DNA from: Pomphorhynchus laevis
Lineage: Eukaryota; Acanthocephala; Palaeacanthocephala; Echinorhynchida; Pomphorhynchidae
Length of the DNA: 64,000 bases
Assembly: GCA_012934845.2 (NCBI GenBank)
Contig: WNNJ02003544.1
Location: 186,001-250,000, forward strand
Direction of reading: 5' to 3'
Below the pieces are notes generated by a model, which did not search any database, was not told the origin of the DNA, and saw only the letters and a program-made list of their open reading frames with translations. Shown here one piece after another: positions 1 through 64,000 of this stretch (positions are counted from its first letter, which is position 1; each line of letters starts with the position of its first letter). A program made the translations under genes and the position numbers.

Positions 1-750
1 ACCTTTTTAATAGCAGTTACGAAGAAAAGAGCGAAAAAGGAAAAAAAAACGTTCACAGTAATCCATATGAAGATGATCACGTACTTTTAGCAAAAATGCC
101 TTTTCATCTATACTAATTTTGCGTATCTACTACTTACCACCTGTACTCATCTCGTTGTGTTTTAAATTGAAAAATGTGGTTAACATAACGGCAAAGCATT
201 AATTTCTTTATTGTACAAAATATGTTCTATTAATTGAAGAGCAAATTAATAAAATAAACATGTTATAATGCTTAAATTTTAAAATTATAACATGTATTTA
301 AGTTATATCACATTTATGCCTAAATAATTAATAATTATTTTGAATATTTAATTCAATTTTATTTTTATAGTACTTTAACACTGCAGTTAGCTGACAAAAT
401 ATTGCTATTTTTAATATTTCGGCTTATAAAACTATGGTCTTATTTGTTTCATTGAACTTAAATCACAAAATAGGAAAATTTAATTAACAGTTAATTAATT
501 AACTTTATTAAATTTACAAAATTCTTTTTTTTAAAACGAAAATATAATCGAAAATTTAAAATTGTACATGTCTTGTAAATAAAAAAGTGTGCCACAACCA
601 GAAGAAAAATAAAAAAGTTTAAGTAGGAAAAAGACTTTATAATCTTGCGCAGAAGAATTACTTGAATTATTAAATGACAATCCAATTTTTTCAAATATTT
701 TCGCAACCCTATACACTAGCACGAATATGTACACAAAAATAGTATGTAAA
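1..750. other. AT-rich stretch, no gene seen
   Basis: Both strands carry only short open frames of low-complexity composition. No splice-bounded coding segment, protein motif or repeat that I recognise is present. It precedes the inverted repeat that begins near 751. Confidence 0.5.
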
Positions 751-945
751 TAATTATTGGAGCTGGATTAAAGGAAAGAAGGAATTATTTTTGATATTTC
801 GCTAATTACGGTTAGAATAGTCAGAAAATTACCAATAATTACAAAATTAATTGTAATTTTCTGAAGATGTTAACAGTAGTTAGCGAAATATCAAAAATAA
901 TTTATTATTTCCTTTGATCCAGCTCTAATAATTATTTATCAATAA
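751..945. repeat. Inverted repeat carrying hammerhead-like motif (family A)
   Basis: Two arms (about 751-835 and 850-945) are reverse complements of each other: the left begins with the complement of the sequence that ends the right one (TTATTGGAGCTGGAT versus ATCCAGCTCTAATAA). The right arm holds CTGAAGA (861-867), one T, a six-pair hairpin with a 4-nt loop, then GAAA (885-888). The left arm has a decayed version. The same block recurs at 33928, 34686 and 35780, the last beside a Penelope-like element, so this is probably a terminal repeat from that family. Confidence 0.75.
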
Positions 946-1949
946 TGGATCATTATCAACTATTTAAAAAATAGTGTATAATGAATTCGTAATTATAGTT
1001 AACTCGTGTTATTTAAAAGTTCACATAATTTTCCATCACATATTTAATGTAACCTCGGCTCAATGGCATCTAATCTTAAACACAATTTAATATCTAACTG
1101 CTATAGATTCATTAAAGATTCAGTGACAATTGATAAAGAGGATTCCCGTCGACTGGTACATGTACCGTTTTCGGAAGCTTAATCAGTCAAAGGCTTTTAG
1201 AGATGGAATTAATACAATCCTAGCCAATTATGTTTTCATTGTGAATTTTTACTTGCTTTCTTATCTTTCCAATAATTAGGTGCATAAAATATTTAGAAAA
1301 CATTGTATCAAATAGTGGAGTTTAGTGCATCATCCTCAACATCAATTAAACAGTTCGAAGTAATTCCTTTTTTGACTGATAACCATTTGGTAGATGAAAA
1401 CTCTATTTATCTTGATTCATTTGCAATAAATGTTTGCTAATTTCATTATTGTCAAGAATACATTTACGAGTTTTATGTTATAAATGTAATATGAATTATT
1501 AATTATTATGATCCAACTTTAAGTGGCAAATCATCCCAAAACTTATCTTCTTACTTTCATATTCGTCAGATAGTATTTATTCATTGTATTATAGACTTAA
1601 CCTCCTTTATAAGGAGGATACTATGAGGCTTTTACCTCATACATAAAAACTTAATAGACAGATCATCATTAAAGACAAATAAACGGTAAAGTACGATAAT
1701 TTTCTCTGAAGATCCTCTTAACAATTTCCCAAAAAACTGTCGTAAGCATTACTATTCGGAAAGGCGATTATCGTGTTATCATTTCTTAATGATAATAATC
1801 ATATTAATCATTTCTTAATTAAGAAATGATGAATGAAAGCTTATTCAAACTTAAGTCAAGATTAATAATATTGAACGCTTCCTGAAAGAATACAGCATTG
1901 TTAGAAAATCATTCTAACTAGAAAGTATATAATAAGTTATCAAAGAAAT
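946..1949. other. Intergenic, no gene seen
   Basis: No coding region recognised. Two small palindromes are visible: a CCTCC..GGAGG stem at about 1600-1616 and a perfect palindrome centred on TTAATTAA at about 1809-1830. Neither has an obvious role; the second could be a replication or insertion footprint or chance in AT-rich DNA. Confidence 0.4.
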
Positions 1950-2144
1950 TCAAAATCTGGTCTCAGTAGTCAGTTTCGCGCTCTCGGGAGCTACGTCTCC
2001 TAGAGAAACAAAGCTCTCCCGATTATCAGAATATCTTACAACAGCATAGTTTGGATTATCGACTACTAGCTTTGCTGGTTCCACTAGAGGCTCGAATTTA
2101 GATTTTCGAGCGTGTCGCCTTACTAGTATATCTTCTGACTCCAT
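1950..2144 (-). pseudogene. Gypsy copy 1 integrase C-terminal fragment
   Basis: A 64-residue open segment with the composition of the integrase C-terminal tail: a basic start (LVRRHARKSK), then PLVEPAKLV and a YAVVRYSDNRESFVSLGDVAP stretch, the usual small beta-barrel that follows the catalytic core in this Gypsy lineage. It lies directly 3' of the integrase core at 2148-2756 in the same orientation but after a stop. Non-functional fragment. Confidence 0.65.
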
Positions 2145-2147
2145 CAG

Positions 2148-2756
2148 TCAATCAAGAATCGGTATTCCATCATTAGTCTTACGTGGATATGTAAAGATTC
2201 GCTCATGGGAAGTTTGATTTGTTGCAGTTGACAACAATGACCTTATATTATTAAGGACCTTTGGAAGTTTAGTCTCCCAAGCGTTCAAATGAAGTGATTG
2301 ACTCATTAAAGTGGCAGAGACTGTCGTCCAGATAGTGAAATTAAATCTTTCACATTGTCCATTGCCCCTTGGATTATATAGCGAAGTGGAATTACTTGCA
2401 ATACAATGTTCGTGCGGATAACGGCGTGTATCAGAAGACAAAAATGATGTGCCTCGATCCGAGTGAACATAATTCGGACATCCAAATATCCCGAATATTT
2501 GACGAAGACAGCGAAACACCGTTTCAGATGATATATCTGAGCATGGAAATGCAAAAGGATAGCGACTAAGGTCATCTACTGTAATGAATATGTATTTATT
2601 TCTTGTTCTACTTGGTAGAGGCCCTTTAAAATCCAGGCACAATCTCTTAAAGGGTCTGGTAGCTTTGATTACATGACAATCCTTTGGAGAAGCGAATTTC
2701 GGTTTGCAACATTTACAGGCAACGCATTGTTCACACACTCTTTTTATCTCTTCCAT
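2148..2756 (-). pseudogene. Gypsy copy 1 integrase core
   Basis: About 200 residues covering part of the zinc-binding HHCC region (CEQCVACK near the start) and the DDE catalytic core: the first Asp in CLDFKG, the second in HSDRGTSF, and the Glu in GNGQCERFN. Spacing between second Asp and Glu is near the D-35-E norm. The core joins retroelement cDNA into chromosomal DNA. All three catalytic residues remain, but the piece is cut off from RT by stops and has no intact upstream reading frame, so it is a fossil. Confidence 0.85.
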
Positions 2757-2854
2757 TGAGTATCCAAGATTTCAAGATCTAACGTAGTGTGACAAACGCC
2801 TAATTCCAGGATTGCATAGCATCTCGTGCATCAGCATTAAGTTATTCGAGATAC

Positions 2855-3037
2855 TTATTGAGCTGCATGTTCGCGTAAGTGCATCAGCAGGACGTTTAAG
2901 CTTCCAGAACAATAAAAGATATCGAAATCAAAGCACGCCAATTCGACTTTCCAGCACTGAATCTTGTCATTTTTGATTTTATTGTGGTTTCTGGGATGGA
3001 AAATAAAGCTCACTGATCTCTGATCAGTTAATACCAT
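2855..3037 (-). pseudogene. Gypsy copy 1 RNase H C-terminal fragment
   Basis: Residues such as LTDQRSVSFIF, NHNKIKNDKIQCWKVEL and FDIFYCSGSLNVLLMHLRE match the end of the Ty3/Gypsy RNase H domain (TDQ..V motif, the conserved W..eL segment and the D/N-containing last helix). The expected final Asp-Ala-Leu-Ser-Arg motif reads LLMHLRE, so the last catalytic Asp is gone. It lies between the RT and integrase fragments, as expected. Confidence 0.75.
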
Positions 3038-3302
3038 GATCTATGATAGGTTAATATATTGAAGTGTTAACCAATTAGAAAATGTCGCCATTTGAGGAGG
3101 GATTCAACTATTGGCTGAGCCTCTTTCTTCATAAAGAATATTTCCGATTGTATTTCGACAATCGTCGTGAAAAGAATGCTATAGGTCTTCCACTGTTAAT
3201 TGTAGCTGTTATACTGGCACCTGAAGCATTTGTTTCAACTGTCAATGATTTAGCATCATCAATGTGATACAAAGACGCCTTTGCTATATCCCTTCTGAGA
3301 TC

Positions 3303-3971
3303 CTAGAGAGATTGCAAGGATTCAGGACTGAGAGGAAAGCTCTTAATCCCACTCAAGAAATTGATCTTTTCTGAATAATTAGGGATCCTGGAGGAAAAAT
3401 ATGTAAATATACATATTATGCGTTTGAGTGACTTCATATCACCAGAAGCAAAAATTTGTAGTAATCCGGATAACCTTTCGGGGTCCGGCTTTAGGTTACC
3501 TTGTGTGACCAAATATCCCAACAGTTTTACTTTAGTAAGCCCAAACTCACATTTTTGCTCATTTAATGTCAGGCTAATATGTGAACCAACATTCTTAAAT
3601 TTCGCAAGATTCTTGTCGTGATCACTCTTTGTCCTACCACAAATAGTAATGTTATCAAGGTAAGCGTAATTGTCCCTCAAATCCCAATTTTCTATAAGTT
3701 GATTCATCGCTCTTTGAAAACATGATACGGCGTTCTTAAGTCCGAATGGTAGTCTATTGAAATGGTATAGCCTACCATCGGCTTCAAAGCCTGTAAACAT
3801 ACGATCATCCTCGAGCAACTCGATTTGATAATACGCATATTGAAGGTCGATCGTTGAGAAGTATTCGAATTTGCTAATTTTCAACACCAAGTCTTGAAGG
3901 TTAGGTAAGGGATATGCATCCAGCATTGTATATTTACCGGATACAGAATAATTATCAGTCATCTTCGCCAT
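3303..3971 (-). pseudogene. Gypsy copy 1 reverse transcriptase fragment
   Basis: Covers RT motifs: LDAYPLPNLQDLVLKIS, FSTIDLQYAYYQIEL, TGFEADGRLYHFNRLPFGLKNA, the catalytic box as AYLDNITICG, and LLGYLVTQGNLKPDPERL. The box is YLDN rather than YxDD; some animal Ty3-like lineages appear to carry YLDN naturally, so this need not be a mutation. The thumb and connection region continues to SGIKSFPLSPESL. The fingers N-terminus is missing. Open over 222 codons, but isolated from gag and integrase. Confidence 0.85.
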
Positions 3972-4284
3972 TTGTATGCACGTCGTTCGATTGCAATAGC
4001 TCGTTTTCCGCCATCTCCGTCGCTTTTGCCTGGTTGATTGCGTCTAATAGTTTTAGTAGGTTACTCTTCAGAAGCCTTTGTCTTATTTTTAGATGAGCCT
4101 ATATTAATAATAAAGGCGTTCAGAATCGCTTAATGCCTGTGATTGGCTGCCGAAACGTCAGTGAAATTACATTCATTAGCTAGTTGATTCATTAGCTAGT
4201 TAGTGTCGAGCGTACAACATATATCGCGCGTATACCACGTTGACGAGTTTATCAAACATTGTTTTCAACAGCTGGATAGTCTCA

Positions 4285-4725
4285 TCATAAGTTTCCGCGT
4301 GTTAAATTTATTATTATTATATTTTCGACAACATAAAGAGCTTGAACAGCTCGAACATGTTGGTTCACAACAGGGAAAACAGAAGAAAAATAAATAAATA
4401 AACGAATGGATTTGAAAATTTCAGAGCACACAAAATTGCGAAGGATAATCAAATTGATAGCAGATGTTACATTAATGTAAGCCTCAAAAGTCTCGAAAGT
4501 AGCAAGCCAATGTTTCCATAGATCTGTAGCGCCCTGATAGTCCGATATTGTCAGTTTGGATGGCTGTAGATATCGCGCGTAGTCTACATCGTTTGTTGAT
4601 GCTGGCAAAGTAATGATAAATGTATTCAATAAATTGTGATGAAATATAGAAGCTTTATTGAATACATCTATAAAACAAAATGTTATACAATCACGACACA
4701 TGGGCACTATTAAATACAACCACAT
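4285..4725 (-). pseudogene. Gypsy copy 1 gag-like fragment
   Basis: The middle of this open segment reads LQPSKLTISDYQGATDLWKHWLATFETFEAYI, which resembles the start of Gypsy gag capsid regions (P.kL...G..a..W..W...F..y). The parts on both sides look like unrelated AT-rich readthrough. It lies upstream of RT in the same orientation. Assignment rests on this short block alone. Confidence 0.5.
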
Positions 4726-4789
4726 GTTATTTAGAAGAGTTAAGAATTAGATGGGGCGTGGTTAACTAGTCTTTTACTCAAAAAAGAAG

Positions 4790-5020
4790 CGGCTGATGTC
4801 CAAGACTACATATATAAACCTGCGTCCAGGGAACAGCGATTCGGTATCATCAGTGTATACCACTAGATGTTTATCGTGTTTAAATTTTTTAATGAGTATG
4901 ATAGAAGCAGCAAGATATGAGATAAGAAAAAGTGGGGAACTTTGAGGCAAACCAGTAATAGGATAGAAATGACGCGCATCAAGGTCGTCTTCATAGTAGA
5001 ACCGCTTGGTGTACAGCAGT
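4790..5020 (-). pseudogene. R1-like LINE reverse-transcriptase scrap
   Basis: The segment around 4850-4960 is clearly related at nucleotide level to 52160-52310 (minus) and in reverse orientation to part of the RT at 45367-45600: all contain the stretch reading (SA)SYILLPPL in one frame and a YADDT-type box region in another. It is therefore a short minus-strand copy of the same non-LTR family. Frames are broken. Confidence 0.55.
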
Positions 5021-5025
5021 ATCTC

Positions 5026-5030
<5 letters not shown>

Positions 5031-5101
<71 letters not shown>
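5031..5101. repeat. (TA)n microsatellite
   Basis: About 70 bp of uninterrupted TA dinucleotide. A similar tract lies at 53634-53719. Both sit next to related repeat sequence, so they may be parts of mobile-element copies that expanded after insertion. Confidence 0.95.
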
Positions 5102-5105
<4 letters not shown>

Positions 5106-5224
5106 TCGTTTGAATACCGTCGCCTGGGATCCATATTGGATGCAGATTGATATTAGTTTAAAGAAATACCAGGAATACAGAAAAAAATTATATATATATG
5201 TAATATATCTCCTATATTAACTTC

Positions 5225-5560
5225 GCCATGGCCGGTTCCAAGCCCGTGCTGAGAAAGGAGGAGTGTTGCCGATAGACTTCGTGACAAGCCAGTCATAAAA
5301 CAAAACCGTCGCATCAACAGTACGAAATGGTGTCTCAATGAACTTTGCGAAAGGCAACTACGATGGTACGGCCTCGTTCTTCTCGCAAGCGAATAATAAC
5401 CAACAATAAGGCCCATTGGCGTGACAGTGGAAAAACCGGACTTCGTAACGAAACGGAACAAACGCTGAAGAAAAAGAAGAAGATTATATCTCCTATATTA
5501 AAGTTAAGTATATTCATATATTTAACCTCTAGCAAATTTTGCATGTAATAAAATCTTTTT
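5225..5560 (+). repeat. LINE 3' tail copy
   Basis: GC-richer than its surroundings, ending with CAACCTCTAGC/TTTTGCATGTAATAAAATC-like sequence. The end closely matches 46525-46585 (AACCTCTATCAA then TTTGCATGTAATAAGATC), which follows the R1-like RT at 45.3-46.3 kb. I read both as the 3' end of one LINE family. No intact frame. Confidence 0.55.
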
Positions 5561-5579
5561 TTAGAATTCATTTCTATCA

Positions 5580-5885
5580 CTTAATTTTGAGTGATAGCGT
5601 AATTTTAAGCTATCACTTAATTTTGGTAAACCGAAATTAATTCTTGCTGCGTTAAATGCAATGAAAGTGTCTGAAGCGTCGCTGCTCAGTTCATTGACTC
5701 CTGATAACTCCCGATTGCTGTAAAGTTGAGAAAATACTTGCTGCCTTTAAGATTCCAGATTCATTAAAAATGAAGTCAAGAGATTACTGAAGGAAGGGTA
5801 TTAGTTATAGCCAATCACCTTGGCGAGCGCAAACTGTCGTTGTCGAAACAACTACTGGTAAGAAACGATTAATGATCATTACTCA
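5580..5885. other. Short direct repeats, no gene seen
   Basis: CTATCACTTAATTTTG occurs twice between about 5573 and 5625, in forward orientation around a diverged third copy. The rest up to the Gypsy RT at 5886 is unassigned, though it is probably decayed upstream Gypsy RT sequence (GGTAAGAAACG then the RT frame). Confidence 0.4.
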
Positions 5886-6350
5886 ATGACAATAAATAAA
5901 TGTACTGAATTAGATGCGTACCCTTTACCGGGCATCGACTACATCATCGAGCGAATTATTACGTACGAATTTTTTAGAAAAATTTATATTAGATCAATAC
6001 CACAGGTTCCGATCAAGGAATGTGAAATACGTTTCACAACTTTTGAGACAAATGGCAAGTCATATGAATTTAATCGCGTACTGTTCGGCTTGACAAATGC
6101 TCCTGCATGTTTCCAACGTGTTATGACCGATATAATTGAAGCGGAGTCACTAAGCGGTGTATTTGCTTATTTTGACGACATAGTCATATGTGATCACGGC
6201 AACAATTTGAATAGTTTTAAATCTGCAGTTATCAAATACGGACTATCATTAACGAAGCTAAATGTTCATATTGTCTCAATTCTACTCGACTACTTGATTA
6301 TCAATAGTGTCACACATGCATCCAACCAGACCCAGAACGAATAATAGCTA
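5835..6350 (+). pseudogene. Gypsy copy 2 reverse transcriptase fragment
   Basis: Plus-strand RT: TELDAYPLPGIDYIIERI, TFETNGKSYEFNRVLFGLTNAPACFQRVM and the catalytic box as AYFDDIVIC, which is intact. The second motif (FSTLDLKSAYHQ in relatives) is scrambled here (KIYIRSIPQVP), and the frame dies shortly after the box. No RNase H or integrase follows; instead an LTR end and a new gag begin at about 6510-6600, so this is the truncated remainder of an older element. Confidence 0.8.
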
Positions 6351-6509
6351 TCACTGAGTTACAAACCCTGATGCCGTATCTTTAAGACAAATTTTGGTTT
6401 ATTTTCTTATGACTTCTTGGGGATCTCCAATTTTAGAATAGTCGAATGCTTTAAAAATGGCGTCATTATTTACTCGATAGAAAATTTCGTCTGGTTACGG
6501 CTGAATGTA

Positions 6510-6569
6510 ACATTGTGCTTCACTTCAACTTTGTTTTAGATTGTTTAATAAAACTCTATCTACGTTACA
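6510..6569 (+). repeat. LTR 3' end of Gypsy copy 3 (5' LTR)
   Basis: About 60 bp matches 9838-9897 closely, including ATTGTGC, CTTCAAC, TTTTAGATTGTTTAATAAAACTC and a CGTTACA end. AATAAA is a likely poly(A) signal in R. The pair brackets the gag-pol remains at 6590-9700, as expected for two LTRs of one element. The upstream parts of the two LTRs have diverged beyond recognition by eye. Confidence 0.65.
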
Positions 6570-6589
6570 GTTTATTAAACAGTTGTACG

Positions 6590-7355
6590 TCAAATGGACA
6601 ACATCTTCAAATCGGAAAACCTAGCAGTTTATCCAAACGACGTCGACGCAGTGTCAATATGGTCTCATATTGGAAACGACGTTTCATAAAATTCCTAGAT
6701 TCGATAGAAGGCTTGGCGGTGGAAGAGAAGATTCACGGCTTATAAATCATATCTCACTTGGGGTGTATAAACATTTGCCAAATGAATGTAACTTTGATTC
6801 GGCCATGCTATTCCTGGGGTCTTTGTACAAAAAGCAAAAAAACGAGGTTTTTGCAAGACACAAGTTAACTTCTTGCAGGCAAACGGATGGATAAGTAATC
6901 GATAAAATATTCAACAGTTGATCGTTCTGGGCAAAGAATGTATTTTTGAAGCCATGTCAGCCGCAGAACACCGGAATATATTCATTCGAGACGCATTTAT
7001 CGTTGGCATGCGTAATCCTTTCATTAGGCAGCGGCTTCTTGAAAATTCTCCTTTAAGCATGGATGATGCATTTACCAAAGTTCGTGCGCTTGAATTGAAG
7101 CAATACCAATCTGAAAAATACATTCATCAAGAATACACAATTGCCGCAGTCGATTGCGAACAGCATCTCGGAACGCTCCCAGCGGACGCAGGTACAACTT
7201 CACAAATCGCAAAAATTACGAAGATCTGCTATTTATGTGGTCAATCGTATCATATCCGATCAAAGTGCCCTGCGCGAAATTCCACATGCCGCGCTTGTGG
7301 AAAGAATAACCACTACTCGACAGTATGTCGTACAAAACTTCGACCGAGAAACTGA
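6590..7355 (+). pseudogene. Gypsy copy 3 gag
   Basis: A start reading MDNIFKSENLAVYPND is followed by stops, then 6918-7355 is open: a helical capsid-like region (AAEHRNIFIRDAFIVGMRNPFIRQRLLEN) and two zinc knuckles near the C-terminus, CYLCGQSYHIRSKC and CRACGKNNHYSTVC, both exact CX2CX4HX4C. The knuckles bind element RNA during particle assembly. Stops and frameshifts between 6680 and 6910 inactivate it. Confidence 0.85.
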
Positions 7356-7379
7356 TAGCGATGGCGCACACAACTTTCC

Positions 7380-7716
7380 ACATCTGTTCACTATAAGATC
7401 TTCGTTCGTACAAACTGGACTGAGTAAGTCTTCGATTCAGATAACCCTCAGTGGTTTCATCCTTGATGCACTCATCCTTGATGCACTCATCCTTGATGCA
7501 CTTTCATCTGTAATTCACATTTCATCCTTGATGCACTTGATGCACTTGTGGACACACACATCGCAAGTACGGCATTGTGTGAAAGCGGACATTTTGTTTA
7601 ACGGTACAGAAATGAAAAACGTCAGATTTCTATGTTTGCCCAACTTAAGCGCTGATGTAATCCTTGGGCACTCATACTTCTCGAATTATCGACACGTTAC
7701 TATGTCATTTAGTTAA
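7380..7716 (+). pseudogene. Gypsy copy 3 protease region with internal short repeats
   Basis: Follows gag in the order expected for the aspartic protease. The end (ADILFNGTEMKNVRFLCLPNLSADVILGHSYF) matches the C-terminal half of such proteases, with the hydrophobic-hydrophobic-Gly motif as VILGHSYF. The active-site D-T/S-G region is replaced by a repetitive LDALILDALILDAL stretch encoded by a 15-bp unit (TTGATGCACTCATCC) present several times between about 7462 and 7545. Confidence 0.65.
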
Positions 7717-7734
7717 AAAGAAACTTTACTCTAA

Positions 7735-8240
7735 GACTATAAACAAATTCACATTACCAGACGCATACCCTTTACCACGTATCGATAGTGTTGTTGAACG
7801 AATCTTTAAATTCTCTTTTTTTTAGCAAATTGAACCTCAAGTCAGCGTATCACCAATTGCCTCTCAGAAAAGAAGACAGATCATACACAACGTTCGAAGC
7901 TGACGGAAAACTCTTCCAATTTGTTAGGGTACCTTTCGGACTAACGAACGCGCCAGCCACTTTTCAGCGCACAAAAGACCGAATCATTGCGAAAGAAAAA
8001 CTCACGGGAGTGTTTGTCTACTTTGATGCCCTTAAATTTGTGGGCACACGCAAGCCGATCACGATGAGAATCTGCGCTGCCTTCAGAGAGCAGTAACGCG
8101 ATATAATATCTCGTTGAATGTCGACAAGTGTGTCCACGGCGTAAAATGTATAAGTGCTTTGGGATATCTGATCTCAAAGGGACGAATTAGCCCGGATCCT
8201 GAAAGGACGCGATGCCTGCTCGATATGGAACTACCAACCT
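7735..8240 (+). pseudogene. Gypsy copy 3 reverse transcriptase
   Basis: DAYPLPRIDSVVERIFKFSFF, then after a +/-1 shift SKLNLKSAYHQLPL, TTFEADGKLFQFVRVPFGLTNAPATFQR and the catalytic box as VYFDA, so the second catalytic Asp is lost. The following thumb region (DELARILKGRDA / RISPDPERTR in the other frame) is present but shifted. Non-functional. Confidence 0.8.
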
Positions 8241-8309
8241 CAACACCTGAACTAAAATGACTGCTTGGACTATTCGCACATTACTCGCGATGGATCCCAA
8301 AATTTTCCG

Positions 8310-8655
8310 AAATGATACGTCCTCTATTAACCGACACAGTATTCCCATTATCAAATGAGCAGATATACACATTCGATGCCATCCAACATAAAATTTCTGA
8401 TTACATTCTCGTAACCGTCAAAGAAGGTTTAGTCGAAACCGACGCTTCTAATCGTACAATTGCGGCAGTATTGTCACGAGAGGGAATACTGGTCGCGTTC
8501 ATGTCGAAAACCTTACATGGAACAACGAAAAATTACTCGGCCGTGGAAAAGGAAGCGCTGGCTATTGTTGAGGCACTGAAGGAGTGGCGTCATTTTCTGA
8601 TTGGTCGCCATTCCTGCTTGATCACGGATCAGAAAAGTGTCGTATATTTTTGACA
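8310..8655 (+). pseudogene. Gypsy copy 3 RNase H
   Basis: Contains VETDASNRTIAAVLSREG (first catalytic Asp region), FMSKTLHGTTKNYSAVEKEALAIVEALKEWRHFLIGRH (with the catalytic Glu in the EKEAL helix) and LITDQKSVVYF (TDQ motif). This domain degrades the RNA strand of the RNA-DNA hybrid. It is open over 113 codons and ends at a stop within the domain. Confidence 0.8.
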
Positions 8656-8793
8656 CTAAACATAAAAGTGAGATCAAAAATGAGAAAATGATTTTTGGCG
8701 GATTGAGCTTGCACCATTCAGTCTCGATATAAGTTACAGACATGGAATCCACAATCTAACTGCCAGTGTCTTCTCAGGGACACATGTTCTGCT

Positions 8794-9409
8794 GTGACAG
8801 ATCTATTACTATTAAAAGAAATACACGAATCATTATGCCATCCGGGCATAAAAAGACTTTTTCATTGCGTAAAAACAAGAAATTTGCTTTATTTAATAGA
8901 AGACGTTGGTCGCATAATTAAAGAATTCAGTGTCTGTTCAATGAAAAAAACCCAAATTCTAAAAATTGCCAGATGCACGCCTGATAAGGTCGTCGAGACC
9001 CTTCGAGATATTGTCTATGGACATGAAAGGCCTTATTCTATCCGCATCGCGAAATAGATATATACTTGTCATCATCGACGAATTTTTACGATTTCCATTC
9101 GGATTTCCATGTCCCGATACATCTACATCCACAGTCAAACGTTGTTTGGAACAGCTCTGCTACATGTTTGTGATACAGTCCTTCGTGCATTCTGATCGTG
9201 GTACCGGGTTCGTTTCAGCTGATCTCGAAGCCTACCTTACGTGTCTTGGTATCGCAAGTAAACACAGTAGCCCTTATAACCCAACTGGCAATGGACAGGT
9301 TGAACGATACAGCGGGGTTATATGGAAATGCATAGAGCTGGACCTGCAACCCACAAACGTGAAATTTTGTATAGGGAGGAATCTTTTCCTCGATCCTTAC
9401 ATGCTGTAA
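8794..9409 (+). pseudogene. Gypsy copy 3 integrase
   Basis: Zinc-binding part (HESLCHPGIKRLFHCVKTRNLL, then CSMKKTQ where C..C is expected) in one frame up to 9057; core in a second frame from 8966: MDMKG, HSDRGTGF and GNGQVERYS supply the three catalytic acidic residues. The frame changes between the two parts near 8966-9057. The core is otherwise well kept. Confidence 0.82.
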
Positions 9410-9417
9410 GTTCACTC

Positions 9418-9698
9418 CTATGCGTAAATATAACGTCCATAGCAAGTACGATCCATCGACGGAAGTGGTTCAATTAGTAAGTAGTAAGCCGTACGATGCT
9501 CATGTGAGATGTGCAAATGGCAAGGGATGTTTAGTTTCAGTAAAACATCTGTCGCTATATCCGCAAACCGCATTCGACGAGGCATGTGCTGAATTACCGC
9601 AATTAAGCCAACAACCTCGCATCGATCAAACACGAATGACAAGAGATCCGACAACCACAGAGCAGGCCGATCAAAGCAACGACACAGAGAAGAATTAA
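9418..9698 (+). pseudogene. Gypsy copy 3 integrase C-terminal tail
   Basis: Reads EVVQLVSSKPYDAHVRCANGKGCLVSVKHLSLYP, the same small C-terminal fold seen at 1950-2144 in copy 1, then a low-complexity Q/T/D-rich tail to NDTEKN. It lies directly after the integrase core with a frame change. Confidence 0.65.
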
Positions 9699-9837
9699 GA
9701 TAATGCATCAATAACCATAACGAAGTCAATGCTTAATCACCGAGATTCATTACCAACAGATCGTTCAGACATTCAAGTAGAATACGACGGCCACCATCAT
9801 ACCTTGAAGATTTTGTTTTTGGGGAGATTGATATTTA

Positions 9838-9897
9838 CCATTGTGCGTAACTTCAACTATGTTTTAGATTGTTTAATAAAACTCTATTTACGTTACA
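9838..9897 (+). repeat. LTR 3' end of Gypsy copy 3 (3' LTR)
   Basis: Partner of 6510-6569 with the same AATAAAACTC and CGTTACA end. A GGGGAG purine run at about 9820 could be the polypurine tract that primes plus-strand synthesis, which would place the LTR start just after it and make the LTR only about 75 bp or deleted. Confidence 0.6.
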
Positions 9898-9997
9898 CGG
9901 ACTAAGCAAGTATATATTTCGTGTTTAATGATCAGTACAAAAGTGCCATAAAGAATGAAAATGGTAAGATGGCGTATAGAACTAGAGCCTTACAAAT

Positions 9998-10700
9998 ATG
10001 ATAAATTTTTACGGCCGGGAAAAGATAATACTGTTACCGATTCGCTTTCACGAAAGTAAAGTGCTTCGATCACATCCGGAGAAAGCTCCCAGATCAAATT
10101 TATTCATCAGACCTTATGTCATCCTGGGATTACCAGTTTATCACGATATACGTAGTCGGAATCTTTCATTATCAATAGACGATGTTCGACGAGTTGTAAA
10201 CACTTGCGAAATTTGTTCAAGGTCAAAACCTCGATTCTTGAAACCAGAACCGACACATCTAATTCGGGCAACTCAACCATTTGAATGATTGTTAATCTTC
10301 TTTAAAGGTCGGCTATCATCAAATAATAACAATAAATACTTATTTGTCATCATCGACGAATAATCTAGATTCTCTTTTGCATTCCCTAGCCTGAATATGA
10401 CGACCGCAACTGTGGTACATTGTATTTGGAGTTCTTCTTTTCATGTTCGGGATGCAATCAATAATTCATTCGGATCAAGGTTCCTCATTTGTAAAGCAAG
10501 ATTTCCGCAGTTATTTGAATTGATTGGGTATCAATTCTAGCCCAACTTGTCCTTACAATCCAACTTGCAATAGGCAGGTTGAAACACACTGGAATTATAT
10601 GAAAGGCAATTGAGCTGGAGCTTACTAATCATATCATGCCAATTCAAATGTGGTAATATTCACTTCCAGCAGTACTTCATTCGATCTACATACTAATGTG
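9998..10700 (+). pseudogene. Gypsy copy 4 integrase, heavily decayed
   Basis: Plus-strand frames give NTCEICSRSKPRFLKPEPTHLIRATQPFE (the C..C zinc region and the start of the core), then LFVIIDE, a damaged HSDRG region (nucleotides CATTCGGATCAAGGTTCC at about 10457) and a damaged GNGQVER region near 10565-10580. Stops occur about every 30 codons. It is the tail of a further Gypsy element whose LTR ends near 11286. Confidence 0.7.
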
Positions 10701-11185
10701 TACATCACTTAATTGTACACCGCATTAGCGATATTTTAAGATTGAACGAAGAAGTTATACAAGTAAATCCTTACCCAACTGGCTACTTAACCAGGCATGC
10801 TTTTTATGAAGTTAAATATTAGACAAAGTATGACCCTGGTGTCGAAATTGTTGATCTTTTAGAATGTGATAAATCTCGGCTAGGATAGGTCACGAAGATA
10901 GACACTTAATATGTTTCATTAAAGCATTTTACACCCTGTGATACTAACAGTTTATATTCATGGTTAAAAAATACGATAAAGAATATAATGCCGCTAATAA
11001 TGCTCAACACTCAGAAAATGTTGTTAATACAGCGATATACATCGATCAACAAAATTATGTGGGGGATATAACATCCAACAGTTCAGAATTGATACCAGGA
11101 TATAACTGATCGGAACCAAGCAAAATTTCGTGAACACTAAGAACACTTGAGTACTTAAAAGAGTATGTAGTCTGAGAATATGATA

Positions 11186-11300
11186 TGTGATTTAACTATG
11201 TTTTCATAACTAACTATAAACTGTTTTCATAGCTCTAGTGTATTTTCGATAGTTGAATAAAACACTCTAATTTTGCTATTATTACAGTTAGGATGGTATC
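11186..11300 (+). repeat. LTR end and probable primer-binding site, Gypsy copy 4
   Basis: AACTATGTTTT, then GTTGAATAAAACACTC, ends in ATTACA at 11286 and resembles the other two LTR ends. It is followed within a few bases by GGATGGTATCAGA (from about 11291), which looks like a tRNA primer-binding site of the TGGTATCAGA type. So an LTR ends here and an internal region should begin to its right, but I see no gag there. Confidence 0.55.
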
Positions 11301-12139
11301 AGAAAAAGGGAAATGTTTACATTGTCCTACTGCAAAACATATTACTGCAATTCAACGGCGGCAGATTTAGGCCTAAGGCAAGTGCGTGAACATTTTTATA
11401 ACCTAAATCATTAACACTAATCAAATGGTTTAATGTTTGCAATATTGTTATTGTTGAACAAGAGTATTTAACGACCAGAGAAGGTTTGATATTGATATCT
11501 CAAATATACGTCCAGTCTTCACTCAAACATGCGAGAATGAGACGTGGGATATTGTTGGTCAAATTATTGAGACAAATCGCTAAGTCATTTCACATAATAC
11601 ATGCAATAACGTTATGACCAACAATACACAAACTTAGGATCATACCGGCAAATCTACACGACTTTATCAAGCAAATCATCTCCCGGAATATCATCAGAGG
11701 GTTCAAAGCGTCCGAATGTAAAGGTTAATAGGAGTTAAAACCTAATCATTACGAATTTGGCTGAATCCTCTGCAATAAACAGCCAATGTCAATTGAACGA
11801 GGATGTCAGACAGTTACCATTTACAGGGATTACAGAAAAAGTCTTGCCTCTGAAAACGTGAGCTGGAAGTACGATGAGGATCAGGTGAAGTTAGTTTTTA
11901 ACAATCTCGAATTTTAAGGTAGTGCAACGGCGTTTATCAATATACTGTGATCTCTTTATTGCGCATTGAGGAATCGTAAACTCATGTAGTCAAACCGTTC
12001 GCCGCGTTCATCATCCTTCTTTGCAGATTGTAAATGTATAAAAGCATATGCTGATGATTTTTGTAGGGTAGCCTTCTTTGGCAATAATAGAGCCTTACAA
12101 AATGTAATCGCACGTCGTTATACTTAAACTGTCATGTAT
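11300..12139. other. Unassigned, probably decayed Gypsy internal sequence
   Basis: Lies just 3' of a putative primer-binding site but shows no gag, knuckle or RT motif that I can recognise. Frames are broken by many stops. Confidence 0.35.
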
Positions 12140-14850
12140 TCTAATACTTTCAGTATCATGAACAAATTCGATGAAATCCAATAACTTATCCAGAGTGAAC
12201 TACTTGATGCTGTTACAATTACTGAAACATGGCTTACATGTGGTATCGTAACTATAAAATTAGTATCGATGTGTATTGTTTCGAACGATATGAACAATCA
12301 TCAAGGCATGAATGAGGTGTTATGTTATATGTAGTCTCGTATAAGTTGTGATGTCTTGCTGGCTGAGGATGACGCAGTGAGGGGTAATAATAACCTATGG
12401 TGATAGCCGGAACTCTTTTTAAACTTACTTTTGGTGTAATCTATTGGTCGCCTGTTTATCTATGCTTTCAATTGCATGTTAGTTGAATAAATTTGCTTCG
12501 TATGGAAGAGTTATCATGCTCGGTGACTTCAACATGCCTAGCATCGATTGGAACACATCTTGTTGTAGTGATGGTAATGGCGACATCTTTGGCCTTCTCG
12601 AGACCTGTAACACTTTCTATTAACCAAATATGTAGAAGATTTTACAAAATTCTTAGCATTATCTTGTTCGTTATTGAACCTCTGTTTATTTATGCAATCC
12701 CATTTTGTTAGTAATGTATCATATGTTTCTCTGCTCAAGAACTTCATGTCTTTAAATCGTTAACGCAAAATCTTGTCCGTTTTATTCTCCCGTGCAACGT
12801 AGACTGAATATGAACGAGAGTAATTTTAATAGTATGAAACGCTATTTGAACAATGTTGCATGGCCTAATGCATTTATCTACGGTATGGAATACACCTGAC
12901 AATACTTTCATGATACAATTAAAATCCTTTTAAATCGATTTTCATAGCATTGTAGACAACCAACTCGACGATATACACCTCCTCGGTCCGATCGTGAATT
13001 ATTAATTGCAATTAAGAAACGTCATGTATCATTTAATAACTTTAAATGTGGTATGGATATTTGTTGTAAATATCGAACTATAGGGAATCAGGTCACTTTG
13101 CTTAAACTTCGCAAAATATTTCTTTTCGAGAAACACTTAATATCAAGATTTCATAATTACCGTAAATCGTTTTTCGTTTATGCTAATCGGCGCGCCAACT
13201 CTATAGCAGAAATAAAGTGTATATTTAACTCAGATAGTTTAATTACTTCTGATGGGAGAGACATTGCGGACATTTTCTCTCTACATTATAAAAAATTATA
13301 TTGTCCTCAATCCACATATCCACAAGATTTAGAAATCATTTGCCACCAAGTGTCTACCTTCTAGATTTCTACTCTCCCAGTGAAAATCTTTCTGGACTTT
13401 TACGTCTCTAATGTCGAAATTCATCCCGTCCTGATTGTCTCATGTCAATTACTCTTAAAAACCTTTCTCGTAACATTTACATACCATTATACAACATGTT
13501 TTCAGCCTCTTTAGCGAATTAAATCATTATATATGACTGGAAAGGCTTAATAATCTGTTTTATTTACAAAATGACGACGTTTCACATCCCGAGTATTATC
13601 GACATATCAGTTTTAACCTTTTGAATGTTGTAAGCTTCTTAGACGTAAAATTCTTCGCAAGATGCAACATGGCTTTCGCAAAGGTCACTATACGATGTCA
13701 AATCTATTATACTCTCATTATGACTGGTCTAGGAGTTTTGATGAATGCACCCCTTTAGATGTATCCTTTTGTGGTTTTTCAAAGACATTCGAAGCTGTTT
13801 CACGATTTACACATCGAAAAATTAGAGGTTGTTGACTCAGATGTTTGTATTGTTTGTTGGACTAGAGCATTCTTATCCGCTCACCACTATTCGTGCGTGT
13901 TAATGATGTACTCTCTAGTTCTTACTCATTCAACTCTGGCGTTGCACAGAATATCATGTTTGGCCCGATTTTGTTTAGCTTATACATTAATGAACTACTT
14001 GCTATATCTTCTCCATCATTGCTGTACGAGGACGACTTAAAAAAATATGGCGCTGCATCCATTCATCTTATGATGTTCAGATACTCTAATGAAACATATA
14101 CCGTATGTAGTTGGTGCCAATCTTGTAATCTAGAAATTAACATAAGCAAATGTGCATTCATGCATATTTCCAAAAGTGGCTTCCAGTTGATACAGGCTAT
14201 CGGCTCAACGGCATCGAAATTAAGCGTGTTTTTAGTTATAAGGAACTCGGTGTTTGAATAAACTCTAATCTATCCTCAAAATGAATACGACGTACACATG
14301 TATTAAAGCTGAACGCATTGTGGGAATTTTGAGGCGAGCTTTTTTGAATGTAGAGAGCTAGTGTTTGTTTCCACTTGTATTTGGTTTAGCACTACCGTTT
14401 CTTCTCTATTGCTCACTTATTGCTACACAATTACAATCAGTAAGTGTAGACGTCTTGAAGGTATATTAATACGTGCTACCAAGCTCGATCGAAATTTGGA
14501 ACATATTTCGTACCAATTATGCCTGAATGTTCCTGAAGTTCCTACATTACAGTATATGCGTGATCGTGTAGATTTGATCCTTGTATAGCATATATTTCAC
14601 GACAGAATCCATCCTCTTAGTAAACTGCAACGCCTTAGAGATTTGATTCAGTTGCACAGTTGCCCTCTGATACTGCAAATCCCTAGAATTCAGCACACCC
14701 GGACATGTTGTATATGTAAGCGTAATGTTGGACTTTGGAACAGACTTCTAACGTCAACAGTCTGCTCATCTACTGTGAACCAGTTTATGAAGTGCCTGGA
14801 CTGAGACCCTTCTATGGTTATTAGGCGATCCATATTGGATTAATGCTTTG
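12140..14850 (+). mobile_element. Non-LTR retrotransposon (CR1/Jockey-like), decayed
   Basis: Plus-strand sequence gives an apurinic-type endonuclease part (TETWLT near 12220; DFNMPSIDWNTSC at 12523-12570), a linker (PPRSDRELLIAIKKRH near 12980-13025; FHNYRKSFFVYANRR and SDGRDIADIFSLHYKKLYC at 13150-13310), RT (13760-14260) and the typical C-terminal end (HPLSKLQRLRDL, then LWNRLLTST near 14735). Domain order and motifs are those of CR1/Jockey-type LINEs. Dozens of stops and shifts; non-functional. The 3' end near 14870 has AATAAAATTG but no clear tail. Confidence 0.8.
13760..14260 (+). pseudogene. LINE reverse transcriptase fragment
   Basis: RVNDVLSSSYSFNSGVAQNIMFGPILFSLYINELLAISSPSLLYEDDLKKYG corresponds to the SGVPQGSvLGPLLFlLYINDL ... 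YADD block of LINE RTs. The catalytic box is YEDD and the GVPQG motif is GVAQN, so key residues have changed. Next comes WCQSCNLEINISKCAFMHIS, the conserved W...n.L.lN..K segment. Frameshifts occur at about 13880 and elsewhere. Confidence 0.8.
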
Positions 14851-14899
14851 TTAATACATGTTTGTAATTAATAAAATTGTTTGTGATCCCACCTATTAA

Positions 14900-15480
14900 C
14901 GAGCTTTTTGCTCAACTGATGTTGACAGAATAATAATATTGGGGAAGCCCGCTCCACACTCGCACTGGTCGATGTAGTAATTGAAGTGTAGGATTACGAC
15001 TGTTATGAGATTGAATAACTAAACCAAACGTATGGCATTTGTATACACATATCAAATTAATCCCAATTGCATTAATAGGGTAGTCATCATTTTTTTCGAA
15101 CCATGTGCCACATGTTAATGAGGCACTGAATAAGTAGCTGAAATCTAACAGTAGTCAAACAAAGACATTTCAAACGAGATTTGTACGATTTATCAGACAT
15201 CCCAACGCACTATTTTGACGACCGTTTCAATATATTTTCAAGGATGTTCATCTCTCTTCAAGTACACAGAGAGGACGGCGTAACACCATACTCAATCAAT
15301 AGACGAACTAACTACTTGAAAATAATCGCAAATGTAGATGGTAGCAATGATTCGAAGCAATTTTGAATCAGGCACAGGGCACGGCGATCAGTCGCACACA
15401 CATCTGGTGTACATCGATGTCTTAAGCGAGGAAAATACTATAACCGCCATGTCACGAACACGATTGTAATACGGAGTATG
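14900..15480. other. No gene recognised
   Basis: Contains GC-richer patches (14940-15010; 15180-15370) that look like transposon debris. I could not match them to a family. The frame at 15181-15366 has no recognisable motif. Confidence 0.35.
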
Positions 15481-15481
15481 C

Positions 15482-15692
15482 AGTAGTCCAACAATATAAA
15501 GTAGTATAACAATATAAAGTAGTCCAACAATATAAAGTAGTCCAACAATATAAAGTAGTCCAACAATATAAAGTAGTCCAACAGTATAAAGTAGTCCAAC
15601 AATATAAAGTAATCCAACAATATAAAGTAGTCCAACAATATAAAGTAGTCCAACAATATAAAGTAGTCCAACAATATAAAGTAGTCCAACTC
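15482..15692. repeat. 18-bp minisatellite
   Basis: About 12 head-to-tail copies of an 18-bp unit (AGTCCAACAATATAAAGT), with single-base variants in a few units (AGTATAAC, AACAGTAT, AATCCAAC). Because the unit is a multiple of three, it stays open as LLYIVG-type repeats on the minus strand, which is a by-product of periodicity rather than a gene. Confidence 0.95.
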
Positions 15693-15699
15693 TACTTTT

Positions 15700-17780
15700 A
15701 CAAAAGGTTATTAAGTGCAACTTTGAAAGAGCTTGCAGCCTTCGTTTTTGTTCGGTCGAGAAGACGTTACTGTCTTTCAGGAATCATAGTCAATCCGAAT
15801 TATTAGGGCATTATTCGATTATTTCTACCACAAACATTTTTGTTTTATTCGTATAACACCTAGGCGCTTCTGGTGATTAAAACGACTCTTAACCCAGGCT
15901 TGCAACACCTTACATTCTTTTTGAATTTTTAATTTATCTTGCTACATCATATTTCGTTTAGCTATAGCATACTGTAGAAACATTATTGACATTAGTGGTT
16001 TTGGGATTAGTACGTCGGTCCAAAAAGTCAACAACAATATTCATTACTCGGCATTTTTCGCCTTTCAATATCCGATAATCAAATCTATGCTTGACATTTT
16101 ATTAGTGGACAAAGGGTAATAGTTTATACTCTTCTGCATTAATCTTCTACTTAGGACTTGTCCATTTTATATGATTTAGTTTGTTGGTAAATAGGCAAAT
16201 ACATGTTAGAGAATGAACGATTTAGTTCAGATATATTGACCACCGTGTAACCTCTCTCATGCTGTAAAGACTTCATCAATATCTACCATGCAGTGAATAC
16301 GAAAAGTTTGATCAGTTTTAATTACTACTCACTCGTAGAGTAATCTAAATTTAATTAACTCTATATTACGGTAACTTATTCAACACGACTTTACCAACCA
16401 TTATAGTGCTAGTTCACGATCTTACGTATTACGATATCCTCTTATCAGTGAATAGTGATGATGTAGTTATAAACACTTGCTGAGACGTGATAGGTATTGT
16501 ATAAAGACAGTAATAATCGTCTTAAGTTTGTATAAATCTTTAAGCTGAAAATCTGTAAAGAGAGTTATGAGAACCAAGGCTTGGATTGCTTTTTATAGCC
16601 GTTGACAGAGTTTTGAAGGTGTGTATATCATACTACTATTATGGATTCAGCTCATCTTCGATACTCACTATCTTAAATGGTTATACGAATAAGGATACGT
16701 CATTGACAAATCTATTGGCTTTAAAAATCTTCGAATGTTGTTGACAAGAAACTTCAAACGTTGTTGGCATGTTAGCTCGCGTCTGTTACTTTTGACATTC
16801 ACTTAAGGAAATAATAATAGGATTTTATTAAAACAAACAAACATAAATCAGTCAAACATAAATAAGTTAATATTCTTCATTAATCATCGAACTGAACTGC
16901 TTGTCTTCGGACTGCTACGGTCTTCCGATCAATTTACGGCCTCAAATCCATAGGGATCTGAGCCCCCAATCAGTCTAACACGCTTAAGGAAAGAATATTT
17001 TTATTTGGCGGTTAGCACTTTCATTTGACAATATTTTTATTAAAGAAATATAATGCACTTGTTCTAAAAACTGCAACCTATTTATAGTCCAAACATCATT
17101 ATCTCCATTTTCGTATAAACGTAAGTTCATAATAATGAACACCTAGTGAGGTAAAATGTACTTTTGCAAGTTTTCACGTACATATTACAGGTCAATCATT
17201 ACATTTAGACGTAGGCCAGGTGAAAAGTCAACGGACCTTATTAGCTGTAATTATCGACCATTATGTTACATTCGATCTCATTATTGCTTCCTCTACCTCT
17301 TCTCTTATATATGCCACCAGTTATCGTTTCGATTTAAGCAATTAGTATATGTTATTAACTAATGATCTATTTACATAAAGTTTGAACAATTCTTTTTTAA
17401 CCAATTCTGTACATAATGTACTAATACCTAGAAGTTTATCATACTTCTTTTTATTAAAAAATAAATATAAAAAACATACCCTATATTATTTGCATATAAT
17501 TGCCAAGTTACAAATTCTCTTGTCAAGTGCATCTAGATTCACTGTACACGAAATTAGTGTGTTCATGTATTAGCTCATCTGTTTTTGTTATGTCATAAAG
17601 ATGAACATTATATAGAAAAATAGGGAAACAATATCCATCAACATAGAAAAAATATCTTATCAATAATACTTATTAATATGACGTGAAAAGAAAATACAGC
17701 CTTTTTGAATACTCGATCCAGATAAAAAGAATTGGATATTAGACGAACAGCAATATAGGCGAATAAAACGCCAATCTGTC
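15700..17780. other. Long stretch without recognised gene
   Basis: Moderate AT content and only short open frames. No conserved motif, splice-bounded exon or repeat copy recognised on either strand. Confidence 0.4.
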
Positions 17781-17784
17781 TAAT

Positions 17785-17895
17785 TTATAGTGAATGCATC
17801 GATTTTTTAAATTACGCTAAACTTTAATATTCTCTGTTCAAATTCAGTTTAAATTAAAAAAAATCCCCATTCACTATTAAAGCGAATCTGCGTAG
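17785..17895 (+). repeat. MITE-like element, copy 1
   Basis: Near-identical over about 108 bp to 20157-20268. The ends are inverted: TATAGTGAATG at the left and CATTCACTATTA at the right, flanked by TTA on both sides, which would suit a 3-bp TWA target duplication of the PIF/Harbinger type. Homology between copies continues about 10 bp past the right end (AAAG.GAATC), so the true right boundary is uncertain. No coding capacity. Confidence 0.65.
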
Positions 17896-18522
17896 TTGCA
17901 CATTTTACCGGGTGCTATAATTTTTGGTTGTAGAATTTCTAACATCCTTATATGATTCTAGAATTAATATTTTTGATGCACTATTTAATAAACGAGAAAA
18001 ATATGTTTAATATACAAATAGAAATACACAAAGCTTTTCAGTATTGATGATTTTTAACTGATAGCGCATTTAAAAAATGCAATTTTTAGCGTTATAGCCT
18101 TTAAAGAATGACAAAATTAATTACGAATTTGAATTTATAAGATATAATTTTTAGATAGTATTATAAATAAAACACCGCAGCTTTTGATTTTTCAGAATAA
18201 ATAAAATACGCAATACTGATTTACTTGACTGACAGTTGCCTGAATGAAGATAACTTTAGAACATTTTCTACCAAATGAAACAGAAATAATAAAAATAAGC
18301 GTAATCGCTTACTAGTAACTTAAATAGTAAAAACATTAACAAAAGCAAAAAATGTCAAAAGGGAGCTATGGATGGTTGACTACATATTCAGAATTTAAAA
18401 TATTAGTAAAGAATCATCACTGCAAATATCAATAATCTTTGAAACGAGAGTGATACCAATCCTCGTTAATTTTTTGTTAGTCATTTTAGCTAGACACAGA
18501 AGAACGACGATAAACACTGCTA

Positions 18523-18606
18523 GATGCCGTTTCGTCGTCACTATGACTCATCAGTGCCAGTTCCCTCCCACTGCTGGATGCAGAGGAGGACTAGCAGACA
18601 GCAATC
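18523..18606 (-). ncRNA. Hammerhead ribozyme, minus strand, near-intact
   Basis: Same architecture as 18969-19051. On the minus strand a stem III 5' arm ends in GUC with cleavage expected after 18597; a 7-bp stem I follows, then CUGAUGA (complement of 18548-18554), stem II, GAAA and the stem III 3' arm. Two blemishes: one A-C mismatch in stem II (ACGAC where the intact copies have AUGAC) and a U-G wobble in stem III. The core is intact, so weak self-cleavage is possible. Confidence 0.85.
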
Positions 18607-18847
18607 AACGAATCATGTGAATTATGTACTAGAAAACATATGGTAACATCATCACGGAGAGCTGAACCAGCACTACAGCTTTATCAAATACGATCATAAG
18701 CGCAAAAGCACTGGCAAATGCCAGCGCCAGGTATCTTTATATCGGCTAACTTCTTTTATTAATATCTCAAAACGAGAGTGATACCAATCCGCGAGATTTT
18801 TGTTATTCATTTTAGCCAGACGCGGAAGAACAACGAAAAACACTGCT

Positions 18848-18884
18848 AGATGCCGTTTCGTCATCAATATGACTAATCAGTGCC
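18848..18884 (-). ncRNA. Truncated hammerhead core, minus strand
   Basis: Retains stem II, GAAA and the stem III 3' arm, but the first core strand reads CUGAUUA (complement of 18874-18880) rather than CUGAUGA, and stem I with the cleavage triplet is missing. The break coincides with the junction to the plus-oriented unit at about 18885. Inactive. Confidence 0.8.
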
Positions 18885-18968
18885 TATTTGATGAAGCTGT
18901 AGTGCTGGTTCAACACTCTATGATGATGTTACTAGAGGTTTTCTAGTACATCATTCACATGATTCGTT

Positions 18969-19051
18969 GATTGCCGTCTGCTAGTCCTTCTTTGCATCCA
19001 GCAGTGGAGGGAACTGGCACTGATGAGTCATAGTGATGACGAAACGGCATC
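18969..19051 (+). ncRNA. Hammerhead ribozyme, type III topology, intact
   Basis: Reading 5' to 3': stem III arm 18969-18977 (ends GCCGU), cleavage-site C at 18978 in a GUC triplet, stem I arm 18979-18985, core CUGAUGA 19020-19026 preceded by the stem I partner 19013-19019 (7 bp including one U-G), stem II 19027-19031/19036-19040 (5 perfect pairs, AGUG loop), GAAA 19041-19044, and stem III partner 19044-19051 (six pairs, a bulged U, two more). Beyond stem I a second helix CCUUCU/GGGAGG closes a loop. The RNA should self-cleave after 18978. Both ends lie in stem III, hence type III. Confidence 0.92.
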
Positions 19052-19099
19052 TAGTAATGTTTTTCGTCGTTCTTTCGCGTCCGGTTAAAAAATCACTAA

Positions 19100-20150
19100 C
19101 AATAATCTTTGATGTTGCAATGGTTCCATTTTTCAGTTATGATTGATGACTTTTAAAGAATTAATCAAATCAAGATCAGCTGTTTTCTTAGAGAATTAAA
19201 ATTCTTTGATTTGATGCTTACCTACTTTAAAGTTAATTATTGCTTCGAAGATGAAATTATGTAAAATCAACTGTTACACATCTGATAAATAAAAATATTT
19301 CTGATTTATTTAGATTTGATAAAAACAAAAATCGAGGCATGCAATCTAATTTATTTAAATTACAAAAATTCAGATCTTGAATAAATTTTAAAAATTATTT
19401 ATAATAGAGAGAAAAATATTAAAATTTATGTAATAATTTATACAAATAATTTTAATGTGATAGTATTAAATAATATTACTTATATATTAAATTTTCAGTA
19501 TATATAGGGAAATTAACCTAAATAGCACATTGACATTTTTAAAAATTTGATTATTAATTAAATATACCCTATTTAATTATAAGTGCAATAAAATAATATA
19601 TATTTTGTTGTGTTACAACTTGGCTACTATTTTATCTCTAATATCAACATTTAATTTTAATAAATAACAATATGAATAATTTATATTATTAAAACTTTTT
19701 ATTCCAATTTTTATCGAAAAAATTGTATAATAATATACAGTATAATATAGCATACTATAATATATATTATTTATAATATATTATATAATATAGTAATATT
19801 AATATATAGTAGTATTAATTATTAATATAATATTAATATAGTACTATATATCATATAATCGTATTGTAACGGAATCAAAATCGAAATCGCATTATTTAAT
19901 CGTATCATAATTTATAATTATAAGATATCATGTAATTCAAGGATTCACCCAATTTAGCATTTTTTGATGATTCAATTAGCTGATCTGATTTGTTAGTGTT
20001 AACTCCTATGCTGTAACAATGATATAACTATAATTGTAAATACTTGAACTAATCTAGCAGTTTAAATTTCAATTTTAAATTTGAACTTGATATAAATTAT
20101 TTAGAATCTTATATAACAATTATTTATTATTTATAATTATTTATAATTAT
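19100..20150. other. AT-rich stretch, no gene seen
   Basis: Extreme AT content, with TATA-type runs at 19730-19860. No coding region, known repeat or structured element recognised apart from simple inverted A/T runs. Confidence 0.45.
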
Positions 20151-20156
20151 TTAATT

Positions 20157-20268
20157 ATAGTGAATGCATCGATTTTTTAAATTACGCTAAACTTTAATAT
20201 TCTCTGTTCAAATTCAGTTTAAATTAAAAAAAATCTCCATTCACTATTAAAGTGAATCAGCTGATCTG
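20157..20268 (+). repeat. MITE-like element, copy 2
   Basis: Partner of the copy at 17785-17895, in the same orientation and differing at only a few positions (for example CCCC versus CTCC near the right end). Flanked by TTA on both sides. The pair lies on either side of the first hammerhead cluster. Confidence 0.65.
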
Positions 20269-20627
20269 ATAAGAAATATATTTTGTGAATTTTATTTCCA
20301 AATAGTTAAAGTACTATATCAATTGCCTGTTTACAATATTTAAGACTCGACACTTGAATTAACTTAGGCGTATAAAAGTATTATTCTATTAATTATTTAT
20401 CTGTATTCTACTTTATCTTAATTTCAATGTTTTATTTGAAATATCTTATTTTTATATTCAATTTGTTATTTTTATGTTTAATTAAGCATATTAAAATTCT
20501 TTTTAGTCAAAATATAAATTTTTTAAATTATTCACAAAAATAACTCATTTTTGACATGTTGATATGAACAATGCCATTATAGAATTATGTTTAAGAGATT
20601 CTCTTTTATTTCAATTGATGATTTAAG

Positions 20628-20975
20628 ATGGATGTGAATACACGTCCACGCAGTGCAAAACCATTTGATGAAAATATTAAGGAAATACAGGCAAATGTTG
20701 GCAAAGTGATTGATGAAATATATAATTTGTCAAATGATCTTACGAAATCACTTTCTAAAAATTCAGCAGCTTCAGTTTGTGCATTGCAGACTCAACAATC
20801 AGCCATAGAAAAGATGGAGTCACAAATTAGGAACAATTTAAAAGCTGTGTATGAGTTCCAATCGAAAATAGAGCAATTGAGTAACGAATTTAGTAAAGTC
20901 GAAAGCCTTTCAAAGGCAGTCAAAGAAATTCAAACAATAATTGCAACATTGGATAAAGAAAAATCAAATACTTAA
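20628..20975 (+). CDS. BORCS6: Small coiled-coil protein, BORCS6 (lyspersin)-like BORC subunit
   Basis: A 115-residue protein whose ATG has A at -3 and G at +4. After a short basic start (MDVNTRPRSAKPF) it is one long helical heptad-type region with few prolines or glycines. The pattern IKEIQANVGKVIDEIYNLSNDLTKSL, AIEKMESQIRNNLKAVYEF, KIEQLSNEF and LSKAVKEIQTIIATLDK follows the C-terminal helical region of BORCS6, a subunit of the BORC complex on lysosomes, which recruits Arl8 and kinesin for outward transport. The vertebrate protein has a long disordered N-terminus that is absent here. Intronless as seen; an upstream exon is possible. Assignment is from remembered pattern, so moderate; other BLOC-1/BORC coiled coils are the alternative. 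Confidence 0.6.
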   Translation: MDVNTRPRSAKPFDENIKEIQANVGKVIDEIYNLSNDLTKSLSKNSAASVCALQTQQSAIEKMESQIRNNLKAVYEFQSKIEQLSNEFSKVESLSKAVKEIQTIIATLDKEKSNT

Positions 20976-21260
20976 AGTAGAAGTAACTATCGCAACGTCA
21001 ATTTATAATTGCTTTTTATCAACGATCTACAATATTTGGTTTTGATATAAATTATTTCTGAAGTTAGAAATTAAAATATTGCCTTCGTAAATTCACAATA
21101 ATTCAATAATCGTCTCGCACATCATCAAATCTAATGCATTTTTCAGAATTCTTGAAGTTTTGTAATTTTTCGACAAATGAAATCTCAATTTTATTTTGTA
21201 TTTACAATTAAATGGAAATATTGTAGTAAAACATGTAAGCCAGACGCGAAAGAATGACGA

Positions 21261-21291
21261 ATACCGTTTCGTCATCACAATGACTCATCAA
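21261..21291 (-). ncRNA. Truncated hammerhead core, minus strand
   Basis: UGAUGA, a perfect stem II with UGUG loop, and GAAA are present, but the first C of the core is U, and stem I and the cleavage site are absent. Inactive remnant forming one arm of the foldback. Confidence 0.75.
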
Positions 21292-21329
21292 AAATTTTCT
21301 AGTACATCATTCACATTGATTCATTCATC

Positions 21330-21414
21330 GATTGCCGTCTGTCAGTCCTCCTCTGCATCCAGTAGTGGGAGGGATCTGGCACTGATGAGTCATTGTGATG
21401 ACGAAACGGCATTC
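21330..21414 (+). ncRNA. Hammerhead ribozyme, type III topology, intact
   Basis: Stem III arm 21330-21338, GUC cleavage triplet with C at 21339, stem I 21340-21345 paired to 21376-21381, CUGAUGA 21382-21388, stem II 21389-21393/21398-21402 (perfect, UGUG loop), GAAA 21403-21406, stem III partner to 21414 (nine positions, one U-U mismatch). Compared with the 18969 copy, stem I exchanges C-G for U-G and U-G for C-G at adjacent pairs, so pairing is kept although bases changed. Expected to self-cleave after 21339. Confidence 0.92.
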
Positions 21415-21449
21415 GTCATTCTTTCACGCATGTCTTATATGTTTTACAA

Positions 21450-22520
21450 GAAATTCCCGCGGAATGGTCTCACTCTCCTTAAAAAATATTGTAGTATTTA
21501 TAAAATATAGTGAGTAACTTTTAAGATTACCATAAATCGTATTTTAAATTGAATTTGAATAAAATTTTGCATTCCTTAAGTACATTCGTGGAACACATTC
21601 TACTAATATATTCCTGAAAATTAATAACAAAACGAATTTTATCATCATATAAAAAACCCGTTAGTTCTCGATTTTATAATTTGGAATCAAATTTTAATCA
21701 ATCGTAAAAAGTATTTTGTTTCGTTACATTTATAGTGGCTAATCAAATTTCATTTGGCTTGACTATCGACATGCTATTTATTTCCAACCTTATCTAAATT
21801 CCTCACCCTATTAAGCTCTTGCGTGATACTACTGCTGTAATTTTATATTATTCTAATTCTTAAATCAAATAATTAATTAATCAAATTAGATAATTACTTA
21901 TTTAAATATCAACCTTACGTAAATATATTTTATTTTTCATTTATTTTGTGATCAAATGAGAAGTGTCGCGATCTGCTCAGAAATAAAAAGAATAGAAAAT
22001 TTTATCGAGATTTGCAAAATAGCGCAGATATTGCATCTTATTTAACTATAACTAATTAATTCGTTTTCATTAATGTTAAAAATTGGCACTCAAGATGAAG
22101 ACTGATACTCTTTTATGTTATTACCGTCATTAATATCATATTAAAAATATTATCGAGTAGATGGTGATGAGTTTAACATATACGATTCGTCGCATTGTAG
22201 ATGGTCTTAAGGCAATATAAATATGGGTATTTAAAGCATATGAGTAAGTTAAAAGTAATATTCAAAGGTATAATATAGGATACAAAGTTGTCTAGCGAAC
22301 ATATAAACAATTTGAACTTTATAAAACAATAATTAAAGTAGTTTTTATAATGAATCAGAAGAATCATTCCAAAGATAAGTTAGATGAGAAGGTCATATGA
22401 CCAGAAGGTCTTGTTTCCTAATTTAATTTTAAATTATACACACTAAATCCAGAATCTCCTTTTATTTTCGATTAGATGATTTTAAAGGAGTAATAAATAA
22501 AAAATTACCCTTTATTTACC
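21450..22520. other. No gene recognised
   Basis: AT-rich; only short low-complexity frames. No exon-like segment or repeat match seen. Confidence 0.4.
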
Positions 22521-22529
22521 ATGACACTA

Positions 22530-22557
22530 TTTCAATAGATCCTGCTATCATCATCAG
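22530..22557 (-). ncRNA. Hammerhead-like motif, family B copy
   Basis: On the minus strand CUGAUGA, one U, a short hairpin with AGGA in its loop, then GAAA. The same pattern with better pairing lies at 61020-61047 and a decayed one at 56924-56948. A canonical hammerhead has stem II directly after CUGAUGA, so the extra U is a departure. No full stem I or III worked out. Confidence 0.45.
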
Positions 22558-22559
22558 GA

Positions 22560-23765
22560 TCAAGATTTTAATCCTTATAATGATATAAGCTGTCCAAATA
22601 GTGTACTAATAAATAAAAGGAAATTTTTTTTCGTTCCAGTAAATTTTTTAAATTTTAAATATAATTTGATTTTTCTTAACATTTTTTTTTCGAATTATTA
22701 ATGATCATCTTTTTCTGCAAATGCATAACTTCTTAATTTTGATTTAAATTAAAAACGATTAATTTATTAAACTTCGTTATTTCGTTCGATATAGACGCAT
22801 TCGATTATGGGTTGATGTATTTTAATGATTTTAATTAACAGTACTGTCTTGTAATCCTTCGAAAATTGAATGTTTGTTTATTTCAAATAAATAAAAATTA
22901 ATTTGAAATCTGAATTTACAAAGTATAAATGAAAATAAATTTGCACAGCTTTCACAATTTTAATGAAAATATAATAATAATAGCAAACTAGTTAAAATTA
23001 TCTCTTAGATACATCTTTATAAGCGGAGGTATTTATAATATTTCCTCGTATTTCGAAAAATGTATCACATGCTAAAAAGAATTTAGAAAAATATGTTAAA
23101 TTTGCTTAACATCGTCTTTCATGCAAAGTTCTGTGTATTTAAAAATTAAAATATATTAAAAAGTAGAACAAAACATTTTGTTATATTTGTTTCAATCATC
23201 CTATTTATCATAAATACATGAACTTTATTTTCAAAGTGAAATCTAATTCATTTATTCTACAGCGTTAACGTAGTTCATGCTTTTATTGATTCATTTACTG
23301 GACCTCCTCCAACTTCATCGTCGTCATCGTCATCATCAAATACGATTCCTAAATTTTTTTAATTTAATTACTTAAATAATCTTGATTAATCTTGATTTAT
23401 TTAGTTAAAATATTTTAATTATTTAAAATGTTTTAATTATTTAAATAATTCTGAGATCTATTAACAATTGTTGTAAAGGTCGGAAAAGTGATATTCCTAT
23501 GCCATTTTCTCAATAATTCGCGTCAGTCTATGATATTTACTATTTTTATATTCGGTTAATAAAATTTATTCGTTCTAATAAAATTTATTCGTTCGTTTTT
23601 TTAATATTGAATGTCAATTCTATGATGTCAATTATAAATATTTGAAAACTTAACTTTCAATTGTACGGAAATCTGGCATTAAAAGTCAAGCGTTGTTTTA
23701 TTATTAATAACCGATCGCACATGGTATTACATCGTGTACAATAAAACACAATATTATATAATATA
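22560..23765. other. No gene recognised
   Basis: AT-rich intergenic sequence. A short GC-richer patch (GGACCTCCTCCAACTTCATCG at about 23300) is isolated and gives no recognisable exon. Confidence 0.4.
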
Positions 23766-23769
23766 ATGT

Positions 23770-23986
23770 TTATTACAAGAAGGCGAGGAAACAGGAATAT
23801 TTATTTAATTACAAAAATCCAATATTTCGACGGCACTACGGCACGTCATCTTCAGGGTTGTATGTATATTATTTTTTAAACTTTTATATACATACAACCC
23901 TGAAGATGACGTGCCGTAGTGCCGTCGAAATATTGGATTTTTGTAATCAAATAAATATTCCTGTTTCCTCGCCTTCTTGTAATAAT
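23770..23986. repeat. Near-perfect inverted repeat with hammerhead-like motifs (family C)
   Basis: Arms 23770-23866 and 23885-23986 are almost exact reverse complements separated by an 18-bp AT spacer. Each arm has CUGAAGA, one U, a GC-rich hairpin and GAAA (23900-23930 on plus, 23825-23855 on minus). High arm identity suggests a recent event. Could be a paired terminus of a Penelope-like element. Confidence 0.85.
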
Positions 23987-23989
23987 TCG

Positions 23990-24690
23990 GATGGGAAACG
24001 AATTTTCTCTATAATGTTTATTATCAAAATCATTCAAGCATTTTTGAAATAAAATAGAATTTTTACAAAATTTCTAAGTGATGACACACGTCTTTTCAAT
24101 GTTTGAATTTTGATTAAGATTTATAAGAATTTGATTTTTGTTCAAAATTATATTCTATGTATTAAAATAATTATTTTATTACACAGAAAATAAGTTTGAA
24201 TAAAAATCAAATTATTTGGTAAATAAAATGTGCAATTATTGACATGAGAAATTACCACATTTAATTTTTGTAGGAACTATTTTAAACAGTTATTGAAGCA
24301 AACTATTTAATCATAAATAATTAATTGAGTTGGTCACTATCATTTTTGATAGTGATATTATGTTAATAATATTATATTCAACCTTAATACCCAACCCTAA
24401 TCATTTTTGATTAATACTTTTCTTGCTATTGGGTAGGATATATTTTAAAATTATTGAAGTAATCTTTTTTAATTTAAATATTTTTAATTTAATTTCAATA
24501 TGAAAATTTATCCCTTTAAGTTTTAAAATGTTCGAATTTAGAATATTTAAAAAATAATAGATATGTAACGACAAATGCTACGGTATTTGTTCAAAGTCTA
24601 ATTGAAATATCAAGTTGTCATTATCTAAATGTTTAACATTTGGCTGTTTCTCAATTTATTTAAAAATAATATTTGTTTGAAGCAAATATT
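23990..24690. other. No gene recognised
   Basis: AT-rich. The last DNAL1 exon should lie here or further left, because the exon at 24728-24872 ends with a splice donor; I could not identify it (it would code only a short C-terminal tail). Confidence 0.4.
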
Positions 24691-24727
24691 TAACAAATGA
24701 TGCGAAATGTGATTGAAACAAGCATAC

Positions 24728-24872
24728 CGTCTAGTCTTTTTAAATGTCGAATTCGCTTTTTGACATCAGAGCGATATTGATATTCTTCAGCAGCAGAGAC
24801 CGCCTTACCTTTAAGCTTTTCATGATACGGATTTCCATATAAGGCAAGATCTTCCAGCGTTTTTATTTCACC
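24728..24872 (-). CDS. DNAL1: DNAL1 penultimate exon
   Basis: 145 nt with acceptor TTTCAG before 24872 and donor GTATGC after 24728. Codes GEIKTLEDLALYGNP, then YHEKLKGKAVSAAEEYQYR and DVKKRIRHLKRLDG, the last leucine-rich repeat and C-terminal helix cap of LC1. In the family an aromatic-rich loop follows GNP, here somewhat longer. The 3' neighbour exon with the acidic tail was not found. Confidence 0.85.
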
Positions 24873-25759
24873 CTGAAACAATTTACATTTAATATAAAAA
24901 TGGTGTTAGTTAATATGTACCAGTACAGACACTTCAAATGGATCCTTGATCTGATTATATGCAATATATAAAATCTTAAAATAAAGCGGAATTTAAATCT
25001 AAATCAATCAGATTTTAGCGGTAAAGTTTAAAGGCCATATTTAAGCGATTAAGCTTAAAGGCCATATTTAGGCATATTTAAATGTTTAATTAATGAATTT
25101 TAAACTAAATAAATCGCACTAGAATACGCGATTTTTGTAGTGCGTTTAAATGTACATTAAAACCACTTTCTGTTTATATTAATAAAATACTTAAAGTAAT
25201 TAAACCACATTTCAAAAAATATTGTAAGGTAATCGAAATTAATACTGGTATAAAGCACTATTTCAGTATTAATTAAACAAAAAAAATTTTAGAACAGACT
25301 AAAGGAATAAATTTTAAAAATATAAATACATACGGTTTTAGTACGCTTTATACAAATCTAGATTTAGTAGATATTAAAGAAGCGTTAGTAAAATTAATTA
25401 ATCTTATATTCGGAAAAAGATATACATATATATTTTATAATAATTATAACGCCTATCTTACAAAAATTAAACCATCAAGTAAATATAAATATATGGATAA
25501 AATTGAATAATTAGAATCCTTAAATATTTTGATAGATCAAAATTATTTAAAAGTAGGGACATCTATATTTAGACAAAAGGTGGTTGAATGGGTGGTAATA
25601 GTAGCCCAATTATAGCTGACTAATTAAATCAGCTAACTGAGTCTACGTATTGTTATATAATTATGAAATAAACAAAACATAATAATGCTAAATCAAAATT
25701 TAATAATTAAATAATAAAATTAATAATTGTTTTTAGATTTTCTATAATTTAAATCAAGT

Positions 25760-25790
<31 letters not shown>

Positions 25791-28700
25791 ATTTAAAATA
25801 AACGTCATTTTTATGAATTGACTAATAAATAACAGACGTTGTATCAGAATAAGAATTAGAGGTCATCAGGAGGAACTGCTATGCTATCAGGTTTCGGCCC
25901 CTAACTCCTCTACCCAACATAGCAGCGGGGCCAAATACATGCTAATGATGTATTTCCTCTGAAATAACTATCTAGTATCTTATTCTAATGCAAAGTATAT
26001 TATTTATTATCCATCCATAAAAATTTGCCACTTAAGAGTTTAAATTTATTCTTTATATTATTGTGTTGATTTATATATTTTACTATTTTCTGCTTGATGT
26101 TATTTTTATAGTAACCTAGTTTAAAATATGTATCTATTAAATTATTTAAATGATTTTGAAGAAAGCCAATATCATTACATATTGTTGCAATTCTTAAAAT
26201 TTCATTATTTAATGTATTATATTTTATATTATATGGTATGCATGAATGCTCATGCAAAAATATGTTTCTTGTAAATTTAAATATGTCATCTTTACGATAT
26301 AAATTAATAGTAGTTTTAGTTAATGTTAATTTAATGTTCATATCTAGATATACACCTTCTTTATCATTAATATTGGTTTTAAGCTTTATAGAATATGCAT
26401 TTGTTCATAACTGTTTAAAAAATAAATCTAAATTTTATAAATATATGAAATATGTGTTTCGATACATTGACGATATATGTGTATTTAATTCTAATAATTT
26501 TTATTCAATTAGTGAACAAATTTATCCAGAAAGCCTTATTCTTAACAAAACCGATATTGATGATAAAGAAGGTGTATATCTAGATATGAACATTAAATTA
26601 ACATTAACTAAAACTACTATTAATTTATATCGTAAAGATGACATATTTAAATTTACAATAAACATATTTTTGCATGAGCATTCATGCATACCATATAATA
26701 TAAAATATAATACATTAAATAATGAAATTTTAAGAATTGCAACAATATGTAATGATATTGGCTTTCTTCAAAATCATTTAAATAATTTAATAGATAAATA
26801 TTTTAAACTAGGTTACTATAAAAATAACATCAAGCAGAAAATAGTAAAATATATAAATCAACACAATAATATAAAGAATAAATTTAAACTTTTAAGTGGC
26901 AAATTTTTATGGATGGATAATAAATAATATACTTTGTATTAGAATAAGATACTAGATAGTTATTTCAGAGGAAATACATCATTAGCATGTATTTGGCCCC
27001 GCTGCTATGTTGGGTAGAGGAACAGGGACCGAAACCAGATAACATAGCAGTTTCTACTGATGACCTCTAATCCTTATTCTGATAAATTAAATCAGCTAAC
27101 TGATAAAAGTTTGTTATCTATCAGTCAATTCATAAAAATTGATTTTGATTTTAAATTTCAGTTTATAATTCATCTTGATATAAATTATATAAAATCTTAT
27201 AACAATTATTTATTGTTAATTAATTTTTTATTATTTAACTATTTGACTTTTATTTTGAATTATTTTTAATTTGCAATATAAAATATGTATACTCAGTTAG
27301 CTTCTTTAATTTACTTTTAGTACGTCAATTTAACTTTAATTTGTGATTATTTTTGTTATGTGAATTTAAAGATTGGGTCATGATCATTGATATAAATTAT
27401 CAATGATCATGACTATATGCATTGATACTAAGTATATACATATTCTAGTAAAATTAAATAATCTATATTTTCGTTGATGTTCCAGTCATTAAAGAAAATA
27501 ATAACAAAGTTATAAGTGTGATTTTAAATAACAAAAGTGCTGATTTCGTTGAATTTGATTAGAGAAAAATTATAACGAAATAAGTAAAAATGATGATTGA
27601 TGATGATCACAAAATCAACTTCGCCGATGTTTAAACACCGTTTGCTATGAGAACAGCCTATTGAGGATATTGATCAATTAATCTATTTATGTTTTCAATC
27701 AGCTACATACACTGACTGGCAACAAATCTAATTGAAACTCCAATTACCAATCGGGATAACATTAAGTTCTTCCGTATCGGTGTTACGTATGTATGGTTGT
27801 ATAATTTTATTTTTTGCTTGATAAGGACTCTATCGTCGAAAGCTTGCACCATTTTTTGAACAATAAATATTGCATCTATAATGTATATTAACCTCAAGAA
27901 ATGTATTTAAAACAATCTTCATTTATACAAACTCAATATGTATACCGATTAAAGCATAAAACAAGTAATAATTTAAATTTATTTAAAAGTATTATATTTA
28001 CATTTGAAAAAATATACTGTGCAATGATCGATACCACTTCAATGTGTAAACATTCAAAACGAACACTGGCACATTTCGAACACATTATCACGACAAGCAC
28101 AATAATTAACAATGATTTAAAAGAGCGAGGGTATAAATGATGGTGAACTCATAATTATCTGTGAGTAGTTTTATTTTTTGTTTATTATTGGAATTGAAAC
28201 AATTAATGCTCATTAAATAATTAATTTTAATTATTTAGATTTTTAAAATTGCATTACTTTAAAATATAAAAACTATAATTTCTCAAACGATACCATACCG
28301 CAAACTAACGTTATCGTTGTTCTTACACGTTTGTCTTAAATGATCGTTTTAAATAACTATAAATAACTATAACATATACTTATGTTATGCGATAAAGTAT
28401 ATTAATTGTATTATGCTAGCACTTATCTGTTTAAAGTGAAATTGTTAACATAATTGATTTAATTGATTTAATTGACAGTAAATTATAATAACCTTTAGTT
28501 TCGTCAGCGACGTTAGAGGCCTAAGCTTTTCAATAAAATTATAAGAAATCCATAACTCTTCAAGAGTATTTGCGAGGGATTCCTTAACAAATTCACAAAT
28601 ACTATTAAAACCGAATAATTTGTCTTACCAAATTCGATAGATTTTTGATCAGATTCCGACCAAGGGATAAAATCTTTAAATTTACTAAAAAATAATTGTC

Positions 28701-30574
28701 TAACTATTACAATGTTTTACCTTTTTGCAGTGGATAAATAAAACAAAATAACTCTGTAAATATCTTTAGAAGTATAAAACCGTTTCGTCTGAAAATATTC
28801 ATTCTTAGACACCATGTTGATTGCTGAATAACTAATTTTTGTTTGAATTAATTATCTTTCATGAAATTATAATTTTACATTACACAATGTACACGACTAA
28901 CAATAAAATAATACAAATTAAAAAATTAAAATTTCTTATTAAAATAAATAACAACTATTTAATTAATTATGTAATCCCAATTATAATAGAAATATCAATT
29001 ACACAGTAAAAATTTATCTTGATTTTTAAATTTTTATTGAACTCTTCTACTCTTTTGTACAATTTATTCGCAGAATGTTTTAGTAAATAAATAATTTTTC
29101 ATTGGTAACTATTAAAGATAAAACCTGAATTATTCATTGAAATATTTTTAGCTGTTGATGAAGATGTATTTTGAAATTATTGATGTAATTGAACCTTTTT
29201 TATTTACTATTTGATTAATGGTATATTTATACCAATTTATAGTGATATAACTGTTTCTATTGGTTATAGCGAACTAAAACTTTGCAAAACGACGAATAAT
29301 TATAACCTTGCGATACCGACTAGTCTCGTTTTATATTGACAAAGTTATGACGTCATCAATTATCTTTCTAATACCAAAATATGTTTCTACTGTCTAATAT
29401 TTCTACAAGTATTAAATAAGAGTAGTTAATCTCTATAATCAATAACAACTGTTTTTAAATTGCATCTATTAGTAAGTCTTATTACACAAATAAAGTTATA
29501 TTTGTGTGATATAAAACTATTTACTATTTACTCAACTTTTATCACTTATTTATTATATTATATATAGGGCAATATAACTACTTAGTTTTACAAACCAATA
29601 GCTACAAACTTTTCTAAAATAGTATTTGATATATACCTGTTTTAGTTTAATTTAAAATTACACAATTTTAGTTTAAAACAAAATTCTTATCGTGCTATAA
29701 TAATGTAATCTCAGAATCTTACCTAAATTGTTTATATGAACAATTCTGTCTATAACGTTGCTTGATAACGAAAGCTTTCTAAATTGACACATATGATCAG
29801 TTTTTGATAGGGCCAACCCAAATATGCTGAATAAACATTTTTCATAAACATTAAACTTTAAAGAATTCGAAATTAGGTTTGTAAAATGTATATAATAGTA
29901 ATAGCGATATCTGCTAAGTTCGTGCAATTAAACAAGCTTAAATACTAGTTGAAAGAAAAATAGTTAATTCAATAAAACCTTTATGTGGATAAATGCGTTC
30001 CACTAAATGTTTTGTCCATTGAACAAAACATCTTATTTTGTCATCTTGTTTGATTGACAAACGAGTTGACGAAACATTTTGATTTGTCATCTTGTTTTGT
30101 GATCTTGTTTGAAATAAGATGTCCATAGGAAGTATCGTGTTTGTGTATACAAATCTGATATGATTTATAAACGAGTGCATTTCTTTGTCAATCACTCCTG
30201 GATTATCTGTGAAGTCTGTGAGGAAGGATATACTAGATTTGTTTTGAGCTTTATCACAAGAAAAGTTCCATGATAAACTTTATCCAATTTAAATTTTATA
30301 GGCAGTTCTCTTTTGTTTATCAAAAATATGGATTGACTCGTTTTAAAAAAATGTATGAATACCAAAGTCAATCAAAATTGGTTAATTAACTCAATAATCA
30401 ATTAGTTCATTAACTAAATAAGTTAATCTGAATTGATTTCATTTAATTTGTTATTAATACTTACTGGCACGAAACTAATCTTGCAAGTGAATTATCCAAC
30501 CTATCAATAGGTGGCATGTTTCCGTACAATAGAACTTCTGTCATTTCTTCTGGCTTTTGTTTTTTCTCCATTTC
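24728..30574 (-). CDS. DNAL1: Dynein axonemal light chain 1 (DNAL1/LC1), partial multi-exon gene
   Basis: Five exons are recognised on the minus strand: 30465-30574, 29723-29778, 28629-28684, 28493-28582 and 24728-24872, with phases that join exactly. LC1 is a leucine-rich-repeat protein that binds the motor domain of outer-arm dynein heavy chain gamma in cilia and flagella. Motifs follow family order: LLYGNMPPIDRLD, QKLSLSSNVIDRI, NLKILSLGRNLIKNL, NTLEELWISYNFIEKL, then LEDLALYGNP and HLKRLDG. Missing: the first exon (MAKATT-type start), the last tail exon, and an internal exon for the YMSNN..W repeat expected between 24872 and 28493, where retroelement debris lies. Either that exon is too diverged for me to see or the gene is damaged. 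Confidence 0.88.
25138..25622 (+). pseudogene. Naiad-like Penelope RT fragment
   Basis: Plus-strand sequence matches the minus-strand RT at 42098-42370 closely (TGTACATTAAAACCACTTTCTG shared; cf. CTLKPLSVYMNKILKVIK). It stops at the start of the inverted-repeat block. Frames are broken. It sits in the DNAL1 intron, antisense to the gene. Confidence 0.7.
26000..26386 (-). pseudogene. Naiad-like RT C-terminus, minus arm
   Basis: 113 residues identical in nearly all positions to the C-terminal end of the plus copy (T for K at LIDTYFKL is one difference). Truncated at the inverted-repeat boundary before the YIDD box. Confidence 0.8.
26396..26927 (+). pseudogene. Naiad-like RT C-terminal half, open frame
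   Basis: Reads YAFVHNCLKNKSKFYKYMKYVFRYIDDICVFNSNNFYS, then SLILNKTDIDDKEGVYLDMNI, the thumb region and a Lys-rich C-terminus KFLWMDNK. The YIDD box is intact. Open from about 26396 to the stop at 26927; the part before 26396 is antisense readthrough of the other arm. Relatives place the active site this far from the C-terminus. N-terminal RT motifs are missing, so no activity is expected. Confidence 0.75.
27305..28490. other. DNAL1 intron sequence, no exon found
   Basis: A short perfect palindrome ATGATCATTGATATAAATTATCAATGATCAT-type structure lies at about 27380-27410 and no coding match is seen. This is where the missing DNAL1 repeat exon was expected. Confidence 0.4.
28493..28582 (-). 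CDS. DNAL1: DNAL1 exon (fourth leucine-rich repeat)
   Basis: 90 nt, phase 0 at both ends. Codes ESLANTLEELWISYNFIEKL then RPLTSLTKLK. The TLEELWISYN block is the most conserved part of LC1. Acceptor TTAAG before 28582, donor GTTATT after 28493. Confidence 0.9.
28629..28684 (-). CDS. DNAL1: DNAL1 exon (third leucine-rich repeat)
   Basis: 56 nt: two bases completing a codon, then NLKILSLGRNLIKNLSNL. Acceptor TTTTTTAG, donor GTAAGA. Separated from the next exon by an intron of only 46 bp. Confidence 0.9.
29335..29450 (+). repeat. Dispersed repeat, copy 1
   Basis: About 115 bp nearly identical to 31225-31345, beginning TTGACAAAGTTATGACGTCATC and ending in ATCTCTATAATCAA. Same orientation. No coding content. 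Lies in a DNAL1 intron. Confidence 0.85.
29723..29778 (-). CDS. DNAL1: DNAL1 exon (second leucine-rich repeat)
   Basis: 56 nt coding (Q)KLSLSSNVIDRIVHINNL with the first codon split from the previous exon (CA|A). Acceptor CAATTTAG, donor GTAAGA. Matches the CEKLSLSTN-type segment of LC1 proteins. Confidence 0.9.
30465..30574 (-). CDS. DNAL1: DNAL1 exon (N-terminal region)
   Basis: 110 nt, phase 0 start, two bases left at the end. Codes EMEKKQKPEEMTEVLLYGNMPPIDRLD, then NSLARLVSC(Q). The LY..xPPI.k.D block is the LC1 N-terminal hallmark. Acceptor AATACAG, donor GTAAGT. The starting exon lies further right and was not identified. Confidence 0.88.
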
Positions 30575-30579
30575 CTGTA

Positions 30580-33190
30580 TTTTTAATTCAAGTTAAAGTA
30601 ATTTACCTAACAATTTTTAGTTTATTTACAAACCAGTGCATGCAATGCATCTTTGAAAGATATTGGAGTCACTGTTTTCTAAACAATATATAGTGCTTGA
30701 ATACATAGTATTTAAATTTGTTAATTTTCTTATCGATTTATTAAATCATATATGAAGAAAGCTGGTCTATACTTGTTAATAGTGCCAAAGTCAGGTGAGT
30801 AAATAATTTATGATTAAGTGCATTGTTAAAAATTTTATAATTTAGACGTCAAGTATGATCGCGAAAAAGTCGAAAACGAAAATTATGATATAAAAATGCG
30901 TCAAATTAGAAGGGTTAAAATTACACTAAATAAAAGGCAAATTTGTTTGAAAACAATTATTTTTATTAATGATGAATTCTGCAGTGATTACAATTCAAAA
31001 ATATTAATTTCACCAATTGACTCCTTCCAAATATTCAGATCTTAATTATTAATTAACAATTTTGAAGTACTCCATGACCTGCAATCTTTAATACATTACA
31101 ATAAAATTGTTAATATGATAATAAATTGTTATAATTTAATTATTTCATTTGTTATTCCATTATATTTTTATAAAGAATATAATAAAATATAATATAGATA
31201 AAATAAATAAAATATAATATAGATAAAGTTATATTGACAAAGTTATGACGTCATCAATTATCTTTCTAATACCAAAATATGTTTCTACTGTCTGATATTT
31301 CTACAAGTATTAAATAAGAGTAGTTAATCTCTATAATCAAAACAACTAATCAATAACAACTATAATCAATAATAAAATATAATAGAGATTTCATCATAAA
31401 AATTGTGCATAATCACATACAACAATGACACGAAACACGATTAAATATACCTGTGCCATATTAAATGTTTGTTATATTTAAATAAGGTTTTAATTAATTA
31501 TATACTTTTATTGTTTTAATATATAAAACAATAATATATAAAATAATATATAAAACAAAATAATATATTGTAGAAATTATCGATGAAGGAGTATTTAATA
31601 ATCGATTACTGGGATCCATATTTAATATCGGATTCAGTTTTATAAGTTATATAAAGATAACCATTTAATAATTCAAACATTTAAACATTTATAAACATTC
31701 ATAAATAATATATTCCATTCTATTTTTATATATTCCATTATATTTAATATATTCCATTATATTTTCAAATGTGATATTTGTGTACCGAAACTCTTCAGAT
31801 CAGTGAACAAGGTAAATCAAGTAAAATACTTTATTTATTTTTAATATCGGGTTCAGTTTTATAAGTTAAAGATAAACATGTTTGATAATATTTAACTAAT
31901 AACCAGGATAATCCAGAGTTTAGTCTTAAATCACAACCCACAGGTTTAGAGTTTTTTAATAATTATTCTTCAGTGCTTAAATTAATGGTTTAAGAAAAAA
32001 TACTACACAACTGCAAAATAAATTGTTGCATCGCTGTTGTCGGGAAGAATTTCGGCGTTGCCTTTTGTTATCAATACGTTATTTTAAGAAATTCTAGATA
32101 TATAATATGGATGTCGCACATTATTACAGTTTAAATCTGTTCATGCGGTTTAATCCTTTGATATATCTAACATTAACTGTCCTATTCAGTATCTTTCTCG
32201 ACTAATACGTTCATCATTGCTGCTAAAACCAGAACTTATTATTGTCGATTCAAATGAATGATTAAGATTCTGTAGCATGTTGAACGGTAGTGTCATCTGC
32301 AAATAGATGGTTGCATTACGGTTGTCGGGAAGAATTCAGGTTCTCTCTGGTGGAGGCAGGTTCTTCATTGTCGGATGCAATCATCCGACAATAACAATGA
32401 TACTTGTGTCATATAACACAAGGATGCCTTATAACGCATATAACACAAGGGAAACTGACATATAATAACGTCCTTATAATTCAAAATTCTTATTTGGAAA
32501 ATGTTGATTATCAAGAATTACCAATAAAATCATATCTAGAGAATGTTGATCGTTTTCAAATATTGATCGTTTTCATTTTTTTGTATGGATCGTTTTACAG
32601 ATGGAATTACCGTAGTATCGGGTTTCACTCGCCCCCACCACAGTAGCGAGAACAAATCACGGTGATTGCATAAATATGAGTGATGCATAAAATCAATAAA
32701 TTATAATGATAATTGAATTCGTCTTTTAGTATTACACTCGTATGGTAATTAGATTGACAGGCATGATGTTTACTAATGCAAGAGGTATATAGTTTTCACC
32801 AATTCATATTTTATTATATATTTTATTTATGGTAATATAATTTAATAAATATTAAATAAAAATAATTTCTTATATATACTGATAATATAATAATGCTTAT
32901 ATATTGATAATTTTTATATATACTTATATTATATTTTCCAATACCTGTTGTTGCATTATGTTCAAATAATGATAAAATTATCATTTGTGTAAGCGCATAT
33001 TTAGTTGTCATGGTTACAAAACTAACGTTTTTATATTTCTGTTACATTTAATAAATTTTGTTTAATTTAACAATGACCACATATTTGATTATAGAATTGG
33101 AATCGAGAAGATAATATAGACATTTCAAAACGATTTATTTAATATAATTTGCTATACATATAAATTCACATGATAATTACATCCATTGCA
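30580..33190. other. AT-rich stretch, repeats only
   Basis: No exon recognised (the DNAL1 first exon should be here or beyond). Contains the second copy of the 115-bp dispersed repeat (31225-31345) and duplicated TTAATATCGGGTTCAG / TTTTATAAGTTA segments near 31625 and 31845. GC-richer sequence at 32030-32420 with TTGCATC...GGTTGTCGGGAAGAATT twice (32023-32055, 32305-32332) is unassigned. Confidence 0.4.
31225..31345 (+). repeat. Dispersed repeat, copy 2
   Basis: Second copy of the 29335-29450 sequence, with a few substitutions (CTGATATTTC for CTAATATTTC). The two are about 1.9 kb apart on the same strand. Confidence 0.85.
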
Positions 33191-33196
33191 TTTGTC

Positions 33197-33360
33197 ACAA
33201 ATTGCATATATTAATCTCTAGGAGAGTTAGATTTTAAAGATAATTTTATGTGCAAATATTAATATATACTCTATAATAAATTGCATTTATTAATTTATAG
33301 GAGAGTTACATTTTAAAGATAATTTTATGTGCAAATATTAATATATACTCTATAATAAAA
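33197..33360 (+). repeat. Tandem duplication of about 85 bp
   Basis: Two adjacent copies share AGGAGAGTTA.ATTTTAAAG and TAATTTTATGTGCAAATATTAATATATACTC with few differences. Likely replication slippage or unequal exchange. Confidence 0.9.
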
Positions 33361-33483
33361 AGCTTTATTATAAATGGTAAATAGTTGTAAGCTATTAATA
33401 ATGTAAGCTTTATTAATGTAAAGCGCAGGGAAATGTACATAAGGCATATTAAAAACTCTATATTAAATGTATTATCTTAAAAA

Positions 33484-33596
33484 GATTCACTGTGTATGAC
33501 CGAAACGTTGTAAAATTTATATAAAAAGAACTTGTCTTGTGTGAATATTTTTCTTTTTATAATTTTTACAACGTTTTAATCATACACAGTGACCCT
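33484..33596. repeat. Inverted repeat with CCGAAACGTTGT arms
   Basis: Left arm from about 33487 (CACTGTGTATGACCGAAACG, then TTGTAAAA and TATAAAAAG) is the reverse complement of the right arm ending at about 33593, with a 20-bp spacer. The right arm has lost the CGAAACG to AAAACG. The arms resemble terminal motifs of Penelope-like elements but lack a CUGANGA strand. Confidence 0.8.
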
Positions 33597-33924
33597 TTTC
33601 AAGATAAAAGTAATTATATGAAAGTAATTAAAGTAATTATATGAAAGTAATTATTACCGATAAATATATTACATAAAAATACGATAATATATTGTAATGT
33701 ATCGTTTATTGGACATTTATCTAGTTAATTTATAACGATATCAACATATGAAACCGGTATTTGTTAGAGTAAAAATGCATTTATCTAGTAATATATTCTG
33801 AACCCATAAGTTATAAAAGACGTTTTTCTTCTGGATAATTTATTAGGCCTAATCATAATATATTAGAAACTCTTAGACTTTTAATTTCGAATACCTCAAT
33901 TAAAAACATTTCAGAAAATATAAT

Positions 33925-34010
33925 TTTCTGAAGATGCTAACAGAAGTTAGCGAAATATTAAAAATAATTTCTTATTTTCTTTGATCCAGCTCCAATAATT
34001 AATTAAAAGG
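33925..34010 (+). repeat. Family A hammerhead-like repeat, plus copy
   Basis: CUGAAGA 33928-33934, one U, perfect 6-bp hairpin GCUAAC/GUUAGC with AGAA loop (33936-33951), GAAA 33952-33955, then a shared downstream block ending in GATCCAGCTCCAATAATTA. Faces the minus copy at 34686, enclosing an unusual GC-richer segment. Confidence 0.7.
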
Positions 34011-34019
34011 ATATATTTT

Positions 34020-34620
34020 CACATGGCAAATACGTGCCGACGCACGCTTACATGACCACAAAAAAATCAAAAATCTAAATCAGCTGTAGAGAAGGTGGGA
34101 ACGGAGGCGGTATTTAAATGTGATAAAAGAGATAGCGCGGCGAACATCGAGAGGGAGCTGATTTTAGGCTAGTGAGGCGGCGACAAGAAAGGCTCGGAGA
34201 CCGTATTTGTCGGAGTAATTGGGAACGTGGAGTGAGAAAAAAATGACGGGAACGTAGCGATAGAGAGGTGGGGCGAGTGTCGTCTAAGAAAGATAGGTTG
34301 ATGAACAATGGGGAGCTGACAATCATGAGACGAAAAAATACAAAAAGAAAGCGGAGTCGCACCTTGTCACGGACGAAGGGTTTAAGGGAAAGTTGATAAT
34401 CGAAATGGAAGCCTAGCAAGTTAGATTGTGGACTATGAAGATGATTGATGAGGCAAAAGATACAGGGGAGGATATATGTTATGGTTACGAGGGAGGATCC
34501 ACATTATTTTGAAATTGTCGAGGTTTAGAACAAGATGAAGATGAGAGAGACATTTGCAGATAGAAGAAAGACAGTTTGAAGCAGAAATGCTGATAAAAAG
34601 TGTATGCTATGGGCGGGTGA
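34020..34620. other. GC-richer, purine-rich segment, unassigned
   Basis: Composition differs sharply from neighbours: the plus strand is rich in GAGG, GGGAG and GACGGGAACG-type words. Open frames on the minus strand (34114-34419) are Ser/Arg/Phe-rich and look like composition artefacts. It lies between two inverted copies of family A and may be cargo or the internal part of a non-autonomous element. Confidence 0.45.
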
Positions 34621-34624
34621 TACT

Positions 34625-34725
34625 GATCCATTATTGATAAATAATTATTGGAGCTAGAACAAAGAAAAGAGGAAATTTTTTGATATTTCGCCAACTTCTG
34701 TTAGCATCTTCAGAAAATTACAATG
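34625..34725 (-). repeat. Family A hammerhead-like repeat, minus copy
   Basis: Motif at 34686-34713 on the minus strand: CUGAAGA, U, GCUAAC/GUUGGC hairpin (a U-G wobble keeps the stem), GAAA. Same flanking block as the other copies, ending with the GGAGCTAGA complement at about 34648. Confidence 0.7.
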
Positions 34726-35056
34726 TTTTTTAAATGTACATGCGTTTATAAAATAGTTCAAAACGATCGCTGCAATTTGCTTTGGGCAGGTGCTGCTGTT
34801 GTAAGCGATAACCAGCTGCTTTTACTGTTGTTTGAATTTTTAACACGATTTCGGCAACTTTTGAAGGTACACAAAACGTAATAAAAAAGGATGATTCAAA
34901 ATAGTTTAGAAACAAAACAAAAATAATTACCATAATATTTTCATTCAAACTAAATAATTTAAAAAATTAGAAAAATATAAAAATAATAAATAAAAGTACT
35001 AGAAAAATTAAATAAAGTATAAAAATAAAATAGAAAAAATTATTTAAACAAAAGAA

Positions 35057-35720
35057 TCATTTACCACATCTTAACAAAATATTTAACGTTACATCGGGTT
35101 TATTATTCGGCGTAATAATATTGGAGTTTTTATGAATGTAATAAGCCTCAAGAATTTTTCTATTTAAACAATTGGTTTCTTTTGCTAAAACAGCAGTAAT
35201 ATAGTCAATATTGCGATCTAAATTAAAACTATGGTCTACAATAGCGCTACTTAGGCCCTTTTTGAGTGTGTATTTGTGTTGTTTTAATCTAGTCTTAAAT
35301 GGTTGGCCTGTTTGACTCACATATATTTTATCTCATTCTAAACAAGAAATTTTATAAACAACTCAATCATTATCATGTTTGGGTTTCTTTTTCAAAATGT
35401 TGTATAACTTCGGTATTTTACTATTATACAAAACAATATTTGAAGTATGTAATGTTTTTTTGTTTGAAAAAATCTTTTGAAATTAATATTTCAAAAATTG
35501 TTTATAAATGGCAATCCTATGTATTTCTTTTCTCCTTTTGGGCCAAAAGCAACATGTTTATCAGTTTTGATACTTTTGTAGAAAGCCTTTTTAATTGCCC
35601 ATGATGGAAAACGGGTTTTATCTAATATAATTCTAATTATCTTATTATTTGCTTCAAGTTCATTTATATCGGAAACAATAATCTTACTTCGCAAAAACAA
35701 AGAATTGGCAGCATATATTT
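35057..35720 (-). pseudogene. Penelope-like element 3' part with GIY-YIG endonuclease
   Basis: Minus strand: a linker region (LFLRSKIIVSDINELEANNKI, FPSWAIKKAF, PKGEKKYIGLPFINNF at 35497-35710) as found after the RT of canonical Penelope-like elements, then VVYKISC and KIYVSQTGQPFKTRLKQHK, which contain the GIY- and YIG-equivalent motifs (VYK and YVSQTG) and the conserved Arg. The nuclease nicks target DNA for insertion. C-terminal part reads NCLNRKILEAYYIHK. A stop at about 35327 and missing RT show it is dead. Flanked at 35780 by family A. Confidence 0.8.
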
Positions 35721-35779
35721 TCCAAGAGGTTGGGACATGGGTATTCCACGAAACAATATAAAAATAACATTGTAATTTT

Positions 35780-35860
35780 CTGAAGATGCTAACAGAAGTT
35801 AGTGAAATATAAAAAATAATTTCTTCCTTTCGTTGATCCACCTCCAATAATTTTTTGATG
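35780..35860 (+). repeat. Family A hammerhead-like repeat, plus copy next to Penelope remnant
   Basis: CUGAAGA 35780-35786, U, GCUAAC/GUUAGU hairpin, GAAA 35804-35807, shared flank GTTGATCCACCTCCAATAATT. It abuts the 5' side of the minus-strand Penelope piece, which ties this motif family to Penelope-like elements. Confidence 0.7.
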
Positions 35861-35864
35861 CTCT

Positions 35865-36610
35865 TTTAATTTACTTTATTAACATAAGATCATTAACATC
35901 ACTTTCTGTGTATTGAACTATGTGGTGTTTTGGTGAGGACTTTTTAACATCCTTGCCAAAACAAGAAGTAGTTCTCGTCTTTTTCATTTGTGAATCATTT
36001 ATGAAAATATTTGAAAATAAAATAATTGACTGAAAATAAAATAGCTTATTTAATTTCTTTATTGCAAATCACAAAATAAAAATAACCTAAAGTAAATAAC
36101 TGGTAGTATTTGCATATTTTATAAAAATTATATTACTTATAAAAGTTATTAGGATATTTTATTGATTTTATAAAATAATGTTTTTCAATTGGATATCACT
36201 TAATGAATCATTCACTTCAACTTATTATTTTTAAATCAAATATTCAATTAATCATTTCTACAGCTTTAACTACGTGCTTACCTCGGGTGGTTTTTGACGT
36301 TGCCAATATCATGATATATGCAGTCTCACTAATATTCGGATTCGACAAATCCGCCTTCGTGGTCTTTTGTATCCAGAAAAGTTTATTTGTTTTTATCCGA
36401 TAACAAGATGTAATATCAGATCAAATATCTGATAATATACATATTTAATATAAATAATAAAATATAAGATAAAATACTTAAAAGAATATCAGATAGCTAC
36501 TAATATTACAAACCTTATCCCATGTATCTAATCTTAATTACATATCAGCTTAACATTTCAAATTTCAATCGATAAGTTAATCTTTATTATTAGCATAAAT
36601 AAAGTTGAAA
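35865..36610. other. Intergenic, no gene seen
   Basis: AT-rich region upstream of the kringle gene. Start region and promoter of that gene must lie here but no clear TATA box or initiator stands out. Confidence 0.4.
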
Positions 36611-36617
36611 TTCGCGC

Positions 36618-39600
36618 ATGAATTTAATACAGTTAGTCGTATGGATATCGTTGAGACCTTTCATAGATGACATTTTGTCTGAAGACTGTTTTACCGTTGA
36701 CAAAGAATACAACGGCACTGTAAATGTCTCCATCACTAATCTACAATGTCTACCGTGGAAATACGGGCCGTCCACAGCTGTAGCGTATAACCACAATTAC
36801 TGCAGAAAGTTGAATAAATCAATACCATGGTGCATCGTACAAGATGGAAATGCCACAAAGCAAGAATCCTGTTACATACCGTTGTGCCGACAGTATCGAA
36901 CAATCAACCAATCCTCGGACAATGCTTCTGATAGCGAGTCTATAAAAATCGTTTATAATTCATTTAACGATTTACTGAAATTTAAATGCAATTCAAGTGA
37001 TCAATGCCGTAAATTAATCGTAAATTCAAGATGTAACTTAAAAACTAATCGATGTGAATGTAACGGCGATGGCGTTTCTAAATCTATGAGATTAGTAAAA
37101 GTTATGAACAAAAATAATAATTACGTCTTTAGTTGTATAAATTCTCAATATCTAAAGAAATGTAGAAGCAGCGACGATTGTATTAGTACAGATAATAAAA
37201 GCCATATTTCTTGCCACCATGGAAAATGCTCTTGTAATCAACAACGACGTCTCTTCAGTGTTCCCGACAATGAAACGTACATTCGTGTATACGATTCTGA
37301 GAAAGGATGCATTTCAGTAGATCTGGCACAATATAATGATACCTGCACAACTCGTGTTTGCAATTACCAATCATACAATTTGGAATGCCTTCAGATTGGG
37401 AACAGTGGGAGACGTTGTACATGCTCACCTGATATCCCTCTTATGCTTAGACGATTTCGCTTTAACTTAGAAATCGGTCGGTTTGAATGTGCGGTTAAAT
37501 CCGGATTTATGGGTCAGTGTGAACGAAACACTGACTGTCCAGAATATTTTCACTGCGTAAGTTATAAATATGAAAACGGTGAGGTTAGAAATCTATGCAG
37601 ATGTCAAGCTCAAATTACGCGTTATATTGGTATGAATGATGAAATTGGCCAATGCGTACCGTGCAACCGTGGGGATAAAACCCTGTGTTCCTGTTCACAG
37701 ACTGAGAATATGTACTGGAACGGACATGAGTGCACGAAAACATCTACATACGGACAATTCTGTCAGCTAGGTATTATACATTGTTCTCTATCTTTGAAAT
37801 GTAATACTGATAACGTCTGCGTGTGTGAGCGTGGTACATTTTGGAACGGTAAAAAATGTACCATCTGCTCAGAAAATGAAATAAATTTTAAACAGTCATG
37901 CGTTGTAATGGTAACAATCCCAACTAAAGACTTTGAACATTGCACGCACGATTGTTTCGGCTATCGGATAAATTCTTCACTAATAACATTTCGTGACCAT
38001 AATGATCTTTCCGAATTTGTGTTTATCCTGACATCTAAATTAAGTGATTTTAAGGAATTGCAATCGAAACGATTCTATATTGGCTATCAAATAACCTACA
38101 GACCACCATTAAATTGTACTTTAAAAGGAGAGTGCGATCGGTTAGGGACCTATTCTCATTATGGATATGCAAAGAGAAAATAATATAATTAATGATATAC
38201 GCCTTAGTGTGATATGGTGGTTTATTTCAAATATTCACTGATATTAAAAATATACACCACATTATCCGATATAAATATTAATATAACATATGTAATACAA
38301 TCTATTTAAAATATTACAGTATACGTGATTTCAAATATTTATCCCAGATTTTAGAATATAAAGTGAATAGCAATATGATATCACAATATAATTTATAAAA
38401 TTATATTGTGATTATATAAAATATAATAAATATTAAATATAAATAAATATAAAAATATTAAACTCATTATATAAAAATATTATGAGTTTTTAACCGACAG
38501 ATACACTGATAACTTTTAACTAATACCTAAATTCGAATTTTGGCTGATATATAATAAATTACACGTTTTTAAAATATCTTTTAAGTATAAGCTGATAAAT
38601 TTGGGATTTACGCTACTGAAATCTATCTACTCTTTAATCATGATGTTAAAATTATAGTTTGTGAAATAGTTTCCATTGTTCCAAATAATCTTTCTCCAGC
38701 GATTGGGTATACTTTCGATTATTTTTTCAAATAATCTTTAAGAGGCTTATATCGAGTCATTTTCATATGATGATATAAATAAATATTGATTTATATTATT
38801 AAATAAATTGCTATACACACACTTTCAATATACACTTTCTATAGTGGATATTGAATAGTGCGATTGAGTATACTTTTGATTTCTCTTTCAAATAATCTTT
38901 CGTGGACGTCTTCCGAGTCATTATCATATCATTTAATTAAATATTAATTTATATTATTAAATTAATATAGAAAATTAATTTAATTTATAAATTAAAAATT
39001 TATAAAATATATTATTATATAATTTTATAATATTATATTATATCATTTTTAGATATAATATTTTTGATTTTAATATATTATAATTTTTAATTTTTATATA
39101 AAAATATATATAAAACATAAGGTTAAATTACAAATATACTTTTCTGATTTTGTTTGACATTATCAATATATAAAGAACCAAAAACTGAAACATTCAAAGT
39201 TTATGAAATGGAAGTTATGTCATATTCATGTTTAATTCCCTCTTTTAATTTATTTACTTGTTTTGGAAAGAATAATACCTAACTTAGAATTATTTTGTGT
39301 AAAAATTATTGCGACGAAAATAAAATAAGGAATATATGCTGACAGGATAAATCAATAGTTTTCATTTGATCTTTAGGATGAATATTTGTTTAATTATGCA
39401 TAACACAATATGATATTTAAAGCATCTTTCATAATCATATGTTATTATAAAACTAGTTTATTATTTTGAAATATAAAGCGGATGATACTGTACCATTGTC
39501 TCTTTGCAAATCCATATTTTAAAGCGGATTAAAATGTTACGCTAAAAATGGAAAGCAAGCATCCTGTTATAATAATTCTTTCTTCCGAGAATACCTATGG

Positions 39601-39954
39601 TGCTTAGTTGATGGAGATGGACTTACGTGGGATGTGTGTGGTCTAGATCTTTACAAAGGACTGAAAGTTTTGAAATGGAGTGTAAAGAGCGGACCATATT
39701 TCCCATTGAGCGTTAAAGAAGCTGGCGTAAATTTAGAGTGCATATCAAATTTCGATATGAACCGAGTACATGAAAGTACCGCTTGTCTAGCGATTCAATT
39801 ATGGCCAAAATCAAACTCACTTCAAGATTACATTGAATGCAAAGTTAAATTTTTACATTTAGTGGATTGTAAAGAATATCATCCTTATATATGTAGCCGT
39901 TCACAGTGGGTTACTAGTGATTTCAAAAATGCAATGGAAATTCATATAGACTAA
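36618..39954 (+). CDS. Secreted kringle / Cys-rich / C-type-lectin-like protein, two exons
   Basis: Exon 1 36618-38140, exon 2 39525-39954: a G|GTTAGG donor and TTTTAAAG acceptor whose phases fit (two bases + one), giving about 650 residues. An in-frame stop at 36606 and the ATG fix the start. A weak hydrophobic start (LIQLVVWISL) is a possible signal peptide. Residues about 24-90 form a kringle-like six-Cys module (DCFTV ... QCLPW ... NYCRKLNKSIPWC ... CYIPLC). Then come many Cys-rich EB/EGF-like units (CERNTDCPEYFHC; LKCNTDNVCVCERGTFWNG). From about residue 435 the pattern CTHDCFGYRI ... FYIGYQI starts a lectin-type fold; exon 2 has REYLWC...WDVCG and ends ACLAI...CKEYHPYICSR. Many N-glycosylation sequons. 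Likely extracellular binding or matrix protein; function unknown. Confidence 0.75.
38141..39524 (+). other. Proposed intron of the kringle/lectin gene
   Basis: Extremely AT-rich, no open frame or motif. Two related segments lie at about 38665-38770 and 38860-38935 (both with GATTG(G/A)GTATAC and AATAATCTTT(...)GAGTCATT), so a short internal duplication. Confidence 0.5.
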
Positions 39955-39959
39955 ATCCT

Positions 39960-40430
39960 ATTGTTAACCTATTTTGTATTCATCTGTGGAGATTATTCTA
40001 CATGTAAATATTTGTCGAATAAAACGATTGAATAAAAATGTCAAAAGAAAAAATATTATCTAAATATTTTATATTTTAAAATTTAAAATTTTTTATTTGC
40101 GACTTTTCAATTTACATTTTAAATTTATTTGGAAAAGTTCAGTATAATAATAAAAAAATAGTACTGATAAATTTGCATTCAAATTTGTTTACATTTTGAA
40201 CGGTTTTTAATTCATTCAAACAGATGCTCAGAGGACTATATAAAAAATTCCAAATATGCTAATTTTTAAAAACTAATCTTGTAACTAGCATGAGGACTCA
40301 TAAAAGAACACATTTTTAGAGTATTATATATATTTGAAATACTGAACCTTACATATTGTGAGTTACAATACATCAAAATAGAAGTCATCTCAAAACAAAG
40401 TAGTGATATGAGTAAGAATAGTCTATTTCG
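39960..40430. other. Intergenic, no gene seen
   Basis: Follows the lectin-like gene; AATAAAACG at about 40018 and AATAAAAATG at 40032 could be its poly(A) signals. Nothing else recognised. Confidence 0.45.
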
Positions 40431-40975
40431 AGCGACAATTTCCAGTTCTGGTTTCCAGCTGCGCCAGCTGATGTTCGAGTAGCTGAGGTTAATCATCTTG
40501 AAATCGTCTTCAAAATTTCTCCTCTAATTCTTCTAAACACCACCTCTCGGAAGCCGGCAGATTTATTGATCAAAGTATAGCTTTATCTTTAGTACCTCTT
40601 TCCATTCGTAGTAAATAGAATGCGCCAAGGTAGCGCATTCTATTCTTTCGAACCAGACCAAACATATTATCGTGAAGTGAATATCGGCAATACACTCCTG
40701 AGTTCGATTAGTGATCAAGCGGATTGATTTTTGCGATTATGCGAAGAGAACGGCGCTCAAAAATAACGGCCTGCTAACTTGTTGTGAGTTTATCTGGCCA
40801 GCACTCGGAGCTGTACAGCATCACTGTGCGAACAATAACCGAATATACTCGCACTTTTGAGGTAGTAGATACATTGGTATCGCGCGAAAGAGATTTCAGA
40901 CTGAGAAGACGGCACCAGCTTTTATTATCAGGCTTCGAATGTCGCTATTACAGCGCAAATTATAGGAACTATTGA
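40430..40975 (-). pseudogene. RTE-like LINE 3' fragment
   Basis: Minus-strand frames give VMLYSSECWPDKL, then ERRSLRIIAKINPLD and RNRMRYLGAFYLLRM and RWCLEELEE, which match the post-RT region of RTE-type LINEs (LYGSE.W, E.rmLR, ..R..lr..GH..R). GC-richer than surroundings. Frame broken by stops. A second such fragment lies at 48050-48470. Confidence 0.7.
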
Positions 40976-41469
40976 ACCAAGATAATCAAATCAGCTAACT
41001 GAGTTATGTTATTAATATAATTATAAAATTGAAAGAAAAATAATAATGCTAAATCAAAATTTGATAATTAAATAGTAAATAATTATAAATAAATTATTTT
41101 ATATAATTTATATCAAGTTAAAATAACAAATTTAAATTAAAAATAAAAGCCAATTTTCATGAATTGAATAATGAACACCAGATGATGTATTAAAATAAGG
41201 ATTAGATGCCATCAAGAGAAACTGTCATGCTATCAGGTTTCAGCCAATATTGTAATACTTATTATTAACTCAAAGTAAACCGCATTTTCGTTATTGATCT
41301 TTTTATTATTTGGTTCAAAGTTAATATACCAACAAATTTGTATTTGTGATATTTTAAATATCCATCTGCAAGCAGATACTTGCACATAACCTCTCACTCT
41401 TTTGATTCAAGCAATAGGTAAGTATTATTAGAAATACTTACCTATTTATTCGAAATCGTTAAACCTAAA

Positions 41470-42060
41470 AAATTTCCGCTAATGATTTAAAATTTATTCT
41501 TCATATTATTGTGTTGATTTATATATTTTACTATTTTCTGCTTGATGCTATTTTTATAGTAACCTAGTTTAAAATATGTATCTATTAAATTATTTAAATG
41601 ATTTTGAAGAAAGCCAATATCATTACAAATTGTTGCAATTCTTAAAATTTCATTATTTAATATATTATATTTTATATTATATGGTATACATGAATGCTCA
41701 TGCAAAAATGTTTCTTGTAAATTTAAATGTCATCTTTACTATATAAATTAATAGTAGTTTTAGTTAACGTTAATTTAATGTTCATATCTGGATATATACC
41801 TTCTTTATCATCAATATTGGTTTTGTTAAGAATAAGGCTTTCTGGATAAATTTGATCATTAATTGAATAAAAATTATTAGAATTAAATACACAAATATCA
41901 TTAATGCATCGAAACATATATTTCATATATTTATATAGTTTAGATTTAGGTTTTACACAGTTATGAACAAATTCATGTTATACAAAGCTTAAAAACAATT
42001 CAGCTATAATTGGGCTACTATTATTTACCATTGAGACATCTTTTATTTGTCTAAATAAAG
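41470..42060 (-). pseudogene. Naiad-like RT catalytic and thumb region
   Basis: Reads KYMFRCINDICVFNSNNFYSIN, SLILNKTNIDDKEGIYPDMNI and further the same C-terminus as the copy at 26396-26927. The catalytic box is CINDI where the other copy has YIDDI, so the Asp pair is damaged. One frameshift near 41710. Confidence 0.75.
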
Positions 42061-42097
42061 GATGTCCATATTTTCAAATAATTTTGATTGATCAAAA

Positions 42098-42718
42098 TTA
42101 ACTAAAATTAACTAACGCTTCTTTAATATCTACTAAATCTAAATTTGTATAAAACGTACCAAAATCGTAAATATTTATATTCTGAAAATTGTTTCCTTTT
42201 GTGTGTTCTAAAAATTCTTTTGTAGAATTAATAATGAAATAGTGTTTTATACCAGTATTAATTTCGATTACCTTGCAATATTTTTTAAAGTGTGCTTTAA
42301 TTACTTTAAGTATTTTATTCATATAGACAGAAAGTGGTTTTAATGTACATTTAAACGCACTACATATGAACCTAGGTTTTATTGGATTTTTATGTAATTT
42401 TGGATTCCAATATAATATAGGTACAGTTTTATTATCTGATTCAACCTTTATACCCTTTTTATCCATCATAGAACAGTGACTTGTAATAATTGTTTCAAAA
42501 CTTAACTCACTACGTTCATATGTTGGATTTACATTTAAATCATTAGAATTAACTTCTTTCATTAGTATATCATAATAAAGCTTTTTGCATATGAAGACAA
42601 AGTTATTACTAGCTTTATCAATAGTTGTTATTATATGGTTATGCTTTAATTTAGTAAGTTCTGTATACACATCTTTATTAATTTGATCTTTCCTTTTATA
42701 ATTGTTTGTTAGTTTCAT
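42098..42718 (-). pseudogene. Naiad-like RT N-terminal core
   Basis: 206 open residues: TTIDKASNNFVFICKKLY (RT motif 1-like), YWNPKLHKNPIKPRFICSAFKCTLKPLS (motif 2), HYFIINSTKEFLEHTK, and INIYDFGTFYTNLDLVDIKEAL (motif A, D.(S/G)T.YTNl). Well-preserved pattern. The reading frame stops just before the next motif. Confidence 0.78.
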
Positions 42719-42779
42719 TTTCTCTCTAATTTTATTTAATATATAAGTTTTCCAAATGTTTATATTTGATGTTTATAAG

Positions 42780-43579
42780 CTTTTACTATTAATCAGCTTA
42801 CCAAAGTAATCATTTAAGTCATTATATAACGAATTGCAAATTTTATTTTTATTATTATTTAATCTATATTTATACCCTGTTGATAGCATTTTCCTTAATT
42901 CACAATTTTCAATTAATTCTAGATTATGGGTACATATATGTTTATTTATTTAATCAAAATTAAGACTTTTGCAATCGTATTCAGTTTCTATGATGTCTAT
43001 AATATCATGCTTATGTTGATGCTTCTTTCGCTGTATCCGTACAACTGCATGGTCACACGGTACCCGACAATGAAAATTCCTCCGATCAGTGATGACTTGA
43101 CCATTTTTAATACTTCTAACTGTTCATATTGTTCTATTATACAACTCAACCTATCATATTCGTTAATTAATCTTTGATTTATTGGACAAATGATATTTTA
43201 AAAAAAAACTTCTTATATCTACAATTTTGCAATTGCATTCAGTTTCTAGGATGTTTCTAATATTTTTGTTACATATTGATTTTAATTCTTTATTATAATT
43301 ACAAATTTTTCGTCCTAATGGTGGTAGGAGTTTATACCTTATTTTAGGAATATATTTACTTAAATCTGATCCTATTATTTCTTTACTTTTAGAATTATTT
43401 AAAAGTCCGGCTATATTTATGTTATCTATACATTTATTAATGAAGTTTATGGTTAATGTATATTTTCTATTGTTATTATCAACATTTATTGTACGATTAT
43501 AGTATTTTGTATTACAATATCTGTCTTTTGTACAATTTAGCATATCATAGTCGTTAATTAATTTTTGATTTATTAACAT
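42780..43579 (-). pseudogene. Naiad-like N-terminal region
   Basis: 43163-43579 reads FINKCIDNINIAGLLNNS, KIRYKLLPPLGRKICNYNKEL and CNCKIVDIRSFF; 42780-43160 continues (other frame) with ENCELRKMLSTGYKYRL. These blocks recur in the Naiad-type proteins I know from cnidarians and other invertebrates (P.i.Y.y...ir..ifNYnK; n.eLr.ll.kGpKyR). A run HCRVPCDHAVVRIQRKKHQ near 43050 may be an insertion. Confidence 0.55.
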
Positions 43580-43679
43580 GTGATATCTTTAGAAAAACTT
43601 CTTATATTTACATAAAGATCTTTTAGCTTATTATCACTTAAAAGTTGTTTTAATATTTCTAATTGTTCGTTTATATACA

Positions 43680-44500
43680 TATCATTTTATTATTCCTTTA
43701 CTTTTAGAATTATTTAAAAGTTCCTCCATATTTATGTTATCTATGAAGTTTATGTTTATTTTTTCTGTTGTTATTAACATAACAACAGAAAAAAAGGTTA
43801 AGTGGTTAAGTGGTTACTTAACCACTTTTACTGTCACACGCGTCGCATACAACATATGCGCTAATCATTTAAATAAATAATATATTAATAATAAATAATT
43901 TAATTATTTAATTTTAATGAATTATTTAATAAATAATTTTAATAGATTTGAAATAATCAATTTTTACTGCTCTCATTATATTCTGATTTTTCCATTCATA
44001 TTTATTATTTTAAATAATGGATATGAGTAAATAAGCGCCACATTTAACCATATTAGATGTCTTACCAGTCACGTTTTGCGATATCCTGAAAATTTTAATA
44101 ATTTCGTCGTACTCGATTCGCTACTTTAGATGGAATGGCAAGAACAAATAATATTGCGACTTTAAAAGTATCACATAGTATACATGTTTATTTGCTATTT
44201 ACTTATTTATTGTTTTTTATTTAATTATTTACTCAATGTTTATTTATTTTTCACTTATTTGTTTTGTTTTATTTGCGATTTAATTGTTGAAAAATTTGAC
44301 TCTTTCTAGAATTATCAATAGGAGGACGGTGATCAAAGACAAATTTATTCAATGAATGTTGCTACGTTTCCGCGTTTGTCGTCAGATCGTAATCAGTTAG
44401 TTTTTTATTCAAAAAATTTAAATTAACTTTCTGAATTACTAACTAAATGTCACATTGATGTTCATTTTCATTGCCCTATCTCATTGTAATAATTTGAATT
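43680..44500. other. No gene; two strong palindromes
   Basis: Palindromes at about 43756-43794 (TTTTTTCTGTTGTTATTAAC and its complement) and 43799-43828 (GTTAAGTGGTTA..TAACCAC). The rest is AT-rich, unassigned. Confidence 0.5.
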
Positions 44501-44502
44501 TA

Positions 44503-44790
44503 GATCAAATCAGCTAACTGAGTTACGTATTTAATATAATTATAAAATTCAAAAACATGCTAAATCAAAATTTAATAATTAAATAATAAATAATTACACA
44601 TAATAAATAATTGTTATAAGATTTTAATATGATTTTAATTTGATATGATATATTTTTTGTTTTTAAAATTTTATATTTTTTAAAAAATTAGATCAGATAA
44701 CCTAGTCTACGTAATTAATATAATTATAAAATTGAAAAAAATATAAATAAAAATTTAATAATTAAATAGTAAATAAGTTAGTCTACATAG
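44503..44790 (+). repeat. Naiad-like terminal repeats
   Basis: ATCAAATCAGCTAACTGAGTTACG at 44503 matches 40985 closely and 25624 in part, and is followed by the same AATATAATTATAAAATT ... CTAAATCAAAATTTAATAAT block. A second, more diverged copy starts at about 44690 (AGATCAGATAACCTAGTC). Confidence 0.7.
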
Positions 44791-46300
44791 TTATCGAGCC
44801 ACGCTTTCTCCTCAGCCAACCCCGCCTTAGGATGACTTCAGGAGCAGGGACTTATCCGTTACGGATATCCTTAACTCTTGCGACCCACTTCCGGACACCT
44901 CCAAATCTATCGCTCCACTCTCTTCTCGAGTTTGTCAGCTTTTGACAGCCGATCAAAGAAGAGAAGTGGTCGTGACAATGCTTTTAGCCTCACCATCCGA
45001 TGTAGCCGGAATCAATTGTAGCCGGCTTATATTTTTACCAAAGAAAAAATCGGTTTCATGTCCTAAAGACCTGCAGTTCATTTCGATTTAAAATTCCCTC
45101 ATATCCAACTACGAAAATGCACTTGCGCGTAGAATCCGCGACCATCTAAGTAGGCGTAACTTTATCCCACTGAGTTTTCATGGGTTTGTCAAAAGGCGCT
45201 TTGTTCATTCAGCAATTAGTAAAGTGCATCAGGTTTCTCAAGATAACAGTCATCAGCTTGCTGTGGCTGCTTTTCTTGACTTTCCGCTGCATTTGAGCGC
45301 ATCTTCATTCCCTTTGTTATCTCCTCTCTGAGATTATACAGGCTGCCTGCGAGAATTGTTAACAGGGTGGAGATATTGCTGTACACCAAGCAATTCTATT
45401 ATGAAAACGACCCTGATGCACGTCAGTTCTACCCTATTAAAGGTGTTCCTCAAGGCTCTCCACTTTCTCCTGTCTTACATCTTGCTGCCTCCATTGTTCT
45501 ATTCAGAGCTTTTCAACGTGATCATCATCTCGTGGTATATGCTGATGATACCACATCCCTGTTTTCTGGACGCAGGTGCAAAGATGTAGTCTCGGACACC
45601 AGCCGTATATTTTCAAGATTAAAAGACCAGCTTACCCCTTCCAATCTAATTTTAAACTCCAAAAAATTCGCAGGTGGTTGTCTTTCATGGCGCCCCTGCC
45701 ACCAAAAAGAAGCTTAAGAGACTATCACTTTCTGCAATCTCCTCCATTGTGAAGCCTCAACCACTCCCCATCTTCACGAGACCACCTATAAAGGTCGTGT
45801 ATTTTCAGCAATACTCAAAATCTTAGCAAAAATGCTAAACCTTCCTAATCTCTGTTTCATTCAGGCAGGCCCTCTCGAAATAAATCTAGAGCTCTAGGTA
45901 TAGGTACCAGCTGAGTAGAGATTGGGCAAGCATTACTAGTATTAATCCATCTCAGTCTTTATTCTGGAAGATATTCAAGAAGGAGAAGTTTGCCTGCTTG
46001 AAGGAGAGAATATCTGGTTTGATTGGCAACATATGCCTTGGCAAAGTTTATGAGTTACTAGCAACTCTCTCCTCCATATTAAACAATCAACCACTTACCA
46101 CTTTTACACATCGAGTAAAATACTTGGGGGTGTACCATTACGTTAAATGATCGACCAGACCAGACTTGATTAAATTCAAGTGTGCTGAAGAAAGCTAGAT
46201 GGACCATGAAATGGGCCCAGCATCTGTCATTAAGTGAGAAAACTCAGATGCGCCTCTGGGTACCTAGGCAATCTCAGAATTTGTCTTCTTTTCTAGAGGA
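44785..46300 (+). mobile_element. R1-like non-LTR retrotransposon, decayed
   Basis: GC-richer plus-strand block. The RT core at 45367-45717 reads FYPIKGVPQGSPLSPVLHLA and HHLVVYADDTTSLFSGRRC, with intact GVPQG and YADD motifs; upstream, LRRNFIPLSFHGFVKRRFVHSAI-like text at 45150-45215 matches the preceding motif. A later piece (VLKKARWTMKWAQHLSL at about 46178-46230) matches minus-strand 51830-51900. Ends near 46585. Multiple stops. Confidence 0.7.
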
Positions 46301-46596
46301 CGTTGCCCGGAACAAATACCAAGGTTTCTGAATCTCCTCATCTCGAGATGACCTACCATAGTATGCCTCGGCCGGACCCTGAGGTGTGAAAGATCCTGAG
46401 TGGTTTATACGGAAGGCGGCGCTCTTTTGTAACCTGGAGGGATCTGATCCCCCTTGCCTGTCACAATAGAAAACGCATTTAGCCGACTGGACTTTATTTC
46501 CGTCTGATTTTATTTTGTTTTTAACCTTTTCTGTTTTGTTGTTACCTATATTCAACCTCTATCAACCTTTGCATGTAATAAGATCATTTATTTATT

Positions 46597-46710
46597 TGTT
46601 ACAAGCGTTCGACTGTTACATGAGTTCACCTGTTACACGCGTTTGACAGTTACAAGCATTTGACTGTTAAATTCGTTCGACTGTTACAAACTTTCGACTG
46701 TTAGACTAAT
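46597..46710. repeat. Degenerate tandem repeat, about 19-21 bp unit
   Basis: Six to seven imperfect units of the GTTACAAGCGTTCGACT type (variants GTTACATGAGTTCACCT, GTTACACGCGTTTGACA, GTTAAATTCGTTCGACT). It lies between the LINE 3' end and the PKA-R-like gene. Confidence 0.85.
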
Positions 46711-46820
46711 GACAATAGTCCAATAGTAGAAAGTAGTTCAATAGTAGACATGTAAGAATATTGAATTTAAATAAATTCGTAATAAATTAAATTCACTTTT
46801 TATTTATAATTTTAAGTTAG

Positions 46821-47762
46821 TCAAGTGACATCATAATTCATAAATACATCTTGTAAAGCTTTATTGTATTCGTCTGCAGTTTCTATCAAAGTTTCCATGC
46901 ATTTTTTCTGAACTCTGTCAAATGTATCAGCATCAATAGACGCAACTGTTACTTTTTTGCTTGTTGCGATCGCAGATGCAATTCGTAGTTTCTGTGAAGT
47001 AAGCAAACCAAATTCCCCGAAATATTCCCCTTCCCGACATATTTTTAATGTTTTCATAGTGCTTGCTGGAGAATTAATACCTTGATTATCACCAAGACAT
47101 ATTGATATCGTAACATCACCATCCACAACAAAATACATAGAATCTGCGGGTTCGCCTTGTTCAATAATAATTTCACCTTCTGTAAAATTATGCAACTTAA
47201 ACGAGTCAGCTAAATCACACATATCTCCTTCACTTAGGTTCCTAAAGAGACGAACCTTTTTCAAATATCCGATATATTTACTTCTAGTCTCTTGGGCTGC
47301 CTTGCTTATGCTTCTCTTAAATTTTAATCTATCGATAGCCCAAAGCTGACCACCTGTAAGACAACGCACAGTAGCCGACCTGGGTTGACCGTGCATTAAC
47401 GCTAATTCACCAAAGTAACCAGAATTTTTATACAAGCGTGCAGCGACGCCATCAACGCTAACCTCAAAAAGGCCTTCTCGGATAATAAAGAATAAAAATC
47501 CCTTTTCACCTTGTCGAATAATCAGTTGATTTTTTCCTACATTGAATAAAAAGAAACTGTCTGCAATTTTTTCTAACTCATGTGAAGGAATCGATCGCAA
47601 CAATGCGGATTTTGCCATGGCATTCATAATTTCATTTCGCTCTGTTTCCGATTTAGGATAAACTCGATTTTTACCGTTCTCCGTGTTGTATAAAGTTTTC
47701 TCTTCGTCGGTGATTGTCGAGTAAAACGACTGTCGAATATTTCTTTCCACTACATTATTCAT
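46821..47762 (-). CDS. PKA regulatory-subunit-like protein, intronless, lacks dimerisation domain
   Basis: 313 residues from the first ATG (47760-47762); the frame extends upstream only through GTG. It starts at the point equal to the inhibitor region of PKA R subunits: RNIRQSFYST where RRxS is expected, with the P-3 Arg replaced by Ile. Two cyclic-nucleotide domains follow. Site A has FGELALMHGQPRSATV with the ribose-binding Glu and phosphate-binding Arg intact. Site B reads FGEFGLLTSQKLRIAS, one residue longer, with Pro lost, so binding is doubtful. The N-terminal docking/dimerisation domain is absent. R subunits hold the catalytic kinase inactive until cAMP binds. Lack of introns suggests a 5'-truncated retrocopy that kept its frame. 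AATAAA lies just past the stop. Confidence 0.82.
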   Translation of the reverse strand: MNNVVERNIRQSFYSTITDEEKTLYNTENGKNRVYPKSETERNEIMNAMAKSALLRSIPSHELEKIADSFFLFNVGKNQLIIRQGEKGFLFFIIREGLFEVSVDGVAARLYKNSGYFGELALMHGQPRSATVRCLTGGQLWAIDRLKFKRSISKAAQETRSKYIGYLKKVRLFRNLSEGDMCDLADSFKLHNFTEGEIIIEQGEPADSMYFVVDGDVTISICLGDNQGINSPASTMKTLKICREGEYFGEFGLLTSQKLRIASAIATSKKVTVASIDADTFDRVQKKCMETLIETADEYNKALQDVFMNYDVT

Positions 47763-48049
47763 AAACAAACCAAGATGGAAGAATAAGTTACGATTTGATA
47801 TGACACTTTTTAAACTATATAAATGTATAAACACTCTTTTATAGTCGAATTGTTGCTAAGGAAATAATTTTTGCGATGAACAAAGACACTTGTTATTTAT
47901 TAGAATACACCCTTAGATTATTATATTTAAACAACATATCGACTGTAAATGTAATTTGTGAAAAGTTATGTAATCAGATTGCTTAGCTGAAGCAATATGC
48001 TTAATATATTTGAATGAAACTTTCGGAATATTAAAAGCTTATTTATCTT

Positions 48050-48470
48050 CTTTTAGCGATAATCCCGTATGGAAGCGGGATCGGTTCTCGATGTACACAT
48101 CCTCCATTTATCAGGTTGTGGTCTAGATCCGGGTGCAATCGAGCAGCTTGTAAATCCTTGTGTAGTGTGTCGCGCCATCGCTGCTTTAGTCATCCTTTTG
48201 GAAGTTTATTATCTACTTGTATGCTGAGACCTGCTTTCGCCATTGAGTTTTCAGTTGCACGCAGAGTGTGGTCGAACCATCGAATACGGGCTTATCGCAT
48301 TTTTCCTTGATTGGCGTAAGACCGTACCGCTGTCAGATCTCGTCGTCGTGCACATGGTTGAGGCGAGTTACACCACTTGTTCATCTCAGCATCTTGGTCT
48401 CCATAACAGCGATGCGATTTCGAATTTGCAAAAACGTGTTCATTAAGTTGAGTAGCGATTAAATTTTAAG
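48050..48470 (-). pseudogene. RTE-like LINE 3' fragment
   Basis: Minus strand gives IRWFDHTLRATENSMAKAGLS, then LPKGWLKQRWRDTLHKDLQAARLHPD and REPIPLPYGI. The KGR.KQRW.DTLH.DL.aarLHPD block is the well-known C-terminal end of RTE-type LINE proteins. Stops interrupt it near 48350. Confidence 0.8.
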
Positions 48471-48479
48471 TACGCCTCC

Positions 48480-50300
48480 TCATCGGCCTGTCGCAAGATC
48501 TGCCACCAGGAGGGTGTCCGCGTTAAGCTCACTCCGCAGTTAATTTACTGCAGGAACGAACACACCATATTAAAACACATTATAACAGTGTTTAATGGGT
48601 AGACTAATAGTTAATAATCATGTGCTATGGTAACGTTTATGGGTAATCTGGGGGAAACTATGTTATTACGTTTTGGGCACTGATCATCGACTAAATTAAG
48701 TAGCGATGTAATTTTAGATAAATATAATAAATGCATTTATACATTCATAATATTTTAGATTAGTATAATACACTTCATATTCTAAGAATATTCTTATTGG
48801 CATATAATAGGGCTATTGGCATTTCATTTAATAATCATTTATATATATCGATATATGTATGTTTATACTTTGAAATAGTTTTGTTTTCAAAAAATATAAG
48901 CTTCTATTATTTCAATTTTATCCATGTATTTATATTTATTTAATGGATGATAGACGTTATTATGTAAATCTATATATTTGTATATACTTTTAGATTTTAA
49001 TTATTAAATTAAAATATGCTAACGTTAAATACACGGATATCATCAATCTACATATTTTAAATATTTATGTTTTCAATTAAGATTTTGCACAGTTCCGTAC
49101 AAATTCCTATTAAACAAAGCTTTTAATAAAAGTCAGTCATAATTTGACTATTATTATATTCCATTTATTATTTTTCTAGATATGGATAAAATTGGGTCAT
49201 AATTACTTTATTTGACTTATCAAAAGCTTCTATTAACTCAATATATTATTTGAAGGTTAAATTTAGTTACTTAATCTGATATATTAAATTATATTTATAT
49301 AAACTGAATTTATAAAATAAATACTAAGAATACTTATAAACTAATGTATAAATAATATATTATCATTAATAAATACTAAGAATCACTCAATAAGTGATCC
49401 TTATTCCGAATATTAGGCTAGCAACTCAGCACAAAATAATATTTTAATATTTTTTATTCAGCTAATGAGTCTGCGCATTTTATATTATTTATAAATTAAA
49501 AATAAAGATAATGTAAACATAATGGGAAAATAAGTAGACTCATCTGAAGCTTATCTGAGGAGTAAGCTTATCTAAGCTTATACAAAATAAATGGCTAGTT
49601 TCTCTTAACATTATAAAGTACTTAATATAGTATACAATAGATATATTCTTTATACTGTACATTCGTACAGTATAAATTATGGGATTTATAAATACAAACA
49701 TGTCTATACCATTATACTATCAAATCTTCATATAAAATTGATTATTTTTATATATAACCGATCTTTACTATATTTAAGTATGTAATTAAAATACTGATGA
49801 TACGAGTTTATATCGATAGATTCTGTCCACGATTGTATTTAGTAACCTATTGCATACATCTAAGTGACTATCATATAATATTTTGATATAATATTCTATT
49901 ATAATATATCTTTTAATATTCATAATATTTTTATATTCAAATAATAGTATCAATATTAAAATATTGATAAAATGAGTTTATGTTGGTAGATTCCGGGGAC
50001 CTTTTGTAGGCATCTAAGTGGATTTTATGCTTTTAGGCATTTATTCGTTACATTTAGAAAGTATGATATTTTATCGAATTTTTATAGTTTGTTAATTTTA
50101 GGTATTATAAAGATACTTTTCACGTCAACATTAGGAATTTTTCAAGATGGTATTTATTGTAAAACATGAAAAATCACAATCTCTTCAAAAATGTGTCAGC
50201 TCTCTAAGTTTGTTAAAAATCAATACGACATCTCTAAAAGACACTCGTATAAATCAGAAACTGCTGCATCAACTAAAATACATGACATTAAATAATTCTC
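48480..50300. other. AT-rich stretch, no gene seen
   Basis: No coding region recognised. Repeated words (AATAAATACTAAGAAT at 49318 and 49370; TATAAGCTTAT.. at 49555-49580) are short. Further diverged GCTAATGAGTCTGCG at about 49464 looks like the Naiad terminal repeat. Confidence 0.4.
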
Positions 50301-50306
50301 GATAAG

Positions 50307-50789
50307 CTAAATTCTGATCATGCTTGCGATTTCTCTTTCGTAGTCACCATACTCAAATTCAGTAGTGGTTTCGACTTCATTTGGCTTTGATGTAGTTGTT
50401 TTTGCTGTTGTTTTCCTTCCACCGCGAGGTTTCCTTACAATGTTCTGGTCATTTTGGGCAGATTTGTTGTTTTTACGCTGCATAATTGAGATGTAGTTCA
50501 TAATACGATAGAATTTTTCCTCCGAGCTATCTGCGAATGGGCCCAACTGATACTCGTGCGGATAATATAAATATGCACCAACGTCCGACATGTTATGATT
50601 CAAGTGATGAGTGAATTCCTGATGTGATTCATCATGCCATTGACTTCCGGATTTCTGATTATCTGTATTAGTACCATGATCTATACCATCTTTCGCCACA
50701 ATAGTTGATGAATTATTTTCATTAGCTAAAGGAATTGACTTTAAAGTGGGTAGTAATATCGCTAAAACGATTAGCTGTATTTTATGCAT
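50307..50789 (-). CDS. Small secreted protein of unknown function
   Basis: 160 residues from a true ATG. The start MHKIQLIVLAILLPTLKSIPLA is a clear signal peptide with likely cleavage after the small residues. The mature part is hydrophilic, His/Asn/Ser-rich (HDESHQEFTHHLNHNMSD), has YYPHEYQLGPFADSSEEKFYRIMNYI, then a basic/Thr-rich stretch (RKPRGGRKTTAKTTTSKP) and an acidic-aromatic tail. No cysteines, so not a disulfide-rich effector. One sequon NSS. No family recognised. Single exon as seen; a secreted, mucin-like or neuropeptide-precursor role is possible, but no dibasic-Gly amidation site stands out. Confidence 0.6.
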   Translation of the reverse strand: MHKIQLIVLAILLPTLKSIPLANENNSSTIVAKDGIDHGTNTDNQKSGSQWHDESHQEFTHHLNHNMSDVGAYLYYPHEYQLGPFADSSEEKFYRIMNYISIMQRKNNKSAQNDQNIVRKPRGGRKTTAKTTTSKPNEVETTTEFEYGDYEREIASMIRI

Positions 50790-50799
50790 TACAACGAGC

Positions 50800-51700
50800 T
50801 ATCTTATAAAACCAGAAGTCGCCAATATATCTAATAATCGAATGTAAAACAATGCAAAACAGATCTCGTATTAATGCAATCACTTTGGGAGGTTACCGTG
50901 ACCAGCAGCCATAATAATATGCAGCCATACCAAACAGTACTGATTTCTTGGTTTTTTGACTGAGATATTTGTTGCGATTGAAAAATATCGCATTATATTC
51001 GTAAGGCAGATGAGATTTCGTGTACCGAATAATCACCAGCACAATTAACGTGGTGTCAATTGTAAATAACAATTTGCAACAATCAAACGTCTATCATTAC
51101 CGAAACACTACAGAAATCCGCAGATGGGGTGATTACTCAAAACAGTGAATTTTTAACAGATCGCGGAGAAATATAACGGTTTTAATTCATCACTTGCAAA
51201 TTACTAAAGGTAAAAGCAAATAATAAATATACCTTTAGTAAATAGCAAATTTACCTTTAATAAATTACTAAAGATAAAAGCACACTTTAAGCTCGTCATC
51301 GTCTCTTTTAACTATCAAGATAAGTTATGTCCCATCCGTGTCAGCACATCATCTTTGATAAATAAAGAATAAGGTTAGTCGTGACCGACAGAAATGGTGA
51401 ATCTATCATTTGCCAAATACAACAAGAAGTTACATACAATAAGCAAGTGCAAAATGTGTCAGGATTGAATGCTTAGCAAATGACTAATATAAGTACTCTT
51501 ATAATCAGTGATTGAGCTCGAGTCTATCGATAGTTTTACTCTACCATTGCATGTATTATAAAAATAAAGATTTTACTAATTAAAACAAATAAAATTGTTA
51601 CAAACTGAATAAAAGGTTGAATGTCATATTTAAAATTCTTCCGTAGTCTTCTATTATGACAATTCAGTTGACAGTAACGTTCAACTTTCAAACTTAGTCA
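50800..51700. other. Intergenic, short repeats only
   Basis: The region upstream of the secreted-protein gene. Between 51195 and 51275, TTACTAAAG.TAAAAGCA and TTTACCTTTA.TAAAT occur repeatedly in both orientations, a small complex repeat. No gene seen. Confidence 0.45.
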
Positions 51701-51789
51701 CACAGGGTAATTCACAAACCTGAAAGCCCAATCAGAACACACGATGGTTGGTAATCTCGACATGATAAGCTTCTAATGCTTGCTCAGGA

Positions 51790-52330
51790 AAACGAGATTC
51801 TTCAGGTACACTAAAGACGCACCTAAGCATTTTCTCTTATCAGCAGATGTTGAGTCCATTTCAGTGTCCACTTAGCTCTCTTCAGGACACTCTTCAATCT
51901 ATTCAAGTCAAATCTGACAGTCCATTTAACCGAAAAGGTAAACATCAGGTATCTTAATCTATGTGTAAAGACAGGCAGGATCGATTGTTCATTATGTAAG
52001 AAAGAAATGAGAGTGCTAGTCTCTTTAACTTTTTTGGCCGCAAGATCGCTATTAGAGACTACAACTCGCAATTTGGAGAAATAGAGAAGATTTGAAGGTA
52101 ATAAAGTTGAAGGTAGTAGTAGATTTGAAGGTATTTAATCTTGTAAATAATTGCATGATTTAAGAGATTACATCTTTGCCCTATGTCCAGAAAGCAGGGT
52201 TGTGGTGTCATCGGCGTATACTTCATGATGTTGTTTGCGTTTAAATGATTTAAACAGTACAATAGAGGCAGCAGGATATAAGATAGGAGAAAGCGGGGAA
52301 CCTTGTGTCCAATCGCTTTGATGCAATCTT
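51790..52330 (-). pseudogene. R1-like LINE fragments
   Basis: Minus strand 51830-51900 gives SVLKRAKWTLKWTQHLLIREN, matching 46178-46240. 52160-52310 gives FPAFSYILLPPLYC, then CFLDIGQRCNLLNH, matching the RT region at 45470-45600 in the opposite orientation. So this is a third copy of that LINE, heavily deleted. Confidence 0.65.
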
Positions 52331-52689
52331 ATAATCGATACAGAACGTTTGCTACAAGTATGGAGTTGTTATCAGCTAATGGGAATTATTTGGAATTGTT
52401 TGAAAATTCCAAATAATTTGGAATTGTAATGGCCTTTGGAATTGTTTGAAAAAAGTCTGAAGAATAAAAAATTGAAGAGAATGAAGTTCGAGAAATAAAG
52501 AAAATGAACAAATGGTGTAAAAGAAAAAGTCTAAATTAATAATTAAATTGTATTAAATATTATTAAATATTTAATATATTAATATTGTTATAAATATTTA
52601 ATAATATGATTTAAATTATATAATTTAATAAATAATATATAACTAAATTGTGAACAAAATTTCAACTTAAAATTGTGTTGCTTGATAGA

Positions 52690-52850
52690 CTGGACATTGA
52701 TTCACGACTTTCACACAGGCAACAGCCTGTGTGTAATTCTCATTCTACTGATGAGTGTTGCCGATTACTCCATCATTTCGATGCTGAAGTGGTCATCTAA
52801 AAGAGAAATGAAACTTTGATTCACGACTGAAAGTCGTGAATCATTTTATA
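52690..52850. repeat. Cluster of perfect hairpins
   Basis: CACACAGGC AACA GCCTGTGTG at about 52711-52732 and GATTCACGACT GAA AGTCGTGAATC at about 52819-52843 are perfect stem-loops; GATTCACGACT also occurs at about 52699. GC-richer than neighbours. Possibly a structured element end. Role unknown. Confidence 0.7.
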
Positions 52851-52904
52851 AGTCGAAAGTATTTTATATCTTAAAATGGTTGAAACCATTTTATATATGT
52901 ATGT

Positions 52905-53070
52905 CGAAAGTATCAATAGGGTTATTTGAACCACAGCTTGGGATCCTTGTTTCTGTCGGATTCATAAATATTTCAAAATAAGTAGGTATTATTTAACCAA
53001 GCTTTCTTTTGTAATTTTTTTAAAACGTTTTCGAGTTACCCCTTCGTCTGTAGCACAATACAATATTCTA
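52905..53070 (+). repeat. Direct repeat D, copy 1
   Basis: About 165 bp matching 53719-53885 nearly base for base (GAAAGTATCAATAGGG, TTGGGATCCTTGTTTCTG, AACGTTTTCGAG). On the minus strand it carries CAGACGA + A + GGGG..CUC + GAAA, a decayed family D motif (53028-53050). Confidence 0.85.
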
Positions 53071-53629
53071 CTGTGTAAAATATTTTTTTTGAAAATAGCC
53101 CAATTGATACTTTCAACATAGATTAGCATTAGCTCACACACAGCACATGCGTTGAATGTTTCGAAGCATCTGTGCGGTACTGATTGTGAGCATTTACCAT
53201 GAAAACTTGGCCTTTTTTCAATCAATTAATAGGTTCGTTTTATTAATAAGTTTTCTTAAATATTAAATTGATCAGCTCTTATTTCTTTAGTTTTCTTTTG
53301 AATTTTTGAACCTTACAAAAATAGCTGTTTTAGCTGTTATTATATTTGTTGAATATTTGTAAGTTTTACAGCGCTTGTCTCTAAACATTTATGGTCAATA
53401 CTGTTTTCACTCGTTTACAAATTAGAAGTTCTTCAACCTGATGACCTCTATTCTTTTTCTAATATATTATATACTATCTATTAATCGATTCATAAAAATA
53501 CCCAATTATAGTAGTCCATTTTAAGATTTAAGTTTTTGTATAGTACAAAATATTTTGTTTCAATTAAATATATTAAAGAAGATGAACTCTGATATTAAAG
53601 AAGAGTTCGAAAACTAATTGGCATCGTAT

Positions 53630-53633
<4 letters not shown>

Positions 53634-53719
<86 letters not shown>
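53634..53719. repeat. (TA)n microsatellite
   Basis: About 85 bp of TA dinucleotide that directly abuts the start of direct repeat D copy 2. Confidence 0.95.
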
Positions 53720-53723
<4 letters not shown>

Positions 53724-53885
53724 AAAGTATCAATAGGGTTATTTGAACCACAGCTTGGGATCCTTGTTTCTGTCGGATTCATAAATATTTCAAAATAAGT
53801 AGGTATTATTTAACCAAGCTTTCTTTTGTAATTTATTTATAAAACGTTTTCGGGTTACCCCTTCGTCAGTAACACAATACAATAT
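53719..53885 (+). repeat. Direct repeat D, copy 2 with hammerhead-like motif
   Basis: Second copy, 0.8 kb from the first. On the minus strand (53848-53869): CUGACGA, one A, GGG with a GUAA tetraloop closing to CCC, then GAAA and ACG. This is the family D version of the CUGANGA + 1 nt + hairpin + GAAA pattern. Confidence 0.8.
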
Positions 53886-53889
53886 TCCA

Positions 53890-55140
53890 CAACCTTTACA
53901 CATATACCATTTGGTAGACATGGAAGAATCAACACCACAAATTTAGTCTTTTCTTCGTCAATGTGCTTAGGAGTTCAGTCATTAATTTCGCAGTCCAATA
54001 AAGTTCTTGTCTTTTTCTGCGATGTAAATCAGTTAGTTTACTGCTGATTATTTTTTTAAAAGTGTAGTCAGGCTTACTCTGGATATGGCTAACGGCCGAA
54101 TCCCAGCTTTCATTCTTCTTTTTGAGATATCTGATATCTCCTTAGGTTGTTTATTATCTTCATTGAGTCACCGATTTCTCCTACACACTCTAGGTTCATG
54201 GCAAACTGTGCCTTATAACAAGTAGTTATAATCCCTTTAGTTTTGCATATATTGTTGTTTTACATTTTGTATTTTAGCCCAGTTGGCACGCTATAAAAGT
54301 TGATTAATGGTAACATGTTTTGCAACGCCTGTCACCACACGGTTCTGAATCGTTTAAGAGAAATGTGACAAAAACGCACTGCTTGTAAAATTTAAAAATT
54401 GAACTTGACGTTCGAAAGAAATTTAATCATTGAACGGTTCAATAAAAAAATTAAGCTATATTTTAAAAGATATGTAACAAAGACACAAAAGTTTAATGTA
54501 AAAATAAGCAGTATACATAAAATTTCCCTCCGAAATATTGTAATCCGTTTTGAAGCTAAAACATTAATTATTCTTGTTTTTTGCACCGAAATAATAAAAA
54601 ACACTTTTGATTATTTAAACGATTTAATTAAGAAAATTCTTATTTTCTAAAATGTTAAAGAATACGAGCGCGATTTATAAAAAAATATAAGAAATTAAAA
54701 TAATAATGTGGGGTTAATATCAAAAGGTCAAGTTTGTCTGACGAGCTTCCAGCCTGATTAATAGTTGTTTGTGATATTAGGTTCAGTCAAAATTCATTTC
54801 AATTACGTTAGTCAGATAATTCGATACTATCGAGTTTATACTATCATTCGGTGATTTGAGAAAAAACCTTTTGTAATTCTCGAGATTATATCAGGAACTA
54901 TCGAGTTACCTTTTTGGAATAAATTTTTTACTCACTTTCTTACAGTAAATTTATTAAATAAGTAATTCAAAAAATGTTGCAATGGCTATACTTATTATAG
55001 GTGCATTTATTTTTTAAAATACAAACCGATAGCAGGTATGAGTCGGGATATTGTATTTATAAACAATATTTTTAAAGATCATCAAAATAAGGTTAATCTC
55101 AAATAAAATCACCAGTGTCTTCCTTTACAAAAGTTGTTAA
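53890..55140. other. Unassigned, likely transposon debris then AT-rich sequence
   Basis: 53900-54330 is GC-richer and follows direct repeat D on its minus-strand coding side, so it may be the end of an element, but I recognise no protein motif. 54400-55140 is AT-rich with no gene. Confidence 0.35.
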
Positions 55141-55454
55141 TTGGCAGGATTATTTAGTTATCAGCTTTTGATCACTAGAATTGTTTCCATTCAGATCGCT
55201 TCCCGCGAAATTATTATATTAACTATTATATTAATTATTAATTATTATATTAATTATTATATTATAATAATTATTATATTATTATATGCTTTGACCATAA
55301 GAGTAAAAAAATGCAAAACGTTTTTTCGAACAATGCGTTCATGTGTAAAAATTAAACCTTTATATAAAATCATGGACAACACAAGTTTAATGTGCACAAA
55401 AATATACTAAGAGAAAAAAGTTAATTTTAAATAGATAGAAAGATGCCAAATTGA

Positions 55455-55795
55455 CTAAAAGTCATCAGATTCTTTGTAGTTAGGCTCCATTGTCACAAAA
55501 TAATCGTCAAAAAGATTGTATAGATGCTCGAAAGTTGGCCTTAATTTAGGGTTCGCATTCCAACAATTTGTCATCACATGGTAAAAACTATTTGGACATT
55601 GTGGTGGTTTAGACAAGCGAAATCCTTCCGATACAGCTTTAAGAGTCTCTTGGTTACTCATACCGGGATATGGAATAGATCCACGAGTAATTAGTTCATA
55701 CAGTAAAATGCCGAACGACCATACATCAGATTTTATTGTGTACTCTTTTTTAGTTGCGGCTTCCGGAGCTGTCCATTTTATTGGAAATTGTGTCT
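55455..55795 (-). CDS. Src-like kinase, last exon
   Basis: 341 nt to the stop. Two bases complete the split codon, then TQFPIKWTAPEAATKKEYTIKSDVWSFGILLYELITRG, PYPGMSNQETLKAVSEGF, and CWNANPKLRPTFEHL to EPNYKESDDF. Contains APE, DVW and the tail Tyr that Csk-type kinases phosphorylate in Src. Acceptor TTTTTGTAG. Confidence 0.92.
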
Positions 55796-58700
55796 CTACA
55801 AAAAATTAAAATATAAAGAAACTTGCTATCCGAAACTATTGATTGTTTAAATTCTTAATTGACAACGGAAAAATACAGCGAACATAATTGATATTAATTA
55901 AAAGTTTCACTAAAAACGTGAGGTTATTTACTTGGCATGATGTCATTTATTAATACATGTTTATGTAAGCACAAATAGTTTTTGTTCATATAATTGAGTT
56001 AGAGAACTACGTCGTACTCTACTTTTCCTATAAGACTTCTAGAGATATTGCTACTGAGTTAAAAAATAATGTTTCTAATAATATTTATTTTATTAAAGAT
56101 GGCTATCACCTCTAACCCAAATAAAAATATACATTATTTTTGAACTTATGATAAAGAAGACTGGACTAATTTGTTAACGTTATGTACACAAAGATGAAAC
56201 TATTAATTTGGATCTTAGATGTATGACCAGATTGATGGACTAGTCATTGGTAATTCACTTGTGCCATATAAGCTATTGGGGATATTATTTTATGAAGGAT
56301 TTTTGTTTTGCAATTGATTGGTACTGTAATGTTTTTAATGATGTTTTTATTGTCTGCAAAAGAAATATTAATGACTAATATTTATTAAGTGAATTAAGAT
56401 CTAAAGATCCTTCTATACAATGGAGAATTTGTTTAGAAACTAATACTCGTTTACCTTTCCTTTATACTTTAGTTTTTAAGGAATTTGATAAAATTCGAAA
56501 AGTATAATGAGATGTGGTTATCCTGAATGACAAAAAGTTAAGGAATTCCTTAAATAATTAAAACATTGAATTTTTTATTAAAGAATTTTAAATGTAATAA
56601 TAACATATTTAATAATATCACTGATATCTTAAATTATTGATATCGTTGTAATTACTCATTGGTCAGAATTGAAAAAATGTACCGCATATAACAGTAGGAG
56701 CGCTGTAATATGCGGGATCTATATCACATACTTAATTTAGATAATAAGGTTAATTCTAAAAAAACTTTTATTCTATTTAATGAAAGTGATTACCTGTCTG
56801 TTTTCTAAAAAAGATAATATTATTCCCAATTATAAATGCTGATTTCAATTTAAAAATATCATATTATTTTTAGTTTAATTATTCATTTATAATAAGCTTA
56901 ATTATTCATTTAAAATTATAATATTTGGATAGTTCCTGCGATCATCAGGAAAATTTATTAAAAGGTATGAAAATGATTGATTACCTTTGACGTGTTTTAC
57001 AAAATTTGTATAGCAAAATTTTTTTTTTCACTTTGTTACAAAGGAAAAATAACTTTATTCATTTCTAATAAAGAATTTCAATTTAAAGTTTTATTGATTT
57101 GAATTACTTGATTATTTAAATATATCATAGAACGTGGTAATATGTCGGGAACATAATAAATAAAATTCTTTATTTAAGTTTATAAACTTAAAAATCTAAA
57201 TTAACTTTATCAATCTATACTAATGATGTATTTTTTTAAATTCATAATATGTAGAACAATTTAAATTCACAAGGTCCAAGTATTAAAATTAGAAAAATGT
57301 AGAATATAGTTAACCTCTCCGTATAATGTCCTCAAATAAAATTCTTTATTTAAGTTTATAAACTTAAAAATCTAAATTAACTTTATCAATCTATGCTAAT
57401 GATGTTTTAATTTATAATGAAAACTTGTCTAAATTACATAATATTTTTAAGCCAAAACATAAATTTAATGAATGTTCTACCATTCATTATAATGAATATA
57501 ATGAATGTATATAAAATTCCCTGTGATAGTTGTAATTGCTCACATATTTCAGGTCAGACAGAACTGAAATTTAAAATATGTATTGCACAGCATAAATATA
57601 ATATAAGATTAATTTCGTAAGTTTAATTTCGATAAAGATTCAATTCTATCAAATGAAGTGATTACCACTCACGTATTATAAGGAAAGCCTATTTTATAAA
57701 AAGGATAATATTATGTGCAATAATAAAGATTATTTCAATTTAAAAAATATTAAATTAGTTTTAGCTTAAATATTTATTTATAATAAGTGAATGTTAACAT
57801 GTATTTCGAATATTTTAAATTTGATTTTCTTCGTTTTAAATTTAATTTGTTTTGTTTTTCAATTACAATTTCACAATTTTCTTTAAATAGTTTTAGTTTC
57901 TACTTATTTTCATTTATCCTTTTAAGTGTTTGTATTTGCCTTATTTTCTTTGATCAAATGAAAGAGCAAATAGAATGCTATTGAAATCACCAAATAAAAT
58001 TATATAACATAAAATTATATTAACATTTTAAAAACGTTTTATTTAAAAATTATGGCGACTAATTAATAAAAACTTTCAAATGCCTCACCCACTCTTCATT
58101 AATACAAAAAAATACAGATAGAATAGAATGCTATCTGTATAATAGAATACTATTGAAATCATCAGGAAAACATTTTAAAACTTTAAATATTAACATTTTT
58201 GTGTTATTTTCGGGCATTAAAAACGTTTTATTTAAAACTTATGACGACTAATTAATAAAAACTTTATTAATTAGCCTTTATTGATTAAACTTCATAAAAT
58301 TCATTTAATATTATTCGCTTAATATTCATTTTATCTACCAATTGATCTTCTTAATATCCGTTATTATTGATATTTAATATTGATTTATATTTAAAATTGA
58401 ATTTAAATTTATAAAAAATCTATCTATTTATAAAAATTTATTAAATTTAAATTTAATAAATTTAAATTTATTTAATATTGATTTATTTAAATATTAAATA
58501 TTTATTTTTCTACTAATTTTATCTATCCTTTCAGGCCTTGTAATTGTTTTGTTTTTTGTTTTCTTTTTCGCTATGCAGTACTAAGATACTGGCTTTTTTG
58601 TGATGATATTTTTGTTGCATTTTAAATTTGTTTTTTTTCTTGTTATTTTTTCCTTTGTTACAAATTTTGAGTATTTGTATCAAACTTGAGGCTTTTGTTT

Positions 58701-61700
58701 GAATAAACTATTTGTAAGTTTACTGAAAATGAAATATTGTGTACTTTGGGAAAAAACGTTTTACTCACTTTAGTTCCACTTCAAATGCCCCTCACCCACT
58801 CTTCATTTATACAAAAAAATGCATTTATATAAAATGTATTTTATAAATGTATAAATGTATAAATTTTTGTATAAATTTTGAATATATTTTATAAATTTTA
58901 TAAATGTATAAATACATTTATACATTTGATTTTTCTTTCTACAATGCCATTATACCTGATCGACACTTGCTTTTATGCAAATAAAATGTTTTTTCTAAAT
59001 CCACGTTGCAAATAAAACACTAATTTAAATCTAAATAAAGAAAATTATTATTTTAGTGTTTTTCACCACGAGGTTGGTGGAAAACAACCTCAAGTCAAGA
59101 GGTTACTGCTGAAATTATTAATGCATTTACTTGGATAATTTATAATTTTATAAATTTGTTATATAATTTTAAGTTAACTACATAAAAGTTATTAAATCCG
59201 TGTATATAAAAGCATATCCTATTAAAGCAATTATATAAATTTATCGAGTGTATTTTTACAAATAATTTAGCAAAAATATATTATTTTGAAAATATATTTA
59301 TATGATACTTTACAGAAAAATACAACTTACGGCTTTCGACCAGCAATTTTCCGGTGCGAATGATTTTTGCGAGTCCAAAATCCCCAATTTTTACAAGCAT
59401 TGCTTCACCTACAAGAATATTTCTTGCCGCAAGATCGCAATGTACAAAGTGCTGTTTTTCAAGATAAGACATGCCACTAGCTATTTGTGCAGCGACATCC
59501 ACTAGCTTCGGTAATTTTAATATCCGACCCATATCACTACGTAAATATGTCAAAAGATTACCATTCACCATATACTCAACAACAATGTAAAGAGGTTCAG
59601 CAGATGTGCTGACACCGTATAATCTAACAATATTAGGATGATCTAAATCTTTCATAAGTCGAGCTTCATCGAGAAAATCGTGACTGGAAGGTTGTCGACG
59701 AGATTTCATTGTCTTGACAGCGACATCAAGACTGCGACATTTACCTTTAAGAAACATATATTAAAAGTTTTAAATAAAAATAGTCTTTAACAAACACATT
59801 ATGTCAATTTAAAGATTTATTTAAATAAATACTAATAATCATTTTGCAATATTAACCGACTATTAAATAAAAATAAAATAATATTCATCTATTAGTTATT
59901 TTTAATGGTTAGTGATTATCAAAAGTGATAATTAGCAATAATCAAAATTAAGAACATTAAAAATATATTTGAATTTAGTAAAATAAAAACCTTCTTTTTA
60001 CACATTCTAACAAGATTTTATAACAAAATTATTAGATTTTATAAAATCCCTATAGTAAGAAACAATATCAATTCATTAAAATTAATTAATAATTATAATA
60101 CGAATTAAACAATATTAAATTGAGCTGATTTGAATATAAATTAAATGATTTTGTACGCCATTTTGTAAAGACGTTTTATTGCATTCGAATGTCATAATTG
60201 TTTAATTATTTAATGACTTTAATTAGTAACTAATTTAATTTATCATTAATTGATTTAATCAAGGATTTTAACAATTTAATATTTTGAAGTAATGTTTCAG
60301 TAGGTTATTACCTATACATTTGAACATTATTAATATCATATTATACTAACTATAATATACTTTATAATATAGTAATATATTATATAGTAATATTTAATAA
60401 TTATATTAATTCATATTATTATATATTATATAATTACAATATTATATTAAAATGTTACTATACATTATTACTTTTATATTAAACTAGTCATTTATTAGCT
60501 TTTAAAGCATTTAATTTGTTAAAGCCGATCAGATACAATTAACAGATCAGATTCAATAATGCATTAAAATTACTTTTAATATATTTATTTAAATATATTA
60601 TTTAAATCTGTTTATATTAAATCTGTATTTATTAATGAAGCTAGAGTAATATTTTAATTATACTAGAGCAAAATGTGATATTTGTCTTAGAACATTATAT
60701 CAGTTACATTATATCAGTTATATTATATCAGTTATATTATCACAAAAGTTGAATTCTATTGATTACCTAACGCTATCAAACATTTGAATTTTTTCTTGTA
60801 CATCAAATTTTCTATGTTTAAAAAATATATCATAAGAACAAAAGCTGACTTTGAAATAATATTATTTCGATAGGTGCATTATTTTATTTAGATCGAATAT
60901 ATCTAACTTGCAATTGTGCATCTTGCATCTTTATTAAAAAATTTCTCGTTTAAAAGATATAGTTACTACAGGAACAAAGAAGCAGAAATTATCCTTTACT
61001 TGATAAAAAAAATTCTATATTTCGATAGCTCCTGCTATTATCATCAGGAGCTCCTGATATCATCATCCTGATAGCAGGAGCTCCTTTTAAATGGGAGAAG
61101 ATTATGGGTTTAGTATTTATTATCATTTAGAAGATGTAATTTTATTTCTATTGATGAATTGAGGCTATTATCTAATATTATGAATAAATATTATAAATTC
61201 ATAAAATTAATTAATTTAATTAGTTTAATAAAATTTTACATTTAATCCATTGTCAGTCTTGTTCATACTATGTTCGCTAGAATTCGTTTGTTTATTTTCA
61301 CAATTCATATATTCCATTTAAAGGTTAAAATTAAAGGTTAAAACTATATTTTATTTAGAGGTAAAAATAAGTTGATTTATAAATAATATCTTGTTAACTT
61401 ATATAATTAATTATATTTTGTTTTATCTACGAGTATCTAAAGTTAATAAGTAATTTCAGCTCATTTTATAGGCACTCAGATATGTGGAGTGCCTATATAT
61501 AGTGCCTATATGTGGTGACGCTAAATATTATATGTCAAGTTAACTTCAACCAAAATCAATGATTAAATATATGCGAATGAAAAATTACTTTAAATTACTT
61601 TTAAATTACTTTAAATTTCTTGTGGTTAAAGGAATTACGTCACTATTACTATTAGCAGTTCAATAATTTGCTCACCTCAGACAAGAATATAAAATTTTGT

Positions 61701-62457
61701 CAAAATCGTTCATTAAAATAGTTCAGGTATATGACAAAATCGTTCAAAATCATAAACAATTCAAATCGTCGCTTTTCTATTCCATGTGGAAATATTTGTA
61801 TGCAATAAATAATATCAGCATTGATATAATATTTAAATAATATTAAATATAATATTAAATATATTATATAATATATAATATAAATTTTGAAAATTAAGAA
61901 CGTTGCTTGATAAGTAAACGTAAATTTGAAATAACACATTTGCATTATAAACAGATCGAATGCATAAGCGTTCATCTCAAAAAACTTTAATTGTAGATGA
62001 ACCTCAACAGGTGAAGAAGCGAAACAAATATACTGTAATAACAGCTAGCAAAGGCAAAATTGCACGCAATATTTCATTGGATTTACTAACCTTTCCACAC
62101 TTCCCCATAGTTACCGCTGCCGATTAGTGAAATAAGCTTTATACTATTCCTGTCGATTTCAATTTTGTTCAAATCATTGTAGCTTAAGTCACGGAGAGCT
62201 GGCTTATGTTTAGGGCATGGCTTGTCAAGTTTCGTACACAGTCCTTCTGACTTTGCTACAAAACACAAAATATGTTGTAGTAAACAGAAATCGTACTGTC
62301 ATGTAACCTGTATAATAGTCAACAAGATCGTTAATTGTAGCGAAATCGGCCTTTGGTCCAATAAAGAAACGTCCGTCGACTGATAACTGAATACGGTAAT
62401 GTTTAACCTGCGTTTGATCATTGGAATGTACATCCAATATAGAGAGGGCGTAATTTC
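55455..62457 (-). CDS. Src-family-like tyrosine kinase, 3' part of gene (four exons)
   Basis: Minus-strand exons 62308-62457 (second half of SH2: NYALSILD, VKHYRIQ, FATINDLVDYYT), 62091-62255 (linker LDKPCPKHKP and GSGNYGEVWKG), 59331-59744 (VAVKTMK, catalytic region, DFG) and 55455-55795 (FPIKWTAPEA to C-terminus). All junctions have GT..AG ends and matching phase; lengths equal Src without gaps. Retained: Gly loop, catalytic Lys, helix-C Glu (FLDEARL), DFGLA, tail Tyr in EPNYKESDD. Changed: HRD is HCD, the activation-loop Tyr position is Leu, the gatekeeper is Val, and the linker Trp before the kinase domain is absent. SH3 and the first SH2 half were not found; they should lie beyond the window. 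Membrane/cytosolic signalling kinase, FRK/Src42A-like by HCDLAARN. Confidence 0.9.
56190..57620 (+). pseudogene. Canonical Penelope-like element remnant in kinase intron
   Basis: Plus strand: MYDQIDGLVIGNSLVPYKLLG (the F.Q..G.amGsPLsP motif) at about 56220-56285, a broken YVDD region (VFNDVFIVCK) at 56325, TRLPFLYTLVF near 56450, and a GIY-YIG part VYKIPCDSCNCSHISGQT ... AQHKYNIR at about 57505-57610. So RT precedes GIY-YIG, as in classic Penelope elements. Many stops and deletions. Confidence 0.7.
56924..56948 (-). ncRNA. Decayed family B hammerhead-like motif
   Basis: CUGAUGA with a shortened hairpin and CAAA instead of GAAA. Lies inside the Penelope remnant region. Confidence 0.4.
59331..59744 (-). 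CDS. Src-like kinase, catalytic exon
   Basis: 414 nt coding KCRSLDVAVKTMK ... HDFLDEARLMKDLDHPNIVRLYG ... LYIVVEYMVNGNLLTYLRSDMG ... AAQIASGMSYLEKQHFVHCDLAARNILVG ... VKIGDFGLAKIIRTGKLLVES. Donor CC|GTAAGT at 59330, acceptor TTTCTTAAAG before 59744. The HCD Cys is TGC (one base from CGC Arg). Confidence 0.92.
59750..62085. other. Kinase intron, AT-rich
   Basis: No exon or gene recognised. Contains the family B motif at 61020-61047 with an adjacent palindrome around 61048-61084 (GGAGCTCCTGATATC ... GATAGCAGGAGCTCC). Confidence 0.5.
61020..61047 (-). ncRNA. Hammerhead-like motif, family B, best copy
   Basis: Minus strand: CUGAUGA, then a hairpin (AUAGC/GCUAU, AGGA loop), then C and GAAA followed by UAUAG. 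The neighbouring palindrome repeats the CTCCTG(A/C)TA words, as if a second inverted copy lies next to it. Helices I and III not established. Confidence 0.45.
62091..62255 (-). CDS. Src-like kinase, SH2-kinase linker exon
   Basis: 165 nt: KSEGLCTKLDKPCPKHKP, then ALRDLSYNDLNKIEIDRNSIKLISLIGSGNYGEVWKG. Donor AAAG|GTTAGT, acceptor TTTTGTAG. PCP is typical of the Src-family linker. Confidence 0.9.
62308..62457 (-). CDS. Src-like kinase, SH2 C-terminal exon
   Basis: 150 nt: NYALSILDVHSNDQTQVKHYRIQLSVDGRFFIGPKADFATINDLVDYYT. YALSI, VKHY(R/K)I and F.ti..LV..Y are SH2 strands and the second helix. Acceptor TTTGCCTTTAG, donor GTTACA. Confidence 0.88.
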
Positions 62458-62459
62458 CT

Positions 62460-63670
62460 AAAGGCAAACATTTTACTAATACTTAACAACACATAAAACA
62501 CTGAAACACAGTAATATATTCCATATAGTCCGGCCTTTTCATTTTGGACCATAATCGATAAAAAATTATCTTTTGTAGGTAAACTTCTGCTAGAAAGAAA
62601 TAATCAATTTCGTTGATCTCGTTCAAGACGTAAAAATTATATTTTTAATTTTGGAGCAGGATCGAAAACATCTAAAATGCTTTTTTTTGCATAGAGTTCA
62701 CTATATAATTTGTAAAATCAGGTTTATATACTTTGAGCTATGTAGTTTTTATTGGGTTTTGAAGTCTCAGTGGTACCGGTAATCAAGTTGCTTAATGATG
62801 TAGGTAGAATAAATCAGATTTTTTTGTTTTTGTGATTGCTTGCAGATTGTAAAATTATTTTTTTAATATGGTAAGAATTATATGAAACTAGCGACTGATT
62901 TATTTCTGGTATTTGAGATATTTTAATTTCCATCTTTGCATTTTATTACCAACACATGAGAACTATAAATGATCCTTTAAAAATTCGTAGACTTAGTTTT
63001 TGTTCAAACACAATAAAATTGGATTTATTAAGAATAATATAAAAATACGACAAGTCCGGAATTAGTTCCAAATTGAATCTAGTCATAATATTTAATACAT
63101 ATGTATTATGGTAAAAAAATTATTAAACTTATTTTTAAGGTTAAAGGTTAAATTTTAAAAGATGCGACCCAAATATTTTACAAGGAAATATTTTATTTCC
63201 TTGAAAAATATTGTTTAAATGTATATTATAAAATATTATAAAATGTTATTTTAATATTATAAAATGTATAAACCATTTCATACCAAATGTTTCATACGTT
63301 TAATATTTCTTCTCTTATTTAAAATTAGAAACGATTTCGATTAAATTCGTAAAATACTAAAAATATCCTTTCATATATTAATTTTTCAAATATAGAATTT
63401 TTTAAAGCAATCTAGCAAGTAAAAAAGTGAAATTAAAAAAGAATAACGAATTGAAGTTTCATCATGTTTTTAAGGTAATTTATCAACTTGTCAAATCAAC
63501 AAATCTCAAATAGTAAATCACAAACAGATTATTATTCATATTGCTAACGAAAAGAAACTGCACGAAAAAATTAGTTTGAGACATCTAGTTTTAAATCTGG
63601 ATGTGTGACAGATTGAGAAGCCCATTCAAACTAAATAACAAGTTTTTAATATAATTTATCCTTATTTCCT
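62460..63670. other. No exon recognised
   Basis: Between the Src-like SH2 exon and the plus-strand gene. The missing SH2 first half and SH3 exons were looked for on the minus strand and not seen. Confidence 0.4.
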
Positions 63671-63694
63671 TCTTGCAGCTTTGTACAGTACATA

Positions 63695-64000
63695 ATGGAT
63701 GATCAACAAATCACATACGGAAGTCAAACAGTTAATAATACATCAAATCTACCTGGAATGCTTCCAGATGGACGTATAAGATATGTTCCAGAACAATTAA
63801 AAGGTTGGTCGAGAAGACGCTCAGCATCACGAAGTGTTACGCCTTCAAAAAACCATCTAAAAGCAAATGTAAATAAAAATAATATATTTCTCAATACTCT
63901 TTGGTTTTTAGATTGTCAATTTCAGAAACATATCGTTGCGGTATATATCCAGACTCGTGCGTTCGAATATGTCTTGCAAACCACCAATCTTTGTGTCTGC
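63695..64000 (+). CDS. First coding exon(s) of an unidentified gene, runs off the window
   Basis: A strong acceptor (pyrimidine tract CCTTATTTCCTTCTTGCAG ending at 63677) precedes a short 5'UTR and ATG at 63695. Codes MDDQQITYGSQTVNNTSNLP, then GMLPDGRIRYVPEQLKGWSRRRSASRSVTPSKNH. After codon LKAN a GTAAAT donor (about 63868) is possible, with an AATTTCAG acceptor near 63925; reading straight through is also open to the window end. The Arg/Ser patch SRRRSASRSVTP suggests a phosphorylated, disordered segment. No family recognised. It could be nested in an upstream intron of the Src-like gene, which runs the other way. Confidence 0.55.
   Translation, partial: MDDQQITYGSQTVNNTSNLPGMLPDGRIRYVPEQLKGWSRRRSASRSVTPSKNHLKANVNKNNIFLNTLWFLDCQFQKHIVAVYIQTRAFEYVLQTTNLCVC

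Follow-up and report, generated by a model that had tools for sequence, protein, structure and literature searches.

A stretch of the plus strand at positions 18969 to 19051 of the window (i.e., the whole 64-kb stretch of DNA analyzed here) was originally predicted to encode a complete type III hammerhead ribozyme within a repeat of an animal genome. Is the motif genuine, and what kind of element carries it? The original prediction also held that the hammerheads of animal repeats are mostly type I, which agrees with passages of two earlier papers (PMC7229834 and PMC3088659). Reading of the sequence recovered the elements that had been proposed, i.e., a GUC cleavage triplet at 18976 to 18978 (predicted cut 18978/18979, after C18978), a 7-bp stem I (UGCUAGU/ACUGGCA) prolonged by a second hairpin, CUGAUGA at 19020 to 19026, a 5-bp stem II (GUCAU/AUGAC), GAAA at 19041 to 19044, and a stem III (GAU(U)GCCGU/ACGGCAUC) of 8 pairs with a single bulged U. 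The suggested check with RNAfold also came out in its favor: the hammerhead was the minimum-energy structure without constraint (-32.8 kcal/mol; z = -3.04), and none of 200 shuffled sequences was equally stable. Three helices surround CUGANGA, GAAA, and a U-H at the cut, and in the three window copies of the motif helix III is open and helices I and II are capped by short loops, as in type III. A strict type III descriptor found two sites in the 64-kb window, both on the plus strand (cuts after 18978 and 21339), and had no matches in 60 windows simulated with an order-2 Markov model.

The fold and this motif control, together with the core conservation in 65 copies and the insertion starts at the cut presented below, bear out the claim that a genomic repeat contains a complete type III hammerhead. 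The site is confirmed as a real, complete type III hammerhead motif with a predicted cleavage, and it forms part of a larger mobile element; its self-cleavage chemistry would be that of the hammerhead class to which it is assigned.

The covariance model check that accompanied the original prediction failed: taken by itself, the hammerhead site scores at background with Rfam. A scan of the 64-kb window yielded no match at the gathering score, and RF00008 gave 15.4 bits at the hammerhead site (E = 5 in 1 kb; gathering score, 48.5), probably on account of a helix I far longer than that of the model. Over the 249-Mb genome, RF00008 produced 22 matches with E values up to 10, the best reaching 33 bits and none lying above the cutoff. 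The type III repeat family described below makes up 11 of the 20 loci fetched from these genome-wide matches, and the remaining 9 carry a hammerhead core with a layout that is type I-like by eye. A match of RF00885 (MIR821) over 18795 to 19107 (60.2 bits; gathering score, 249) was rejected, as it corresponds to the long inverted repeat within the composite insertion listed below.

The hammerhead belongs to a family of noncoding units of ~328 bp that are arranged in tandem and head to head across the 249-Mb genome. A 201-bp query gave at least 52 genome matches (best 40 of 1810 candidates scored), and the 328-bp unit gave at least 123 (best 40 of 1575 candidates scored). Units occur singly or in tandem at spacings of about 320 to 330 bp, with six in a row in contig C1705. 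The window unit has a G+C content of 0.42, and the longest stop-free run (three joined units) is 38 amino acids in the sense direction and 61 amino acids on the other strand. In other loci, 45 long matches (duplicates included) are 75 to 88% identical to the window unit, the loci being the best matches to the window copy and not a random sample. Units are numbered 1 to 328 along the minus strand from 18769 to 18442, which places the predicted cut at 173|174. The features of the two insertions in the window are as follows.

18430..18442, no strand: left 13-bp target duplication of insertion 1, CAATAATCTTTGA
18442..18769, minus: full 328-bp unit, used as the family query (tandem direct repeat; spacing, 326 to 328)
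18512..18610, minus: second hammerhead, in the inverted arm of insertion 1 (family model, 120.3 bits; copy used in model building)
18770..18884, minus: partial tandem unit (positions 212 to 328) upstream of the full unit, without the cleavage site (repeat matches)
18885..19099, plus: direct arm (positions 80 to about 293), head to head with the minus arm and holding the hammerhead at 18969..19051 (inverted repeats, matches)
18969..19051, plus: type III hammerhead of the original prediction (sequence, minimum-energy fold, strict scan, family model match)
19100..19112, no strand: right 13-bp target duplication of insertion 1
21216..21228, no strand: left 13-bp target duplication of insertion 2, AAATATTGTAGTA (first spotted by eye; missed by the repeat-finding script)
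21229..21483, no strand: insertion 2, made up of a short inverted arm (left) and a direct arm that bears the hammerhead and a tail (right)
21326..21424, plus: third family hammerhead, in insertion 2, predicted cut after 21339 (fold, strict scan)
21484..21496, no strand: right 13-bp target duplication of insertion 2

The window holds three family hammerheads (18512 to 18610, minus; 18965 to 19062, plus; 21326 to 21424, plus). The family model matches the one at 18965 to 19062 with 115 bits (a copy among the 65 used in model building) and the third with 109.6 bits (a copy outside the model-building set). The hammerhead at 18512 to 18610 has one stem II mismatch, which leaves a shortened stem II in its fold, and it was not picked up by the strict type III scan.

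Conservation was measured in an alignment of 65 of 72 hammerhead stretches (42 loci), with near-duplicates of L005, L013, L014, L015, L019, and L020 excluded; the set of 72 had itself been freed of L006, L047, L056, and L058 to L065 (the same places fetched twice). At the eleven fixed core positions, a letter other than the commonest one was found in 21 of 715 cells, compared with 21 of 65 copies at N7 of CUGANGA (T, 44; A, 14; C, 7; Fisher P = 1.2e-13 versus the fixed core). The general hammerhead consensus leaves N7 unconstrained. In PMC7761336, the figure text shows the N of the hammerhead core in general form only. The cleavage letter is C in 57 copies, T in 6, and A in 2, and it is never G. 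Mean identity amounts to 96% in the core, 90% at other positions, and 86% at positions that belong to neither stem nor core. Of the 65 copies, 46 have the whole core, 31 combine it with near-intact stems, and 34 do not qualify as intact. In five divergent loci, the BLAST match is largely confined to the hammerhead, and two of the five also show short patches elsewhere.

Covariation is modest, with both sides changed in 8 of 28 pairs and in 15 of 1805 cells. Of five covariation measures, four beat all of 500 shuffles and one was reached by 14 of 500; slid controls exceeded the observed values, with 10 pairs versus 8 (twice) and 20 cells versus 15 (once). RNAalifold on the 65 rows returned no consensus pairs, and single-strand folds of the divergent copies L041, L051, and L052 were not hammerheads. 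It is the letters of the core and the ends of the insertions, rather than covariation, on which the case for the ribozyme stands.

The insertion ends point to the predicted cut. Same-strand runs of the unit begin at positions 173 to 178 in 15 of 78 cases (43 loci; P = 1.3e-11 versus a uniform spread, which is a crude null for run starts), and this is the fullest six-base window of the unit (81-run set), with four runs starting exactly at 174. The counts of runs and pairs exclude the duplicates L013, L018, L019, and L020 as well as L041, L043, L046, L051, and L052, in which mainly the hammerhead aligns and the ends are meaningless, and the loci of Penelope-like elements (PLEs; L066 to L080) stand outside them. 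In the DNA upstream of the 15 cut-site starts, 6 to 10 of 20 letters match the unit, compared with random flanks, in which the median is 9 and the maximum 13. Since this upstream match is no better than background, the unit really stops at the cut-site starts. By eye, L023 and L027 do have a few similar upstream letters, and the count without both is 13 of 76 (P = 1.3e-9); with the junction common to L004 and L034 counted once, it is 14 of 77 (P = 1.3e-10). The clustering of run starts at the predicted cut is consistent with cleavage in vivo, and the simplest reading of the cut-site starts is reverse transcription running off ribozyme-cut RNA.

Adjacent opposite-strand pairs of units (gap of up to 100 bp) are head to head in all 27 cases. 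Direct repeats near the outer ends (score of at least 11) were detected in 10 of 55 composites, compared with 3 of 220 mismatched left-right controls, which retained duplicate loci. The composites often have target duplications, of 11 to 20 bp; in L034 and L044, the direct repeat is located away from the ends. Outer ends lie near positions 293 to 304 or 319 to 345; the tail seen on some arms measures ~30 to 45 nt. Among the composites with both arms extending past position 265, the tail is on one arm in 17 of 21, on both in 1 (L045, the only such composite), and on neither in 3 (permutation P = 0.007); over all 27 composites, the figures are 20, 1, and 6, respectively (P = 0.0098). The tail score threshold was set after the scores had been seen, and P ranges from 0.003 to 0.04 over thresholds of 16 to 23.

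Several composites have peculiarities of their own. L004 and L034 occupy different sites and have a common head-to-head junction, as if the composite itself had been copied. In L022 and L044, the run starts at the cut site, and its opening bases are repeated in inverted orientation in the DNA just 5' of this start, forming a small junction palindrome. The composite at 1140 to 1741 of L005 has 39 bp of exactly inverted flanks and no tail on either arm, and it resembles a fold-back rather than a target duplication. The structure of L005 is not explained by insertion of the PLE type and stays outside that account.

These insertion structures resemble those of PLEs. According to passages of PMC3846280, rotifer PLEs have inverted pseudo-LTRs that are most frequently head to head, an optional 31-bp tail at one inverted pseudo-LTR, and duplications of 8 to 10 bp. 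A PLE protein was reported to cut and extend both strands at AT-rich DNA and to initiate inside the RNA, the 30- to 40-bp tail being equated with the stretch between two start sites; for this PLE of Anolis, the hammerhead was dispensable for insertion in vitro (PMC11167929). As far as the text of these two papers extends, PLEs with minimal type I hammerheads and the present unit are alike in their head-to-head copies, ~30- to 45-nt one-arm tail, target duplications, and hammerhead within the repeat, i.e., in their way of insertion. Unlike PLEs, the unit has a complete type III hammerhead, and it contains no long frame and hence no reverse transcriptase or GIY-YIG frame.

PLEs are themselves numerous in this genome. 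A GIY-YIG endonuclease frame gave at least 150 PLE matches (best 150 of 2153 candidates scored, all of them matches), and PLE open frames reach 933 amino acids. Among the matches listed, opposite-strand PLE neighbors less than 5 kb apart are head to head in 16 cases and in the other orientation in 4. Inverted PLE pairs extend over 1.2 kb at 96% identity (L078) and 918 bp at 99.7% (L079), and L080 is a 3-kb palindrome at 99.5%. The pairs of L079 and L080 are near-perfect palindromes, the one in L080 adjoining TA-rich simple repeats, and the long frames suggest recent PLE activity. Together with a tyrosine kinase domain and a cyclic-nucleotide-binding protein, the PLEs suggest that the host is an animal.

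On the basis of the core letters, the insertion ends, and the composite structures, we propose, with a probability of roughly 0.72, that the family is a non-autonomous, noncoding non-LTR retrozyme with ~328-bp units and a type III hammerhead, mobilized in trans by PLE enzymes. The cycle would begin with the transcription of genomic multimers. Each unit would then fold as a type III hammerhead and cut after GUC, a site backed by the insertion starts, with the chemistry presumed from the class, and the resulting RNAs may remain linear or become circles. A PLE protein acting in trans would be the candidate enzyme for cutting both target strands at AT-rich DNA, and reverse transcription would begin inside the unit at two preferred places ~30 to 45 nt apart, as suggested by the two observed end positions. 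Two cDNAs meeting head to head would produce the inverted composites with one-arm tail and target duplication that are seen in the genome. Copying past one unit, on a multimeric or circular template, could account for the observed tandems, the form of the template being conjectural.

The units might instead be the pseudo-LTRs of one PLE family with a type III hammerhead, and the copies might be PLE insertions reduced to repeats. A resemblance exists, as PLE pseudo-LTRs are tandem or inverted repeats of a few hundred base pairs with hammerhead, tail, and target duplication (passages of PMC3846280), and weak PLE-like reverse transcriptase remnants occur near 26 to 27 kb and 41.5 kb of the window, with another beside the copy in L011. 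However, comparison of the 328-bp unit with 15 PLE loci revealed no common sequence (one 21-bp match; E = 0.6). Among the retrozyme loci, a PLE protein match is found in one only (a 75-amino-acid fragment in L011; type I loci L038 and L042 aside), no unit match lies less than 5 kb from a PLE endonuclease match among the matches listed, and the hammerhead cores beside PLE endonucleases are type I-like by eye. We regard this alternative as unlikely. Because the unit is absent from the 15 PLE loci, mobilization of the retrozyme in trans is inferred from the insertion signature.

It is very unlikely that the family is ordinary satellite DNA with a passive hammerhead, spread through unequal exchange or duplication of DNA. 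Arrays of at least six tandem units (e.g., C1705 and C3214) have the appearance of a satellite, and some loci are clear DNA duplicates of each other (L018/L019 and L013/L014), but spread at the DNA level would not predict dispersed short composites, target duplications, an exclusive head-to-head order, run starts at the cut, or core conservation.

Comparable motifs exist among hepatitis delta virus (HDV)-like RNAs. According to passages of PMC7936874, the HDV-like RNAs of toad and termite contain type III hammerheads in which helix I is long, and relatives occur in termite genomes, as isolated motifs, and in dipteran genomes, which hold most of them. Type III, a common layout in plants but a rare one in animals, is accordingly already known in animal genomes from termites and dipterans. 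As described there, the hammerheads of these RNAs and of the termite, dipteran, and D. pseudoobscura genomes are like those of the present family in their extended helix I with an extra hairpin and in their animal hosts; the family differs in having neither the GCCR/YGGC letters nor an antigen frame, and its hammerheads are dispersed repeats, whereas those of termites are isolated motifs. The copies could accordingly be DNA versions of a viroid-like or HDV-like circular RNA captured via a host reverse transcriptase, but we consider this highly improbable: coding capacity is limited to the short runs given above (38 amino acids sense; 61 amino acids on the other strand), the letters of the GCCR/YGGC pseudoknot between the helix I inner loop and loop II are absent (either motif in 0 of 65 copies in the columns searched), the unit's opposite strand shows no hammerhead in the strict scan, and one exact pattern had 0 matches in viral_contigs. 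A motif that is accidental or dead and has no ribozyme function would suit the background Rfam score and the negative RNAalifold result, but it is an exceedingly improbable reading in view of the 0 matches in 60 simulated windows, the core pattern in 65 copies, and the run starts at the cut.

How does a type III retrozyme compare with known retrozymes? In passages of PMC7229834, animal retrozymes carry type I hammerheads, and PLEs are a strong candidate for their mobilization. The animal non-LTR retrozymes described there and the present family are alike in having multicopy, noncoding tandem units of a few hundred base pairs (roughly 150 to 450 bp) with a low G+C content (below 45 to 50%), target duplications of more than 4 bp, and coexisting PLEs with minimal type I hammerheads. 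The hammerhead of the family is type III, not type I, with a long helix I, so that the family is a variant and not a typical animal non-LTR retrozyme. Typical members of that class are expressed as circular RNA, and plant LTR retrozymes are characterized by an LTR, a primer binding site, and a polypurine tract. In addition, PLE-like insertion marks are documented for the family, while the same passages name PLEs as a strong candidate only. Plant LTR retrozymes have the type III topology in common with the family but differ from it in unit length (600 to 800 nt versus 328 bp), G+C content (over 0.55 versus 0.42), and target duplications (4 bp versus long and variable ones), and the family forms head-to-head composites. 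In the portions of the open-license PMC literature covered, no description of either a type III retrozyme in animals or a PLE tail in retrozymes was found; dipteran type III repeats may be described elsewhere.

The same genome also harbors type I hammerhead units. RF00163 gave at least 68 matches (best 73 of 40608 candidates scored), 62 of them above the cutoff, and many are spaced about 294 to 297 bp apart, which corresponds to type I tandem units of ~296 bp. The order of the matches is head to head in C1798, C308, and C1793, and C2913 contains one head-to-head and one tail-to-tail neighbor pair. Apart from the hammerhead and adjoining bases, one type I unit that was compared with the type III unit showed no similarity to it (189 of 200 shuffles were as good). 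Downstream of GAAAC, two of eight type I loci seem to do better than chance (L050, 2 of 500 shuffles; L075, 8 of 500); for the others, the numbers of shuffles out of 500 were 65 (L042), 74 (L054), 235 (L036), 196 (L049), 335 (L040), and 468 (L073), so that the two kinds of unit may or may not have a common origin. Type I locus L042 adjoins a PLE endonuclease frame, and the type I units may be either retrozymes or PLE pseudo-LTRs.

We are inclined to think, at somewhat better than even odds, that animal retrozymes can do without type I: a 328-bp type III family exists beside ~296-bp type I units to which it has no detectable relation outside the hammerhead and adjoining bases, and it would use PLE machinery in trans, with two internal starts and frequent run-off at the cut. 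Passages of PMC3088659 note that eukaryotic hammerheads associated with repeats are mostly type I and that propagation may require type I; a type III family that has spread would answer this question, left open there, in the negative. The head-to-head composites with one-arm tail provide structural evidence for the mobilization of animal retrozymes by PLEs, the candidate named in passages of PMC7229834. The clustering of insertion starts at the cut provides a means of reading ribozyme activity from genome sequence alone, and the analysis is repeatable on published animal retrozymes. If this reading is true, the genome itself records the in vivo cleavage site and the class of the mobilizing enzyme.

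Other features were noticed in the window and among the fetched loci. Frames at 26000 to 26927 and about 41517 to 43588 of the window are weakly similar (~25 to 33% identity; E values of 1e-3 to 1e-5) to the reverse transcriptases of PLEs from this genome, and they are decayed PLE-like remnants. Retrotransposon remnants on both strands occupy 2148 to 4043 and 5862 to 9409; the frame at 3303 to 4043 has a reverse transcriptase domain (RVT_1), and other remnant frames are integrase-like by eye. Loci L087 to L089 contain COX1-like fragments with stop codons, which are probably nuclear copies of mitochondrial DNA. A search for the TTAGGC telomere pattern gave 0 matches. A cysteine-rich frame at 36609 to 38183 of the window has a subthreshold match to the EB module (19 bits versus 24.3). 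The window also encodes a cyclic-nucleotide-binding protein, and a tyrosine kinase domain was detected as well.
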